Positions 1 through 55,619 of a DNA stretch of 55,619 nucleotides are shown piece by piece. The notes below the pieces were generated by a model that searched no databases, was not told where the DNA came from, and saw only the letters and a list, made by a program, of their open reading frames with translations. The stretch comes from Lachnospiraceae bacterium (GTDB lineage: Bacteria; Bacillota; Clostridia; Lachnospirales; Lachnospiraceae). The translations under genes were made by a program, and so were the position numbers. How positions within the stretch are numbered: position 1 is the stretch's first letter; every line of letters starts with the position of its first letter. The stretch is taken from assembly GCA_017467805.1 (NCBI GenBank), contig JAFUKJ010000104.1, forward strand, positions 1 to 55,619, given 5' to 3'.

Positions 1-17
1 GTAAGGCTGAAGAATGA
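1..17 (+). CDS. 3' end of upstream gene, probably cdaA (diadenylate cyclase)
   Basis: Only the last four codons (K-A-E-E) and the TGA stop at 15-17 lie in the window. The stop overlaps the ATG of the next gene (ATGA), which indicates translational coupling. The next gene is cdaR, and in Firmicutes cdaR normally follows cdaA, whose product makes c-di-AMP. The assignment to cdaA is inference from that gene order; nothing in four residues identifies the protein. Confidence 0.35.
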
Positions 18-1348
18 AGAACTTAAAGAAGATAAACTGGAAGCGGATGCTTTTGGATAACTGGGTTCTGAAGTTGGCTTCCCTGACGGTTGCTTTTATC
101 CTGTGGTATGTAGTTATCATCGAGGAGGATCCTGTTGAGGATAAGACATTTTACGGTATCAAAGTCAATCTGATCAATACAGAGAAATTGGTAGAATTAG
201 GAAGGGTCTATGAGGTTTTAGATGGGACGGATACGCTCAGAAGTGTAACAGTTGAGGCACCGGGTTCGGTTTTAGATAAACTCAGCGAAGGAGACATCAT
301 TGCTCAGGCGGATCTGAATAATATTTCCGGTATGAATACGGTGGAAATCCAGTTCTCCTGTCCCGGATATACCAGAGATATTATAGATATTTCAGGAAAT
401 ATCAGTAATGTAAAGTTGTCCATTGAGGATAAAGCAAGCAAATCCGTTGATATCAAATACAATATGATCGGTGAAGTGGCAGAAGGACATATGATCAGCA
501 ACAGCGGCGGAATTACACTTGCCCATACCCGACTGTCAGTGGAAGGACCGAAATCCAAGGTTGATCAGATTGCCAAGGCTATAGTGGATGTGGATGTCAG
601 CGGAGCGACAACTGATTTTGCAACGCCGCTGCCGGTTTATCTGATAGACAAGGAAGGGAATACACTGTCTTTTGATTCTGTGGAGCAGAGTGTTAAGACT
701 GTAAATGTCAATGCGGCAGTGCTGAAAATCGTAGAAAAGCCGATTGTATACAATGTTACGGGTGAGGTGGCCGAAGGATATCTGCAGACAGGTGTTGTGG
801 AAAGCAGTCTTTCATCGGTGAAGATTGCCGGAAGTCCGAAGACACTAAACAGGATGCCTGACGTGATTGTTTTTGATGAGGAATTGAATATAACAGGTGC
901 CACAGAAACCATGACGATAGAGGTGGATCTTAGGAATAAACTTTCCACCGGTATTATCTTTGAAGATGAGGAATTTGACGGAAAGGCAACGGTTACTATC
1001 TATATTGAAGAGGAAGCAGAAAAGAATCTGACCCTCAGAAGAGAGAATCAGCAGATTCAGAATGTACCGGAAGGAATCATTGCAGAGGTAGTGATTGAAC
1101 AGGATATGCCTGCACTGCAGGTAAAAGGGCTCGCAGCAGATATAGCGTCTCTGCGCGAGAGTACATTAACCGGTATTATCGATGTGGCAGAGTGGCTGGA
1201 GCAGCATCCGACAGAAAGTCTGACTGGTATTTATAGTCTTCCGGTATCCTTTGCACTTGGAGAAGGACAGAATGCTGTGAATCATGTATCTGTACAGGTA
1301 CAGTTCGTTGAAGTGGAAACGGAAATAGATGAAGCAGCACAAGAGTAG
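14..1348 (+). CDS. cdaR: CdaR/YbbR-domain regulator of c-di-AMP synthase
   Basis: The 444-residue protein has a short basic N-terminus, one membrane segment at about residues 18-36, and a long extracytoplasmic part made of repeated YbbR-type beta domains of about 85-100 residues each (roughly 40-130, 140-225, 235-325 and 335-435). This is the usual layout of CdaR, which binds the membrane diadenylate cyclase CdaA and modulates c-di-AMP production; c-di-AMP controls potassium balance and wall homeostasis. The length fits the family. The start ATG overlaps the stop of the preceding gene, as expected for a cdaA-cdaR pair. The minus-strand open frames inside it are shadows. I see nothing broken in the gene. 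Confidence 0.9.
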   Translation: MKNLKKINWKRMLLDNWVLKLASLTVAFILWYVVIIEEDPVEDKTFYGIKVNLINTEKLVELGRVYEVLDGTDTLRSVTVEAPGSVLDKLSEGDIIAQADLNNISGMNTVEIQFSCPGYTRDIIDISGNISNVKLSIEDKASKSVDIKYNMIGEVAEGHMISNSGGITLAHTRLSVEGPKSKVDQIAKAIVDVDVSGATTDFATPLPVYLIDKEGNTLSFDSVEQSVKTVNVNAAVLKIVEKPIVYNVTGEVAEGYLQTGVVESSLSSVKIAGSPKTLNRMPDVIVFDEELNITGATETMTIEVDLRNKLSTGIIFEDEEFDGKATVTIYIEEEAEKNLTLRRENQQIQNVPEGIIAEVVIEQDMPALQVKGLAADIASLRESTLTGIIDVAEWLEQHPTESLTGIYSLPVSFALGEGQNAVNHVSVQVQFVEVETEIDEAAQE

Positions 1349-1382
1349 ATTCCGGCAGAATGTGTTCAGACGAAGAATGAGG

Positions 1383-1411
1383 TTGTACTTCTGAGCAGGA
1401 CATGATATGAT
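1383..1411 (+). promoter_or_regulatory. Sigma-A-type promoter for ptsH
   Basis: TTGTAC (1383-1388), a 17-base spacer and TATGAT (1406-1411) closely match the vegetative consensus. The predicted transcript would start near 1418 and carry a short leader holding the GGAGGG ribosome site at 1426-1431. It separates ptsH from the cdaR transcript. Confidence 0.7.
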
Positions 1412-1437
1412 AAACATATGTAAGTGGAGGGATGACC

Positions 1438-1701
1438 ATGGTAAGTCAAAAGGTTACAATTAAAAATCCGACAGGTCTGCATCTAAGACCGGCAGGGATC
1501 CTATGTAAGGAGGCAATGAAATACAAATCATTGATTACGTTTAAGTTCAGGGATAATGTGGCAAATGCCAAGAGTGTGCTGAGTGTCTTAGGCTCGTGTG
1601 TAAAGAGTGGGGACGAGATTGAATTTACCTGTGAAGGTGTGGATGAACAGGAGGCCCTGCAGGCACTTGTGGCGGCAGTAGAGAGCGGTCTTGGTGAATA
1701 A
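1438..1701 (+). CDS. ptsH: HPr phosphocarrier protein (PTS)
   Basis: HPr is the small cytoplasmic phosphocarrier that passes phosphate from Enzyme I to sugar-specific EIIA proteins and, in Firmicutes, controls catabolite repression. Two ATGs are available, at 1432 and 1438. The second is chosen because GGAGGG ends at 1431, leaving a 6-base spacer, and because this start places the GLHLRPAG phosphorylation histidine exactly at residue 15 and the NAKS serine exactly at residue 46, the canonical numbering. The 87-residue length is typical. Ser46 is the target of HPr kinase, so the copy looks able to serve regulation as well as sugar transport. It has its own promoter and is followed by a hairpin at 1711-1736. 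A paralogue such as Crh is unlikely because His15 is present. Confidence 0.93.
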   Translation: MVSQKVTIKNPTGLHLRPAGILCKEAMKYKSLITFKFRDNVANAKSVLSVLGSCVKSGDEIEFTCEGVDEQEALQALVAAVESGLGE

Positions 1702-1710
1702 TGATATTGG

Positions 1711-1736
1711 CAGCTCATCCCCGGGATGAGCTGTTT
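1711..1736 (+). terminator. Hairpin terminator after ptsH
   Basis: A perfect 10-bp stem (1711-1720 pairing with 1724-1733) closes on a 3-base loop and is followed by only three T residues. It is stable enough to act as a terminator or 3' stabiliser of the ptsH mRNA, but the short T-tract makes read-through into leuA likely. Confidence 0.6.
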
Positions 1737-1773
1737 GCATATAGAAATGCATAAATAAGAGGAGACTGAAAAA

Positions 1774-3456
1774 ATGTTGAACTATAAGAGATATCGCAGA
1801 AATCCGGTGGTGGACTACCCGGAAAGAAAGTGGCCCAACAAAGAAATTGAAAAAGCACCTATCTGGTGCAGTGTGGATTTGAGAGACGGCAATCAGGCGT
1901 TGATTGATCCTATGCTGGTAAATGAGAAGATCGAAATGTTCCAGTTCCTTGTGGATATGGGATTTAAAGAGATTGAGATTGGTTTCCCTTCTGCCAGCCA
2001 GATTGAGTTTGATTTTTTGCGTCAGTTAGTTGACAGACATTTGGTTCCTGATGATGTTCGTGTACAGGTGCTTGTACAGTGTCGTGAGGAATTAATTGAC
2101 AGAACCTTTGAGGCGATAGAAGGTCTTAAGGAGGTTGTAGTACATATTTACAATTCTACGTCTACTCTGCAGAGAGATGTTGTATTTAACATGGATAGAG
2201 AGCAGATTACAGATATTGCAATTAAGGGTACTCAGATGGTAAAGGAACGTGCAGCAAAGTTCCCAGGTAAGATTATCTTAGAGTATTCCCCAGAGAGCTT
2301 TACAGGAACAGAGCTTGACTTTGCTTTGGATATTTGTACAGCTGTTCAGGAGACATGGGGCGCATCTGCGGAGAACCCGATTATTATTAATCTTCCGTCA
2401 ACTGTAGAGATGAATACACCTAATGTATATGCAGACCAGATTGAGTGGATGAGCAGACATTTTAAGAATCGCGAGAGTATAATCTTGAGTGTGCATCCAC
2501 ATAATGATAGAGGTACAGGCGTAGCGGCAGCTGAGCTTGCATTGCTTGCAGGTGCAGACAGAGTAGAGGGAACATTGTTTGGTAATGGTGAGAGAACTGG
2601 TAATGTTGATATTTTGAATATTGCATATAATATGTTCTCACAGGGTATTAATCCTGAGTTAAAGATAGAGCATGTTAATGATATTATCGAGATATACGAG
2701 AGATGTACAAAGATGCCTATTCATCCAAGACATCCATATGCAGGAAAACTTGTATTTACCGCGTTTTCAGGTTCTCATCAGGACGCAATTAATAAGGGCG
2801 TTGCTGCAATGCGAGCAAGAAATAATCAGTATTGGGAGGTTCCATATCTTCCAATCGATCCTGCAGATATTGGTAGAGAGTATGAGCCGATTGTTCGTAT
2901 CAATTCACAGTCTGGTAAGGGTGGCGTTGCTTTCGTAATGGATACTTATTTTGGCTTCAAGCTTCCTAAGGGAATGCATAAAGAGTTTGCTAATGTTATT
3001 CAGAAGCTTTCTGAGACAAAGGGTGAGGTGTCACCAGAAGAGATTATGCAGCAGTTTAAGGCTGAATATCTTGAGAAGAAGGAGCCTGTTCACTTTAAGA
3101 AGATTCGTGTGAATGATTTGGTAGAACATGCAGAGTCGGCATTTGATACTTCTGTAGAGGTAACATATACAAATCATGGTGTAGAGAAGACCTTTACAGC
3201 AATGGGTAATGGTCCGATTGATGCAGTTCAGCGAGGATTACAGGAAGAGCTTGATATCAGAATTAAGATTCTTGATTATGAAGAGCATGCATTACAGAGT
3301 GGTGCGAACTCTCAGGCGGCAGCATATATTCATATGTTGGATGCTAATGAAGGTAGTGTAACTTATGGCGTTGGTGTAAGCTCAAATATTACCAGAGCAT
3401 CTGTTAGAGCTATATTCTCTGCTGTTAACAGATTGGGCTTAGGCGAGAAGAAATAG
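1774..3456 (+). CDS. leuA: 2-isopropylmalate synthase (LeuA type 2)
   Basis: This enzyme condenses acetyl-CoA with 2-oxoisovalerate in the first committed step of leucine synthesis. The 560-residue protein begins like the long, type 2 LeuA proteins and carries the catalytic LRDGNQ motif (R37, D38) and the metal-binding HPHNDRG motif (H241, H243) of the DRE-TIM barrel. The C-terminal part from about residue 430 onward corresponds to the leucine-binding regulatory domain. AGAGGAG precedes the ATG. The leader of about 35 bases is too short for a T-box or attenuator. Base composition and codon choice change within the first 100 codons: sampled 60-base rows fall from about 47 percent GC to 30-40 percent, which may mark a recombination edge. 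rmlD follows 16 bases downstream. Confidence 0.93.
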   Translation: MLNYKRYRRNPVVDYPERKWPNKEIEKAPIWCSVDLRDGNQALIDPMLVNEKIEMFQFLVDMGFKEIEIGFPSASQIEFDFLRQLVDRHLVPDDVRVQVLVQCREELIDRTFEAIEGLKEVVVHIYNSTSTLQRDVVFNMDREQITDIAIKGTQMVKERAAKFPGKIILEYSPESFTGTELDFALDICTAVQETWGASAENPIIINLPSTVEMNTPNVYADQIEWMSRHFKNRESIILSVHPHNDRGTGVAAAELALLAGADRVEGTLFGNGERTGNVDILNIAYNMFSQGINPELKIEHVNDIIEIYERCTKMPIHPRHPYAGKLVFTAFSGSHQDAINKGVAAMRARNNQYWEVPYLPIDPADIGREYEPIVRINSQSGKGGVAFVMDTYFGFKLPKGMHKEFANVIQKLSETKGEVSPEEIMQQFKAEYLEKKEPVHFKKIRVNDLVEHAESAFDTSVEVTYTNHGVEKTFTAMGNGPIDAVQRGLQEELDIRIKILDYEEHALQSGANSQAAAYIHMLDANEGSVTYGVGVSSNITRASVRAIFSAVNRLGLGEKK

Positions 3457-3472
3457 TTGATGGAGATTTGAT

Positions 3473-4330
3473 ATGAAGAAGATTATAGTGACAGGATGTA
3501 ACGGACAGTTAGGACGCGCAATTAATCAGGTATATGCGAATAGTGCTGAGTTTGAATGTGTGAATACAGATGTTGCAGAGTTGGATATTACCAATATTGA
3601 TGCTGTTATGAAGATGGTTTCGGAAGTAAAGCCTTATGCCATTGTAAACTGTGCAGCACATACAAATGTTAACGCATGTGAGACAGATATAGATAATGCA
3701 TACAGAATTAATGCAATTGGTCCTAGAAATCTTAGTATTGCCGCTACAGAGAATAATGCAAAGATGATTCATGTATCGACAGACTATGTCTTTAGAGGTG
3801 ATGGTGACAGACCATACTTGGAGTTTGATCAGGTTGGACCTATTAGTGTATATGGTAAAACAAAGCTTGCAGGAGAGAATTTTGTAAAGGAATTTGCAAA
3901 AGACCATTTCATAGTGCGTACAGCATGGCTTTATGGCGATGGTAAGAACTTCGTTAAGACGATGCTCGGACTTTCTGAAAAGTATGACAAGGTAAGGGTT
4001 GTTGGAGACCAGTTTGGCTCTCCGACCAGTGCGATAGAGCTTGCGAAGGCAATTGCATATTTGCTTCCAACAGATAATTATGGCACCTTCCATGGTACTT
4101 GTGAGGGTTCTACGAATTGGGCTGATTTCACACGTGAGATTTTCAGACTTGCAGGTAAGAAGACAGAGGTTGAGACTGTGACTAGTGAAGAGTACAGTAA
4201 GGGAGAGACAGGAATTGTAGCTCCGAGACCTAAGAATTCTGTATTAGAGAACTATATGTTGAAACTCACTACAAATCATATGTTTGCGCAGTGGGAAGAT
4301 GCGATTGCAGAGTATTTAAAAAATATCTAG
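3473..4330 (+). CDS. rmlD: RmlD-like dTDP-4-dehydrorhamnose reductase
   Basis: This short-chain reductase reduces dTDP-4-keto-L-rhamnose (or a similar NDP-4-keto sugar) to dTDP-L-rhamnose. The 285 residues match the family length. The N-terminal NAD(P)-binding motif TGCNGQLG is at residues 7-14, the STDYVF segment follows in the middle, and the catalytic Y127-x3-K131 pair lies in VYGKTK. The companion genes rmlA, rmlB and rmlC are absent from the window, so dTDP-glucose chemistry must be encoded elsewhere or the substrate must differ. The gene lies 16 bases after leuA and ends at a shared hairpin. It is the first gene with a cell-surface sugar role in the window. Confidence 0.85.
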   Translation: MKKIIVTGCNGQLGRAINQVYANSAEFECVNTDVAELDITNIDAVMKMVSEVKPYAIVNCAAHTNVNACETDIDNAYRINAIGPRNLSIAATENNAKMIHVSTDYVFRGDGDRPYLEFDQVGPISVYGKTKLAGENFVKEFAKDHFIVRTAWLYGDGKNFVKTMLGLSEKYDKVRVVGDQFGSPTSAIELAKAIAYLLPTDNYGTFHGTCEGSTNWADFTREIFRLAGKKTEVETVTSEEYSKGETGIVAPRPKNSVLENYMLKLTTNHMFAQWEDAIAEYLKNI

Positions 4331-4338
4331 AAAAAGAA

Positions 4339-4366
4339 AAGCCGAAAACGAGAATGTTTTCGGCTT
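4339..4366 (-). terminator. Bidirectional terminator between convergent genes
   Basis: An 11-bp stem (4339-4349 with 4356-4366) has a 6-base loop. Read on the minus strand it runs into TTTTCTTTTT, a strong T-tract, so it serves mainly the DUF212 gene. On the plus strand the tail is AATTT, weaker but usable for rmlD. Confidence 0.8.
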
Positions 4367-4394
4367 AATTTGTGCTATTTATAAAAGATTTTGC

Positions 4395-4853
4395 TTATAA
4401 AAGATTCATAGTAGCAATACCGATTGCGACGCCAAGTAGTGCGCCCACAAGTACCTGAATAGGAGTATGGCCTACAAATTCCTTAAGCTTGTCCTCTCTT
4501 GAAAGCTCCTTGTTCATACTGTTAAATAAATCCATCATTTCATTAATAATCTGTGCCTGAATACCTGTCTCGCGACGAACACCGATGGCATCATACATAA
4601 CAATGATGGCAAATATCGCAGCCATGGCAAATTCATAGCTGCCAGCACCAAATTGGATAAAGGTTGCGGTGCTTAGCGCGCATACTGTGGCAGAATGCGA
4701 ACTTGGCATACCGCCACTTCCTACAAGACGTTCTGCAACAAAGCTCTTGGTGAAATATAAATGAATCAAGGTCTTTAAGACCTGTGCTACAGTCCAGCCG
4801 ATAACAGCTGACATTAAGATTTTATTTTCTACTAATGCTGATAATACTTCCAT
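4395..4853 (-). CDS. DUF212 / YuiD-like divergent PAP2-family membrane protein
   Basis: The 152-residue membrane protein has about four hydrophobic segments and the GGMPSSHSA motif, which resembles the phosphatase motif of PAP2 acid phosphatases. The family (Bacillus YuiD, DUF212) has no firmly assigned reaction; lipid-phosphate hydrolysis is a guess from the motif. An in-frame upstream extension to 4985 exists, but I chose the ATG at 4853 because AAGGA lies 7 bases before it, a good promoter (4890-4918) lies just upstream and would not transcribe the longer start, and 152 residues is close to the length of YuiD. It is the only minus-strand gene in the window and converges on rmlD. Confidence 0.85.
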   Translation of the reverse strand: MEVLSALVENKILMSAVIGWTVAQVLKTLIHLYFTKSFVAERLVGSGGMPSSHSATVCALSTATFIQFGAGSYEFAMAAIFAIIVMYDAIGVRRETGIQAQIINEMMDLFNSMNKELSREDKLKEFVGHTPIQVLVGALLGVAIGIATMNLL

Positions 4854-4889
4854 TTCAAATTCCTTAAATACTGATAAAACTTCTTTTCT

Positions 4890-4918
4890 ATTATAGCGGG
4901 TTTGCGGATAAAGTACAA
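4890..4918 (-). promoter_or_regulatory. Sigma-A-type promoter for the DUF212 gene
   Basis: On the minus strand, TTGTAC (4913-4918), a 17-base spacer and a perfect TATAAT (4890-4895) are present. The predicted start near 4883 leaves a leader of about 30 bases to the ATG at 4853. Confidence 0.8.
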
Positions 4919-5010
4919 GCATATTAGCGGTAAAGAATAGGTAATATAAAAGTAAAATGAAAAGAGAAAGATAATATAATTGCATAAATGGCTACTATAA
5001 TTCTATAAAA

Positions 5011-5035
5011 AGGAACAATAAAACATTGTTCTCCT
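5011..5035 (-). terminator. Minus-strand terminator-like hairpin without an obvious gene
   Basis: Read on the minus strand, the inverted repeat 5011-5019 / 5025-5035 (one bulge) is followed by TTTTTATAG. No convincing minus-strand gene lies upstream of it. It may stop antisense transcription from the Spo0A-like region, or be left from a lost gene. It also overlaps the -35 box of the plus-strand promoter at 5026-5054. Confidence 0.35.
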
Positions 5036-5054
5036 AAAAATAAAAATGTATACT
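5026..5054 (+). promoter_or_regulatory. Sigma-A-type promoter for the Spo0A-C-like gene
   Basis: TTGTTC (5026-5031), 17 bases and TATACT (5049-5054) fit the consensus. The transcript would begin near 5061, about 40 bases before the ATA codon discussed for the next gene. The 300-base stretch 4854-5153 otherwise holds only the DUF212 promoter and the hairpin at 5011-5035. Confidence 0.6.
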
Positions 5055-5153
5055 TTTAAAGGTACATTGAATTTGAGATGAAGCAGTGAAGGGTGAAGGA
5101 CAATAGAAGTAAAGGAAAGAGCACGTATTGTAAGAGAGAGTACGCAATGGTTA

Positions 5154-5462
5154 TTGCAGATGGGGTGCCAAGCGAGCCAGATAGGGTACCGTTACTTGCG
5201 AGAGGCGATTTGCGTAGTATGTGAGGATGAAGAAGCAATAAAGAGTGTTACAAAGATTTTGTATCCTGAAGTTGCAAAAAGGTTTGGTACAAATGACAAG
5301 CAGGTAGAGCGTGCAATTAGAAATGCGATAGAAACGGCATGGGAAAAGGGAAATCCAGAAGTGATGAAGGAAGTCTTTGGAATATGCAGTGTAATGCCAG
5401 GGTGTATGCGTCCTACTAATACGGAGTTTATTGAAGAGATTGCTAAGAGGATAAAAGGTTAA
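5154..5462 (+). CDS. Stand-alone Spo0A C-terminal-like DNA-binding protein
   Basis: The protein resembles the sigma-A-interacting, DNA-binding C-terminal domain of Spo0A: GYRYLREAI, SVTKILYPEVAKRF, the recognition-helix-like QVERAIRNAIETAW, and the terminal PTNTEFIEEIAKRI. The phosphoacceptor receiver domain is absent, so it cannot be switched by the usual phosphorelay. A TTG at 5154 is the first ordinary start codon, but homology appears to continue upstream in frame through about 17 more codons (IEVKERARIVRESTQWL) to an ATA codon at 5103, which has AAGGG 9 bases before it. The true start is therefore non-canonical, or an ATG has mutated to ATA. A promoter lies upstream and a terminator downstream, so it is a single-gene transcript just ahead of the glycan locus. 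A role in regulating that locus is speculation. Confidence 0.7.
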   Translation: MQMGCQASQIGYRYLREAICVVCEDEEAIKSVTKILYPEVAKRFGTNDKQVERAIRNAIETAWEKGNPEVMKEVFGICSVMPGCMRPTNTEFIEEIAKRIKG

Positions 5463-5463
5463 T

Positions 5464-5516
5464 AAAGGATGAGGAGCAGAGGATGTAATACCTTTGTTCT
5501 TTGTCCTTTTATTTTA
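5464..5516 (+). terminator. Rho-independent terminator after the Spo0A-like gene
   Basis: A 19-bp stem (5464-5482 with 5491-5509) is fully paired if G-U wobbles are allowed. It has an 8-base loop and a tail of TTTTATTTTAT. It isolates the Spo0A-like gene from the glycan operon. Confidence 0.7.
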
Positions 5517-5539
5517 TGTTACTTTGTGATAGAATAAGC

Positions 5540-5568
5540 TTGAAGTTTACACTTTTTGCAGAGAATAT
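5540..5568 (+). promoter_or_regulatory. Weak candidate promoter of the glycan locus
   Basis: TTGAAG (5540-5545), 17 bases and GAATAT (5563-5568) lie just before the first glycosyltransferase and after a terminator, where a promoter is needed. The -10 box is a poor match, so the real element may differ. Confidence 0.3.
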
Positions 5569-5592
5569 GTATATGATAAGGGAGTTATTGGG

Positions 5593-6534
5593 ATGAATAC
5601 GTATGAGAAGTTGTTGAGTATAATTGTTCCATGTTATAACGAAGAAGAGAGTGTTCCTCTGTTTTATGCTGAGACAATGAAGCAGGAGGCTTATTTTCAT
5701 AGTAAGAATATTGAGTTTGAATTTATATTTGTAGATGATGGTTCGAGAGATGCAACTGTTGATGCCGTGAAGGCGTTACGTGAGAAGGATGAGAGGATTC
5801 ATTTGGTTTCTTTTTCAAGGAACTTTGGAAAGGAAGCTGCTATTTTGGCAGGATTAGAGAAGGCTAAGGGTGATTATACGGTTCTTATGGATGCTGATTT
5901 GCAGGATCCGCCAGCCTTGTTGCCAGAGATGTATGGATATATAGAGGAAGGCTATGATTCGGTTGCAACCAGACGAGTGGATAGAAAGGGAGAGCCGCCG
6001 ATTCGTTCGTTCTTTGCAAGACGTTTTTATGGACTGATGCGAAAGATTTCTAAGACAGAGATTGTAGATGGTGCAAGAGATTATCGTTTTATGACAAGAC
6101 AGGTTACAGATGCAATTATTTCGATGAAGGAATATAATCGTTTTTCTAAGGGAATATTTGGCTGGGTTGGCTATAAGACTAAGTGGATGGAATATGAGAA
6201 TGTTCAGCGAGTAGCTGGTGAGACAAAGTGGTCTTTTTGGAAGCTGTTCTTATATTCTTTAGACGGAATTATGGCATTTTCAACTATGCCGTTAGCAATT
6301 GCATCCTTGTTTGGAATGTTATTTTGTGTTTTGGCATTTGTATTTATGATATTTATCTTTGTAAGGGCCCTGATTTATGGAGACCCTGTAGCAGGCTGGC
6401 CATCAACTGTTTGTATTATTTCGTTTATTGGTGGTGTTCAGTTGTTATGTCTTGGTGTTATGGGACAGTATATGAGCAAATTATATTTGGAAGTAAAGGA
6501 TAGACCTAAGTATCTTGTGAAGGATGAGTTTTAA
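5593..6534 (+). CDS. GtrB/DPM1-like GT2 polyprenyl-phosphate glycosyltransferase
   Basis: The N-terminal 220 residues form a GT-A catalytic domain (SIIVPCYNEEESVP near residue 9, VDDGS in the middle, metal-binding D100-A-D102 followed by LQDPP). The C-terminal part has two membrane segments at about 230-262 and 272-300. This is the layout of GtrB/YfdH and DPM1-type enzymes, which load a sugar from UDP or GDP onto undecaprenyl phosphate at the inner face. The lipid-linked sugar is then used outside by a GT-C transferase; two GT-C-like proteins occur later (25731 and 31293). GGGAG lies 9 bases before the ATG. The sugar cannot be read from sequence. It is the first gene of the locus transcript and overlaps nothing upstream. 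Confidence 0.85.
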   Translation: MNTYEKLLSIIVPCYNEEESVPLFYAETMKQEAYFHSKNIEFEFIFVDDGSRDATVDAVKALREKDERIHLVSFSRNFGKEAAILAGLEKAKGDYTVLMDADLQDPPALLPEMYGYIEEGYDSVATRRVDRKGEPPIRSFFARRFYGLMRKISKTEIVDGARDYRFMTRQVTDAIISMKEYNRFSKGIFGWVGYKTKWMEYENVQRVAGETKWSFWKLFLYSLDGIMAFSTMPLAIASLFGMLFCVLAFVFMIFIFVRALIYGDPVAGWPSTVCIISFIGGVQLLCLGVMGQYMSKLYLEVKDRPKYLVKDEF

Positions 6535-6544
6535 TGGAGGAGAT

Positions 6545-7309
6545 ATGTGCGGCAAAGAGGACAAGCTGATTAGTATAGTGGTACCGTTATATAATGCGGA
6601 GAAGTTCCTGGAAGTGACGGTGAGAACTGTGCAAAGCCAGACATATCAGACTTGGGAGCTTTTGCTGGTAGATGACTGTTCCACAGATGAGAGTAGAAAG
6701 ATTGCCCTCAGACTGGCCAAGCAGGATGCAAGAGTTCGTTTGATTTGTCAGGAGACAAATCAAGGCGCAGCGAGAGCCAGAAACAGAGGTATCGAGGAGG
6801 CAAAGGGAAGGTATCTTTGCTTTTTGGATGCAGATGACATTTGGGAAAATGATAAGCTGCAGGAGGAGCTTGCTTTTATGCAGAAAAAGCAGGCGGGTTT
6901 TGTCTTTACGGGGTATGAGTTTGCTGATGAAACAGGTCGTGGCTTAGGAAAGATAGTGACGGTACCAGAGCAGATTACGTATCAGGAAGCATTGAAAAAT
7001 ACAACGATATTCACATCTACTGTAATGCTGGATAGACAGCTTATTGCAGATGACTATATTTATATGCCTGAGATTCCAAGTGAGGATACAGCGACATGGT
7101 GGCAGATATTGAAGCGATATGGTGTGGCATATGGATTGAATAAGAATTTGGTGAAATATAGAAGAAGTGAGAATACCTTATCTTCTAACAAATGGGTAGC
7201 GATTCAGAGAATTTGGAATTTGTACCGTAAGCAGGAAGGATTTTCTGTGATAAAGAGTATGTACTGTATGTTTTTCTGGGCAGTGCGTGCAGTAATAAGA
7301 CGTGTGTGA
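6545..7309 (+). CDS. GT2 family glycosyltransferase
   Basis: A soluble GT-A enzyme of about 254 residues with the usual opening ISIVVPLYNAEKF, the VDDCSTDES nucleotide-binding segment and the metal-binding LDADDIW motif. It probably adds one sugar to the lipid-linked repeat unit at the cytoplasmic face; donor and acceptor are unknown. The ATG at 6545 is preferred because GGAGG (6536-6540) precedes it and because family members begin a few residues before the first beta strand; an in-frame ATG at 6524 has no usable ribosome site. The next gene starts 10 bases after the stop, in the same operon. Confidence 0.8.
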   Translation: MCGKEDKLISIVVPLYNAEKFLEVTVRTVQSQTYQTWELLLVDDCSTDESRKIALRLAKQDARVRLICQETNQGAARARNRGIEEAKGRYLCFLDADDIWENDKLQEELAFMQKKQAGFVFTGYEFADETGRGLGKIVTVPEQITYQEALKNTTIFTSTVMLDRQLIADDYIYMPEIPSEDTATWWQILKRYGVAYGLNKNLVKYRRSENTLSSNKWVAIQRIWNLYRKQEGFSVIKSMYCMFFWAVRAVIRRV

Positions 7310-7319
7310 GGTGTAGACA

Positions 7320-8717
7320 GTGAAGCATTTAGAGTCGGTAAAGAGAATTATCGTATTACAGCTGTGTTTATTAGGCATTGTTGTGCAGACTGCTATGTAT
7401 GGATATGTGTGGCTGAGTGTATACAAGGATATTATGTATAATACATGGTTTAGAACTTTTTATTTCAAAGGATATGTTTTATTATTTGCAATTTATTTCT
7501 TGTTATTATTATTTTTTACGGCAATGTATGGTGGCTTGAAACTGGGATATTTAAAAGCGTTTGATGTTTTCTTTTCGCAGGCTTTTTCGTTATTATTTGT
7601 TAATGTAATTTCATATCTGCAGATTTCGCTTTTATCCTTAAAACTCGTAAATGCAGGACCGATGCTGTTATTGTTTTTGGCACAGGTGGCATTTTCGGCA
7701 GTATGGACTTTCCTTTGTCAGCGATTTTACAGTCATCTGTTTCCGCCGAAGAATTTGCTATTAATCAGTGGTGACAGACCTCTTGATGATATTTTGCAGA
7801 AATTTGCAGAACGTAAGGACAAGTATACAATTGCAAAGTGCATGAGAGAAGATGTAGGACGTGAGGTTCTTGAACAGGAAATTATGCAGAGATATGATGG
7901 CGTTATTTTGTGGGATTTAAGCACTGTGATGCGTAATAAGCTTTTAAAGTTCTGTTACAGTAATGGTGTGCGTGTATATATGATGCCAAAGATTCCAGAT
8001 ATCATAGTACAGGGAGCAACGCAGCTGCACTTGTTTGATACGCCGATTATATTTACACGTGAATATGTTATGAGCTTTGAACAGCGCTTTGCAAAGAGAT
8101 TGATTGATGTTGTCTGCTCGTTGATTCTTATTATCGTAGCTTCGCCATTTATGTTGATAACTGCAATTGCAATTAAATGCTATGATGGTGGACCTGTTCT
8201 GTATAAGCAGATTAGATGTACTAAGGATATGAGAGAATTTGCGATTCTTAAGTTTCGTAGTATGAGAACGGATGCAGAGAAGGATGGTGTTGCGCGCCTT
8301 GCTTCTAAGAATGACAGTAGAATTACGCCGATTGGTAAGTTTATTCGTAAGGTAAGAATTGATGAGCTGCCTCAGCTTTTTAATATTTTAAAGGGAGATA
8401 TGTCCTTTATCGGACCAAGACCTGAAAGACCTGAGATTATACAGCAGTATTTAGAGGAAATGCCAGAGTTTACCTTTAGAACGAAGGTGAAAGCAGGGCT
8501 TGCAGGCTATGCGCAGGTATATGGAAAGTATAATACGACTCCATATGATAAGCTGAAATTAGATTTGATTTATATAGAAAATTATAGTGTTTGGATGGAC
8601 TTGAAGCTTATGCTGTTAACTTTGAAGATTCTGTTCCAGCCTGATAGTACAGAGGGTATTGATGAGAATCAGATAACCGCTATGCGTCAGATGAAGGAAG
8701 AGGAAGACAAGAATTAG
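7320..8717 (+). CDS. WbaP-like polyprenyl-phosphate sugar-1-phosphate transferase (priming enzyme)
   Basis: This membrane phosphoglycosyl transferase transfers a sugar-1-phosphate from an NDP-sugar to undecaprenyl phosphate, the first step of repeat-unit assembly. The 465 residues carry four N-terminal membrane segments (about 10-32, 48-70, 82-104, 112-132), a central Rossmann-like region, then the catalytic bacterial sugar transferase domain from about 255 with its re-entrant hydrophobic helix, KFRSM (311-315), the catalytic D348-E349 pair, and GPRPER. This is the long architecture of WbaP and CpsE-type enzymes. It starts at GTG with GAGGTG upstream. A second, minimal priming enzyme lies at 40363, so the window encodes two entry points. 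Confidence 0.88.
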   Translation: MKHLESVKRIIVLQLCLLGIVVQTAMYGYVWLSVYKDIMYNTWFRTFYFKGYVLLFAIYFLLLLFFTAMYGGLKLGYLKAFDVFFSQAFSLLFVNVISYLQISLLSLKLVNAGPMLLLFLAQVAFSAVWTFLCQRFYSHLFPPKNLLLISGDRPLDDILQKFAERKDKYTIAKCMREDVGREVLEQEIMQRYDGVILWDLSTVMRNKLLKFCYSNGVRVYMMPKIPDIIVQGATQLHLFDTPIIFTREYVMSFEQRFAKRLIDVVCSLILIIVASPFMLITAIAIKCYDGGPVLYKQIRCTKDMREFAILKFRSMRTDAEKDGVARLASKNDSRITPIGKFIRKVRIDELPQLFNILKGDMSFIGPRPERPEIIQQYLEEMPEFTFRTKVKAGLAGYAQVYGKYNTTPYDKLKLDLIYIENYSVWMDLKLMLLTLKILFQPDSTEGIDENQITAMRQMKEEEDKN

Positions 8718-8739
8718 CAGAGAGGAATGGTTAGGCAGG

Positions 8740-9684
8740 ATGGAGACGAAGGAGTATTGGAGAGAGGGTATTGATAGTAAGGAATACCTGATACGTTTTT
8801 TGTTTCAGTTGAAGAAGTTTATTCTAATAGGAGTGGCCGGTGCCGTAATTGGTAGCGGTCTCTATTTGCTTATTGTGGCAATTGATGCGAGAGTACCTGT
8901 GTATCAATCGGTAACAAGATACTATATTGATTTTGCAGAGGGAAGAATTGATGCAAAGGACTACTATAATGATTATACGTGGAATACGGTTATTGAGAGT
9001 GATTTGATTCTTGGAAGGGTAGTAGAGCAGTTTCCTGACTATGAACGTAGTGTTGTAAAGGATATGGTAACGGCTGATATTTTGTCAGATGTAAGATATT
9101 TGACAATCACCGTGCGAGGGGAAGATGCTGTGCAGGTAGAAGAAATAGCTGCCATGTTGGAAGAGGCACTGGTATACTTTGGAACAGAGTATAACGGAGT
9201 TGATGAAAGAGATATTTATGACAGTATAGTTAAGATAGACGTAAGCGATACCTTTGACAGTATAGTTAAGATAGAAGATAGCGGTGTAAATAAAGTAGTT
9301 CAGCCTTTGTTTACATGGCGTGCGGCGTTTCTGGGATTTGTAATCGGATTTTTGGCGGCATGGTTTGCTTTTAGTGTGAGATTTGCAGTGGCAGATGTTT
9401 TTTATACGAGAGGGAGTATTGAAAAATATCTTGGAATTACCTCTTTGGGAATCAGATATCGTCAGGGAAAGAAGGCTTCTTTGGTAGAAGTGCAGACAGA
9501 GGAGACAGAGGATGGTAAGATTTTGCTGATTCCGTTTGGCGTATCTTGCAGAAGACGAACAGAGGATATGATACGCGATTTGAAGAGACAGGGATGTAAG
9601 GTATCTGGAGCTGTCTTGACAGAGGCAGATGCGAAATGGATGAAGCTTTATTATGGAACGCTTGGAGGAGAGACATGCGATTAG
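8740..9684 (+). CDS. Wzz/CapA-like polysaccharide co-polymerase with a degenerate kinase-like tail
   Basis: The 314-residue protein has an N-terminal membrane segment (about 26-50), an extracytoplasmic region, and a second membrane segment (about 190-213), the layout of chain-length regulators. The C-terminal 100 residues lie in the cytoplasm and resemble the end of bacterial tyrosine kinases (a strand ILLIPFG, then GCKVSGAVLTEAD), but there is no Walker A motif, so it cannot bind ATP as a kinase. No separate tyrosine kinase or phosphatase gene is visible. The extracytoplasmic part contains a 12-residue tandem duplication (DSIVKI repeats). The gene overlaps the next one by 10 bases. No good ribosome site is seen at the ATG. 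Confidence 0.68.
   Translation: METKEYWREGIDSKEYLIRFLFQLKKFILIGVAGAVIGSGLYLLIVAIDARVPVYQSVTRYYIDFAEGRIDAKDYYNDYTWNTVIESDLILGRVVEQFPDYERSVVKDMVTADILSDVRYLTITVRGEDAVQVEEIAAMLEEALVYFGTEYNGVDERDIYDSIVKIDVSDTFDSIVKIEDSGVNKVVQPLFTWRAAFLGFVIGFLAAWFAFSVRFAVADVFYTRGSIEKYLGITSLGIRYRQGKKASLVEVQTEETEDGKILLIPFGVSCRRRTEDMIRDLKRQGCKVSGAVLTEADAKWMKLYYGTLGGETCD
9220..9291 (+). repeat. 36-base tandem duplication inside the Wzz-like gene
   Basis: A 20-base segment at 9220-9239 recurs exactly at 9256-9275, with a period of 36 bases (12 codons). The second half of each unit has diverged. Reading frame is kept, giving DSIVKI twice. Confidence 0.85.
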
Positions 9685-10454
9685 AAGTACTGGTATCTGC
9701 AGTAAAACAGGATGTAAATACACTTGCAGAACGAATGAATTTGCAGTGTGATGCAATTATTATTAACCAGACAGACCATTTTGCTTATGATGAATATCAG
9801 TATAAGGGATATACGATTAAGTGCTATAGCTTTTGCGAAAAGGGTGTAGGTCTTAGTAGGAACAATGCTTTGCTTCGTGCGACAGGAGATATTGTCCTTT
9901 TTTCCGATGAGGACATTGTTTACGAGGATGGCTATGCAGAGAAGATATTGCAGCAGTTTGAAGAGTATAAGGATGCGGATATGCTATTGTTTAACATGAA
10001 GGTAGGTGAGTCGAGAGCGACTTATTATACTGAGAAGGCACATCGTGTCCATATTTGGAATGCGGGAAGATATCCGACCTATTCTTTTGCAATCAGGCGT
10101 AAGAAGCTTCATGCGTCGCATATTACCTTTTCGCTTTTGTTTGGCGGAGGGGCTATGTATAGCAATGGAGAGGATAGCCTTTTTCTAAAGGATTGCTTAA
10201 GTGCAGGCTTTCGGGTACATGCAGTGCCTGTGTTGATTGGTGCAGAGACAGAGAGAGAGTCCACTTGGTTTAATGGATATCACGAGAAATTTTTCTTTGA
10301 TAGAGGAGTATTGTATCATTTTCTATATGGCAAGCTAGCGGTACTGATGGCAATACGTTTTCTGCTTGCTCATGGAAAGGTAATGTGTCAGACGATACCA
10401 GAGAAAGAAGCATTTAAGCTTATGAGAAAGGGAATTCGGGAAGGAGCAAATTAG
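9675..10454 (+). CDS. GT2-like glycosyltransferase
   Basis: The 259-residue soluble protein has a GT-A-like core: GVGLSRNNALLRATGDI resembles the segment before the metal site in GT2 enzymes, followed by LFSDEDIVYEDGY, where SDED takes the place of the usual DxD. The N-terminal region is shortened and unlike the typical SIIVPxYN opening, so it belongs to a divergent GT2 subgroup. The ATG at 9675 is chosen because GGAGG sits 6 bases upstream (9664-9668); longer in-frame readings lack a ribosome site. It overlaps the end of the Wzz-like gene by 10 bases, and its own stop overlaps the GTG of the polymerase gene by one base. Confidence 0.75.
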   Translation: MRLEVLVSAVKQDVNTLAERMNLQCDAIIINQTDHFAYDEYQYKGYTIKCYSFCEKGVGLSRNNALLRATGDIVLFSDEDIVYEDGYAEKILQQFEEYKDADMLLFNMKVGESRATYYTEKAHRVHIWNAGRYPTYSFAIRRKKLHASHITFSLLFGGGAMYSNGEDSLFLKDCLSAGFRVHAVPVLIGAETERESTWFNGYHEKFFFDRGVLYHFLYGKLAVLMAIRFLLAHGKVMCQTIPEKEAFKLMRKGIREGAN

Positions 10455-10597
10455 TGGAGAACGTTAATTTACTTTCTGCGCTTCTCTATATAGGAATTAC
10501 GGTAGTTACCTTGGCTTTTGCTTACAGGGTAAAGTCACTTAGGGAAGATTATTGTGAAGCAGGAACGAGAAGGGCTTATACGAATAAGATTTTTTTT
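10454..10597 (+). pseudogene. N-terminal part of EpsG-like polymerase, out of frame with the rest
   Basis: Starting at a GTG with AAGGAG 7 bases upstream, this frame encodes the first membrane helix expected for EpsG/Wzy proteins (LLSALLYIGITVVTLAFAY), then a basic linker ending TNKIF. At an 8-T run (10590-10597) the frame must shift by one base to continue into the main reading frame; otherwise translation stops at 10645. With seven Ts the junction would read NKIFLIGIFVLLF, a normal-looking second helix. The break may be a sequencing error, a phase-variable tract, transcriptional slippage or a true mutation. Confidence 0.7.
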
Positions 10598-11594
10598 GAT
10601 AGGAATATTTGTACTTCTTTTCATCGTGTCAGCTATCCGTTTTGATGTAGGAAATGATTATGAGCAATATACTAAGACAGCTCATGAGGCATTTGTTGGT
10701 GGATATGTGGTGACAGAACCAGGCTTTAACTGGCTGGTAAGACTAGTGTATACAATCCTAGGTGGCGAATATTACGAAGTCGTTTTTGCCGTTTTTGCTT
10801 TTGCAACATTACTTTTGTTTTTAAAGGCATTTTATGAGCAAAGCGAAGACTTCTTTATGAGTTTTGCGTTGTTCATGATGTTGGGAATCTACTTCCAAAC
10901 ATTTAATACCGTTCGTTATTATTTCGCACTTGCACTTGTTTTGTATGGAATGCGCTATGTAACAGGAGTGAATACCAAAAAAGATTTTTTGAAATTTATT
11001 TTGCTAATGGTGGTAGCTGCGTTCTTTCATAAGTCTGTGTTAATTACGATTCCTGTATTCTGGATTGCGAGCTTGCCTTGGAAAAAGTGGCATATTGCAG
11101 TTGGTATAGGATTATGCATCGCTTGTTATTTATTAAAAGACCTGGTGTTACAGGTGGCACTTGTGCTATATCCATCCTATCGTAATACATCTTTTTTGGC
11201 AGGAGGAGATATTAGCAAGGTTATGGTGGCAAGGTGTCTTGCAGTACTTGCCTTGTATGTATGGTATAGGAATCGATATAAAACGGCAGAGGATAAGGAA
11301 CTGAGATTTTATGCACAGCTTAATATTTTGGCGACGGCAGTGTCTGTATTCTTCACATTTCTGCCCGTGATTACGAGAATTGTATACTATTTCTCTATTA
11401 CGCAATTGTTGATGATTCCGATGATTGCGGTCAGGGTTTCTAAGGAGAAGGAAAGAAATATAGTAAAAGCGTTGGTTTATTTGGCTTGCATTTTGTATTT
11501 TGTTATTTTTTTATGGGATGCCCAGCGGGATGGCGTAAAGCTGATACCATATGATACATGGATTTTTAATGATGAAAGATTTATTTATAAATAA
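10554..11594 (+). CDS. EpsG-family (Wzy-like) polysaccharide polymerase, main frame
   Basis: This integral membrane protein of at least 346 residues has about nine hydrophobic segments. The VSAIRFDVGNDYEQY motif after the first helix is the EpsG family hallmark, and EPGFNWLVRLVY follows as usual. Such proteins polymerise lipid-linked repeat units on the outer face of the membrane. The listed GTG start has AGGGAAG about 7 bases upstream, so a shorter protein lacking the first helix could be made even with the frame break. The natural first helix lies in another frame at 10454-10597, joined through an 8-T run. The gene end overlaps the longer reading of the next gene. Confidence 0.8.
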   Translation: MKQEREGLIRIRFFLIGIFVLLFIVSAIRFDVGNDYEQYTKTAHEAFVGGYVVTEPGFNWLVRLVYTILGGEYYEVVFAVFAFATLLLFLKAFYEQSEDFFMSFALFMMLGIYFQTFNTVRYYFALALVLYGMRYVTGVNTKKDFLKFILLMVVAAFFHKSVLITIPVFWIASLPWKKWHIAVGIGLCIACYLLKDLVLQVALVLYPSYRNTSFLAGGDISKVMVARCLAVLALYVWYRNRYKTAEDKELRFYAQLNILATAVSVFFTFLPVITRIVYYFSITQLLMIPMIAVRVSKEKERNIVKALVYLACILYFVIFLWDAQRDGVKLIPYDTWIFNDERFIYK

Positions 11595-11610
11595 AGGTGC
11601 GGAGGAAGTT

Positions 11611-12429
11611 ATGCACGAAACAAAAATGTTTAGTATCATCGTAGTTTGTCTGAATGCAGGGGATAGGCTACAGGACACGCTGGATAGCATATGGAAGCAG
11701 AGTTATTCAGATTATGAAGTGATTATCAAAGATGGCGGTTCTAAGGATGGTTCGTTGTCTTGTGTTCCCAAGAAGGATAATGTGCATTTATATAGAGAGA
11801 AAGATACGGGAATTTATGATGCGATGAATCAGGCAGTTAGATATGCCCATGGTGAGTATCTGTTGTTCCTGAATACAGGTGATTTGTTCTATGATGAACA
11901 GGTATTGGATAGAGTAGCGAGCGTTATTCAAAAAAAGAAAGAGGAACAGTCAGATTTCACAGGAATTATATATGGTAATTTGTATCATCTGGGCTTGGAG
12001 TCGGTAATTTATGCATCACCAGGTATCAATGATTTCACATGTTATAGAAATGTGCCTTGTCATCAGACCTGCTTCTATCATAGAAGTATGTTCGAAAAGA
12101 GAGGCTACGATGTAAAATACAATGTCAGAGCAGATTATGAACATTTTCTGTGGTGCTATTATGAGAAGAAGACGGAGTTTGTTTATACAGAGACAATAGT
12201 GGCTTCTTATGAGGGCGGTGGTTATTCTGAAACAAAAGAGAATAGAAAGCGTTCGGCATTACAGCATAAAGAGATAGTGATTCGATATATGGGGAAAGCA
12301 AAATATATAAAATATCGCATGATATTGTTGCTGACGCTTGCACCAATCAGAAGTAAGCTTGCTGAAAATGAACAGTTTTCCAAGCTATATAATGCGATTA
12401 AAACATGGATTTATAAGAAGAAGGGATAG
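11611..12429 (+). CDS. WcaE-like GT2 glycosyltransferase
   Basis: A soluble GT2 enzyme of 272 residues, opening FSIIVVCLNAGDRL and carrying the IIKDGGSKDGS segment, then DTGIYDAMNQ and FLNTGD. The DxGIYDAMN motif marks the WcaE/WbbD-like subgroup, found widely in exopolysaccharide and O-antigen loci. It should add one sugar to the repeat unit; the specificity is unknown. The ATG at 11611 is chosen over an in-frame ATG at 11551 because GCGGAGG lies about 6 bases upstream and the earlier start would overlap the polymerase gene with no ribosome site. The next gene begins at 12435, 5 bases after the stop. Confidence 0.82.
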   Translation: MHETKMFSIIVVCLNAGDRLQDTLDSIWKQSYSDYEVIIKDGGSKDGSLSCVPKKDNVHLYREKDTGIYDAMNQAVRYAHGEYLLFLNTGDLFYDEQVLDRVASVIQKKKEEQSDFTGIIYGNLYHLGLESVIYASPGINDFTCYRNVPCHQTCFYHRSMFEKRGYDVKYNVRADYEHFLWCYYEKKTEFVYTETIVASYEGGGYSETKENRKRSALQHKEIVIRYMGKAKYIKYRMILLLTLAPIRSKLAENEQFSKLYNAIKTWIYKKKG

Positions 12430-12434
12430 TGCAT

Positions 12435-13736
12435 ATGAAGGTTTTGTGGTTATGTAATATTATGATACCTTTTATAGCGAAAAGTCTAAAGCAGAACTTT
12501 ATGGTAAAGGAAGGCTGGTTATCGGGCTTATCAGAGCAGCTTATTAAGCACAGTGAAGAGAATAATATAACACTTGCTATTTGTTTCCCTGCTTCTGAGA
12601 ATTGCGGCTTTGTTAAATGGGATGATGCACTGTTTGTGAAGAATCGTACGCAGGGCGTTGATTATTATATTTTCCGAGAGGATACAGTTCATCCAGAGAT
12701 TTATGATGCTTCTATGGAGGATGGTTTAAGAGAGATTATTGCTGATTTTGACCCAGATATTGTTCATATATTTGGAACGGAATTTCCGCATGCTTTAGCA
12801 ATGGTTAAGGCATGGGGGCAGCCTAAGAGAACATTAATAGGGATTCAGGGCTTATGCTCAGAGATAGCTAAGGTATATATGGCAGGTTTGCCATATTCCG
12901 TTCAGAAGAAGAGAACCTTTCGAGATATTTTGAAAAAGGATGGTTTGCAGCAGCAACAGCAGAAATTTGTTCAAAGGGGTAAGAATGAGATTGAGGCGAT
13001 AAAGCTAACAGGACATATCACTGGTAGAACAGACTTTGACCGTGAAGTAACAGCGAAGATTAATCCTAATGCCAGGTATCATTTTATGAATGAAACCCTT
13101 AGAGATGAGTTTTATCAGGATTGCTGGAATATTGATAAGATTGAAAGATATTCTATATTTTTAAGTCAGGGAAACTATCCGATTAAAGGTTTACATTATG
13201 TATTAGAGGCATTGCCTGAGATTATAGAGAAATATCCTCAGACAAAGATTTATATAGCGGGTGATATTATTACTGCAAACGATACTTTGAAGGATAAAAT
13301 CAAGATATCGGGCTATGGTAAGTATTTATTAAAAATGATTAAGGATAATGAGCTGGAAAAGAATGTTGTGTTTTTGGGTAATCAACAGGCTGGAAGAATG
13401 TGTGCCAGACTTTTAAAAACACATGTTTTCTTATGCCCGTCCGCCATTGAGAATTCTCCGAATTCCGTTGGTGAAGCAATGCTTTTAGGTGTACCTGTAG
13501 TAAGTGCAGATGTAGGCGGTGTGCATAATCTTTTATCAGATAGAAAAGAAGGACTATTGTATACAGCGGCAGATGTAAAGCAGATGCAGGCTGCGATTTA
13601 TAAAATCTTTGCAGATGATAAACTTGCTATGTCATTATCAACGAATGCAAGGCTACGTGCGGAGAAGACGCATGATGCAAAGACGAATTATTTAAGGTTA
13701 TTGGAGATTTATCATGAAATTGACCGTAGTTTCTAA
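12435..13736 (+). CDS. GT4 family glycosyltransferase
   Basis: A GT-B enzyme of 433 residues. The N-terminal half includes a long variable section (about 110-220), and the C-terminal half carries the GT4 donor-site pattern E-N-S-P-N-S-V-G-E (E-x7-E) in the expected place, followed by GVPVVSADVGGV. Enzymes of this type use NDP-sugars with retention of configuration. The ATG at 12435 follows AAGGGA at a spacing of 8 and is preferred to the GTG at 12429. The last 23 bases overlap the next gene, which is also GT4, so the two are probably translated together and add consecutive sugars. Confidence 0.82.
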   Translation: MKVLWLCNIMIPFIAKSLKQNFMVKEGWLSGLSEQLIKHSEENNITLAICFPASENCGFVKWDDALFVKNRTQGVDYYIFREDTVHPEIYDASMEDGLREIIADFDPDIVHIFGTEFPHALAMVKAWGQPKRTLIGIQGLCSEIAKVYMAGLPYSVQKKRTFRDILKKDGLQQQQQKFVQRGKNEIEAIKLTGHITGRTDFDREVTAKINPNARYHFMNETLRDEFYQDCWNIDKIERYSIFLSQGNYPIKGLHYVLEALPEIIEKYPQTKIYIAGDIITANDTLKDKIKISGYGKYLLKMIKDNELEKNVVFLGNQQAGRMCARLLKTHVFLCPSAIENSPNSVGEAMLLGVPVVSADVGGVHNLLSDRKEGLLYTAADVKQMQAAIYKIFADDKLAMSLSTNARLRAEKTHDAKTNYLRLLEIYHEIDRSF

Positions 13737-14907
13737 CTATATCAATCACCATCAGATTCCAGTGGCGAGAGAGCTATATGATAAGCTGAAGGATGATTAT
13801 GTATTTATACAGACAGAGCCCATGGAGGAAGAACGTGTGAAAATGGGCTGGGCGAGTGAATTGGATAAGCTTCCTTTTTTGAAGCTGTATTATAAAGAGC
13901 CTGAGGTATGTTCACAGCTTATCATGGAGAGTGACATCGTTATCTTTGGCGGAGTAGAGGATGAGGCTTATATCCAGCCAAGGCTTCAGGCAGGGAAGAT
14001 TGTTATTCGCATGAGTGAAAGACTTTATAAAGAGGGACAGTGGAAATCCATATCTCCACGAGGACGTAAGAAGAAGTATGAGGATCATGGACAATATAGG
14101 GATGCATCTGTGTATTTGCTATGTTGCGGTGCTTATGTGGCATCTGATTTTGAATTGATTCATGCTTATCCTGATAAAAAGTTTACTTGGGGGTATTTTC
14201 CAAAAGTTTACGAATATGATTTAAAGACGCTATTTTTTAAGAAGCTGCACTTAGACAAGTCAGGTAAGAAAAGTATCAGATTGCTTTGGGCAGGAAGATT
14301 TATAGACTGGAAGCATCCTGAATATGCAGTGAAGGCAGCGCGCGATTTAAAGAAAAAGGGAATATCCTTTCAATTAGATATGGTAGGCGGCGGTGATATG
14401 GAGGAGTATTTAAAAAAACTTGTTGCCAAGTATCATTTAGAAGAAGAAGTTATATTCCATGGATTTCAGCCGCCTCAGAATGTGAGACGTTATATGGAGG
14501 AGACAGACATTTTTCTGTTTACCAGCGATTATCAGGAGGGCTGGGGTGCTGTGTTAAATGAGGCGATGAACAGTGCATGTGCTGTTGTAGCAGGACATGG
14601 GATTGGTGCAACACCATATTTAGTACGCCATGAAGTGAATGGATTGGTATACAAGAATAAATGTTATAGAGAGTTTAGGGAGCAGGTTTTAGCCTTAGCT
14701 GCGAATCCAGAGCTTTGTAAAAAGCTTGGTATCAAGGCATATGAAACTATGGTAACCACATGGAATCCTAAGGAAGCAGCAAAAAGATTGTACGCTTTTT
14801 GTGAGGGCTTAATGCAGGGAGAGTTAATTTGTCAGTCTGATGACGGACCTATGGGTAAGGCACCAGACATAGCACCGTGCAAAGGCTATCAATATGTGAG
14901 ACGATAA
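13714..14907 (+). CDS. GT4 family glycosyltransferase
   Basis: A 397-residue GT-B enzyme. The N-terminal domain starts MKLTVVSNYINHHQIPVA, typical of a glycosyltransferase subgroup in exopolysaccharide loci. The C-terminal domain has LLWAGRFIDWKHP at its start and the E-x7-E motif (EGWGAVLNE) in the donor site. GGAG lies 7 bases upstream of the ATG, within the previous gene. About 25 residues at the C-terminus extend past the usual end and look low in structure. The substrate is unknown. Confidence 0.82.
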   Translation: MKLTVVSNYINHHQIPVARELYDKLKDDYVFIQTEPMEEERVKMGWASELDKLPFLKLYYKEPEVCSQLIMESDIVIFGGVEDEAYIQPRLQAGKIVIRMSERLYKEGQWKSISPRGRKKKYEDHGQYRDASVYLLCCGAYVASDFELIHAYPDKKFTWGYFPKVYEYDLKTLFFKKLHLDKSGKKSIRLLWAGRFIDWKHPEYAVKAARDLKKKGISFQLDMVGGGDMEEYLKKLVAKYHLEEEVIFHGFQPPQNVRRYMEETDIFLFTSDYQEGWGAVLNEAMNSACAVVAGHGIGATPYLVRHEVNGLVYKNKCYREFREQVLALAANPELCKKLGIKAYETMVTTWNPKEAAKRLYAFCEGLMQGELICQSDDGPMGKAPDIAPCKGYQYVRR

Positions 14908-14935
14908 AAGTCATTGAGTTAAGTGGAGGATGCAT

Positions 14936-16096
14936 TTGTTGAAAAGAGAGAAAACCAAGAGCAGACTGTATATCTGCCATACCTTTTATCATGTATATGT
15001 TTCCTGTTTAAAGGAATTGAAGCTGCAAAGAGAGTACAAGCATGACTATCAAAAGGGAGATATCGTGCTAAGCAGAATGTCTACAGATTTTGGAGATTTG
15101 GATCAGAAGCTGATAAACTCCCAAATTTTTGGAGAGGTTATCTGGCTGGATGAGAAGCATGAGAGTTTTTTTCCACAGCTTGCAAAATATCGTGAGAATT
15201 ACGGGAATATTGTTAAGCACATGATAAACAGAATGATTTTCACAAAGCTGCTTGCTAAGTGTGAAGAACCATATATGACCATTGATTTTAAGGCATATAA
15301 AGATATTTATGTGTATTGCGACAGCGATCCGATTGGCTATTATTTGAACTATAAGCATATTTATTATCATGCTGTAGAGGATGGTTTGGACTGCCTTAAG
15401 AATCTGGACGATGCCTTTGTTGCAAATAGCGGACATTTTAAGCTGAAAACATGGTTTTCCAAGCATAATCTGATATTTATTATGAATGGTTACGGTAAGT
15501 ACTGTCTGGACATGGAGGTCAATGATATCAGTGTGGTTCCGACAGCGTGTCCTTACTTAGTAGAGGTTCCAAGAAAGCCTTTGGAAAAGGCACTGACTTC
15601 TGAACAGAAGAAGCAGATGATTCGGGCCTTTGTTGCAGATGCGGATTCTTTACTGGCACAGATGCAGCCTCGTACGGAGGGGGAGGAGTTTGCAATGTTC
15701 CTGACAGAACCTCATCCACAGGACGAGGAGCTTCGTAAGCAGGTGTGCCTCGATGTCATAGAAAAATATTGCAAAGGATATCGGGTATTGATAAAACCGC
15801 ATCCACGAGATATGATAGATTATGTAGCCTTATGTCCTGATTGTGTTGTACTTCAGGGAAGGTTTCCAATTGAAGTATTGAACATGTTTGAGGGCATACG
15901 AATTAAGAAGGCAGTATCCATTCTGACAACAGCGATGAATGCGATAGAATTTGTAGAGGAGAAGATTAACTTAGGTGCCAGCTTTTGGGATGCATATGAA
16001 GAGCCTGAGAAGCATGCTTTTAACAAAAAGGCAGGTTTGAAGCTGGTAAATGAGGGAGTCGTTGTAGAAAATGGTAAAGATACTAAAAAAGATTAA
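14936..16096 (+). CDS. GT52/polysialyltransferase-like enzyme, candidate CMP-pseudaminate transferase
   Basis: The 386-residue protein begins RLYICHTFYHVYVSCLK and contains EDG (in YHAVEDGLD) and HP (in LIKPHPRD), the paired motifs of bacterial sialyltransferases of the GT52/GT38 type, which use CMP-activated nonulosonic acids. The same locus encodes a CMP-pseudaminic acid pathway starting 3 kb downstream, so it is the best candidate for placing that sugar. This link is inference. Start choice: the ATG at 14930 directly abuts GGAGG with no spacer, so the TTG at 14936 or 14939 is more likely used. It overlaps the ABC transporter gene by 26 bases, suggesting the capped lipid-linked glycan is the exported substrate. 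Confidence 0.7.
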   Translation: MLKREKTKSRLYICHTFYHVYVSCLKELKLQREYKHDYQKGDIVLSRMSTDFGDLDQKLINSQIFGEVIWLDEKHESFFPQLAKYRENYGNIVKHMINRMIFTKLLAKCEEPYMTIDFKAYKDIYVYCDSDPIGYYLNYKHIYYHAVEDGLDCLKNLDDAFVANSGHFKLKTWFSKHNLIFIMNGYGKYCLDMEVNDISVVPTACPYLVEVPRKPLEKALTSEQKKQMIRAFVADADSLLAQMQPRTEGEEFAMFLTEPHPQDEELRKQVCLDVIEKYCKGYRVLIKPHPRDMIDYVALCPDCVVLQGRFPIEVLNMFEGIRIKKAVSILTTAMNAIEFVEEKINLGASFWDAYEEPEKHAFNKKAGLKLVNEGVVVENGKDTKKD

Positions 16097-17810
16097 TATA
16101 TTAATGGATAAAAAGCAGAAGAAATCAATGCTGGGATTGCTGGTTCTGATGGTGATAGCGGCCTTGGTAGAAACAGTCGCAGTATATCTGGTAATGCAGG
16201 TAGTACAGTTATTGGTTGACCCAGAGACCTTGGCACAGGGAGAGACTTATCAGTGGATTTGTAACTTGCTTCATATTGAGAACACAGTACAGTTTTCTGT
16301 TTTGGCTATTCTTGCCTGTATTCTGATTTATGTGGGTAAGAGTGTTTTGCAGTTTGTCCTGCAGAAGAGCTTGTATAAGTTTGTATTTACCAATCAGTTT
16401 TATACAGCTGCAAGGCTGATGCGTAGCTTTGTGAAGAAGGATTATGAGTACTATCTGAATGCAGAGACATCAGTGATTCAGAGAAGTATTACAGCGGATG
16501 TAAGTAATATGTATGCTTTAATTCTTTCAGTGTTACAGATTGCTTCGGAGCTGATTGTTTGTGTATTCCTATGTGCTGCATTAGCTGTATATGATCCGAT
16601 TATGACGATAGTGGTTGGTGTATTATTGGTAGTTACGCTTGTCGTGATTAAGAATATCATTAAGCCGATTATGAACAGAACGGGTAAGGAGAATCAGGAC
16701 TATGGTGCATCCATGTATTCTTGGATTGCACAGACTGTACAGGGAATTAAGGATATTAAGGTTGCAGGAAGAGAGCAGTACTTTATTAATGAATATTGTA
16801 AGGTAGGCGAAGGCTATGTAAAGGCAATGCAAAGACAGCATATGTTTAACAATACGCCTAAGCTTTTGATTGAATCTGTGTGTTTTGCAGGTTTGCTTAG
16901 TTATATCATGGTATTGATTATTATGGGAGTCGATGTATCGGGCATGATTTCGGTGATTGCTGCATTTGGTATCGCAGCAATGAGACTTTTACCTGCAGCC
17001 AGCAGAATTAATAATCAGATGACCAGTATGGCATTTAATGAGCCTTTCTTCTTTAACGTCAGTGATAACCTTGTAGAAGAGACCAGTGAAGAGAACACAG
17101 ATATATCCTATGCAATCGTAGCAAAGGAGAAGCTTCCTGTAACAGAGGCAGTCCATTTACAGGATATTACCTATCACTATCCTAATTCAGACAAGCTGAT
17201 TTTTGAACATGCGAATGTAACTTTTCCAATTGGAAAGTCTATTGGTGTAGTAGGTACCAGTGGAGCAGGTAAGACGACGATTATTGATATTTTATTAGGT
17301 TTGTTAAAGCTGCAGACAGGTAAGGTACTTGCAGATGATAAGGATATTCAGGAGCATTATAGAGAGTGGCTGCAGAATGTGGGTTATATTCCACAGATGA
17401 TATTCCTGTTAGATGCGGATATTCGTAAGAATATTGCCTTTGGTATTCCAGAGGAAGAGATTGATGACGAGAAGCTTTGGTATGCTTTGAAGGAAGCACA
17501 GCTTGATGAGTTTGTAAAGACACTTCCTGAGGGCGTTCATACAGGCATTGGTGAGCGCGGTATTCGTTTGTCAGGAGGACAGCGTCAGAGAATCGGTATT
17601 GCAAGAGCCTTATATCACAATCCTGAGGTGCTGATATTGGATGAGGCGACTTCGGCATTGGATAATGATACAGAGGCTGCCATTATGGATTCTATTAATA
17701 GATTACATGGTAAGAAAACATTAATCATTATTGCTCACAGATTGCAGACCATTGAAAAATGCGATATGGTATATCGTGTGGAGAATGGTAAGATTGAAAG
17801 AGAGCGATAA
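16071..17810 (+). CDS. ABC exporter, PglK/MsbA-like lipid-linked glycan flippase
   Basis: A full half-transporter of 579 residues: six membrane segments in residues 20-320 and an ATPase domain with Walker A GTSGAGKT (395-402), signature LSGGQ (500-504), Walker B ILDE (522-525) and the H-loop in IIIAHRL. The protein fits the PglK/MsbA-type family that flips undecaprenyl-diphosphate oligosaccharides across the membrane. No MOP-family Wzx flippase is present in the window, so this is the only visible export route for lipid-linked glycans. It starts inside the preceding GT52-like gene. The ribosome site is weak (GGGAG 12 bases upstream), consistent with coupling. Confidence 0.85.
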   Translation: MVKILKKINILMDKKQKKSMLGLLVLMVIAALVETVAVYLVMQVVQLLVDPETLAQGETYQWICNLLHIENTVQFSVLAILACILIYVGKSVLQFVLQKSLYKFVFTNQFYTAARLMRSFVKKDYEYYLNAETSVIQRSITADVSNMYALILSVLQIASELIVCVFLCAALAVYDPIMTIVVGVLLVVTLVVIKNIIKPIMNRTGKENQDYGASMYSWIAQTVQGIKDIKVAGREQYFINEYCKVGEGYVKAMQRQHMFNNTPKLLIESVCFAGLLSYIMVLIIMGVDVSGMISVIAAFGIAAMRLLPAASRINNQMTSMAFNEPFFFNVSDNLVEETSEENTDISYAIVAKEKLPVTEAVHLQDITYHYPNSDKLIFEHANVTFPIGKSIGVVGTSGAGKTTIIDILLGLLKLQTGKVLADDKDIQEHYREWLQNVGYIPQMIFLLDADIRKNIAFGIPEEEIDDEKLWYALKEAQLDEFVKTLPEGVHTGIGERGIRLSGGQRQRIGIARALYHNPEVLILDEATSALDNDTEAAIMDSINRLHGKKTLIIIAHRLQTIEKCDMVYRVENGKIERER

Positions 17811-17858
17811 ATCGGGGTAGTAAGATAAAGCGGGTTAACGTAAAGGAAGGTGTACTCG

Positions 17859-18881
17859 ATGAAATTAAGTATTATAGTTCCTGTGTATAACATGGCAGGC
17901 GATAATAAGCTTAGGTTTTGTCTGGATTCTTTGGTGAATCAGACGATTGCTGATTATGAGATTATAGCGGTAGATGATGCCTCTACAGATGAGTCCTTCA
18001 AGATTATGAAGGAGTATGAAGCAAGATATCCTTGGAAATTTAAAGCGGTTCAGAGCTTTGAGAACAGAAGGCAGGGAGGCGCCAGAAATATCGGGCTTTC
18101 CATGGCGAAGGGAACATGGGTAGGCTTTGTGGACTCAGATGACTGGGTAGCCTATGATATGTATGAAAAGCTTGTCAGAAGAGCGGAAGAGACAGGCGCT
18201 GATGTAGTTGGCTGCGATTATAATCATACAGATAAGCAGAGCATGGAAATAGGCAAAGTGGTGCCTAATAATACTGCTGAGCAGACAGGAGTTTTAGATT
18301 TTGAAAAATACCGATTACTGGTAATGAATCCTGGAAGTATGGTAATCAAGATTTATCGCAGAAGTGTAATCGAAGAGAATAATTTACGTTTCCCAGAGAA
18401 AACTTTTTATGAGGATAATTGTGCGTCACCGATATGGATGCTGCATTTTACACATTTTGAGAAGGTGGACGAGCCATTATACTATTATTATCAGCATGAT
18501 GCATCCACAGTTCATGAGATTACGATGGAGAAGTGCGAAGACAGATTGATGATGGGAAAGAGGCTGATAGAGGAAAGTCGTAAGTATGGCTTCTATAAGC
18601 CTTTCAAAAAAGAACTGGAATTTGCTTTTACTAAGTTGTATTTTATGAATACCTTTTATTCCTATATGCTTGGAGTTAAGAAGCCGCAGGTAAGCTTTTT
18701 GGAGTTGATTCGTAATGGAATGAAGGAGGAGTTTCCAGATTTTCAGAAGAACAGCTATTATCAGGAAGCATTTGATGAGGAGCAGAAGAAGATGGCAGAC
18801 CTTCTTATGAAGTCGCCTTCATTCTTTAGGTTCTACTTTAAAGCGCTTTATATGTATCGTAAGATATTTAGAAAGCTATAG
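17859..18881 (+). CDS. GT2 family glycosyltransferase
   Basis: A 340-residue enzyme with an N-terminal GT-A domain (KLSIIVPVYNMAGDN, VDDASTDES, RQGGARNIGL, and the metal-binding VDSDDWV) and a helical C-terminal region of about 120 residues as in many capsule GT2 enzymes. The ATG at 17859 follows AAGGAAGG at 8 bases; a GTG nine bases earlier is inside that ribosome site. It is the last gene before the pse promoter and probably ends the first transcription unit, though no terminator is seen. Confidence 0.83.
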   Translation: MKLSIIVPVYNMAGDNKLRFCLDSLVNQTIADYEIIAVDDASTDESFKIMKEYEARYPWKFKAVQSFENRRQGGARNIGLSMAKGTWVGFVDSDDWVAYDMYEKLVRRAEETGADVVGCDYNHTDKQSMEIGKVVPNNTAEQTGVLDFEKYRLLVMNPGSMVIKIYRRSVIEENNLRFPEKTFYEDNCASPIWMLHFTHFEKVDEPLYYYYQHDASTVHEITMEKCEDRLMMGKRLIEESRKYGFYKPFKKELEFAFTKLYFMNTFYSYMLGVKKPQVSFLELIRNGMKEEFPDFQKNSYYQEAFDEEQKKMADLLMKSPSFFRFYFKALYMYRKIFRKL

Positions 18882-18894
18882 TGCGAGATGCATT

Positions 18895-18923
18895 TTGACG
18901 TATGCTTGTGTTTGTGCTAAAAT
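18895..18923 (+). promoter_or_regulatory. Sigma-A-type promoter for the pse genes
   Basis: TTGACG (18895-18900), 17 bases and TAAAAT (18918-18923) form a near-consensus promoter in the 84-base gap before pseB. The start would be near 18930, giving a short leader with GGAGG at 18953-18957. Confidence 0.75.
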
Positions 18924-18965
18924 AAGTTGTTTAGTCGATGATAACCATAAGTGGAGGAAATAGAT

Positions 18966-19961
18966 ATGTTAAATGATAAGACAATATTAATCACTGGAGG
19001 AACAGGTTCCTTTGGTAAATGCTTTACAAAGTATGTTTTGGAAAATTATAATCCGAAGAAAATTATTATTTATTCCAGAGATGAGTTTAAGCAGTGGATG
19101 ATGGCAAATGATTTTGCTCAGTATAAGGATAAGCTCCGTTTCTTCATCGGAGATGTAAGAGATTATGAGCGTATGAAGAGAGCCTTTGAGGGTGTTGATT
19201 ATGTGATTCATGCAGCAGCTATGAAGCAGGTTCCTGCATGTGAGTACAACCCTAACGAAGCAATTAAAACTAATGTAGTAGGCGCACAGAACGTAATTGA
19301 TGCGGCATTGAATACAGGGGTTAAGAAGGTAGTTGCTTTATCCACAGATAAGGCTGTTAACCCTGTAAATCTTTATGGTGGTACTAAGCTTGTATCAGAT
19401 AAGCTCTTTATTGCAGCGAATGCATACTGTGGAGATAGAGATTTAAGCTTTTCTATCGTTAGATATGGTAACGTAGCAGGAAGCCGCGGTTCTATTATTC
19501 CGTTATTTAAGAAGTTAATTGACGAGGGAGCAACAGAGCTTCCTGTAACAGATACAAGAATGACACGTTTCTGGATTAGTCTTACAGAGGGGGTTAAGCT
19601 TGTGATTAAGGCACTGGAAGAGGCTAAGGGTGGAGAGACCTTTATCAGTAAGATTCCTTCCTTTAGAATCCCAGACCTTGCAGAGGCTATGTCACCTGGA
19701 ATTAAGATTAAGGAAATCGGTATCAGACCTGGCGAGAAGCTTGACGAGGTAATGGTTACTACTGAGGACTCTATGACTACTTATGAGTATGATAAGCATT
19801 ATATTATTTATCCTCAGATGTTCTGGCAGGAGTCTAAGAGACCACAGCCAAATGGCAAGAAGGTAGAGGAAGGCTTCTACTATTCATCAGGTAATAATAC
19901 AGAGTGGCTTACAGTGGAAGAGATTAGAGAATTACTTAAGGATGTAGACTTAGAGAAATAA
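18966..19961 (+). CDS. pseB: UDP-GlcNAc 4,6-dehydratase (5-inverting), PseB
   Basis: The first enzyme of pseudaminic acid synthesis converts UDP-GlcNAc to UDP-4-keto-6-deoxy-L-AltNAc. The 331 residues carry the NADP-binding GGTGSFGK (11-18), the YSRDE segment, the catalytic T127-D128-K129 and Y137-x3-K141 pair, then VVRYGNV-like RYGNVAGSRGS and MTRFWIS, all typical of PseB rather than the membrane-bound PglF type. The ATG at 18966 follows GGAGG at 8 bases; the GTG at 18951 is rejected because it overlaps the ribosome site. It heads a unit with its own promoter, and pseC starts 19 bases after its stop. Confidence 0.93.
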   Translation: MLNDKTILITGGTGSFGKCFTKYVLENYNPKKIIIYSRDEFKQWMMANDFAQYKDKLRFFIGDVRDYERMKRAFEGVDYVIHAAAMKQVPACEYNPNEAIKTNVVGAQNVIDAALNTGVKKVVALSTDKAVNPVNLYGGTKLVSDKLFIAANAYCGDRDLSFSIVRYGNVAGSRGSIIPLFKKLIDEGATELPVTDTRMTRFWISLTEGVKLVIKALEEAKGGETFISKIPSFRIPDLAEAMSPGIKIKEIGIRPGEKLDEVMVTTEDSMTTYEYDKHYIIYPQMFWQESKRPQPNGKKVEEGFYYSSGNNTEWLTVEEIRELLKDVDLEK

Positions 19962-19980
19962 AAGCGAGGTTTGACGGCTT

Positions 19981-21174
19981 ATGGAGAAACCAGCAATTGT
20001 CGGCGGAACGCCGATTCGAGATACCAAATTATTTTATGGACATCAGTATATTGATGATGCAGATGTAAAGGCTGTTACAGATGTACTTGTTAGTGATTAT
20101 CTGACCTGCGGACCTAAGGTAACAGAGCTTGAGAAGAGACTTTGTGAGCTTACAGGAGCAAAGTATGCTGTTGCATGCAGTAATGGAACAGCTGCGCTTC
20201 ATATCGCGGCTATGGCAGCAGGCGTAAATGAGGGCGATGAGCTGATTACAACACCAATTACCTTTGCGGCAAGTGCGAATTGTGCATTGTATTGTGGTGC
20301 AAAGCCTGTGTTTGCAGATATCAATCCAAAGACCTATAACATTGACCCTGCCTGTGTAAAGGCAAAGCTTACAGATAAGACTAAGGCAGTGGTTGCAGTT
20401 GATTTTACAGGTCAGGCAGCAGATTTGAATCCATTGTTAGAGATGTGCCATGAGCGTGGTATTGTCCTGATTGAGGATGGTGCGCACTCTATTGGTACAA
20501 AGTATGATGGTAAGTATGTGGGCAGTATTGCAGATATGACAACCTTTAGCTTCCATCCTGTTAAGACTGTTACAGGCGGCGAGGGTGGTGCTGTGCTTAC
20601 TAATAGCGAAGAGTTATATCGTAAGCTTGTGCTTTATCGTGCGCATGGAATTACTAGAGAGGCAGATTTATTAGAGAATCCATCCCATGGCGGCTGGTAT
20701 TATGAGCAGATAGATTTGGGTTATAATTATCGAATGACAGATATTCAGTGTGCATTGGTAATTAGCCAGCTTGATAAATTAGAGATGTTTGCAAAGAGAA
20801 GACATGAGATTGTACAGCGTTACAATGAAGCGTTTTCGAAGCTTCCAGAGCTTTTTGTACAGGAGGAGATTCCTGAGTCTGATACAGTGAGACATCTTTA
20901 TATTCTGAGAATTAAGCCAGAGCTTTTGACGATAGACAGAAAAGGCTTTTTTGAAGCATTGGCTGCAGAGAATATTTGCTGTAATGTACACTATATTCCT
21001 GTATATTGGTTTCCTCATTATCAGAGATTGGGATATGAGAAGGGCTTATGTCCGAATGCGGAGAAGCTTTATGAGGAGATAATGAGTCTTCCATTATATT
21101 ATTCCTTAACAAATCAGGATGTGGAGGATGTGATTGCTGCTGTGGAAAAGATAGTAGCATATTATAGAAAATAG
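19981..21174 (+). CDS. pseC: UDP-4-amino-4,6-dideoxy-L-AltNAc transaminase, PseC
   Basis: This PLP-dependent aminotransferase of the DegT/DnrJ/EryC1 family uses glutamate to aminate the PseB product at C4. The 397 residues include the substrate-side LTCGPKVTELE segment, CSNGTAALH, the PLP-ring aspartate in IEDGAHS (D166) and the Schiff-base lysine in FHPVKTVTGGEGG (K195). Length and the order pseB-pseC fit the pathway. The amine it creates becomes the C7 nitrogen of the nine-carbon sugar, which matters for the formyltransferase domain fused to PseI. A short hairpin terminator follows its stop codon. Confidence 0.92.
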   Translation: MEKPAIVGGTPIRDTKLFYGHQYIDDADVKAVTDVLVSDYLTCGPKVTELEKRLCELTGAKYAVACSNGTAALHIAAMAAGVNEGDELITTPITFAASANCALYCGAKPVFADINPKTYNIDPACVKAKLTDKTKAVVAVDFTGQAADLNPLLEMCHERGIVLIEDGAHSIGTKYDGKYVGSIADMTTFSFHPVKTVTGGEGGAVLTNSEELYRKLVLYRAHGITREADLLENPSHGGWYYEQIDLGYNYRMTDIQCALVISQLDKLEMFAKRRHEIVQRYNEAFSKLPELFVQEEIPESDTVRHLYILRIKPELLTIDRKGFFEALAAENICCNVHYIPVYWFPHYQRLGYEKGLCPNAEKLYEEIMSLPLYYSLTNQDVEDVIAAVEKIVAYYRK

Positions 21175-21182
21175 AGAAAAGA

Positions 21183-21207
21183 AAGCCTGGAGAACCCAGG
21201 CTTTTTT
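21183..21207 (+). terminator. Rho-independent terminator between pseC and pseF
   Basis: An 8-bp stem (21183-21190 with 21196-21203), a 5-base loop and a run of six T residues form a compact terminator inside the otherwise tightly packed pse cluster. It should lower transcription of pseF, pseI and pseG relative to pseB and pseC unless read through. Confidence 0.8.
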
Positions 21208-21235
21208 CCAATTGTAGAAAGGGATGATTACCCAT

Positions 21236-21931
21236 ATGAAGAGCGTAGCGATTATCACTGCCAGAGGCGGCAGTAAGAGGATTCCAAGAAAGAATATTAA
21301 GCCTTTTCTTGGAAGACCTATTATTGAATACAGTATAGAAGCAGCATTACAGTCAGGGATGTTTGCGGAGGTTATGGTGTCTACGGATGACGAGGAAATT
21401 GCACAGGTTGCCCGTAAGGCAGGGGCAAAGGTGCCGTTTATGAGGAGTGAAGGCGCTGCAAATGATTTTGCAACGACAGCAGAAGTAATTGAAGAAGTGT
21501 TAGATTCCTATGAGAGAATCGGGCAGAGGTTTGAGCAGGTATGCTGTATCTATCCGACAGCGCCATTTGTTACTGCTAATGCGATAAAGACAGCAATGAT
21601 GCTGTTAGAGCAGGAAAAGTCAGATGCAGTAATTCCAGTGGTGAAGTTTTCTTTCCCACCACAGCGGTGTGTGGTTATCAATGATAATAGATTAACGCCT
21701 AAGTGGCCTGAGGATATGAAAAAACGTTCACAGGATTTAGAACCGTTTTATCATGATTGCGGTCAGTTCTATTGCCTGAATACAAAGAGCTTTCAGGAGC
21801 AGAAGGTTCTATGGATGAAGGATGTAGTACCGTTTGTGCAGGAAGAGAGCAGTGTTCAGGATATTGATACCTTAGAGGATTGGAAGATTGCTGAGATGAA
21901 ATATAGGATTCTGAAAGGAATAGAGGTGTAG
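21236..21931 (+). CDS. pseF: CMP-pseudaminic acid synthetase, PseF-like
   Basis: The 231-residue nucleotidyltransferase starts MKSVAIITARGGSKRIPRKNIK, the CTP-binding signature of CMP-nonulosonate synthetases, and continues with STDDEEIA, FVCCIYPTAPF-type CCIYPTAPF and HDCGQFY, as in PseF. It activates pseudaminic acid with CTP for glycosyltransferases. The ATG at 21224 abuts AAAGGG with no spacer, so the in-frame ATG at 21236, which matches the start of homologues, is preferred although its spacer is long (about 12). The pathway setting argues for PseF over NeuA or LegF. pseI follows 1 base after the stop. Confidence 0.88.
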   Translation: MKSVAIITARGGSKRIPRKNIKPFLGRPIIEYSIEAALQSGMFAEVMVSTDDEEIAQVARKAGAKVPFMRSEGAANDFATTAEVIEEVLDSYERIGQRFEQVCCIYPTAPFVTANAIKTAMMLLEQEKSDAVIPVVKFSFPPQRCVVINDNRLTPKWPEDMKKRSQDLEPFYHDCGQFYCLNTKSFQEQKVLWMKDVVPFVQEESSVQDIDTLEDWKIAEMKYRILKGIEV

Positions 21932-21932
21932 G

Positions 21933-23579
21933 ATGAGTCAGGATAAGGTGATAGAGATTAATGGACGTAAGGTAGGAGAAGGCTATCCTGCGTATATCAT
22001 AGCTGAGATGTCTGGAAATCATGCAGGAAGTATTGAGCGTGCAAAAGAGATTATTCGTGCGGCGAAGGATGCGGGAGCAGACTGCATCAAGATTCAGACT
22101 TACACACCAGATACATTGACCATAGATTGTGATAATGAGTATTTTATGGTAGGAAATGGAACGTGGAGTGGGGAGAATCTTTATCAGCTCTATGGAAAAG
22201 CATACACTCCATGGGAATGGCAGGAAGAGCTGAAGGAAGAGGCGAAGAAGGTAGGAATAGATTTCCTGTCTACGCCTTTTGATGAGACTGCAGTTGATTT
22301 TCTTGAGGATATGGGACTCGGCTTTTATAAGGTGGCATCCTTTGAGATTTTGCATCTTCCATTATTACGTTATATTGCAAGAACAGGAAAGCCTATTATT
22401 ATGTCAACTGGTATGTCAACACTGACAGAGATTGATGAGGCGGTAAGAGCGATTCGCGAGGAAGGAAACGAGCAGATAGCATTGCTTCGTTGTGCAAGTG
22501 CATATCCTGCGATTACAGATGAGATGAATCTTAAGACTATGCAGAATATGGCAGACACTTTTGGCGTGCCAGTGGGGTTATCTGACCATTCGCTTGGGTC
22601 TGTTGGTGCTGTAACTGCGGTTGCTATGGGAGCTTCTATTATTGAGAAGCATTTCTGTCTGGACAGAGCAATAGAGAATCCAGATTCTTCTTTTTCTATG
22701 AATCCAGCGGAATTTAAACAAATGGTGGATGATATCAGACAGGCTGAGAAAGCGATAGGAAGAGTAAGCTATGGTGCTACAGAGCAGGAAGAGTCAAGCA
22801 TGGTATTCAGACGTTCTATATTCTGCGTGGAGGATATCAAGCAGGGAGAGGTGCTTACAGAGAAGAATATCCGCGTCATCAGACCAGGGTACGGCCTGGC
22901 ACCGAAGTATTATCCTGTTATGCTTGGGCAGATTGCTTTGCAGGATATTAAGAGAGGAACACCTATGCAGTTAGAGCTTGCAGGTAAGCAGCAGGGGAAC
23001 ATTCTCTTTTTAACAAATAATAATAATTCTTTATCGCTATATGACTGGATAAAAGAGCGCGACAGCGTAGTGCTGTGTCGTAAGAAGCTGACTCTGGACA
23101 TGGTAAAGGAATGGAATCCGCAGTTGATTGTAAGCTACAATTACCAGCATATGATTACTGAGGATATTATTGATTACATGGAAGGTAAGGTAGTAAATCT
23201 TCATATCTCTTATTTGCCATGGAACAGAGGTGCCAATCCAAATGTATGGAGCTTCTTAGAAGATACTCCTAAGGGAGTAACAATTCATCAGGTTAGCGCA
23301 GGCTTGGATAAGGGTAAGATTTTATATCAAAAGGAATGTCAGTTTGATATTGAGAAGGAAACCTTGGCATCCTCTTATGATACATTGCATGAAGAGATTG
23401 TCAGCTTATTCAAAGAGCATTGGAGTGAGATAAGAAACTGGATCTGTATGCTGAAGGAGCAGGAAGGAACAGGAAGCTATCATAAGCTAAAGGATTTCGA
23501 AGCATTGAAAGAAAAGTTAGAATTTGCGTATACAGATACGATTTCGGAGGTTTTAAAACGATATCGTGACTGTAAATAG
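21933..23579 (+). CDS. pseI: PseI pseudaminate synthase fused to an N-formyltransferase domain
   Basis: Residues 1-285 form the NeuB/PseI barrel that condenses the PseG product with phosphoenolpyruvate (AEMSGNHAGSIERA, KIQTYTPDTLT, LSDHS, EKHFCLDR), and 287-350 form the SAF antifreeze-like domain. PseI alone is about 350 residues; here a further 195 residues follow. Residues 356-495 match the formyl_trans_N fold of 10-formyltetrahydrofolate enzymes, with NLHISYLPWNRG and GLDKGKIL holding the catalytic triad N422, H424 and D459 intact. The fusion implies that one amino group of the pseudaminic acid precursor or product is N-formylated, most likely the nitrogen left by PseC. That is inference; the sequence shows only an intact active site. 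No frameshift or stop separates the halves. Confidence 0.9.
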   Translation: MSQDKVIEINGRKVGEGYPAYIIAEMSGNHAGSIERAKEIIRAAKDAGADCIKIQTYTPDTLTIDCDNEYFMVGNGTWSGENLYQLYGKAYTPWEWQEELKEEAKKVGIDFLSTPFDETAVDFLEDMGLGFYKVASFEILHLPLLRYIARTGKPIIMSTGMSTLTEIDEAVRAIREEGNEQIALLRCASAYPAITDEMNLKTMQNMADTFGVPVGLSDHSLGSVGAVTAVAMGASIIEKHFCLDRAIENPDSSFSMNPAEFKQMVDDIRQAEKAIGRVSYGATEQEESSMVFRRSIFCVEDIKQGEVLTEKNIRVIRPGYGLAPKYYPVMLGQIALQDIKRGTPMQLELAGKQQGNILFLTNNNNSLSLYDWIKERDSVVLCRKKLTLDMVKEWNPQLIVSYNYQHMITEDIIDYMEGKVVNLHISYLPWNRGANPNVWSFLEDTPKGVTIHQVSAGLDKGKILYQKECQFDIEKETLASSYDTLHEEIVSLFKEHWSEIRNWICMLKEQEGTGSYHKLKDFEALKEKLEFAYTDTISEVLKRYRDCK

Positions 23580-23597
23580 CACAGTTGGAGAAGAAGA

Positions 23598-24605
23598 ATG
23601 TTATATTTCAGACTTGATATGAATGAAATCATTGCAACTGGTCATGCCATGAGATGCCTGTCAATTGCAGATGCGGCAAGAGGAATGGGAGAAGAGGTTA
23701 CCTTTATTCTTGCAGACACTCATGCAGTGGAGCTGATAGAGACAAGAGGGCATCGGGCAATTGTGCTGCAAACAGACTGGCGTGACATGGAATCCGAACT
23801 GGATGCGATTGCCAAAGTGATTGAGGCAGAGAAGATTAAGACGATTTTGGTTGATAGCTACCAGGTTACGCCAGAATATCTTAAGAGTCTTAGAAAAATG
23901 GTAAAAGTCGCTTATTTAGATGATTTAAACGCTTTTCCATATGACGTGGATATGCTGATTTGTTATGCGAATTATTATAAAAAGTTTGCATACGAGGAAC
24001 GCTATCGGGATATAAAATTGTGTCTTGGAATGACATATGCACCGTTGCGCAACGTGTTTTCTAATTGTGACAGGAAGCAGATAGCCAAGAAGGCAGATAA
24101 GCTTTTGTTATTATCTGGCGGTGCTGATGCTTTGGATATTTTGGACAGGCTTTTGGAAACGATACCTAAGTCAGATTATGAAAGAATTGATGTTATTTGT
24201 GGTGTTTATTATCCTAAATATGAATTGATTTGCGATAAATATAAGAAGTATCCGAATGTGTGTATCCACAGAGCTGTTTCAGATATAGAAAAGTATATGA
24301 AGGATGCAGATATGGCTGTATCGGCAGGCGGCTCTACCCTTTATGAGCTATGTGCCATGGGGACACCTGTAATTTCTTATGCATTTGTAGATAATCAGCT
24401 GGATAATGTAATACGCTTTGCGCAGGACAATGTGATAGAGTATGCAGGAGATGCCAGAACAGAAGATGTAATAGCAAATATTAATAGGCTTTTGCTAAAA
24501 TACAGAGAGGATAAGGCATTACGGGAAGAGAAATCCAAAAGGATGCAGTGTCTGGTGGATGGAAAAGGTGCGATAAGACTGGTAGAGGCTTTAAAGGGAT
24601 TATAG
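23598..24605 (+). CDS. pseG: UDP-2,4-diacetamido-2,4,6-trideoxy-L-altrose hydrolase, PseG
   Basis: The 335-residue GT-B-fold hydrolase removes UDP from the diamino sugar to give the free sugar used by PseI. It opens with FRLDMNEIIATGHAMRCL, where H16 is the expected catalytic histidine in the GHxxRC motif, and ends with the nucleotide-binding VSAGGSTLYELCAMGTP. GGAG lies just before the ATG. It completes the pseB-C-F-I-G set; only the N-acetyltransferase PseH is missing here, and a candidate is at 33118. If the precursor is formylated rather than acetylated, this enzyme must accept the formylated UDP-sugar. Confidence 0.9.
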   Translation: MLYFRLDMNEIIATGHAMRCLSIADAARGMGEEVTFILADTHAVELIETRGHRAIVLQTDWRDMESELDAIAKVIEAEKIKTILVDSYQVTPEYLKSLRKMVKVAYLDDLNAFPYDVDMLICYANYYKKFAYEERYRDIKLCLGMTYAPLRNVFSNCDRKQIAKKADKLLLLSGGADALDILDRLLETIPKSDYERIDVICGVYYPKYELICDKYKKYPNVCIHRAVSDIEKYMKDADMAVSAGGSTLYELCAMGTPVISYAFVDNQLDNVIRFAQDNVIEYAGDARTEDVIANINRLLLKYREDKALREEKSKRMQCLVDGKGAIRLVEALKGL

Positions 24606-24637
24606 AACATAGGTGAAAGGGAATAAAGGAGATAGTT

Positions 24638-25750
24638 GTGAAGAAAGCAAGACAGTTAAATTTTGAAATATTAAGGATTGTGGCAATGTTATTGATTGTC
24701 TGCCTGCATTATTTGGGGAAGGGCGGTGCATTAACACCAGCAACTTTAGAATTTGGTACTAACAGTTATATTGCGTGGCTTGTAGAAGCTTTTTGCTATG
24801 TTTCTGTCAATATTTATGTATTGATTAGCGGTTATTTTGGAAGTGGTTCTACATTTTCACTTCGCAAGATTGCAAGGCTCTGGAGTCAGGTATTATTCTA
24901 TTCGGTTGTAATCGGAGTGATTATGATTACCGTAACTGGAGCGTGGAACAATATAGACATTTATACTGTATTTGGTTATGTGTTCCCAGTAGTGACGGAG
25001 CATTACTGGTTTGCAACTGCATATTTAATATTATATATCATGATGCCGTTTCTGAATGCAGGCTTTGAGATGCTTGAACAGAAAACGGTTAAAAGAATTA
25101 TTGTTTTGTTAGTATGCTTTTCATCAGTTGCTAAATCTGTTCTTCCAATGGACTTGCCATTGGATAAGGCGGGATATGATATATTGTGGTTTATCTGTCT
25201 ATATTTGACAGGTGCTTATATCAGAGAGTATAGAATCGGATTTTTGAAGAGAAGATTGTATGGATTGATGCTCTATATGGTATGTGCGCTTGCGACCTTT
25301 GCAGGGATGCTTGTGCTTAGAGCGCTATATCTGGAAAAGGGTATGCTTCATGATATGATTACTTACACTTACTCTTATAATCATTTGCTTTGCTTTTTGG
25401 GGGCTGTTGGCTTGTTTATTGCCTGTGACAGAAGAGGTGCAAAGGCAGAGAGCTGGGATTCAAAGGTTGGTGTCGGTAAACGCATAATTTACAGTATCGC
25501 AGGTGCAACCTTTGGTGTATATCTGATACATGAGCATGTGAATCTGCGCTATTTGTGGCAGCAGTGGTTTGACTGCGCCAGATTTGCACAGGGTTCACCG
25601 ATTGTGTTTATATTGCATATGACTGTTACTGTTATTGCAGTATTTATTGTATGTGCAGTGATTGAGATTATAAGACAAAAGCTCTTTCATAAAATAGAAT
25701 TATTATTAACAATAAAAGGACGAAATAAGAATGCCGAAAAAGAAAAGTAA
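24638..25750 (+). CDS. Acyltransferase family 3 membrane protein
   Basis: A 370-residue protein with about ten membrane segments and the AT3 opening RQLNFEILRIVAMLLIVCLHY, which holds the conserved arginine and histidine. AT3 proteins move acetyl or other acyl groups to sugars on the outer face of the membrane, either on lipid-linked units or on finished polymer. No SGNH domain is fused. It starts at GTG with AAGGAG upstream, and its last 20 bases overlap the next membrane protein gene. The acceptor sugar is unknown; pseudaminic acid is possible from position alone. Confidence 0.83.
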   Translation: MKKARQLNFEILRIVAMLLIVCLHYLGKGGALTPATLEFGTNSYIAWLVEAFCYVSVNIYVLISGYFGSGSTFSLRKIARLWSQVLFYSVVIGVIMITVTGAWNNIDIYTVFGYVFPVVTEHYWFATAYLILYIMMPFLNAGFEMLEQKTVKRIIVLLVCFSSVAKSVLPMDLPLDKAGYDILWFICLYLTGAYIREYRIGFLKRRLYGLMLYMVCALATFAGMLVLRALYLEKGMLHDMITYTYSYNHLLCFLGAVGLFIACDRRGAKAESWDSKVGVGKRIIYSIAGATFGVYLIHEHVNLRYLWQQWFDCARFAQGSPIVFILHMTVTVIAVFIVCAVIEIIRQKLFHKIELLLTIKGRNKNAEKEK

Positions 25751-27446
25751 GATAGCAATTGAGGATATCCTGACGCTCATTCTTTTGCTATATCCGTTAA
25801 GAAAAGTAAATACAGGACTGGATGTGATGGATGCAGGCTATTCGCTTGGTAACTATCTTTTTGCTGAGGTGATGGATGGGGTATGGAAAATTGCTACTTA
25901 TCTTGCGAATGCGGTGGGAACACTTCTGATGAAGCTTCCTTTTGGCTCTACATGGGTAGGAATGAACTGTTATACATCTCTTATGATAGGTGGAGTGGCG
26001 GCAGTTTGCTATCGTTTTTTGATAAAAAGATTTTCTCATAAATATTTGCTGTTTTTGGGTGAATTGGTTGCATTGTCTCTTTGCTGGGCGCCATCTACCA
26101 TATTGTATCAGTATATGGGATATTTGCTGATGGCTTTTGCGGTGATGCTTTTATATAAGGCACTGACTGAGGAAAAGACATGGTGCTTTGTAGCGGCAGG
26201 AGTATTACTTGGAGCATGTGTGCTTGTAAGAATGCCTAATATCACTTATATGGCACTTATTATTCCTGTCTGGTATTATGCGTGGCTTTGTAAGAAGAGT
26301 GTGTTGCAGCAGACGGGCTGGTGTATATTAGGGTATATCTTAGGCTTTGTACCTGGCTTGTTGTGGATAAGTGTTCGTTATGGACTGGATGCATATCCAA
26401 GTATGATAAGCTCCTTGTTTGGAATGACGGATAAGGCGGCAGATTATAAGCCGACCTCCATGATAACGGCAATGATAGAGGACTATGTGCAATATGGCGC
26501 CTGGTTTGTGATTATCGCAGTTTATATGGGGCTTGGTTTTGTCTTGTTTTCGTTCCTTAAGGGGCGATTTGAGAGATTAAAGAAGGTTCTCTATATACTT
26601 GGTTTTGCGGTATTGTTGAGACTATGCTATGGACGCGGTATGTTTGGACTGGATTACCGTGATTATTTTAGTATGTATAAGTGGGCAGTTGTTTTTCTGC
26701 TGGCAGTCATTTTACTGTGCGTTTATGTGATTGCGTCTGCAAGAAGTGAAAGGGAAGAAAAGCTTTGGGCAGTTATACTGCTGGTGGTTATCTGGGTAAC
26801 TCCCCTTGGCAGTAATAACGGTACATTTCCGATTATTAATAATCTCTTTTTGGTGGCACCAGTATCAATGTGTATGCTTGCACAATTCTGCCAGAGACAT
26901 AAGAGTGAGTTTGCACTTAAAGCGACAGTAGGCTTTCTGATTGCGGGCGTAAGTGTGCAGAGCATTTTATTTGGTATTGTATTTGTGTTTCATGATGTGC
27001 TGCCACAGGGAGAAAAACGTGTAGAAGCGCAGATTACAGGTGCACAATCCACTAAAGGATTGTATGCCGCTGTGGATAAAGTAAATGCATTGGATGAATT
27101 AGGTGGATATCTCTTAGAAAATAATTTATTGGAAGAAAGAGTCATTCTTTACGGGGATATACCAGCGATTTCTTATATTTTTGATATGGAGCCAGCAGTA
27201 TTTACAACATGGGCAGATTTGGATTCCAAGGAGTTGGAACGTTTGGAGGCAGATTTAAACGGATTGGCAGGCAATATTGAACTTAAGGGCGAAATGCCTG
27301 TTGTAATTATGTCAGCAAATGCAGCAAAAGAGCTGGAGACGACTACAGACGTCAAGCTTATGGCACTTAGGGAGTATATGGAACTTCATGGTTATGCATG
27401 CGGATTCCAAAATGAAGCTTATCAGGTATTTATTATAGAATCATAA
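25731..27446 (+). CDS. GT-C-like multi-pass membrane protein of unknown specificity
   Basis: I do not recognise a named family. The 571 residues contain about ten to twelve membrane segments up to residue 420 and then a soluble extracytoplasmic part of about 145 residues. An acidic stretch just after the first hydrophobic segment (NTGLDVMDAGYSLGNY) sits where GT-C transferases keep their catalytic acidic residues. The layout fits enzymes that take a sugar from undecaprenyl phosphate and add it outside the cell. GtrB-type donors for such a reaction are made at 5593 and 33697. The link is inference from architecture. The start overlaps the AT3 gene. A related-looking protein is at 31293. Confidence 0.6.
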   Translation: MPKKKSKIAIEDILTLILLLYPLRKVNTGLDVMDAGYSLGNYLFAEVMDGVWKIATYLANAVGTLLMKLPFGSTWVGMNCYTSLMIGGVAAVCYRFLIKRFSHKYLLFLGELVALSLCWAPSTILYQYMGYLLMAFAVMLLYKALTEEKTWCFVAAGVLLGACVLVRMPNITYMALIIPVWYYAWLCKKSVLQQTGWCILGYILGFVPGLLWISVRYGLDAYPSMISSLFGMTDKAADYKPTSMITAMIEDYVQYGAWFVIIAVYMGLGFVLFSFLKGRFERLKKVLYILGFAVLLRLCYGRGMFGLDYRDYFSMYKWAVVFLLAVILLCVYVIASARSEREEKLWAVILLVVIWVTPLGSNNGTFPIINNLFLVAPVSMCMLAQFCQRHKSEFALKATVGFLIAGVSVQSILFGIVFVFHDVLPQGEKRVEAQITGAQSTKGLYAAVDKVNALDELGGYLLENNLLEERVILYGDIPAISYIFDMEPAVFTTWADLDSKELERLEADLNGLAGNIELKGEMPVVIMSANAAKELETTTDVKLMALREYMELHGYACGFQNEAYQVFIIES

Positions 27447-27462
27447 GGGAGTAGTTAAGGAT

Positions 27463-28971
27463 ATGCTTTTTAATTCTTATATCTTTATTTTTCTGTTTTT
27501 GCCACTGGCGTTACTCGGGTGGTATTTATTGAATTATATGGAAAAATATAAGCTAGCGCAGATGTTTTTGGTTGGAATGTCTTTATGGTTCTATGCTTAT
27601 TTTAATATTTCATATCTGGCAGTTATTTTACTTAGCTGTGCCTTAAATTATGGCATGAGTTGGCTGATAGCAAAGAAAGACACACCTGTATTTCGCAGGA
27701 TAATGCTTGTAATGGGCTGCGTTGTGAACTTAGGGGTACTTGGTTATTTTAAATATTATGATTTCTTTGTAGAGAATCTGAATGCGTTATTGCAGACAGA
27801 TTTTAATATGAAAAATATTCTTTTGCCACTGGGAATCAGTTTTTTTACCTTCCAACAGTTGTCTTTTGTAATAGACCGTTGCAGAGGAGAGTCAGAGCAT
27901 TATGAATTACTGGATTATTTATGCTTTGTAACATTCTTTCCGCAGTTGATAGCGGGACCGATTGTGCTTCACACAGAATTAGTGCCACAGTTTCAGGATA
28001 AGAGTAAAAGGCGTTTTGATGTGAACAGCTTTGCCTATGGTGTGGCATGGTTTACCTTTGGTTTGGCAAAAAAGGTATTACTGGCGGATAATCTTGCTCC
28101 TGCGGTAGAGTATGGATTTACCCATATTACAGGTTTAGATACATTATCCGCATGGGTAATTGCATTATCCTATACTTTGGAGCTGTATTTTGACTTTAGC
28201 GGTTATTGCGATATGGCAGTTGGTATTGGTAAGATGTTTCGGATAGAGATACCTGATAACTTTAATGCTCCGTTCAAGTCAGCGAGTGTGAAGGAATTCT
28301 GGAGGCGCTGGCACATGACGCTTGGAAGATTTTTTACAACCTATGTATATATTCCGCTGGGAGGCAGCAGAAAAGGGAAGCTGAGAACAGTAGTGAATAC
28401 AATGGTAGTTTTCTTTTTAAGCGGATTATGGCATGGCGCAAACTGGACCTTTGTGTTTTGGGGAGTTTTGCATGGTGTTGCGGTAGCGGTTAACAGTCTT
28501 CAGGCAGGCTTGAGTCAGAGAATGTTAAGCGGCGAAGGAACGGGAAAGAGTGTGCTTCGAGTGCTGTATAGAAGAATGGCGCAGATATTTACCTTTTTAT
28601 TTGTCTGTATTGCATTTGTATTTTTTAGAAGTGACTCTATGGCAGATGGAATTCAGTATATGAAGCAACTGACGCGCTGGGGAATATCTGAGAGAATCTT
28701 AATTGTATCGAATTGTTTGGAGATACCAGAGATATATATTATTAGCAAGGCAATATCAATGACAGTTGATAGTCTGCTTCCATATGTGAATTTGGCTGCA
28801 TATTTAGTGTTGTTGTTAGTTGGATTTACTCTGATTAGCGGGAAAACAACAAGAGAACGTCTGACGGAAAGAAAGCTGACCATAGGATTTTCGTGGAAGC
28901 TGACAATTCTGTTTGTGTGGTCGGTGCTTTCGTTATCAGGAGTCAGCACGTTCTTATATTTTAACTTCTAA
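27463..28971 (+). CDS. MBOAT-family O-acyltransferase (AlgI-like)
   Basis: A 502-residue membrane protein of the MBOAT family, opening MLFNSYIFIFLFLPL as AlgI and PatA-type proteins do. The conserved histidine lies at residue 324 in SGLWHGANW, and a second at 284 in FWRRWHMTLGRFF. These enzymes move acyl groups from the cytoplasm across the membrane to an extracytoplasmic partner or directly to polysaccharide. The next gene encodes an SGNH-like protein anchored outside, the usual partner. GGGAG and AAGGA sites precede the ATG. The acceptor is probably the local glycan; teichoic acid (DltB) is unlikely because no dlt genes are near. Confidence 0.9.
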   Translation: MLFNSYIFIFLFLPLALLGWYLLNYMEKYKLAQMFLVGMSLWFYAYFNISYLAVILLSCALNYGMSWLIAKKDTPVFRRIMLVMGCVVNLGVLGYFKYYDFFVENLNALLQTDFNMKNILLPLGISFFTFQQLSFVIDRCRGESEHYELLDYLCFVTFFPQLIAGPIVLHTELVPQFQDKSKRRFDVNSFAYGVAWFTFGLAKKVLLADNLAPAVEYGFTHITGLDTLSAWVIALSYTLELYFDFSGYCDMAVGIGKMFRIEIPDNFNAPFKSASVKEFWRRWHMTLGRFFTTYVYIPLGGSRKGKLRTVVNTMVVFFLSGLWHGANWTFVFWGVLHGVAVAVNSLQAGLSQRMLSGEGTGKSVLRVLYRRMAQIFTFLFVCIAFVFFRSDSMADGIQYMKQLTRWGISERILIVSNCLEIPEIYIISKAISMTVDSLLPYVNLAAYLVLLLVGFTLISGKTTRERLTERKLTIGFSWKLTILFVWSVLSLSGVSTFLYFNF

Positions 28972-28999
28972 AATTGTAACTTCTTAAAGTGGAGATGGC

Positions 29000-30049
29000 A
29001 TGGAAAAGAAATTTTTAAAGCATTTTTTTATACAGGTATGCGTATTACTGGCTTTGGCGGCAGCAGTTGTAATTGTGATAGACCCATTTTTCCATTATCA
29101 TTCGCCTGTAAGTCCGTTAAAAGCAGTAGTGACAAAGGCGGAATATCAGTGTGTTGGAACGATTGACCATTTTGATTATGACAGTATCCTGTTAGGGTCT
29201 TCGGTTGCAGAAAATTTTAATAACCGTTGGTTTGATGACTGCTTTGACTGTAAGACAGTGAAAGGAATCAAGGAGTCAGGGACGACTGCGGATTTGATAT
29301 ATTATTTGGAACGGGCTTATGAAAGCCATGAGATAGAGAATGTATTTTATAGTCTGGACCTGTTCGCATTGTATGCAGATACACAGCCGACGGTTTTAGG
29401 AGACGGTATGCCGTTGTATTTATATAATGATAATCCCATCGATGATGTGAAGTATGTTTGGAACAAGACTGTTATTTTTGAGCATATTCCATACATGGCT
29501 GCAATGTCCCTGATTGGTGATTATGATGAGGGGATGTCCTATAACTGGGGGCAGTATAAGACTTTCTCGGCAGCAGATACGGTTAGTAGATATAACAGAT
29601 TGAGTGAGAAAGCAGAAGTGAAGTCTGCTGATGAGTATGTGGATTTGATTGACGAAAATATTTCGCTGATTGAGGAACAGATAAAGGCACATCCAGAGAC
29701 GAACTTTTATATTATGTATCCGCCTTATTCTATGCTATGGTGGGATAATATTTATATGTGCGGAGAGTTGGAGCAGTATTTTTACGCATTGGAAGAGTCA
29801 GCAAGGAGATTATCACAGTATGATAATGTCAGGATAAATTATTATCAGGCGGAAGAGAGTATTATACTTGATTTGAATCATTATATGGATAATATTCATT
29901 TTTCAGAGGCTATCAATGCGTGGATGGTAGAGCAATGGAATACGCAGGAGTATGCATTAACCTCTGAAAACTATACAGAGTATGTAGATAAAATGCGAAT
30001 ATTAGTAGACGAAATAGAAGCATATCATATCAAAGAATATTATGAATAA
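29000..30049 (+). CDS. SGNH/AlgX-like extracytoplasmic acyltransferase partner
   Basis: The 349-residue protein has one N-terminal membrane anchor (about 9-27) and a soluble domain facing out. It shows DSILLGSSVAENF, where G66-S67-S68 fits the nucleophile block of SGNH hydrolases and of AlgX/AlgJ/DltD-like proteins, and the DNIHF motif near the end (D297, H300) that would complete the catalytic set. Its position directly after the MBOAT gene supports a two-protein O-acylation system. GTGGAG lies about 8 bases before the ATG. The acyl group and sugar are unknown. Sequence is otherwise divergent, so the function call rests on motifs and context. Confidence 0.72.
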   Translation: MEKKFLKHFFIQVCVLLALAAAVVIVIDPFFHYHSPVSPLKAVVTKAEYQCVGTIDHFDYDSILLGSSVAENFNNRWFDDCFDCKTVKGIKESGTTADLIYYLERAYESHEIENVFYSLDLFALYADTQPTVLGDGMPLYLYNDNPIDDVKYVWNKTVIFEHIPYMAAMSLIGDYDEGMSYNWGQYKTFSAADTVSRYNRLSEKAEVKSADEYVDLIDENISLIEEQIKAHPETNFYIMYPPYSMLWWDNIYMCGELEQYFYALEESARRLSQYDNVRINYYQAEESIILDLNHYMDNIHFSEAINAWMVEQWNTQEYALTSENYTEYVDKMRILVDEIEAYHIKEYYE

Positions 30050-30165
30050 GCATATAAGCATTGTAAAAAAAGCAAAAAAAGTATAAGATAAGGGAGAAGA
30101 TTTATAGTAAATCTGTTACGTTAATAGCAAATAAAAGTTAGATTGAGATAGAATGTGAGACAAGT
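30050..30165 (+). promoter_or_regulatory. A-rich intergenic gap with a weak promoter candidate
   Basis: The 116-base gap holds TTGTAA (30061-30066) and TATAAG (30082-30087) with a spacer of only 15 bases, and a purine run AAGGGAGAAG near 30091 without a start codon. A promoter for the WecE-like gene is possible but not convincing. I see no terminator. Confidence 0.25.
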
Positions 30166-31296
30166 ATGATTAATTTTAATGTGCCCCCGTTTACGGGAAA
30201 GGAAATGGAATATGTAATGCAGGCGGTACAGAATCAAAAGATTTGCGGAGATGGTTCTTTTACCAAGAGATGCAGTGAATGGATAGAGGAACAGACAGGT
30301 ACTAGAAAATGTCTGTTAACTACGTCATGTACACATGCATTGGAGATGGCGGCGCTTTTGGCTGACATTCAGCCAGGCGATGAGGTAATTATGCCGTCTT
30401 ATACCTTTGTGTCTACAGCGGATGCTTTTGTATTACGAGGAGCAAAGATTGTATTTGTGGATATCAGACCTGACACCATGAATATAGATGAGAATCTGAT
30501 AGAGGAAGCAATTACTGATAAAACAAGAGCCATTGTACCAGTACATTATGCAGGTGTAGCCTGTGAGATGGATAAGATTATGGAGATTGCTAAGAAGCAT
30601 AATCTGTTGGTTATCGAGGATGCGGCGCAGGGAATGCTTGCTACCTATAAGGGGAAGCAGCTTGGCGCAATTGGAGATTTTGGCTGTTATTCTTTCCATG
30701 AGACGAAGAACTTTAGTATGGGAGAGGGCGGCGCAATTCTGATACAGGACGACAAGCATATTGAGGATGCTGAGATTTTTCGCGAGAAGGGAACTGACCG
30801 TTCTAAGTATTATAGAGGACAGGTTGATAAGTATAGATGGATGAACTATGGTTCATCATATCTTCCGAGTGATATGAATGCAGCTTATTTGTGGGCACAG
30901 CTTGAGCTTGCGCAAGAGATTACACAGGCAAGACTGGACAGATGGCAGCAGTATCATGAGGCATTCAAGCCTTTGGAAGAGAAAGGTATTTTAGAGCTTC
31001 CTGTTGTTCCTGAGGGTTGCGTGCATAATGGACATATGTATTATGCAAAGGCAAAGAATCTGGAAGAAAGAACGGCTTTGATTGATTATTTGAAGGAGAA
31101 TGGAATATTATCTGTATTTCATTATGTGCCTCTTCATTCAGCACCTGCAGGCTTGAAATTTGGCCGATTCCATGGTGAAGACAGGTATACAACAGTGGAA
31201 AGTGATAGATTATTCCGCTTGCCGATGTATTATACTCTGAAGGAAGAGGAAGCGGCATATTGTATAGAGAAGGTAAAGGAATTTTATCGTGTATGA
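30166..31296 (+). CDS. wecE: WecE/RffA-like dTDP-4-keto-6-deoxyhexose transaminase
   Basis: The 376-residue PLP aminotransferase is strikingly like enterobacterial WecE, which makes dTDP-4-amino-4,6-dideoxygalactose (dTDP-Fuc4N). Shared features are CGDGSFTKRC, GDEVIMPSYTFVST, RPDTMNIDE, IVPVHYAGVACEM, the PLP aspartate in IEDAAQG and the Schiff-base lysine K181 in SFHETKN, the same position as I recall for WecE. The dTDP-4-keto-6-deoxyglucose substrate requires RmlA and RmlB, which are not in the window. The following GT-C-like gene overlaps its stop (ATGA). Fuc4N or Fuc4NAc is therefore a likely component of one glycan. Confidence 0.87.
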   Translation: MINFNVPPFTGKEMEYVMQAVQNQKICGDGSFTKRCSEWIEEQTGTRKCLLTTSCTHALEMAALLADIQPGDEVIMPSYTFVSTADAFVLRGAKIVFVDIRPDTMNIDENLIEEAITDKTRAIVPVHYAGVACEMDKIMEIAKKHNLLVIEDAAQGMLATYKGKQLGAIGDFGCYSFHETKNFSMGEGGAILIQDDKHIEDAEIFREKGTDRSKYYRGQVDKYRWMNYGSSYLPSDMNAAYLWAQLELAQEITQARLDRWQQYHEAFKPLEEKGILELPVVPEGCVHNGHMYYAKAKNLEERTALIDYLKENGILSVFHYVPLHSAPAGLKFGRFHGEDRYTTVESDRLFRLPMYYTLKEEEAAYCIEKVKEFYRV

Positions 31297-33089
31297 TAAA
31301 GAGTGAGAAGAACGAAAAGCTTTTCAGGCTAGGGGGCGTTCTGGTCTTTGCGCTTCTGTTAATGCTTGGCTTAGCAGTATCGTTTGATACGTACTATGAT
31401 TTAAATGATGACACAGTGATTAAGGACATTATATCAGGTACTTATACAGGAACTCCAAGTGGATATAGCATACAGATGCTGTATCCGCTGAGCTGGTTAC
31501 TTGCGGTACTATATACAGCCATTCCTGGAATTGCCTGGTATGGCTTGTTTTTGTGTCTGTGTCAGTTTGGGGCGTTGGCGGTTATTGCCTGGCGTCTCAC
31601 AGGGATGGTTCGCAGCAGGAAGGTGCAGATTATATTACTGGTAGTAGAAGCAGTGGTAACAGGTGGAATACTGCTTCGCAATTTTGTGTTTGTACAATAT
31701 AGCGTTACCAGTGGATTGTGCATGGCAGCAGCGATTTTTTGGTATATAACGGGAGAGAAAGAGAAGAATTGGATTGACGCTATAAAGCAGAATATAGCTG
31801 CACTTACATTAATATGGCTTGCTTTTTGTATCAGAACGGAATTATGCGTGATGCTTTTACCGTTTCTTCTGTTATCTGGTATGATTAAATGGCTTAGTGA
31901 AGATAAAATTTTTACTTTAGAAAATGTAAAGAAGTATATTTTACTAATTATGACCGCTTTGGCAGGGATGCTAGTGCTATTTATAATAGATATGTGTGCA
32001 TACAGTTCGACGGAGTGGAAAGATTTTCGCAGTTTTTTCAATGCAAGGACGGATTTATATGATTTCTACGAGATACCTGTTTATGAGGAGCATCAAGAGT
32101 TCTATCAGGAGATAGGTCTTACGAAAGAGTCTTATATTTTGCTACAGAATTATAATTTTTCATTGGATGAAGGAATTGATACTGAACTGATGCAGGCTAT
32201 CGCAGAGTATCAGAAGGAGCAGGCTAAGCAAGGGCAGGATTTGTATTCTATAGGCGGACTTGTCAGTAAAAACTCTCCTGCGGAAGCATTGTGGCTTTAT
32301 AAGGAACATTTGTTGAAGCAGCCATCTTATTTAATAGTAGCAGCATATGTGTTATATTTTCTTTTAGCTTTTGCAAGAAAGAAAAGTGGATGCTATTGGA
32401 AAATACTGTTGTTATTTGGTGTTAGAAGTATTGTTTGGATGTATTTGTTTATGGTGGACAGAATCCCTGAACGAATTACAACACCGTTGCTGTTCGCAGA
32501 GCTTGTTGTGTTGCTGGGATGGCTTATACAGGAGTTTAAGTTTCAGAGCATGGCAGATGGTCAACGTAAGCTTTGGTACATGAAGCAGTTAGGCAGTGTT
32601 CTGATTCTTGCGTTATGTGGTGTTGTAACCTTAATGATTAATGTGGAACAAACTGGGCAAGAATATAAGAATAGGTCAGTGGCAAATCAACGTTGGGAGG
32701 CATTAATCACATATTGTAAGGAACATCAGGAAAATTACTATTCTGTAGATGTATATTCTTCAACATCATACAAGGGAGCTGTTTATTCAGAGAAAATTTT
32801 CCAAAGTGTAGATAATTCATACCGTAATTTTGATATTTGCGGCGGATGGGCGGCAAAGAGTCCTCTTATGTATGAGAAGCTTATACAGTCAGATGTTACA
32901 GTGCCTGAGAAAGCCCTTTTGTCGGAGAAAGGGAATACATTTTTTGTGGCGGCATGTGATAAGGATGTCAGCTGGTTGAAGGACTATTATATGGCAAAGG
33001 GCTATGAAATACAGATTGACATATCGGATACGATATACGCGGAGGCTCAGGAAGCATTCTATGTATATCAATTAAAGGCAGTCGATTAA
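31293..33089 (+). CDS. GT-C-like multi-pass membrane protein of unknown specificity
   Basis: No named family is recognised with confidence. The 598 residues include about eleven membrane segments, an acidic cluster after the first one (YYDLNDDTVIKD), a conserved-looking SGTYTGTPSGYSIQMLYPLSW stretch, and an extracytoplasmic C-terminal domain of about 130 residues. The design resembles GT-C transferases that use undecaprenyl-phosphate sugars, and the ArnC/GtrB-like gene at 33697 could supply the donor. I chose the ATG at 31293 because it overlaps the stop of the wecE-like gene (ATGA coupling); earlier TTG readings lie inside that gene. The overall plan is similar to the protein at 25731. Confidence 0.6.
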   Translation: MIKSEKNEKLFRLGGVLVFALLLMLGLAVSFDTYYDLNDDTVIKDIISGTYTGTPSGYSIQMLYPLSWLLAVLYTAIPGIAWYGLFLCLCQFGALAVIAWRLTGMVRSRKVQIILLVVEAVVTGGILLRNFVFVQYSVTSGLCMAAAIFWYITGEKEKNWIDAIKQNIAALTLIWLAFCIRTELCVMLLPFLLLSGMIKWLSEDKIFTLENVKKYILLIMTALAGMLVLFIIDMCAYSSTEWKDFRSFFNARTDLYDFYEIPVYEEHQEFYQEIGLTKESYILLQNYNFSLDEGIDTELMQAIAEYQKEQAKQGQDLYSIGGLVSKNSPAEALWLYKEHLLKQPSYLIVAAYVLYFLLAFARKKSGCYWKILLLFGVRSIVWMYLFMVDRIPERITTPLLFAELVVLLGWLIQEFKFQSMADGQRKLWYMKQLGSVLILALCGVVTLMINVEQTGQEYKNRSVANQRWEALITYCKEHQENYYSVDVYSSTSYKGAVYSEKIFQSVDNSYRNFDICGGWAAKSPLMYEKLIQSDVTVPEKALLSEKGNTFFVAACDKDVSWLKDYYMAKGYEIQIDISDTIYAEAQEAFYVYQLKAVD

Positions 33090-33117
33090 GGGATAGGAGA
33101 AAGGTATAATTTAAGAT

Positions 33118-33654
33118 ATGGAACCGACAAAGAAGGATGTGCGTGTGATTGGAGAGAAGATTTATCTTAGACCGATTACATTGGAAGATACAGATTTGGT
33201 AGTGAAATGGAGAAACAATGAAAAGGTTGTTCAGAATTTCATATATCGAAAGCCGATTAGCAGAGAAGAGCATATTTGCTGGATGGAGCAGAAGGTAGCA
33301 ACAGGCAGAGTGATTCAGTTTATTATCTGCGATTTGCAAACGGATAAGCCTCTTGGCGTTGTCTATATCCAGAATATTGAAGAGGAGCATTCCAAAGCAG
33401 AGGAAGGAATCTTCTTAGGTGAAGAGGAGGCTTTCGGAAGGGGAATTGGAACAGAAGCGGCGAGACTAATGGTACGGTATGCTTTTGAAATATTGGGGCT
33501 TCATAAATTGTCAGCAAGAGTGCTTGCGTATAATATGGCAAGCCGCAGAATGCATGAAGGTGCAGGCTATGAGCAGGAGGCGTATTTCAAACAGGAGCTT
33601 TATTTGGATGGCAAATACGAAGATTTGATTTTTTATGGCATTATTCATAATTAG
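33118..33654 (+). CDS. GNAT N-acetyltransferase, PseH-like candidate
   Basis: The 178-residue GNAT protein has the opening KIYLRPITLEDTDLVVKWRNNEKV, with the WRN motif common in PseH and RimJ/RimL-type sugar acetyltransferases, and the acetyl-CoA loop GRGIGTEAARL. PseH acetylates the 4-amino group of UDP-4-amino-4,6-dideoxy-L-AltNAc, the one step missing from the pse cluster upstream. The alternative is acetylation of dTDP-Fuc4N, since the WecE-like gene lies 2 kb upstream. The true WecD is longer and built differently. Choice between the two cannot be made from sequence. Confidence 0.7.
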   Translation: MEPTKKDVRVIGEKIYLRPITLEDTDLVVKWRNNEKVVQNFIYRKPISREEHICWMEQKVATGRVIQFIICDLQTDKPLGVVYIQNIEEEHSKAEEGIFLGEEEAFGRGIGTEAARLMVRYAFEILGLHKLSARVLAYNMASRRMHEGAGYEQEAYFKQELYLDGKYEDLIFYGIIHN

Positions 33655-33696
33655 TTATAAAGGTTGGAATGAAACGAAAGAAAGGTGTAGGAGAAT

Positions 33697-34641
33697 ATGC
33701 AGAAGGTAAGCTTTATTATACCGTGTTATAGAAGTGAAAAGACTTTGGAAGGGGTTGTAAAAGAGATACAAACTACCATGCAGACGCTTGCGCAGTATAC
33801 TTATAATATTATTCTTGTAAATGACTGCTCACCGGACAATACGTTAGATGTAATAACCAGATTGTGTGAGCAGTATGACAATATTGTGGGAATTAATTTT
33901 GCAAAGAATTTTGGACAGCATTCGGCATTAATGGCAGGATTAAGAAAGTCAGATGGAGATATTATAGTGTGCCTTGATGACGATGGACAGACACCAGCGG
34001 ATGAGGTTGGAAAGCTGCTTGAGGGAATTGAGAACGGCAGTGATGTGGTTTACGCACAGTACGAAACCAAAAAGCATAGCATGTTTCGTAATTTTGGTTC
34101 ATGGATGAATGATATTATGACAAGAGTAATGTTAGGAAAGCCTAAGGATTTGCATGTTACCAGTTATTTTGCAGTAAAACGTTTTGTTGTGGAAAGTATG
34201 CTGGCATATGAAAACAGCTATCCATATGTAATCGGATTGGTACTTAGAGCAACAAAGAATATTACTAATGTACCTGTAAATCATAGAAGCCGAGAGATAG
34301 GAGAATCAGGCTATACTATGAAGAAGCTTCTCAGCCTTTGGTTTAACGGATTTACATCATTTTCGATTTTGCCTTTAAGAGTAGCTACGGTAGTAGGCTC
34401 CTGTTGTGCGGGCGTAGGATTTTTATATGGATTTTATACGATTATTAAGAAACTGATTAATCCCGCAGTACCTGTTGGATTCAGTTCGCTGATGTCGGTT
34501 ATTGTATTTATAGGTGGAATGCTTATGCTGATGCTTGGATTGATAGGTGAATATATTGGAAGAATCTATATCAGCATTAATAATTCGCCACAGTATGTAA
34601 TACGCGATGAAATAAGTGGAAAAAATGCGGAAAATGAGTAA
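33697..34641 (+). CDS. ArnC/GtrB-like GT2 polyprenyl-phosphate glycosyltransferase
   Basis: A second enzyme of the polyprenyl-phosphate sugar synthase type: 314 residues with a GT-A domain (SFIIPCYRSEKTL, VNDCSPDNT, FGQHSALMAGL, and the acidic LDDDGQTP at 93-100) and two C-terminal membrane segments (about 232-256 and 268-292). It is closest in style to ArnC and related undecaprenyl-phosphate transferases. It would make the lipid donor for an outer-face transferase, probably the GT-C-like protein at 31293. AGGAG lies 3 bases and AAAGG 11 bases before the ATG. It is the last gene before the promoter at 34644. Confidence 0.85.
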   Translation: MQKVSFIIPCYRSEKTLEGVVKEIQTTMQTLAQYTYNIILVNDCSPDNTLDVITRLCEQYDNIVGINFAKNFGQHSALMAGLRKSDGDIIVCLDDDGQTPADEVGKLLEGIENGSDVVYAQYETKKHSMFRNFGSWMNDIMTRVMLGKPKDLHVTSYFAVKRFVVESMLAYENSYPYVIGLVLRATKNITNVPVNHRSREIGESGYTMKKLLSLWFNGFTSFSILPLRVATVVGSCCAGVGFLYGFYTIIKKLINPAVPVGFSSLMSVIVFIGGMLMLMLGLIGEYIGRIYISINNSPQYVIRDEISGKNAENE

Positions 34642-34643
34642 TA

Positions 34644-34672
34644 TTGTCATAAGAGACCGATTATGGTATACT
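34644..34672 (+). promoter_or_regulatory. Sigma-A-type promoter for the ligase-like gene
   Basis: TTGTCA (34644-34649), 17 bases and TATACT (34667-34672) lie in the 76-base gap before the ligase-like gene. AAAGGAGGGAG follows in the leader, making this a strong expression signal that would also drive the second assembly cluster. Confidence 0.72.
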
Positions 34673-34717
34673 TGATAGAATGTCAAAAGCTGGAATGCAA
34701 AGGAGGGAGTAGCTATT

Positions 34718-37264
34718 ATGTTGTCAAAGCTGACATCGTTATTTAAATTAACGGAACAGAATGTAAAAAGAAATACAATCATTCAAATTATAATCGTTAC
34801 TCTTGCTTTTGTTTTATTTGCCAGAATATGGCCTATGGGTATCGTAAAGGAGCATACTTATTCTAATCAGAAGGCGATGACAGCGGTAGAATATACACAT
34901 GCAGCATCCTTTATGGGGGCGGATAAAAAGCTTCAGGGCGTTCGTTTTACGCAAGAGCATCTTTATCAGATTACATTGTATATGTCATGTATGGAATATG
35001 AGAAAGATGATTATGTTCTGTTTCGGTTGTATAATAATCAATTCTCCTGTATATACGAGGAAGAGGTTGGGTGCAAGCTCATTATGAAGGATGGGGCATT
35101 GATTGCAACACCTGATATGGATGTGGTACCTGGACAAGACTATTATTATGAGATTTTGATACCAAGCTATACAGTGAATAGAACGGTTGATGAGAAGCTG
35201 ATTCTTCCGATTGCAGAGAAAGTAATGCTTGAACAGGAAGAGAATCAGATTCTATATATTGATGGTATTTATAATGATAAAGAAGCATTAATCGCAGATT
35301 TTGATTATACACAGGCATTACCTGCATGGAAAATAGTACTGGCAGGTCTGTTTACTGTGTTATTAGCAGTAGGGGTATATGTTGCGCTTACACTGATGTT
35401 GGATAAGATATGGAATTGGGTTCTGGATTATATTGCATATATTCGTTTTGGAGCGGCTATATTAATCGGCGCGGGTTCAACAGCGGTATTTATCTTGGTT
35501 GTATGTAAGAATGTGTTTGGCGGTGCGATACTTGACAGGATTGTTTATGCGATAGGAATTATTTCAGCAATGATGTGGCTTTTGTGCGTAGTTTTAATGC
35601 CAAAGGCTATTAAGATAGAGAAGAAGCTGCCAGTATACAGACGTATGTCTTTGATGTGGCGCAACTACTTACAAGCTATGAGCTTTGGTTTGGCAATACA
35701 TTCATTGTGTCAATATGTGAATGCCGATAGGGAATTTATACATGTTACGAACATTCGCTGGATGTTGATTTTTCTTGGAATTGCATTCCTGATGATACAG
35801 ACAGAGAAGGAATTGTGTAATATTTTTAGTTATATTTGGCTGGGATTGTCGATGATAAGCTCCTTTATATATTATTATATGTATGAGGGAGAGAGTGAGG
35901 AGTTATACGTTCTTAAATTGACCCTGGCTGTGGTTGTGATTTGGGGACTGGTAGTGCTTAATGCAGTATTACAATTGAAGAAGGATTGCTGGAAACAGAT
36001 ATCAAAGCCATTTTTACTGGTATGGCTTTTGTTTGCGTTTTTGATGATTTATTGGCGTTTTGACAAAAATTGGGTTTTCACTGCAACCTTGCCATTTGTA
36101 GTCTTGTTGTTATATAATCTGAGTGCAACAGGTAGAAGCAGATTGCTAACCAATTTTACCAATGGTGTTTTTATATCATATGCGATTTATATGTTATATA
36201 GTATGCATCATCGTCCTTATAATATGTGGTATTTTTATCGATATAGCGGAATGTTCCATACGGTGGCGTATACTGGTATGTTTCTGACGATTGTGGCAGG
36301 TGTTGCGTTTGCTAAGCTGTATAGCAGGTGGAGACAGCCTGTCAGATTTATCAGAAGAGGTTGGAAAGAGTTATTCATATTTGGCATGAGTGTTAGTGGT
36401 ATTCTGATGTCCATGTCGAGAACTGCGATGTTATCTATATTAATAACTATTGTGCTGATATTTGCGTTGGCAGCATTTGTGTTTAAGAAGTCTTTAGTGG
36501 TAATGGGCAAGGAACTGTTAATTCTTGGGTTGGCCGTTGTTTTGTGTTTACCATTGAACTTTTCGATGACCAGAATGCTTCCTGCGTTGGCAGATGACCC
36601 TGTATATATCAGTACAATTGAGACGGCATACAGAGAGCATAATGTTCATAAGGGTGATGATATCAACGACACTGAAAAGTATATATCCGTTGAGAGATAC
36701 TTATCAGTATTATTAGGAAGATTTCAAATCTCTGTAGGACAGGAGGAAGAAGAGTCTGTTTATGTTGCGGAGAATGAAGAGAATCCAGTAGAGAACAGTG
36801 CGGTTGCTGTGGATACGGATAAGACAGATTCATCTGTTACAGTGGATTATGTTGTAGAAATAGATGAAGATGTTTCTAATGGACGCATGGATATTTATAG
36901 AGGATATTTTGAGAATCTGACAATAGAAGGGCATGAAAATCTTTCTTTGCCATTAGAGAATGGTAAAACATATGTGCATGCACATAATTCTTACCTGCAG
37001 GTAGCGTATGATTTTGGGATTCCCGCAGGAATTGTATTCTTAATACTTTGTGCATTGACTTTATGGAGAGCAGTAAGACTGTTTTATAAGTATGGAACAA
37101 GATATACAATTTATCTGGTACCGTTTGCACTCGTGATTGTATTTGGGATAACCAGTGTGACAGAGTGGGCATTTCATCCTGGGATTCCTACAGGATTTGT
37201 GTTTATTCTCGTTCAGATGTTATTAATGCAGGAGCCTGTAGTTAGCAATAAGCAAAAGGGTTAG
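34718..37264 (+). CDS. O-antigen ligase/Wzy_C-type membrane protein with extra outer domains
   Basis: An 848-residue protein. After one membrane segment (about 20-38) comes an extracytoplasmic beta-rich section (about 40-205), then about ten membrane segments, and a large loop at about 625-755 that is rich in Glu and Asp. The loop ends in YVHAHNSYLQVAYDFG, with H754 and H756; this HxHNSYL signature is typical of the Wzy_C/WaaL superfamily. Members join undecaprenyl-linked glycans to lipid A, proteins or wall polymers. With no lipopolysaccharide in Gram-positive cells, protein O-glycosylation or wall attachment is likely; polymerase activity is an alternative. The N-terminal beta section is not usual for the family. 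A strong promoter and GGAGG site precede it. Confidence 0.75.
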   Translation: MLSKLTSLFKLTEQNVKRNTIIQIIIVTLAFVLFARIWPMGIVKEHTYSNQKAMTAVEYTHAASFMGADKKLQGVRFTQEHLYQITLYMSCMEYEKDDYVLFRLYNNQFSCIYEEEVGCKLIMKDGALIATPDMDVVPGQDYYYEILIPSYTVNRTVDEKLILPIAEKVMLEQEENQILYIDGIYNDKEALIADFDYTQALPAWKIVLAGLFTVLLAVGVYVALTLMLDKIWNWVLDYIAYIRFGAAILIGAGSTAVFILVVCKNVFGGAILDRIVYAIGIISAMMWLLCVVLMPKAIKIEKKLPVYRRMSLMWRNYLQAMSFGLAIHSLCQYVNADREFIHVTNIRWMLIFLGIAFLMIQTEKELCNIFSYIWLGLSMISSFIYYYMYEGESEELYVLKLTLAVVVIWGLVVLNAVLQLKKDCWKQISKPFLLVWLLFAFLMIYWRFDKNWVFTATLPFVVLLLYNLSATGRSRLLTNFTNGVFISYAIYMLYSMHHRPYNMWYFYRYSGMFHTVAYTGMFLTIVAGVAFAKLYSRWRQPVRFIRRGWKELFIFGMSVSGILMSMSRTAMLSILITIVLIFALAAFVFKKSLVVMGKELLILGLAVVLCLPLNFSMTRMLPALADDPVYISTIETAYREHNVHKGDDINDTEKYISVERYLSVLLGRFQISVGQEEEESVYVAENEENPVENSAVAVDTDKTDSSVTVDYVVEIDEDVSNGRMDIYRGYFENLTIEGHENLSLPLENGKTYVHAHNSYLQVAYDFGIPAGIVFLILCALTLWRAVRLFYKYGTRYTIYLVPFALVIVFGITSVTEWAFHPGIPTGFVFILVQMLLMQEPVVSNKQKG

Positions 37265-37316
37265 TCGATTGGCTTTGCTGGGGAGTAGTTAGACCAATGG
37301 CTGGATGGGAGCATAT

Positions 37317-39176
37317 ATGAAGCTGATTAATCATATGAATAAACAGTTGATACATCGAAGGATTATTTTGGTAATAGTTGATATTATGGCAGTATGTCTG
37401 GCAAGTATTATACCATTGCTACTTCGTTTTGAACTCGATTATAAGAGTATACCTGAGATATATCTTAGCCCTGTTTTAAATTTTTTGGCTATTAATATTA
37501 TGATTACTTTGATAGTATTTTATGCATTCAGGCTGTATCACAGTTTGTGGGCATTTGCAGGAGTGGCGGAGGCGCAGAATATTGCGGCTGCGTGCTTTTT
37601 GTGTGCAGTTTTAGATTATGCTGGAATGCGCCTTATGAATTATACAGTTCCAAGAAGCTATCCGTTTATGTATGCATCAGCACTGATGGGTATTACGGTG
37701 TTTGGAAGATTTTCATATAGATTTGCAAGAGGAATTAAGCATAAGAGTCAGAACAAGAAGAATACCATTAGAGTAATGGTAATTGGTGCAGGCGAAGCAG
37801 GTAATACCGTTATCAAAGAGATTGCCAACAGCAATTATAGTGTTATGAAGATTAAGTGTATTATAGATGATGACACTATGAAATGGGGACGTTATATTCA
37901 GGGTGTTAAAATTGTAGGCGGTAGAGATAAGATAGTAGAGTCGGCAGCTTTTTATGGAATTGATGAGATTGTGATTGCAATTCCGTCTTTGAGTCGCTCA
38001 CAGTTAAAGGAACTTATTGAGATATGTCAGGAAACAAGCTGTAAGTTAAAGACCTTACCAGGCATTTATCAGCTTGTAAATGGTGAGGTAAATGTCAGTA
38101 AGCTTCGAGATGTTGATGTAGAAGATTTGCTTGGCAGAGACCCGATAAAGGTTGACTTAGACTCGATTATGAGTTACGTCCGAGATAAGGTTGTTATGGT
38201 AACGGGTGGAGGCGGCTCTATTGGTAGTGAGCTGTGCAGACAGATTGCAAGCCATCATCCTGAACAGCTGATTATTGTAGATATCTATGAGAATAATGCC
38301 TATGAAATACAACAGGAGCTGCGACGCAAGTACCCATATCTTAATCTTGTGGTGTTGATTGCGTCTGTCCGTAATACCAGCAGAATCAATCAGATTATGC
38401 AGAAGTATCGCCCTGATATCGTATATCATGCAGCAGCACATAAGCATGTGCCATTGATGGAGGAGAGTCCGAACGAGGCGATTAAGAATAACGTATTTGG
38501 TACTTGGAAGACAGCGCAGGCAGCGGTACAGAATGATGTTAAGAAATTTGTTATGATTTCTACGGATAAGGCGGTAAATCCTACGAACATAATGGGAGCC
38601 TCCAAGCGTATCTGTGAAATGATAATTCAAACCTACAACAGACATTATGATACGGAGTTTGTAGCAGTACGTTTTGGTAATGTATTAGGAAGTAACGGAA
38701 GTGTTATTCCGCTCTTTAAGAAGCAGATATTAGCAGGGGGACCTGTGACTGTTACGCATCCTGATATTATTCGTTATTTTATGACGATTCCAGAGGCGGT
38801 ATCTCTGGTATTACAGGCAGGAGTTTATGCAAAGGGTGGAGAAATCTTTGTCCTTGATATGGGAGAGCCTGTTAAGATACTTGATTTGGCGAAGAATCTG
38901 ATTCGCTTATCAGGCTATAAGGTAGATGAAGATATTAAGATTGAATTTACAGGACTTCGTCCTGGTGAAAAGCTATATGAAGAGCTTCTTATGAACGAAG
39001 AGGGAATGACGGATACGGATAATAAGCTGATTCATATAGGTAAGCCGATAGAGATAGATGAAGAGAAATTCTTTAAGCAGTTGAATGCTTTAAAGCTTGC
39101 AGTAGAAGCGGAGACGGAGGATATCAGACCATTGGTTCAAGAGATTGTACCAACCTATATTCCAAAGGAAGACTAA
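37317..39176 (+). CDS. PglF-like membrane UDP-GlcNAc 4,6-dehydratase
   Basis: The 619-residue protein has four N-terminal membrane segments (about 13-36, 55-74, 85-105, 115-131), a CoA-binding-like Rossmann region with VIGAGEAG, and a C-terminal dehydratase domain with TGGGGSIG (296-303) for NAD. The active site reads STDKAVNPTNIMGASK: T416-D417-K418, with M426 in place of the usual tyrosine, and K430. That Tyr-to-Met change is the mark of PglF/CapD-type retaining dehydratases that yield UDP-4-keto-6-deoxy-GlcNAc. The ATG at 37317 has GGGAG 5 bases upstream; the ATG at 37305 is less likely. It heads a run of Pgl-like genes. Confidence 0.88.
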   Translation: MKLINHMNKQLIHRRIILVIVDIMAVCLASIIPLLLRFELDYKSIPEIYLSPVLNFLAINIMITLIVFYAFRLYHSLWAFAGVAEAQNIAAACFLCAVLDYAGMRLMNYTVPRSYPFMYASALMGITVFGRFSYRFARGIKHKSQNKKNTIRVMVIGAGEAGNTVIKEIANSNYSVMKIKCIIDDDTMKWGRYIQGVKIVGGRDKIVESAAFYGIDEIVIAIPSLSRSQLKELIEICQETSCKLKTLPGIYQLVNGEVNVSKLRDVDVEDLLGRDPIKVDLDSIMSYVRDKVVMVTGGGGSIGSELCRQIASHHPEQLIIVDIYENNAYEIQQELRRKYPYLNLVVLIASVRNTSRINQIMQKYRPDIVYHAAAHKHVPLMEESPNEAIKNNVFGTWKTAQAAVQNDVKKFVMISTDKAVNPTNIMGASKRICEMIIQTYNRHYDTEFVAVRFGNVLGSNGSVIPLFKKQILAGGPVTVTHPDIIRYFMTIPEAVSLVLQAGVYAKGGEIFVLDMGEPVKILDLAKNLIRLSGYKVDEDIKIEFTGLRPGEKLYEELLMNEEGMTDTDNKLIHIGKPIEIDEEKFFKQLNALKLAVEAETEDIRPLVQEIVPTYIPKED

Positions 39177-39191
39177 TCATAGTGGAAAGGC

Positions 39192-40343
39192 ATGGTTATT
39201 AATATGGCAGAGAATAATAAGAGAATTTATTTGTCCTGCCCTACAATGCATGGGGAAGAACAGAAGTTTGTACAGGAGGCATTTGACACTAATTGGGTAG
39301 CACCATTAGGACCAAATGTGAATGCATTTGAAGATGAAATTGTGAAATATACAGATTGCGGCTATGCTGCAGCGTTGAGTGCGGGAACAGCAGCAATACA
39401 TCTTGCAGTCAAGCTGTTAGGAATCGGACAGGGAGATGTGGTATTTGTTTCAGACCTGACTTTTTCTGCTACCTGCAATCCTATTTGTTACGAGAAGGCA
39501 ATACCTGTATTTATTGATGCAGAGCCTGATACATGGAATATGTCGCCAAAGGCATTGCGTAAGGCGTTTGAGAAATATCCAAATCCAAAGGCGGTTATTT
39601 GTGTTCATTTATATGGAACGCCTGCAAAGCTTGACGAGATTATGGAGATTTGTGAAGAACATAATGTACCGTTAATTGAGGATGCTGCAGAGTCACTTGC
39701 ATCTACCTATAAAGGACGTCAGACAGGAACCTTTGGCAGATTTGGTATTTATTCCTTTAATGGTAATAAGATTATCACAACCTCAGGCGGTGGTATGCTG
39801 GTATCTAAGGAAGCGGATATGATTAGCGAGGCTAGAAATCTTTCCACACAGGCAAGAGATCAGGCAAGACATTATCAGCACTCCAAGATTGGCTACAATT
39901 ATCGAATGAGTAATGTGGTGGCTGGAATCGGAAGAGGACAGTTGGTACATTTGGATGAACATAAGCGTCTCAAGAATGAGATTTATCGTCAATACAAGGA
40001 AGCCTTTGCGGATATTAAGGATATTACAATGAATCCGATGAATCCTGACGCGGATGCCAATAATTGGTTGTCATGCCTGACCTTGAGAGAAGGCTGCGTA
40101 GTATCCGTGAATGAGATTATGGACGCCTTAGAGGCGGAGAACATAGAGTCAAGACCGATCTGGAAGCCAATGCACTTACAGCCTGTATTTGCAAGCTGTG
40201 ATTTTATGAATCATAATGACGGTGGTATCAGCGTGGGAGAGGATATCTTTAACAGAGGTATGTGTCTGCCAAGTGATATTAAGAATACACCAGAGGATAT
40301 GGAGAAGATTATTGGAATTATCCGTGGCCTGTTAGGAAAATAG
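39192..40343 (+). CDS. PglE-like UDP-4-keto sugar aminotransferase
   Basis: The 383-residue DegT-family PLP enzyme has RIYLSCPTMHGEEQKFV near its start, as in PglE and perosamine synthases, a PLP aspartate in IEDAAESLAS, and the Schiff-base lysine K193 in SFNGNKIITTSGGG. It would aminate the PglF product to UDP-4-amino-4,6-dideoxy-GlcNAc. An ATG at 39204 is a possible alternative start; both have imperfect ribosome sites. The next step in bacillosamine synthesis is PglD acetylation, but no PglD-like gene follows; an ATP-grasp gene occupies that region instead. Confidence 0.87.
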   Translation: MVINMAENNKRIYLSCPTMHGEEQKFVQEAFDTNWVAPLGPNVNAFEDEIVKYTDCGYAAALSAGTAAIHLAVKLLGIGQGDVVFVSDLTFSATCNPICYEKAIPVFIDAEPDTWNMSPKALRKAFEKYPNPKAVICVHLYGTPAKLDEIMEICEEHNVPLIEDAAESLASTYKGRQTGTFGRFGIYSFNGNKIITTSGGGMLVSKEADMISEARNLSTQARDQARHYQHSKIGYNYRMSNVVAGIGRGQLVHLDEHKRLKNEIYRQYKEAFADIKDITMNPMNPDADANNWLSCLTLREGCVVSVNEIMDALEAENIESRPIWKPMHLQPVFASCDFMNHNDGGISVGEDIFNRGMCLPSDIKNTPEDMEKIIGIIRGLLGK

Positions 40344-40362
40344 ATAGTAGAAAGGTATAGCG

Positions 40363-40989
40363 ATGTATCGTAAATTTATAAAAAGATTGTTAGATATTGT
40401 TATATCGTTGTTTGCGCTTATTGTGTTAAGCCCTGTATTGCTTGTTGTGGCGATATTGGTTCGATGTAAGCTTGGCTCTCCTGTAATATTCCATCAGGAG
40501 CGACCAGGGTATAATGAGAAGATTTTCAAATTGTGTAAATTCCGTTCTATGACAGATGAAAGAGATGCAGACGGTAATTTGTTGCCAGATTCGGTACGAT
40601 TGACCAAATTTGGTAAGTTATTACGCTCGACAAGCTTGGATGAATTACCAGAGTTATGGAATATATTAAAGGGTGATATGAGTCTAATCGGTCCAAGACC
40701 ATTATTGATTAGCTATCTTCCATATTATACAGAGGAAGAAAGCTTAAGACATACAGTAAGACCAGGACTTACAGGTCTGGCGCAAGTGAATGGACGTAAT
40801 TTACTGGACTGGGATAGAAGACTTGCTAAGGATGTCGAATATGTAAAAAATATTACTTTTCTTACGGATGCCAGAATATTTTTTTTGACAATCAAGAAAG
40901 TCTTTGTTCGTGAAAATATAGAGGCGGATACAAGTCAGGTGGAAGGTAATTTTGCTGAAATCAGAAAAGAAAAGATGAAGTCTGTATAA
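40363..40989 (+). CDS. PglC-like minimal phosphoglycosyl transferase (second priming enzyme)
   Basis: The 208-residue monotopic enzyme has the re-entrant hydrophobic helix at residues 8-33 broken by SP (23-24), KFRSM (59-63), and the catalytic D93-E94 pair, the same residue numbers as I recall for Campylobacter PglC, then GPRPLL. PglC moves a diacetyl-bacillosamine phosphate to undecaprenyl phosphate. Here the substrate is probably the 4-amino sugar made by the two previous genes, in free, acylated or amino-acylated form. It is much shorter than the WbaP-like enzyme at 7320, and the two probably serve different glycans. Confidence 0.9.
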   Translation: MYRKFIKRLLDIVISLFALIVLSPVLLVVAILVRCKLGSPVIFHQERPGYNEKIFKLCKFRSMTDERDADGNLLPDSVRLTKFGKLLRSTSLDELPELWNILKGDMSLIGPRPLLISYLPYYTEEESLRHTVRPGLTGLAQVNGRNLLDWDRRLAKDVEYVKNITFLTDARIFFLTIKKVFVRENIEADTSQVEGNFAEIRKEKMKSV

Positions 40990-41003
40990 AGGTGGTTTAA
41001 TTC

Positions 41004-41969
41004 ATGAATTTGTTAATATTAAGTGCAGGTACAAGAGATAAGGTGGTGCAGTACTTTAAGAAGGCTTTCGGTGCGGAGGGCAGGATTATTGCTACGGATT
41101 GCAGTCCTTATGCACCTGCAATATATGAAGCAGATAAGCATTATATTGTACCTAGGATTACAGAGCCTGGATATATAGATATTATATTTGATATATGTAA
41201 GAAGGAAGCTGTTAATGGTGTTTTATCGTTGATTGACCCTGAGCTTTCCCTTATTGCAAAGTATGAGAAGGAGTTTTCGGCGCTGGGCGTTACCGTGATT
41301 GAGTCGTCCTATGAGCTATGTGAGAGAACTCTGAATAAATGGGAAATGTATTGCTGGATGAACGAGCATGGATATCCGTGTGCGAAGTCTTATATTGATT
41401 TGGATAGCTTTTATCAGGCGGTAGAGGCGGGAGAGGTTTCCTATCCTGTGTTTGTAAAGCCTATGAAGGGTAGTGCAAGCTTGCACATTTCCAAGGCAGA
41501 GAATAAAGAAACAGTGGACTTCTTATTTAACCAAGGCGAGCAGATGATGATTCAGGAGTTCATGGACGGTCAGGAGATTGGTGTGGATTGCTATATTGAC
41601 ATGATAAGTCATGAGGTAGTGTCTATCTTCACTAAGAAAAAGCTTGTGATGAGGGCAGGGGAAACTGATAAAGCGGTTTCTTTTGTGGATGAACGTTTAT
41701 TTAAAGAGGTAGAATGTTTTGTAAAGGAGAATGGCTTTACTGGACAGATAGATATAGACATTTTTGAGAAAAATGGTATTTACTATTTTTCAGAGGTAAA
41801 TCCGAGGTTTGGTGGCGGCTATCCTCATGCATATGAGTGTGGTGCGGACCATATGACATTGATAAAGAATAACCTTGCGGGTGTTGCCAATGCCAAGCAG
41901 ATAGGTAAGTATGCAACAGGGAAGGTTATGATGAAGTATAATGAACTTATGCTGATAGATGAAATATAA
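41004..41969 (+). CDS. ATP-grasp ligase in a Pgl-like cluster
   Basis: The 321-residue protein has a pre-ATP-grasp Rossmann domain (MNLLILSAGTRDKV, then VLSLIDPELSLIA) and an ATP-grasp fold with YPVFVKPMKGSAS, MMIQEFMDGQEIGVDCY and the metal-binding SEVNPRFGGGYPHAYECG. Such enzymes join a carboxylate to an amine or similar nucleophile with ATP. It lies directly between the PglC-like and PglA-like genes, and no acetyltransferase is present, so it may link an amino acid or other acid to the 4-amino group of the sugar. This is inference; a carbamoyl-phosphate-synthase-like housekeeping role is less likely given size and setting. A good AAAGGTGG site precedes the ATG. Confidence 0.75.
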   Translation: MNLLILSAGTRDKVVQYFKKAFGAEGRIIATDCSPYAPAIYEADKHYIVPRITEPGYIDIIFDICKKEAVNGVLSLIDPELSLIAKYEKEFSALGVTVIESSYELCERTLNKWEMYCWMNEHGYPCAKSYIDLDSFYQAVEAGEVSYPVFVKPMKGSASLHISKAENKETVDFLFNQGEQMMIQEFMDGQEIGVDCYIDMISHEVVSIFTKKKLVMRAGETDKAVSFVDERLFKEVECFVKENGFTGQIDIDIFEKNGIYYFSEVNPRFGGGYPHAYECGADHMTLIKNNLAGVANAKQIGKYATGKVMMKYNELMLIDEI

Positions 41970-41980
41970 AGAGTGAAACT

Positions 41981-43075
41981 ATGAAGAAGAAAGTATTAAT
42001 ACTGGCTAATTCAGCAAGTGGTTTATATGATTTTAGAAATGAACTGTTGCTGAGACTGTTAGAGAATTATGAGGTGCATATAAGTCTGCCTGACGGCGAT
42101 AAGGTACCTCAGTTGGAAGCGGAAGGATGTATTTTGCATCATACGCCGATAGACAGGCGTGGAATCAATCCGTTGAAGGATTTTGCGTTACTGCGGCAAT
42201 ATTGGAATCTGTTAAAGGCGATTAAGCCGTCAGTTGTGCTGACATACACGATTAAGCCTAATATATATGGCAATCTATGCAGCAGATGCATGAAGATACC
42301 ATATATAGCCAATATTACGGGATTGGGCTCTACCTTTGAAAATGGCGGTATTCTTTTAAAGGTTATCGTATTTTTATATCGTATGGCTCTGAAAAATGCT
42401 GCCTGTATTTTCTTTCAGAATGAACAGAATAAAAAGATATTCGAAGAGTACGGTATCAGAGGACAAAAGGCAAGATTGGTATCTGGCTCTGGAGTAAATC
42501 TTGACAGACATAATTTTGAGGAATATCCTACAATAGATGAGAAGATTTGCCTTACCTATGTAGGCAGGATAATGAAGGAAAAGGGAATAGAGGAGCTTTT
42601 GTATACGGCAAAAAGAATCAAAGAAGAGAATCCGTCTGTTACATTCCGATTGATTGGTAATTATGAGGATGATTATAAAGCTGTGATAGAGGAGTATGTA
42701 AAAGCAAATATTATTCATATCACAAGCTATCAGAAGGATATACATCCGTTTTATAAAGAAGCATCTGCCATACTGATGCCTAGCTACCATGAGGGGATGT
42801 CTAATGTAATCTTGGAGGCAAGTGCAACGGGACGTCCTGTACTGGCATCTGATATTCCAGGATGCAGAGAGGGTTTTGATGATGGCGTAACAGGATTTGG
42901 TTTTGAAGCTAGGAATCAGGAAGCGTTATATGAAGCGGTTGTTAAGTTTCTGCAATTATCCCATGAAGAGCGTGCGAAGATGGGTATGAACGCACGAAGC
43001 AAGATGGAGCAGGAGTTTGACAGACAGAAGGTTGTTAATGCATATATGGAGGAAATAGAAGCTATTTGTAAATAA
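41981..43075 (+). CDS. PglA-like GT4 glycosyltransferase
   Basis: The 364-residue GT-B enzyme begins VLILANSASGLYDFRNELL and includes HTPIDRRGINPLKDF, TYTIKPNIYGN and ITGLGSTF, features of the PglA group that adds alpha-1,3-HexNAc to the PglC product. The donor-site motif is EGMSNVILE (E-x7-E) in the C-terminal half. It would add the second sugar of the second glycan. It begins 11 bases after the ATP-grasp gene, with no strong ribosome site. Confidence 0.85.
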   Translation: MKKKVLILANSASGLYDFRNELLLRLLENYEVHISLPDGDKVPQLEAEGCILHHTPIDRRGINPLKDFALLRQYWNLLKAIKPSVVLTYTIKPNIYGNLCSRCMKIPYIANITGLGSTFENGGILLKVIVFLYRMALKNAACIFFQNEQNKKIFEEYGIRGQKARLVSGSGVNLDRHNFEEYPTIDEKICLTYVGRIMKEKGIEELLYTAKRIKEENPSVTFRLIGNYEDDYKAVIEEYVKANIIHITSYQKDIHPFYKEASAILMPSYHEGMSNVILEASATGRPVLASDIPGCREGFDDGVTGFGFEARNQEALYEAVVKFLQLSHEERAKMGMNARSKMEQEFDRQKVVNAYMEEIEAICK

Positions 43076-43109
43076 AGCTTCATACCATAAAGGAATAGGA
43101 GATAAGGAA

Positions 43110-44426
43110 ATGAGTTTATATGAAGATATCGTAAGTGGAAAAGAGAAAGTATCATTAGTAGGACTTGGTTATGTAGGTATGCCGATTGCAGTTGCATTTG
43201 CAAGAAAGATTAAGGTTGTAGGTTTTGACTTAAATGCTGCTAAGATTGATTTGTACAAGTCAGGAATTGACCCGACAAATGAAGTTGGTGACGAAGTAAT
43301 TAAGAATACAACTGTAGAGTTTACAGCAGATGCATCTAAGCTTAAAGAAGCGAAGTTCCATATTGTTGCAGTTCCGACACCTGTTAATGATGACCATACA
43401 CCTGACTTAACACCTGTAGAGGGTGCCAGTCGTATCTTGGGACAGAACTTAACAAAGGGTTCTATCGTCGTATTTGAGTCAACAGTATATCCTGGTGTAA
43501 CAGAGGATATCTGTGTACCTATTTTAGAGAAGGAATCAGGCTTAAAGTGTGGTGTTGACTTTAAGATTGGTTACTCACCAGAGCGTATCAATCCAGGTGA
43601 CAAGGTTCACAGATTAGAGACCATTACTAAGATTGTATCTGGTATGGATGAAGAGACTCTTGATGAGGTTGCTAAGGTATATGAGCTTGTTGTAGAGGCA
43701 GGTGTTTACCGTGCAGAAAGCATCAAGGTTGCAGAGGCTGCCAAGGTTATTGAGAACAGCCAGAGAGATATTAATATTGCATTTATGAATGAGTTATCTA
43801 TTATCTTTAATAAGATGGGTATTGATACAAAATCAGTTTTAGAAGCAGCAGGAACAAAGTGGAATTTCTTAAACTTCCAGCCAGGTCTTGTAGGCGGACA
43901 CTGTATTGGTGTTGACCCATATTACTTAACCTATAAGGCTGAGCAGTTAGGCTATCATTCACAGATTATTCTTTCTGGACGCCGCATCAATGATGATATG
44001 GGTAAGTATGTAGCTGAGACATTGGTTAAGAATCTGATTAAGGCAGATATTCCTGTAAAGTCAGCTAAGGTTGCAATCTTAGGCTTCACCTTCAAGGAGA
44101 ATTGTCCAGATACCAGAAATACTAAGATTGTTGATATTTACAATGAGCTTAAGGAGTATGGAATCACTGCGGTTGTAACAGATGATGATGCGGATGCAGC
44201 AGAGGCAAAGAGACTTTATGGAGTAGAATTTACACCAATGTCAGAGATTAAGGATTGTGATGCAGTAGTTCTTGCAGTTGCACATGATTCTTATAAAGCT
44301 CTTCAGATGAAGGATATTGAGGCACTTTATGCTAATAATGGTAAGGTAAAGGTGCTTACAGATTTGAAGGGTATTTTGGATAAGAAGGCTTATGAAGAAG
44401 CTGGATATTTATATTGGAGACTTTAA
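43110..44426 (+). CDS. TviB/WbpO-like UDP-HexNAc 6-dehydrogenase
   Basis: A 438-residue NAD-dependent nucleotide-sugar dehydrogenase with the opening VSLVGLGYVGMPIAVAFA, VPTPVNDDHTPD, GYSPERINPGDK, and the catalytic cysteine C265 in GGHCIGVDPYYLTYKAE. The sequence style fits TviB/VipA and WbpO, which oxidise UDP-GlcNAc or UDP-GalNAc at C6 to the uronic acid, rather than UDP-glucose dehydrogenase. The next gene is a TviC/WbpP-like epimerase, so the pair probably supplies UDP-GalNAcA. AAGGA lies just before the ATG. Codon use here is richer in regular, well-expressed codons than in neighbouring glycosyltransferases. Confidence 0.88.
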   Translation: MSLYEDIVSGKEKVSLVGLGYVGMPIAVAFARKIKVVGFDLNAAKIDLYKSGIDPTNEVGDEVIKNTTVEFTADASKLKEAKFHIVAVPTPVNDDHTPDLTPVEGASRILGQNLTKGSIVVFESTVYPGVTEDICVPILEKESGLKCGVDFKIGYSPERINPGDKVHRLETITKIVSGMDEETLDEVAKVYELVVEAGVYRAESIKVAEAAKVIENSQRDINIAFMNELSIIFNKMGIDTKSVLEAAGTKWNFLNFQPGLVGGHCIGVDPYYLTYKAEQLGYHSQIILSGRRINDDMGKYVAETLVKNLIKADIPVKSAKVAILGFTFKENCPDTRNTKIVDIYNELKEYGITAVVTDDDADAAEAKRLYGVEFTPMSEIKDCDAVVLAVAHDSYKALQMKDIEALYANNGKVKVLTDLKGILDKKAYEEAGYLYWRL

Positions 44427-44428
44427 TT

Positions 44429-45403
44429 ATGGGATATAAGGATTTACAGTTTGAAAAGGATAGTGTGTTTCTTGTAACAGGTGGAGCTGGTTTTATCGGT
44501 TCTAACCTTTGCGAGGCGATTTTGGATATGGGATATCAGGTAAGATGTCTGGATGATTTATCTACAGGTAAGGAAGCGAACGTTAAGATGTTCATGGACA
44601 GACCAGGATATACCTTTATCAAGGGAGATATCAAGGATTTTGATACCTGTATGAAGGCATGTGAGGGCGTTGATTATGTATTGAATCAGGCAGCATGGGG
44701 CTCTGTACCAAGAAGTATTGAGATGCCTTTATTCTATGAGCAGAATAATATCATGGGTACTCTTAATATGATGGAGGCAGCAAGACAGAATGGGGTTAAG
44801 AAGTTTGTATATGCTTCAAGCTCATCTGTATATGGCGACCACCCTGTATTGCCTAAGAAGGAAGGACAGGAGGGTAATCTTTTGTCACCATATGCATTAA
44901 CCAAGCGTACCAATGAGGAGTATGGTAAGCTTTATAAGAGACTTTATAATCTTGATACCTATGGTATGCGTTACTTTAATGTATTTGGCCGTAGACAGGA
45001 CCCAGATGGAGCGTATGCAGCAGTTATTCCAAAGTTTATTAAGATGCTTTTGAAGGGTGAAGTACCAACAATCAATGGTGATGGTAAGCAGTCAAGAGAT
45101 TTTACTTATATTGATAATGTAATTGAAGCGAATCTCAAGGCGTGCCTTGCTCCAAGCGAAGCTGCAGGACAGGCATTTAATATAGCATATGGTGGAAGAG
45201 AGTACCTTATCGATATTTATTATGGGTTATGTAAGGCTCTTGAAAAGGATGTAGAACCAAACTTTGGTCCTGACAGAGCTGGAGATATTAAGCATTCCAA
45301 TGCTGATATTTCAAAGGCAAGAGAGTTGTTAGGATATGATCCTGATTATGATTTCCAGAAAGGAATTGCTCTTGCAATTGACTGGTACAAGGCTAATTTA
45401 TAA
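44429..45403 (+). CDS. TviC/WbpP-like UDP-GlcNAc(A) 4-epimerase
   Basis: The 324-residue short-chain epimerase has TGGAGFIG (17-24), LDDLSTG, the SSSS block (130-133) and catalytic Y155-x3-K159 in SPYALTKR. It resembles WbpP and TviC, which interconvert UDP-GlcNAc/UDP-GlcNAcA and the galacto forms. The ATG at 44429 follows GGAG at 9 bases; a TTG at 44414 lies inside the ribosome site region. It is coupled with the dehydrogenase gene, 2 bases upstream. Together they supply a HexNAc uronic acid that the AsnB- and TupA-like enzymes further down could amidate. Confidence 0.88.
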   Translation: MGYKDLQFEKDSVFLVTGGAGFIGSNLCEAILDMGYQVRCLDDLSTGKEANVKMFMDRPGYTFIKGDIKDFDTCMKACEGVDYVLNQAAWGSVPRSIEMPLFYEQNNIMGTLNMMEAARQNGVKKFVYASSSSVYGDHPVLPKKEGQEGNLLSPYALTKRTNEEYGKLYKRLYNLDTYGMRYFNVFGRRQDPDGAYAAVIPKFIKMLLKGEVPTINGDGKQSRDFTYIDNVIEANLKACLAPSEAAGQAFNIAYGGREYLIDIYYGLCKALEKDVEPNFGPDRAGDIKHSNADISKARELLGYDPDYDFQKGIALAIDWYKANL

Positions 45404-45415
45404 TAATGCAACCGA

Positions 45416-45456
45416 TGTTGTAATACAACAAAAGTTGTAATACAACAGAAGTTGTA
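45416..45456 (+). repeat. 17-base repeats of a short palindrome
   Basis: GTTGTAATACAACA occurs at 45417-45430 and 45434-45447, and a third partial copy (GTTGTA) at 45451-45456, so the period is 17 bases. Each full copy is itself an inverted repeat (TTGTA around a central A). The array lies in the 65-base gap before the deacetylase gene, immediately upstream of its TGGAG site. It may be an operator, an mRNA hairpin switch or a slippage-prone tract. Confidence 0.8.
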
Positions 45457-45468
45457 TGGAGATTATCT

Positions 45469-46059
45469 ATGAAAATTTCAATAAGAATGGATGATATTAC
45501 GCCTGATATGGATTGGGCAAAGTTCCTTAGGTTTAAGGAGCTTTGTGATCTGTATCAGGTAAAGCCGCTTATAGGGGTAGTTCCTGAAAATAAGGACGAG
45601 TTGCTTCATATTGATGAGGCGAGAGAGGATTTTTGGGAATATATCTTACAGTTACAGCGGGAAGGCTGGGTGATTGCCCAGCATGGAAGTGAGCATATTT
45701 ATAAGACGAAGAAGATGGGATGCTTTCCTTTGAATCGATTATCTGAGTTTGCAGGACTTAAGTATGAAGAGCAGCTTGCTTCCTTGAAAAAGGGACAGGC
45801 TATCTTAAAAGAGCATGGGATAGAAACAGATATTTTTATGGCACCTGCACATTCCTATGATAACAATACTTTGAGAGCTTTAAAGGAATTGGGCTTTCGA
45901 AGGATAACGGACGGATTCGGTATCAGACCGTATGTCTGGAAGGAAATGACATTTTATCCCATATCGTATAAGCAAAGTAGTAGCTTAAAGAAAGCGACAG
46001 GTTATACAACATTTGTTGCACATGCCAATACTATGAATGAGGCAGATTTTAAGCGTTAG
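45469..46059 (+). CDS. Polysaccharide deacetylase-like (NodB/DUF2334 type) protein, cut by an amber codon
   Basis: The 196-residue reading has features of metal-dependent polysaccharide deacetylases: an opening KISIRMDDI with the paired aspartates, VIAQHGSEHIY with the metal-binding histidines, and FMAPAHSYDNNTL. The family removes acetyl groups from sugars of cell-surface polymers, usually outside the cell, but this protein has no signal peptide, so it may act on a cytoplasmic intermediate. The frame ends at a TAG (46057-46059), yet the same frame stays open for another 54 codons to a TAG at 46219. The catalytic part is complete. Whether the shortened protein is active is uncertain. Confidence 0.75.
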   Translation: MKISIRMDDITPDMDWAKFLRFKELCDLYQVKPLIGVVPENKDELLHIDEAREDFWEYILQLQREGWVIAQHGSEHIYKTKKMGCFPLNRLSEFAGLKYEEQLASLKKGQAILKEHGIETDIFMAPAHSYDNNTLRALKELGFRRITDGFGIRPYVWKEMTFYPISYKQSSSLKKATGYTTFVAHANTMNEADFKR

Positions 46060-46221
46060 GAGAAGCTGTTTGAAGAGCAGAAAGAGAATATTATATCCTA
46101 CGAGGATTATTTAAAAATAGAGGCGGCTCCAAGAGGTGTTTTGGGAGCAATAAGAGAATACTTAATGGCACTTACCAAGTTTTGTCTTGTGAATGGAAAG
46201 AGCCTGATTAGAAAGGGATAG
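46060..46221 (+). pseudogene. C-terminal remainder of the deacetylase-like gene after the amber stop
   Basis: In-frame with the previous gene, this segment encodes 53 residues beginning EKLFEEQKENIISYEDYL, which reads as the expected end of the DUF2334-like domain, and stops at TAG 46219-46221. It has no start codon with a ribosome site near its beginning. A single base change in the codon at 46057 (for example CAG or AAG to TAG) would explain the split. Confidence 0.7.
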
Positions 46222-46228
46222 TCTGACG

Positions 46229-47386
46229 ATGGAAGAACCAATCAGAGTATTGCATGTCCTTGGGTCTACCAACCTGGGAGGAGCAGAGAGCAGAATCATG
46301 GAACTGTACCGTTGTATAGACCGTAGCCAGATACAGTTTGATTTTTTGGTGCATACAAAGCAGGAAGGATATTATAGCGAGGAGATTCGTTCTCTTGGCG
46401 GAAGAATATATTCATTACCAAAGTTTAAATTGATAAATTTGTTTGAATATAGGAAAGCAATCATAAGCTTTTTTGAAGAGCATCAGGAGTTTGTGGCAGT
46501 ACATGGACATATGACGAGTACAGCATCTATCTATTTGCCGATAGCAAAGAGGATATATGCGAAGCAGAATAAAGTATTGATGACAATTGCACATGCCAGA
46601 AGCGCAGGTGTGGATAAAGGTCTGAAAGGAACTGTCACAAAGTGGATACGTTCCTCTCTGAAACGAAAAACAGATTACTGTTTTACCTGTTCAAAAGAGG
46701 CAGGAATCGCTGTGTATGGAAGTAAATGGGTAAAGAATGGTAAGGTGTGGACGGTTCCTAATGCTATTGATGTTTCAAGGTTTGCTTATAATGAGGACAA
46801 GAGGCAGGAAGTCAGAGCGAATTTAGGACTTCAGGACAAGTTCGTAATCGGACATGTAGGTAGATTTGGTTTTATGAAGAATCATACTTATCTGGTAGAC
46901 ATTTTTGCCGAGCTATGTAAAGAGAGAGAAGATATGGCACTGGTACTTATCGGTGAGGGTGAGGAAGAAAAGCCTGTCAGAGAGAAGCTGGAGCGATTAG
47001 GTCTTAGTGACAAGGTAATGTTTCTTGGAAACAAGAAGGATGTGGAGAATTATTATCAGGCATTTGACTATTTTGTATTTCCATCCATGTTCGAGGGGTT
47101 ACCAGGAAGCGTAGTGGAGGCACAGGCTGCAGGCTTGCACTGCCTGGTATCTGATGCAGTTACCCGTGAGGTTGGCTTAACGAAGCTGGTGTCTTATCGC
47201 AGTATTCAGGAGGAGCCTTTGGCTTGGGCAGAAGAGATTCTTACAAATTCTAAGGAAGCTATGGTTAGAGATAATGTGCAGGATATTTTGTGTGAAGCGG
47301 GATTCGATGTCAGAAAACAGGCAAAGTCCATGTTAGATTTTTATAAGAGCGGCGAGAATCCGCCAGGATGTGTGACGAGAGAATAA
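46229..47386 (+). CDS. GT4 family glycosyltransferase
   Basis: The 385-residue GT-B enzyme opens RVLHVLGSTNLGGAESRIMELYR, which is typical for GT4 enzymes of capsule and EPS loci. VIGHVGRFGFMKNH starts the second domain, and the donor site carries EGLPGSVVE (E-x7-E). It lies 7 bases after the deacetylase remainder and is the first of three successive GT4 genes. The donor sugar is unknown, but GalNAcA or GlcNAc are available in this cluster. Confidence 0.85.
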   Translation: MEEPIRVLHVLGSTNLGGAESRIMELYRCIDRSQIQFDFLVHTKQEGYYSEEIRSLGGRIYSLPKFKLINLFEYRKAIISFFEEHQEFVAVHGHMTSTASIYLPIAKRIYAKQNKVLMTIAHARSAGVDKGLKGTVTKWIRSSLKRKTDYCFTCSKEAGIAVYGSKWVKNGKVWTVPNAIDVSRFAYNEDKRQEVRANLGLQDKFVIGHVGRFGFMKNHTYLVDIFAELCKEREDMALVLIGEGEEEKPVREKLERLGLSDKVMFLGNKKDVENYYQAFDYFVFPSMFEGLPGSVVEAQAAGLHCLVSDAVTREVGLTKLVSYRSIQEEPLAWAEEILTNSKEAMVRDNVQDILCEAGFDVRKQAKSMLDFYKSGENPPGCVTRE

Positions 47387-47402
47387 AGGTAAGGGTATTT
47401 GG

Positions 47403-48581
47403 ATGAGAGAACGTAGAAGAATTATGCTGATTGTTCCAATGCTGCATCAAGGAGGTTTCGAACGAATCTGTGCGATGACTGCAAAGCTTTTGAATCAGGA
47501 GCATGAGGTATATTTGGTAATATTCAGTTCAGAAGATATGTTGTATGACGTGTCGGGGGTAAATCTCATTGATTTACAGCTCGGAACGGTACCAGGAAAG
47601 CTTGGAAAGCTATGCAACATAATAAAGAGAATTGGTCGTGTGCGTGGATTGAAGAAGGAGCTTCATATACAGGTAAGTTATAGCTTCGGAACAACGGCCA
47701 ATCTGGTTAATGTATTGTCTAAGTATAAGGATACTGTGTGGGCAGGTATTAGAGGATATGGTGCGTTAGAGGAGCATTTAGAGCTGATTACCAAAAAGGC
47801 AGACAGAGTAGTTAGCTGTACCCGTATTATGGAAAGGGATATTGCAGAAAGATGTGTGGTAAAAAGTTCGGCTACATTGTATAATCCGTGTGAGGTTGAT
47901 AGACTCAGAGAGCTTGCAAAGGAACCGATACCTGAGAAAATAAAAGCATTTATTGATAAGCCTGGGAAGCTTATTGTATCTATGGGACGCGAGGATGATA
48001 TTAAAGGCTTTTGGCATCTGATAAAAAGTGTGGCTCTTGTAAAGAAGAAGCTGCCAGATGTGAAGCTGATGATTATTGGGGACGGCGAATATAAGGAGTA
48101 CAAGCAGCTTGCATTGGAGTTAGGAATAGCAGAGGATGTATTGTTTGCAGGCGTACATAAGAATCCGTTTGCAATACTTGATAAGGCAGATGTGTACGCA
48201 TTGACTTCTGATACAGAGGGATTTCCGAATGCTTTAATAGAGGCTATGGCGGTAGGTTTGCCTTGTGTCAGTGTGAATTGTAAAACAGGACCAGCTGAGA
48301 TTCTTCATCAAAATTATGAAGAATGTAGTGATGCAAGCAAAGCGTATTATGCCGATTACGGTATATTGATGCCTGCTTTGAAAGGGAATAAGGATGTAGT
48401 TCCTGACAGCATTACCTGCGAAGAAGAGCAGTTTGCTGATGGATTGTATCATCTGTTGTCAGATGCAGTTCTTTATGAAAAGTATGCGAAGAAGGCAGTT
48501 CAAAGAGCCAATGAGTTTAGTATGGATGAGTATAGACGAAATATAGAGAAGCTTATTCAAGAGGATTGCAAGAGGAGTTAG
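47403..48581 (+). CDS. GT4 family glycosyltransferase
   Basis: The 392-residue GT-B enzyme starts IMLIVPMLHQGGFERICAMTAKLL and has LIVSMGREDDIKGFWHLI at the start of its second domain and EGFPNALIE (E-x7-E) in the donor site, followed by GLPCVSVNCKTGPAEIL. It follows the previous GT4 gene by 16 bases, with AAGGTAAGGG upstream. It probably adds one residue of the second glycan. The substrate is unknown. Confidence 0.84.
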   Translation: MRERRRIMLIVPMLHQGGFERICAMTAKLLNQEHEVYLVIFSSEDMLYDVSGVNLIDLQLGTVPGKLGKLCNIIKRIGRVRGLKKELHIQVSYSFGTTANLVNVLSKYKDTVWAGIRGYGALEEHLELITKKADRVVSCTRIMERDIAERCVVKSSATLYNPCEVDRLRELAKEPIPEKIKAFIDKPGKLIVSMGREDDIKGFWHLIKSVALVKKKLPDVKLMIIGDGEYKEYKQLALELGIAEDVLFAGVHKNPFAILDKADVYALTSDTEGFPNALIEAMAVGLPCVSVNCKTGPAEILHQNYEECSDASKAYYADYGILMPALKGNKDVVPDSITCEEEQFADGLYHLLSDAVLYEKYAKKAVQRANEFSMDEYRRNIEKLIQEDCKRS

Positions 48582-48583
48582 AT

Positions 48584-49681
48584 ATGAAGATAGTATTTCA
48601 TTTGAATTCTTTGGAACGAGGCGGCGCTGAAAGAGTCGTGACTAATCTTGCGGGACAATTTGTTGCGAATGGATATGAAGTGTTTATTGCAACAGAGTCT
48701 CAGGGTGAGGAAGAATATGTAATAGATGAGCGAATTCACAGAGTACACGTGGGATTGACGAAGGAACAGGAAGAAAAAGGACGATATAGCAAGTTTTTAG
48801 CCAGAATTACGAATTTGAGAAGATTTATTTTGGAGGAAAAGCCTGATGTGGTAATTGCGTTTGCAAGAAAGGCAAACTATCGGGCTTTGACGGCTACTAT
48901 TGGAACTAAGATACCAGTGGTAATATCTGTTCGTATCGTGCCAGTTGGACATTATGACCATTTGACTGATAAGATTCAGATTCCAATGCTGTTTCCAAGG
49001 GCAGCAGGTTGTGTGTTTCAAACGCAGGAGCAGAAGGATTTCTTTCCACAATATTTACAGAATAAGTCTCGCATTATTTTGAATGCGATTAATCCGAAGT
49101 TTTTGGGAAACTCAATTCCTGAGAAACGTGAGAAAGTTGTTGTACATTCAGGAAGAATCGTGGATTTTAAGAATCAGCTTATGCTGATTAGAGCTTTTGT
49201 AGAGGTTCATAAGAAGCATCCTGACTATGTTTTGAAGATATTTGGTTATGATACTGGAGATGGAACATGGCAGAAGCTGGAAGCTTTGATTGAAGAGAAG
49301 CAGGCTGGAGACTATGTAAAACTCATGGGTGGAAGTGACCAATTGGAGAAGGATATGATTCAGGGAGCGGTAGCAGCATTTTCCTCAGACAAGGAAGGAA
49401 TGCCTAACGCGATGTTGGAAGCGATGGCATTAGGACTTCCTGTAGTTGCAACTGATTGTCCTGGTGGTGGTCCGAGGATGGTTATAACTCATGAAGAGAA
49501 TGGGTTGTTAGTGCCAGTTGGAGATGAGAAAGCTTTAGCTGAAGCAATCAACAGATTGATAGAGAATCCAGAATTTGCCCAGATGCTTGGAAAGAATGCA
49601 GCCAAGATAGGAGAGAAGGCTGGTTCGGAGATGATTTTCCGTGAGTGGGAAGAGTATCTTTTGCAAATATGTGATAAATAG
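48584..49681 (+). CDS. GT4 family glycosyltransferase
   Basis: The 365-residue GT-B enzyme opens MKIVFHLNSLERGGAERVV and carries VVHSGRIVDFKNQ and EGMPNAMLE (E-x7-E) with GLPVVATDCPGGGP. It resembles the protein encoded at 52598 in length, opening and donor site (both have the CPxGGP stretch), so the two are probably paralogues. The ATG at 48584 has GAGGAG 6 bases upstream; the TTG at 48566 would lie within the previous gene and before the ribosome site. Confidence 0.85.
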   Translation: MKIVFHLNSLERGGAERVVTNLAGQFVANGYEVFIATESQGEEEYVIDERIHRVHVGLTKEQEEKGRYSKFLARITNLRRFILEEKPDVVIAFARKANYRALTATIGTKIPVVISVRIVPVGHYDHLTDKIQIPMLFPRAAGCVFQTQEQKDFFPQYLQNKSRIILNAINPKFLGNSIPEKREKVVVHSGRIVDFKNQLMLIRAFVEVHKKHPDYVLKIFGYDTGDGTWQKLEALIEEKQAGDYVKLMGGSDQLEKDMIQGAVAAFSSDKEGMPNAMLEAMALGLPVVATDCPGGGPRMVITHEENGLLVPVGDEKALAEAINRLIENPEFAQMLGKNAAKIGEKAGSEMIFREWEEYLLQICDK

Positions 49682-49724
49682 CAAGTATCATGTAAGAAAG
49701 AGGTAAAAGCAGGAGGAGTAGACT

Positions 49725-51602
49725 ATGTGTGGAATATGCGGCTTTGTTTCCAAGGAGCCTATTACCAAATCACAGTTAAAAACGATGAACGATACCATGT
49801 ATCATAGAGGACCGAATGACAGCGGAGAAGAAATTTTTGGTATAGCTGAGGGATATTCGGTAGGTCTTGCACAGAGACGTTTGTCCATACAGGATTTGTC
49901 TGAGCTGGGACATCAGCCTATGCATTCTGTGAATGAGAGGTTGGTTATTGTATTTAATGGTGAGATTTACAATTTCCATGAGTTAAGAGAGGAATTGGGA
50001 GATTATCCTTTTAAGTCTCATTGCGATACAGAGGTCATTCTTGCTGCTTACTTGAAGTGGGGAATCGCATGTGTTGACAGATTTCAGGGAATGTTTGCGA
50101 TTGCACTTTTTGATAGAGAAACCAATGAACTGTATCTGGTAAGGGATAGAATTGGTAAGAAACCACTGTATTATTGGAACGAAGCAGGAAATATTGTATT
50201 CGCATCGGAGTTAAAGCCGATTATGGAATGCCCTGGCTTTGCAAAGAGGATTAACACACAGGTTATGAGAAGATACCTTAGGCAGCAGTATATTCCTGAG
50301 CCTGAAAGTATCTTTGAGTATGTATATAAGGTATTGCCAGGAGAAATTGTACAGTTCACTCTGGGTAAGGTACAAAAGTGGAAATACTGGGATATTCCTC
50401 AGGTATATGCCCGCCAGAAAATGGAAACAGTTGGAAGTTATGAGGAAGCAAAAGAAGAATTAAAGGGAATTCTAAGGGATTCTGTGAAGAAGAGAATGAT
50501 AGCAGATGTGCCGTTAGGAACATTTCTAAGCGGTGGTTATGATTCTTCGCTTGTAACGGCGATAGCACAGGAGTTGAGTGATGAACCTGTTAAGACATAT
50601 TCCATTGGATTTCATGAGGAGAAATATAATGAAGCCAAGTTCGCCAAGGAGGTTGCGAAATACCTGGGTACACAGCATACAGAGTTATATGTGGATGAGC
50701 AGGCGATGTACGAGATGGTAAATACTCTGCCAAAGTACTATGATGAACCGTTTGCAGACAGTTCACAGATACCATCCATGCTTGTGTCACAGCTTGCGTC
50801 AAAGGATGTAACAGTTGTGTTGTCGGGAGATGGTGGTGACGAGTTCTTCTGCGGCTATGGAGTATATGATTATGTGGCAAAGGCACAGAGCTTAGATGCA
50901 TTGGGGGGGATTATTTATCAAGCGTCCCGCTTGCCTCTGATTAAGCAGGCGAAGCTTTTGGAGAAGTTACCTTTTAAGGTGCAGGTGATAGCTAAGAATC
51001 GTAATCCTTTGACTAAGACTCAGCTAAGTAATCAGAATTATACATGCGCGATAGAGAAGATGGTGCCAAATGAAGGACTGCCATTTGAATATCCGATAGA
51101 GGATAGATATCAGGAGAAGAATTGGCAGGCAAGAAGAATGCTTCTGGATGAAGAAACTTATTTGCCAGCGGATATTCTTTGCAAGGTGGACAGGGCGTCC
51201 ATGAAGTATTCCATAGAGTCCAGATGTCCGATTTTGGATGTGAATGTGATGGAATATTCCTATCGTTTACCTCATGAGTATAAGTATGCCAATGGTGTTA
51301 AAAAGCGAATTTTGAAGGATATTGCTTATGATTATATTCCAAAAGAGCTTTTAGACAGACCTAAGGTTGGGTTTGCAGTTCCTCTTGATAAGTGGATGAG
51401 AGGACCTTTGAGAGAACAGTTGACAGATATGTGTCAGACGGATTATTTGAAACGTCAGGGCATTTTTGATGCAGAATATATGAATGATTTTGTGAAGCGC
51501 TATTTGCAGACAGGAGATAAGGGTGCAGGAAGCGGTGAGAATTATTCGAGAATTATGTGGGCATTTTTCGTGTTCCAGCAGTGGTTTCAGTATTATATGT
51601 AG
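49725..51602 (+). CDS. AsnB/WbpS-like glutamine amidotransferase (first copy)
   Basis: This is a full-length, 625-residue class II asparagine synthetase-like protein. Cys2 directly after the start methionine (MCGICGF) is the glutaminase nucleophile, and the synthetase domain has the ATP-binding PP-loop LSGGYDS (268-274) and GDGGDE. In surface polysaccharide loci such proteins (WbpS-type) convert the C6 carboxyl of uronic acids to an amide. The TviB- and TviC-like genes upstream make the likely uronic acid. Ordinary asparagine synthesis is the alternative, but two copies in one glycan locus favour the sugar role. AGGAGGAG precedes the ATG. Confidence 0.85.
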   Translation: MCGICGFVSKEPITKSQLKTMNDTMYHRGPNDSGEEIFGIAEGYSVGLAQRRLSIQDLSELGHQPMHSVNERLVIVFNGEIYNFHELREELGDYPFKSHCDTEVILAAYLKWGIACVDRFQGMFAIALFDRETNELYLVRDRIGKKPLYYWNEAGNIVFASELKPIMECPGFAKRINTQVMRRYLRQQYIPEPESIFEYVYKVLPGEIVQFTLGKVQKWKYWDIPQVYARQKMETVGSYEEAKEELKGILRDSVKKRMIADVPLGTFLSGGYDSSLVTAIAQELSDEPVKTYSIGFHEEKYNEAKFAKEVAKYLGTQHTELYVDEQAMYEMVNTLPKYYDEPFADSSQIPSMLVSQLASKDVTVVLSGDGGDEFFCGYGVYDYVAKAQSLDALGGIIYQASRLPLIKQAKLLEKLPFKVQVIAKNRNPLTKTQLSNQNYTCAIEKMVPNEGLPFEYPIEDRYQEKNWQARRMLLDEETYLPADILCKVDRASMKYSIESRCPILDVNVMEYSYRLPHEYKYANGVKKRILKDIAYDYIPKELLDRPKVGFAVPLDKWMRGPLREQLTDMCQTDYLKRQGIFDAEYMNDFVKRYLQTGDKGAGSGENYSRIMWAFFVFQQWFQYYM

Positions 51603-51621
51603 ATAAGTGGAGGTATTGGTG

Positions 51622-52584
51622 ATGGGCAGTGTACACCCGTTAAAGCGATTTATATATCATCATAAGCTTACAACTAAGCTATACAATATTTATAGAAATT
51701 ATAACAGAGACAAGCGTAATAAGATGAGTGATGAGGATTTTGCGCATTGGAGACATATCTTCCGAACGGGAAGGGACTTAGACTTAGATAATCCCAGAAC
51801 CTTTAATGAAAAAATATGGTGGCTTAAGCTCTATGACAGGAATCCGTTAAAGACAATTTGTACGGATAAGTACAGACTTCAGGAGTATGTGAAGGAATGT
51901 GGCTTAGGACATATTTGTAATGAAATCTATGGCGTTTATGATTCCTTTGACGAGATTCCGTTTGACGAATTGCCAGATAGATTTTATATCAAATGTAATC
52001 ATACCTCGGGCTGCAATATCATCTATGACAGAAGCAAGCCATTTGACTTTGTATATTATAAGAATGAGTTTGATTTCTGGATGCAGAGGAATTATTTCTG
52101 GGGCAGCAGAGAGTATAATTACAAGGATATTGTTCCGAAGATTATCTGTGAAAAGGTATTGGAGGATAAGGAAGGAAATCTTCCTGCAGATTACAAGGTT
52201 ATGTGTTTCCATGGAGAAGCAAAGCTGATGTTTTTGGGAAACAATCTGGCTGGTAAGGATGGGGCGCATTCAGGCTGTGGATATTGCGACGTGTTTGATA
52301 GAGATTTCAACTGGATTCCAATCTTGGATGAGAGACCGCATTATACAGAGAAGCCGATAGAAAAGCCTGATAACTACGAGACAATGTTTCAGTATGCGGA
52401 GATTTTAGGAAAACCATTTAGGCATGTCAGAGTGGATTTCTATGACGTGGATGGTAAAATCTATATTGGTGAGATGACTTTCAACCATGGTGGAGGTTGT
52501 CAGGATTTGCAGCCAGAGGAATGGGCATTGAAGATGGGAGACTGGATTTCATTAGATGGAATAGAGAGAATCAAACAGGAATAA
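51622..52584 (+). CDS. TupA-like ATP-grasp ligase
   Basis: The 320-residue protein has the TupA-like ATPgrasp layout: TFNEKIWWLKLYDRNPLKTICTDKY in the N-terminal half, FYIKCNHTSGCNII, ICEKVLEDKEGNLPADYKVMCFHGE in the ATP-binding part, and RVDFYDVDGKIYIGEMTFNHGGG as the metal-binding end. TupA is named from teichuronopeptide synthesis in alkaliphilic bacilli, where an amino acid chain is tied to a uronic acid polymer. Here it may attach an amino acid to the uronic acid made by the TviB/TviC-like pair. ATG at 51622 has GGAGG 8 bases upstream; the GTG at 51607 is rejected. It sits between AsnB-like and GT4 genes. Confidence 0.82.
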   Translation: MGSVHPLKRFIYHHKLTTKLYNIYRNYNRDKRNKMSDEDFAHWRHIFRTGRDLDLDNPRTFNEKIWWLKLYDRNPLKTICTDKYRLQEYVKECGLGHICNEIYGVYDSFDEIPFDELPDRFYIKCNHTSGCNIIYDRSKPFDFVYYKNEFDFWMQRNYFWGSREYNYKDIVPKIICEKVLEDKEGNLPADYKVMCFHGEAKLMFLGNNLAGKDGAHSGCGYCDVFDRDFNWIPILDERPHYTEKPIEKPDNYETMFQYAEILGKPFRHVRVDFYDVDGKIYIGEMTFNHGGGCQDLQPEEWALKMGDWISLDGIERIKQE

Positions 52585-52597
52585 GGATGAGGATGGT

Positions 52598-53689
52598 ATG
52601 AAGAAAATAGCTTTATTCATTGGTTCACTGCAAAAGGGCGGTTCTGAACGTGTGATGGCCAATCTTGCGGAATATTTTTATAAAAAGGGTTATGAGGTGC
52701 TGCTGGTTACACAATATAAGAGAGAGGTGGAGTATGATATTCCACCGAAGATACAAAGAGTGTATTCAGAACCTGCCAAGGAGCAATTGCAGGGAGGGCG
52801 TATTCATAATTTTATGGTAAGGTTCCAAACGCTGAGAAATATATGGAAGGAACACCAGCCAGATGTGATTTTATCATTTTTAGGTAAGAATAATCTGATG
52901 GCAATTATTACCTCACGTTTTCTGCCTGTCAAAGTAGTAACATCGGTACGTGGCGAACCGACGATGGAGTATGAAGGGAAAGCGATGCAGAGAGTAGCAA
53001 AGCTTTTGTTTCGATTTGCAGATGGTGTTGTACTGCAGACTAAAATGGCTTTGGAATTCTTTCCTGATAGCGTTAGACGCAAGGCTGTTATTTTACCGAA
53101 TCCTTTGAACTTGAACTTTATTAGGGAGAAATATCAAGGTGAGCGGGAAAATGTGATTGTGACAGCAGGACGACTGGATGAGAATAAGAATCATAAGATG
53201 CTGATAAAGGCATTTGCTAATATTGCAGAGCAATATCCTGATACAAAGCTTGTTATCTACGGAGAGGGTGAAAATCGAACAAAGCTGGAGAGTCTTGTGA
53301 AAGAAAAGGGCTTAGAGGATAGAATATCGCTTCCAGGAAGTGTAAGTGACCTTGCAGACAGGATGTATTGTGTAAGAGCCTTTGTACTTACTTCTGATAC
53401 CGAGGGAATGCCAAACTCCCTGCTGGAAGCTATGACACTTGGCTTAACTGTGATTTCTACGGATTGTCCATGTGGAGGCCCTGCAACCTTGATTAAGGAT
53501 GGAGAAAATGGTCTGTTGATTCCTGTAAGAGATGAAGAAGCGTTAACTAATGCGTTAATAAAAATTTTATCAGATTGGGAATATGCAGATAAATTAGGTA
53601 ATAATGCACACAATATCACAAAAGAGATGCATCCCGACAAAGTAAACAGTGAATGGGAAAAATATTTGCTCGGGATTGCTAAAAAATAA
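52598..53689 (+). CDS. GT4 family glycosyltransferase
   Basis: The 363-residue GT-B enzyme opens IALFIGSLQKGGSERVMANLAEYF and has VIVTAGRLDENKNHKMLI and EGMPNSLLE (E-x7-E) with the STDCPCGGP stretch. It is a likely paralogue of the product of 48584. It is the last gene of this transcript; a strong terminator follows 9 bases after its stop. With five GT4 genes (41981 to 52598) and one priming enzyme, the second glycan could have a repeat of about six sugars. Confidence 0.85.
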   Translation: MKKIALFIGSLQKGGSERVMANLAEYFYKKGYEVLLVTQYKREVEYDIPPKIQRVYSEPAKEQLQGGRIHNFMVRFQTLRNIWKEHQPDVILSFLGKNNLMAIITSRFLPVKVVTSVRGEPTMEYEGKAMQRVAKLLFRFADGVVLQTKMALEFFPDSVRRKAVILPNPLNLNFIREKYQGERENVIVTAGRLDENKNHKMLIKAFANIAEQYPDTKLVIYGEGENRTKLESLVKEKGLEDRISLPGSVSDLADRMYCVRAFVLTSDTEGMPNSLLEAMTLGLTVISTDCPCGGPATLIKDGENGLLIPVRDEEALTNALIKILSDWEYADKLGNNAHNITKEMHPDKVNSEWEKYLLGIAKK

Positions 53690-53697
53690 ACAATTAG

Positions 53698-53727
53698 AAG
53701 AGATTGCGAGGGAGCAATCTCTTTTTT
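53698..53727 (+). terminator. Rho-independent terminator ending the second assembly cluster
   Basis: A 9-10-bp stem (53699-53707 with 53714-53722), a 6-base loop and six T residues form a strong terminator after the last GT4 gene. Confidence 0.88.
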
Positions 53728-53755
53728 GTAATGGTTTGCAAGGAGTGTGGGTACA

Positions 53756-53784
53756 TTGAAAAATAATACTTTTTATGTTATCAT
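53756..53784 (+). promoter_or_regulatory. Sigma-A-type promoter for the second asnB-like gene
   Basis: TTGAAA (53756-53761), 17 bases and TATCAT (53779-53784) lie between the terminator and the gene. The predicted start near 53791 leaves a leader of about 70 bases with AGAGGAG at 53851-53857. Confidence 0.7.
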
Positions 53785-53862
53785 CTCTAAGGATAAGATA
53801 CAGTAGGCGTAGTGCGTGCTGAATTGGAAATGAACCTGTTTTGAACAAAAAGAGGAGTATAT

Positions 53863-55619
53863 ATGTGCGGAATAGCAGGATTTTGTAATCATCCGAATAA
53901 ATGGATGGAAAATATAGAAAAGATGAATCAAAGAATGTATCACAGAGGACCTGATGCAGGAGATATATGGGCTTCTGAGGATGCAAAGGTTGTGTTGGGA
54001 CATAGACGACTTTCGATTGTGGATTTATCAGCAAATGGTGCGCAACCAATGCATTCTGCTTCTGGAAGGTATGTATGTGTATTTAATGGAGAGATTTATA
54101 ATTACAGAAAGATTAGAGAAAAGCTTTTAGCAGAGAAGAAGGTAACTGCATTTAGAGGTAATTCGGATACAGAGGTCTTACTGGAAGCCTTTGAAGCATA
54201 TGGAGTTAGAGAGACTATTGCGATGTGCAAGGGGATGTTTGCTATTGCACTTTTTGACAAGCAGACAGGAAAGCTGACTTTGGTAAGGGATAGAATTGGA
54301 GAGAAGCCGTTATACTACGGTTTTGTAAACGGACACTTTGCGTTTGCCTCTGATTTGGGATGTCTTACGGTATTGGATGATTTTCAGAATGAGATTGATA
54401 CGAAGGTATTACAGATATACTTTATCCATGGATATATACCTGCACCTTATTCTATTTATCAGGATATCTATAAACTGGATGCAGGATGTATGCTGGAGAT
54501 AGATGCACCTTATAAGGAGCCTAAGGTTAGTGCATACTGGTCAGTCAGAGAGGCTGCCAAGTATGGTGAGGAGCATCCGTTTAAAGGAACAAGAGAAGAG
54601 GCGGCAGACGAGTTAGAGCGCTTGTTGAAGGAGTCTATTAAGGATCAGATGGTGGCAGATGTACCCGTAGGTGCATTTCTATCAGCGGGAATAGACAGTA
54701 GTACGGTAGTGGCTTTGATGCAGGCACAGTCTACCAATAAGGTTAAGAGCTTTACCATAGGAGTGAATGACCCTAAGTATAATGAAGCAGTATATGCGAA
54801 AGAGATTGCCAGACACTTAGGTACAGAACACACAGAGCTGTATATTACAGAGGAGGATGCGAAGCAGGTAATTCCAAAGCTTGCAGGAATGTTCGCAGAG
54901 CCATTTGCGGATTCGTCACAGATACCGACCTATTTGGTAAGTAAGATGACCAGGGAGCATGTAACAGTATCTTTGAGTGGAGATGCAGGAGACGAGTTGT
55001 TTTGCGGATATGGAACCTATGGTTCTGTAGAGAGAATCTGGAGCAAGATGCATAAGTATCCATATGGTGTGCGAAAGCTTTGCAGTGATTTGCTGGTAGC
55101 TATGCCATTTGGTAAGAATAATAAAGTAATACAGACTAAGGCGCATTTGCTTGGAGCAAAAGGCCCTGAGCACTTGTATGAGCTTTCTAATCAGCAGGAA
55201 GCTTTGAGTATGGATATCGCATTAGAGAAGGAAGTATATTCTTATAAGCATAATGAATATCCGACAGGCTTTTTGAAGGATCCGAAGAATTGTATTATGT
55301 TGATGGATATGCAGGTATATCATCCTGATGATATTTTGGTTAAGGTAGACAGAACAGCAATGGCAGTATCGTTGGAAACCAGAGTTCCGATGCTGGATAA
55401 GGATGTGGTGGAGTTTGCCTGGAGTGTTCCGATGGAGTATAAGAGACAGGGCGAGGAACGTAAGATTATTCTGAAGGATGTCTTATATCGCTATGTTCCT
55501 AAGGAAATGATGGACAGACCAAAGACGGGCTTTTCGATTCCGATTATGAAGTGGTTAAAGGAGCCTGAATTAAAAGCATGGGCAGAGGCTTTGATAGACA
55601 GAAAGACTTTGGAGCAGCA
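53863..55619 (+). CDS. AsnB-like glutamine amidotransferase (second copy), 3' end outside the window
   Basis: The open frame starts at an ATG with AGAGGAG 5 bases upstream and runs without a stop for 585 codons to the window edge. Cys2 in MCGIAGF is the glutaminase nucleophile; MYHRGPDAG, the PP-loop LSAGIDSS (273-280) and SGDAGDE follow as in asparagine synthetases. It is clearly diverged from the copy at 49725 (for example SAGIDSS against SGGYDSS), so it is not a recent duplicate. It has its own promoter and lies after a terminator, so it may be regulated separately. It could be the true asparagine synthetase, a second uronic acid amidase, or act on another carboxyl group. Confidence 0.88.
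   Translation, partial: MCGIAGFCNHPNKWMENIEKMNQRMYHRGPDAGDIWASEDAKVVLGHRRLSIVDLSANGAQPMHSASGRYVCVFNGEIYNYRKIREKLLAEKKVTAFRGNSDTEVLLEAFEAYGVRETIAMCKGMFAIALFDKQTGKLTLVRDRIGEKPLYYGFVNGHFAFASDLGCLTVLDDFQNEIDTKVLQIYFIHGYIPAPYSIYQDIYKLDAGCMLEIDAPYKEPKVSAYWSVREAAKYGEEHPFKGTREEAADELERLLKESIKDQMVADVPVGAFLSAGIDSSTVVALMQAQSTNKVKSFTIGVNDPKYNEAVYAKEIARHLGTEHTELYITEEDAKQVIPKLAGMFAEPFADSSQIPTYLVSKMTREHVTVSLSGDAGDELFCGYGTYGSVERIWSKMHKYPYGVRKLCSDLLVAMPFGKNNKVIQTKAHLLGAKGPEHLYELSNQQEALSMDIALEKEVYSYKHNEYPTGFLKDPKNCIMLMDMQVYHPDDILVKVDRTAMAVSLETRVPMLDKDVVEFAWSVPMEYKRQGEERKIILKDVLYRYVPKEMMDRPKTGFSIPIMKWLKEPELKAWAEALIDRKTLEQ

Follow-up and report, generated by a model that had tools for sequence, protein, structure and literature searches.

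The catalytic motif of formyltransferases is Asn-His-Asp. PseJ of Anoxybacillus is said, in work of Reimer et al. from 2018, to formylate the UDP-sugar of the pseudaminic acid pathway at its C4 amine, and the solved chains of PseJ (PDB 6ci2, 6ci4, 6ci5 and 6edk) have 192–217 residues and stand alone. Fused formyltransferases are also known. Linear gramicidin synthase (LgrA) has a formylation domain that acts on an aminoacyl group and is fused to a peptide synthetase, and ArnA is a bifunctional sugar formyltransferase whose partner is a UDP-glucuronic acid oxidase and whose sugar is another one. The pseudaminic acid pathway has been described in the order PseB, PseC, PseH, PseG, PseI and PseF, with an m/z of 631 in negative mode for the acetylated intermediate (PMC7910423). 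By calculation, a formylated intermediate would be expected at 617. A PseH domain within a bifunctional Vibrio protein (PMC7371886) and a 7-formamido sugar, Pse5Ac7Fo, from a Pseudoalteromonas polysaccharide (PMC3210612) have been reported.

It was found that in the window, the whole 55,619-nucleotide stretch of Lachnospiraceae DNA analysed here, PseI carries a tail which by its sequence is a PseJ-type formyltransferase (FT). The fusion is an unusual arrangement of known enzyme types. Searches of the openly licensed literature gave no paper on a PseI-formyltransferase fusion and none that deals with the enzyme PseJ; within that literature the fusion is, as far as searches show, new as a variant, the enzyme and sugar kinds being known.

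The fusion gene and its locus

The pse genes of the window lie in the order pseB-pseC-pseF-pseI-FT-pseG, each over its curated NCBIfam cut-off. They and the other features discussed below are:

14930..16096, + strand, GT52/polysialyltransferase-like protein (PF07922, 48.8 bits; PF07388, 22.8 bits, just below the cut-off of 23.3)
18951..19961, + strand, pseB, UDP-GlcNAc 4,6-dehydratase (inverting) (TIGR03589, 535 bits, cut-off 408)
19981..21174, + strand, pseC, transaminase making the C4 amine (TIGR03588, 470 bits, cut-off 424)
21224..21931, + strand, pseF, CMP-pseudaminate synthetase (TIGR03584, 298 bits, cut-off 206)
21933..23579, + strand, pseI-pseJ fusion gene, 548 residues (translation, Pfam and NCBIfam profiles)
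21933..22982, + strand, PseI part, residues 1–350, with NeuB barrel (40–278) and SAF (294–345) (TIGR03586)
22983..23000, + strand, junction, about residues 351–356, short and without a start codon for the second domain
23001..23576, + strand, PseJ-type formyltransferase domain, residues 357–548 (Formyl_trans_N and match to solved PseJ)
23196..23204, + strand, codons of N422 and H424, N-x-H (translation, alignments)
23307..23309, + strand, codon of D459 (translation, alignments)
23598..24605, + strand, pseG, UDP-sugar hydrolase (TIGR03590, 180 bits, cut-off 154), far from the genus type and 35% identical to that of the sister genome
33118..33654, + strand, GNAT near wecE, sole rival PseH candidate of the locus (TIGR03585, 91.6 bits, cut-off 93.1)

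The product of 14930..16096 is, from its profile matches, a candidate user of the CMP-sugar.

The translation of 21933..23579 had no inner stops. Pfam placed NeuB at residues 40–278 (312 bits), SAF after the barrel at 294–345 (38.8 bits) and Formyl_trans_N at 388–488 (65.8 bits, E 5.4e-18, cut-off 26.1). A sequence-only reading had described one frame of 548 codons with a complete PseI barrel, a SAF domain and a formyl_trans_N domain, which was confirmed by translation, Pfam and NCBIfam; the Formyl_trans_N match just mentioned answers the profile check that it had proposed for residues 356–495. Residues 20–345 scored 478.3 bits with the NCBIfam PseI model (TIGR03586, cut-off 340.25), and the NeuB/NnaB model gave 327 bits on the fusion protein, below its cut-off of 400. 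The N-terminal half thus resembles TIGR03586 PseI in having NeuB and SAF; it differs in being followed by ∼190 extra residues, which are absent from every same-genus PseI with a visible end (35 of 36).

Among proteins of solved structure, PseJ was the best sequence match of residues 357–548 (6ci2, 135 bits, E 3e-38), with a second PseJ structure close to it (6ci4, 134 bits, E 4.4e-38). The next relative was the formylation domain of LgrA (5es5 and others, at most 90 bits, E 1.5e-24), and VioF (43 bits) was among further ones. The alignment preserves N-x-H and the D farther along in common with PseJ, to which the domain is also similar in its short length; in contrast to PseJ, it is the tail of a PseI. 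The dTDP-4-amino-4,6-dideoxyglucose formyltransferase model NF005755 gave 70.9 bits, below its cut-off of 238, and the ArnA model only 55.5 bits against a cut-off of 777. Since PseJ is described as formylating the C4 amine, the activity proposed by the sequence-only reading has a known counterpart. The three residues of the motif, which it had called intact, were found to be so. When 23 of 25 fused proteins were aligned, that of the window and 22 others (a near-copy, L130, and a protein with an insert, L163, were omitted), N422, H424 and D459 did not vary; the 22 others were 56–62% identical to that of the window.

Three Formyl_trans_N frames, of 551, 310 and 201 residues, were found in the genome of the window, the fusion among them; the frames of 201 and 310 residues have the sizes of PurN and Fmt.

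Genes beside pseI in the genus

PseI was present in all 36 same-genus genomes and unfused in 35 of them; in G008 the contig ended within the gene. A GNAT protein, here called GNATp, adjoined pseI in 33 of the 36 loci, and its profile found PseH (4xpk, 39.2 bits) first among solved structures. It was a frame of its own in 31 loci, in four of which the contig ended before pseG, was fused to PseG in L048, and shared a 394-residue frame in L058 with FT2, a second formyltransferase. In L036 a 2-oxoacid-dehydrogenase-like set occupies its position beside pseI, and L068 and L070 are truncated by the contig end before the presence of GNATp could be judged. The plain six-gene set pseB-pseC-pseF-pseI-GNATp-pseG was observed in G027 (L054).

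Between pseI and pseG, FT2 was observed in 31 of the 36 loci (e.g. L038:10326-11742; best solved match 1zgh) and a PIG-L deacetylase in 28; together they may exchange the N5 acetyl for formyl. The four genes beside pseI in L036 (7995-13529) encode an E1 dehydrogenase, a fusion of a lipoyl domain with a PglD-like acyltransferase, a lipoate ligase and a lipoamide dehydrogenase. The best solved match of the PglD-like hexapeptide acyltransferase part was perosamine N-acetyltransferase. The same four-gene set was observed at L068:3889-9286, placed between pseF and pseI; all four proteins of L036 and the lipoyl protein of L068 were assigned with Pfam, and the other L068 proteins by eye. On these assignments, the set resembles a 2-oxoacid dehydrogenase complex in which E2 would pass its acyl group straight to an amino sugar.

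On the locus map of the window, no acetyltransferase gene was found among the genes from pseB to pseG, and neither GNATp nor FT2 nor PIG-L was found between PseI and PseG. A search for PIG-L in the genome of the window gave zero matches at E 0.001.

Comparison with the sister genome G011 (L038) showed where the locus departs from the genus type. Protein identity was 97.9, 93.5 and 91.8% for PseB, PseC and PseF, fell to 67.7% for PseI and 35.1% for PseG, and rose again to 78.9, 82.3, 83.1 and 81.1% for the four genes that directly follow pseG, 90.4% for WecE and 72.2% for the gene after WecE. Nucleotide similarity broke off inside pseI at 22817 and restarted at 24637, shortly ahead of the gene that follows pseG. 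Because identity drops at PseI and PseG and is high on both sides, the block 21933-24605, which holds the PseI-FT fusion and PseG, looks to have been imported into a conserved locus. Comparable cassettes were found in L110, L111 and L168 (PseI 599–610 bits, PseG 384–413 bits). The PseI-FT-PseG-PseC cassette of L111 has a twin in G342 (L265), arranged as PseI-GNATp-PseG-PseC, and by their gene content these twin cassettes support a functional replacement between FT and GNATp.

An exchange of PseG along with FT for the sake of substrate specificity was considered. The closest PseG in the sample of 397 genomes described below was that of G342 (56%, 396 bits), which sits with GNATp and not with FT, so that the exchange of PseG is no sign of formyl specificity. 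The PseG of L168 and L111 (413 and 402 bits) do sit with FT, although these loci had been selected by their FT. The explanation by specificity was thus weakened.

Distribution and origin of the fusion

The family-wide sample comprised 397 genomes, that of the window included. Seven other genomes encoded close relatives of the FT domain (E 1.2e-40 or better; next match 1e-14), all as separate frames of 203–234 residues. FT adjoined other pse-type genes in five of them (L102, L103, L104, L105 and L108), not in L106 and L107, and L102 showed the gene order of the window, pseF-pseI-FT-pseG, except that FT is a separate gene there. These seven separate frames and the unfused PseI of the genus suggested that the fusion was unique to the window, which was ruled out by a scan in which each species was represented by one genome. 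Among the best 80 of its 523 FT relatives, 24 were PseI-FT fusions, of which L124 is truncated at a contig end. A further 51 were FT without PseI, PseG or GNAT in the frame (L168 with ATP-grasp), four were GNAT-FT and one was PseG-FT; the best 80 include genomes already in other samples (e.g. L102/L123) and near-copies (L109/L114, L128/L130). The search for the same fusion elsewhere that the sequence-only reading had proposed was thereby successful, and its statement that PseI normally has no such tail held for the genus; among these loci the fusion recurs.

PseI was encoded in 69 of these best 80 loci, either in one frame with FT or elsewhere in the stretch fetched. A GNATp-type domain of at least 100 bits was found in nine of the 80, in four of them fused to FT, and in none of the 24 PseI-FT fusions, of which L144 has a 58-bit GNAT. 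The 397-genome sample contained 85 PseI places besides that of the window. PseJ-type genes were found in three of them, GNATp-type genes (60 bits or more within the fetched stretch) in 16, both in none and neither in 66; these small numbers give a Fisher p of 1 for mutual exclusion of the two types. Eleven of the 66 carry a weak GNAT. Because they have neither type of gene, many of the 66 loci must acylate otherwise or lie apart from their acylase; the neighbours in two of them (L272 and L273) resemble ATP-grasp and HAD proteins by eye.

Other fusions were observed in pse loci. FT is joined to ATP-grasp in L168:4894-6615, to a PseG-like protein in L136:4975-6594 and to a GNATp-type domain in L115:5509-6597 and L147:5425-6606 (these four were checked in Pfam). 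GNATp-type domains are also fused to PseI (L153:4470-6032) and PseG (L048:6231-7817), the PseG halves of L136 and L048 being assigned from the frame-by-frame reading of the loci, a GNAT to FT2 (L280:3408-4634), and a PseF-type protein to PseI (L303:4512-6305).

The start Met of stand-alone formyltransferase relatives was missing from the junction in the window, which makes it unlikely that a sequencing frameshift joined two genes. An assembly artefact was rejected on account of this missing second start codon and of the same kind of fusion in 24 of the best 80 loci. Fusions such as those of L116 and L118 share with the window the domain order, a short, similarly placed junction and the motif, but their PseI part lies in another tree clade and their junction letters differ. 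In the PseI tree, the window grouped with eight unfused PseI (support 100/96), at a distance from the 23 other fusions in the tree; a formyltransferase lies near these eight pseI genes, but the loci had been selected by it. A single clade of all fusions was rejected on this tree (AU p 0.0012), for which 55 of 104 rows were used; the split was already known from a first tree when the test was made. When the tree was built from 81 formyltransferase parts, two changes were again needed for the fusions, yet one clade was not rejected (p 0.25). A single origin is thus rejected on the PseI part and not on the FT part. Since the PseI tree rejects one clade, the FT tree needs two changes and the junction letters differ, it is likely, though not certain, that the fusion arose twice.

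Mobile elements were considered as sources. A phage or plasmid origin was set aside. The FT relatives in 15 phage records were weak (best 67 bits); 46 viral contigs (L189–L234) encode FT-domain relatives with up to 47% identity in the best segment. Of 282 matching plasmid records, one covered 80% of the query, in Halorussus; the place was made up of two joined pieces and carried neuB, its formyltransferases being separate genes.

Proposed product and competing readings

With a PseJ-type tail present and the acetyltransferase that the genus keeps beside pseI missing, a formylated nonulosonic acid is the best reading of the locus. We consider it probable, judging from domains and gene neighbourhood, that the PseI-PseJ fusion stands in for PseH by adding formyl to the C4 amine of the PseC product, and that the locus makes CMP-Pse5Ac7Fo. 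For this pathway we infer the substrate, the donor, the product and any benefit of the fusion as follows. PseB and PseC would make UDP-4-amino-4,6-dideoxy-L-AltNAc, and the C-terminal PseJ domain would move a formyl group from 10-formyl-THF to its C4 amine, replacing the acetyl of PseH. PseG would remove UDP from the formylated sugar, the N-terminal PseI domain would condense the 2-acetamido-4-formamido sugar with phosphoenolpyruvate to Pse5Ac7Fo (5-acetamido-7-formamido pseudaminic acid), and PseF would activate it to CMP-Pse5Ac7Fo for a surface glycan. If PseJ replaces PseH, the formylated C4 amine later becomes N7, hence the predicted Pse5Ac7Fo. The 5-NAc-7-NFo type of sugar put forward by the sequence-only reading is thus supported by the tail and the missing acetyltransferase. 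It had left formylation "instead of or besides" acetylation, of which "instead of" is now favoured, although an FT and a GNATp-type enzyme can coexist, as in nine of the best 80 PseJ-like loci.

The same nine loci count in favour of another reading, in which the GNAT at 33118 is the PseH of the strain, N7 is acetylated, and the fused FT is a second acylase, giving Pse5Ac7Ac with some Pse5Ac7Fo. The GNAT lies just below the cut-off of the curated PseH model TIGR03585, which among the matches listed was passed in 11 of 61 genomes; those proteins that were placed (e.g. G028, L037) were genus counterparts of this distal GNAT, whereas GNATp beside pseI failed the cut-off with about 40–63 bits among the matches listed. 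The profile of the distal GNAT reached PseH 4xpk with 42.7 bits, slightly above the score of GNATp, and also a second PseH, 4ri1 (28 bits), which the GNATp profile did not reach. However, the profile of the distal GNAT found spermidine acetyltransferases first (62.9 bits), with PseH about 28 places lower, whereas PseH 4xpk is the best solved match of GNATp, which together with its location argues for GNATp as PseH. The fusions of GNATp-type domains to PseI, PseG and FT point the same way. The distal GNAT lay downstream of wecE in all 21 same-genus loci showing both (at 2.4–3.1 kb in 20, at 5.0 kb in L059), and all 21 also carry GNATp beside pseI. RmlA and RmlB are present in the genome of the window and can feed WecE with a dTDP-sugar, for which a separate acylase would be needed. 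Location separates the two GNATs better than the sequence scores do, and by location the distal GNAT appears, with real doubt, to belong with WecE. A second acylase beside this GNAT is therefore unlikely in our view, if still to be reckoned with. As for automatic annotation, either it would wrongly call the 33118 protein PseH, or the protein truly is PseH.

It is much less probable still that FT works on the product of PseI, a nine-carbon acid whose 7-amine would be free, the fused domains then being consecutive. Fusion would suit consecutive steps, and the junction is short and comparably positioned in the window and the other fusions. But PseG and PseI would have to take a free 4-amine, and PseG-like, GNAT and ATP-grasp proteins also occur as partners of PseJ-type domains, so that the fusion partner does not predict the order of steps. 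The FT domain is hardly to be taken for a vestige or a non-catalytic regulatory tail, given the motif shared without exception by the 23 fused proteins and the retention of the domain as a separate frame in most other PseJ-like loci; no observation spoke for this reading.

If formylation precedes PseG as proposed above, the fused activities are the third and fifth steps, with PseG working between them, and direct hand-over between the domains is not implied. The sequence-only reading had put sugar formation and formylation on one polypeptide; both domains do share one frame, but their steps would not be consecutive. A gain from the fusion may possibly lie in co-expression or in a pathway complex.

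The gap between pseI and pseG might be a place where enzymes are exchanged that determine which N-acyl group a surface nonulosonic acid carries, be it GNATp, the lipoyl-dependent module of L036 or a fused PseJ, a suggestion that we make only tentatively. If so, closely related bacteria would make isomers, e.g. Pse5Fo7Ac and Pse5Ac7Fo, which would alter recognition by hosts or phages, and fusion to PseI would couple formylation with acid synthesis. The N-acyl group of a surface sugar is here predicted from sequence. One protein, with PseB, PseC and PseG, could yield 7-N-formyl pseudaminic acid, which would be useful for enzymatic synthesis of rare sugars. The comparison within the genus suggests that an exchangeable block sets the acyl group, which would be a route to surface variation.
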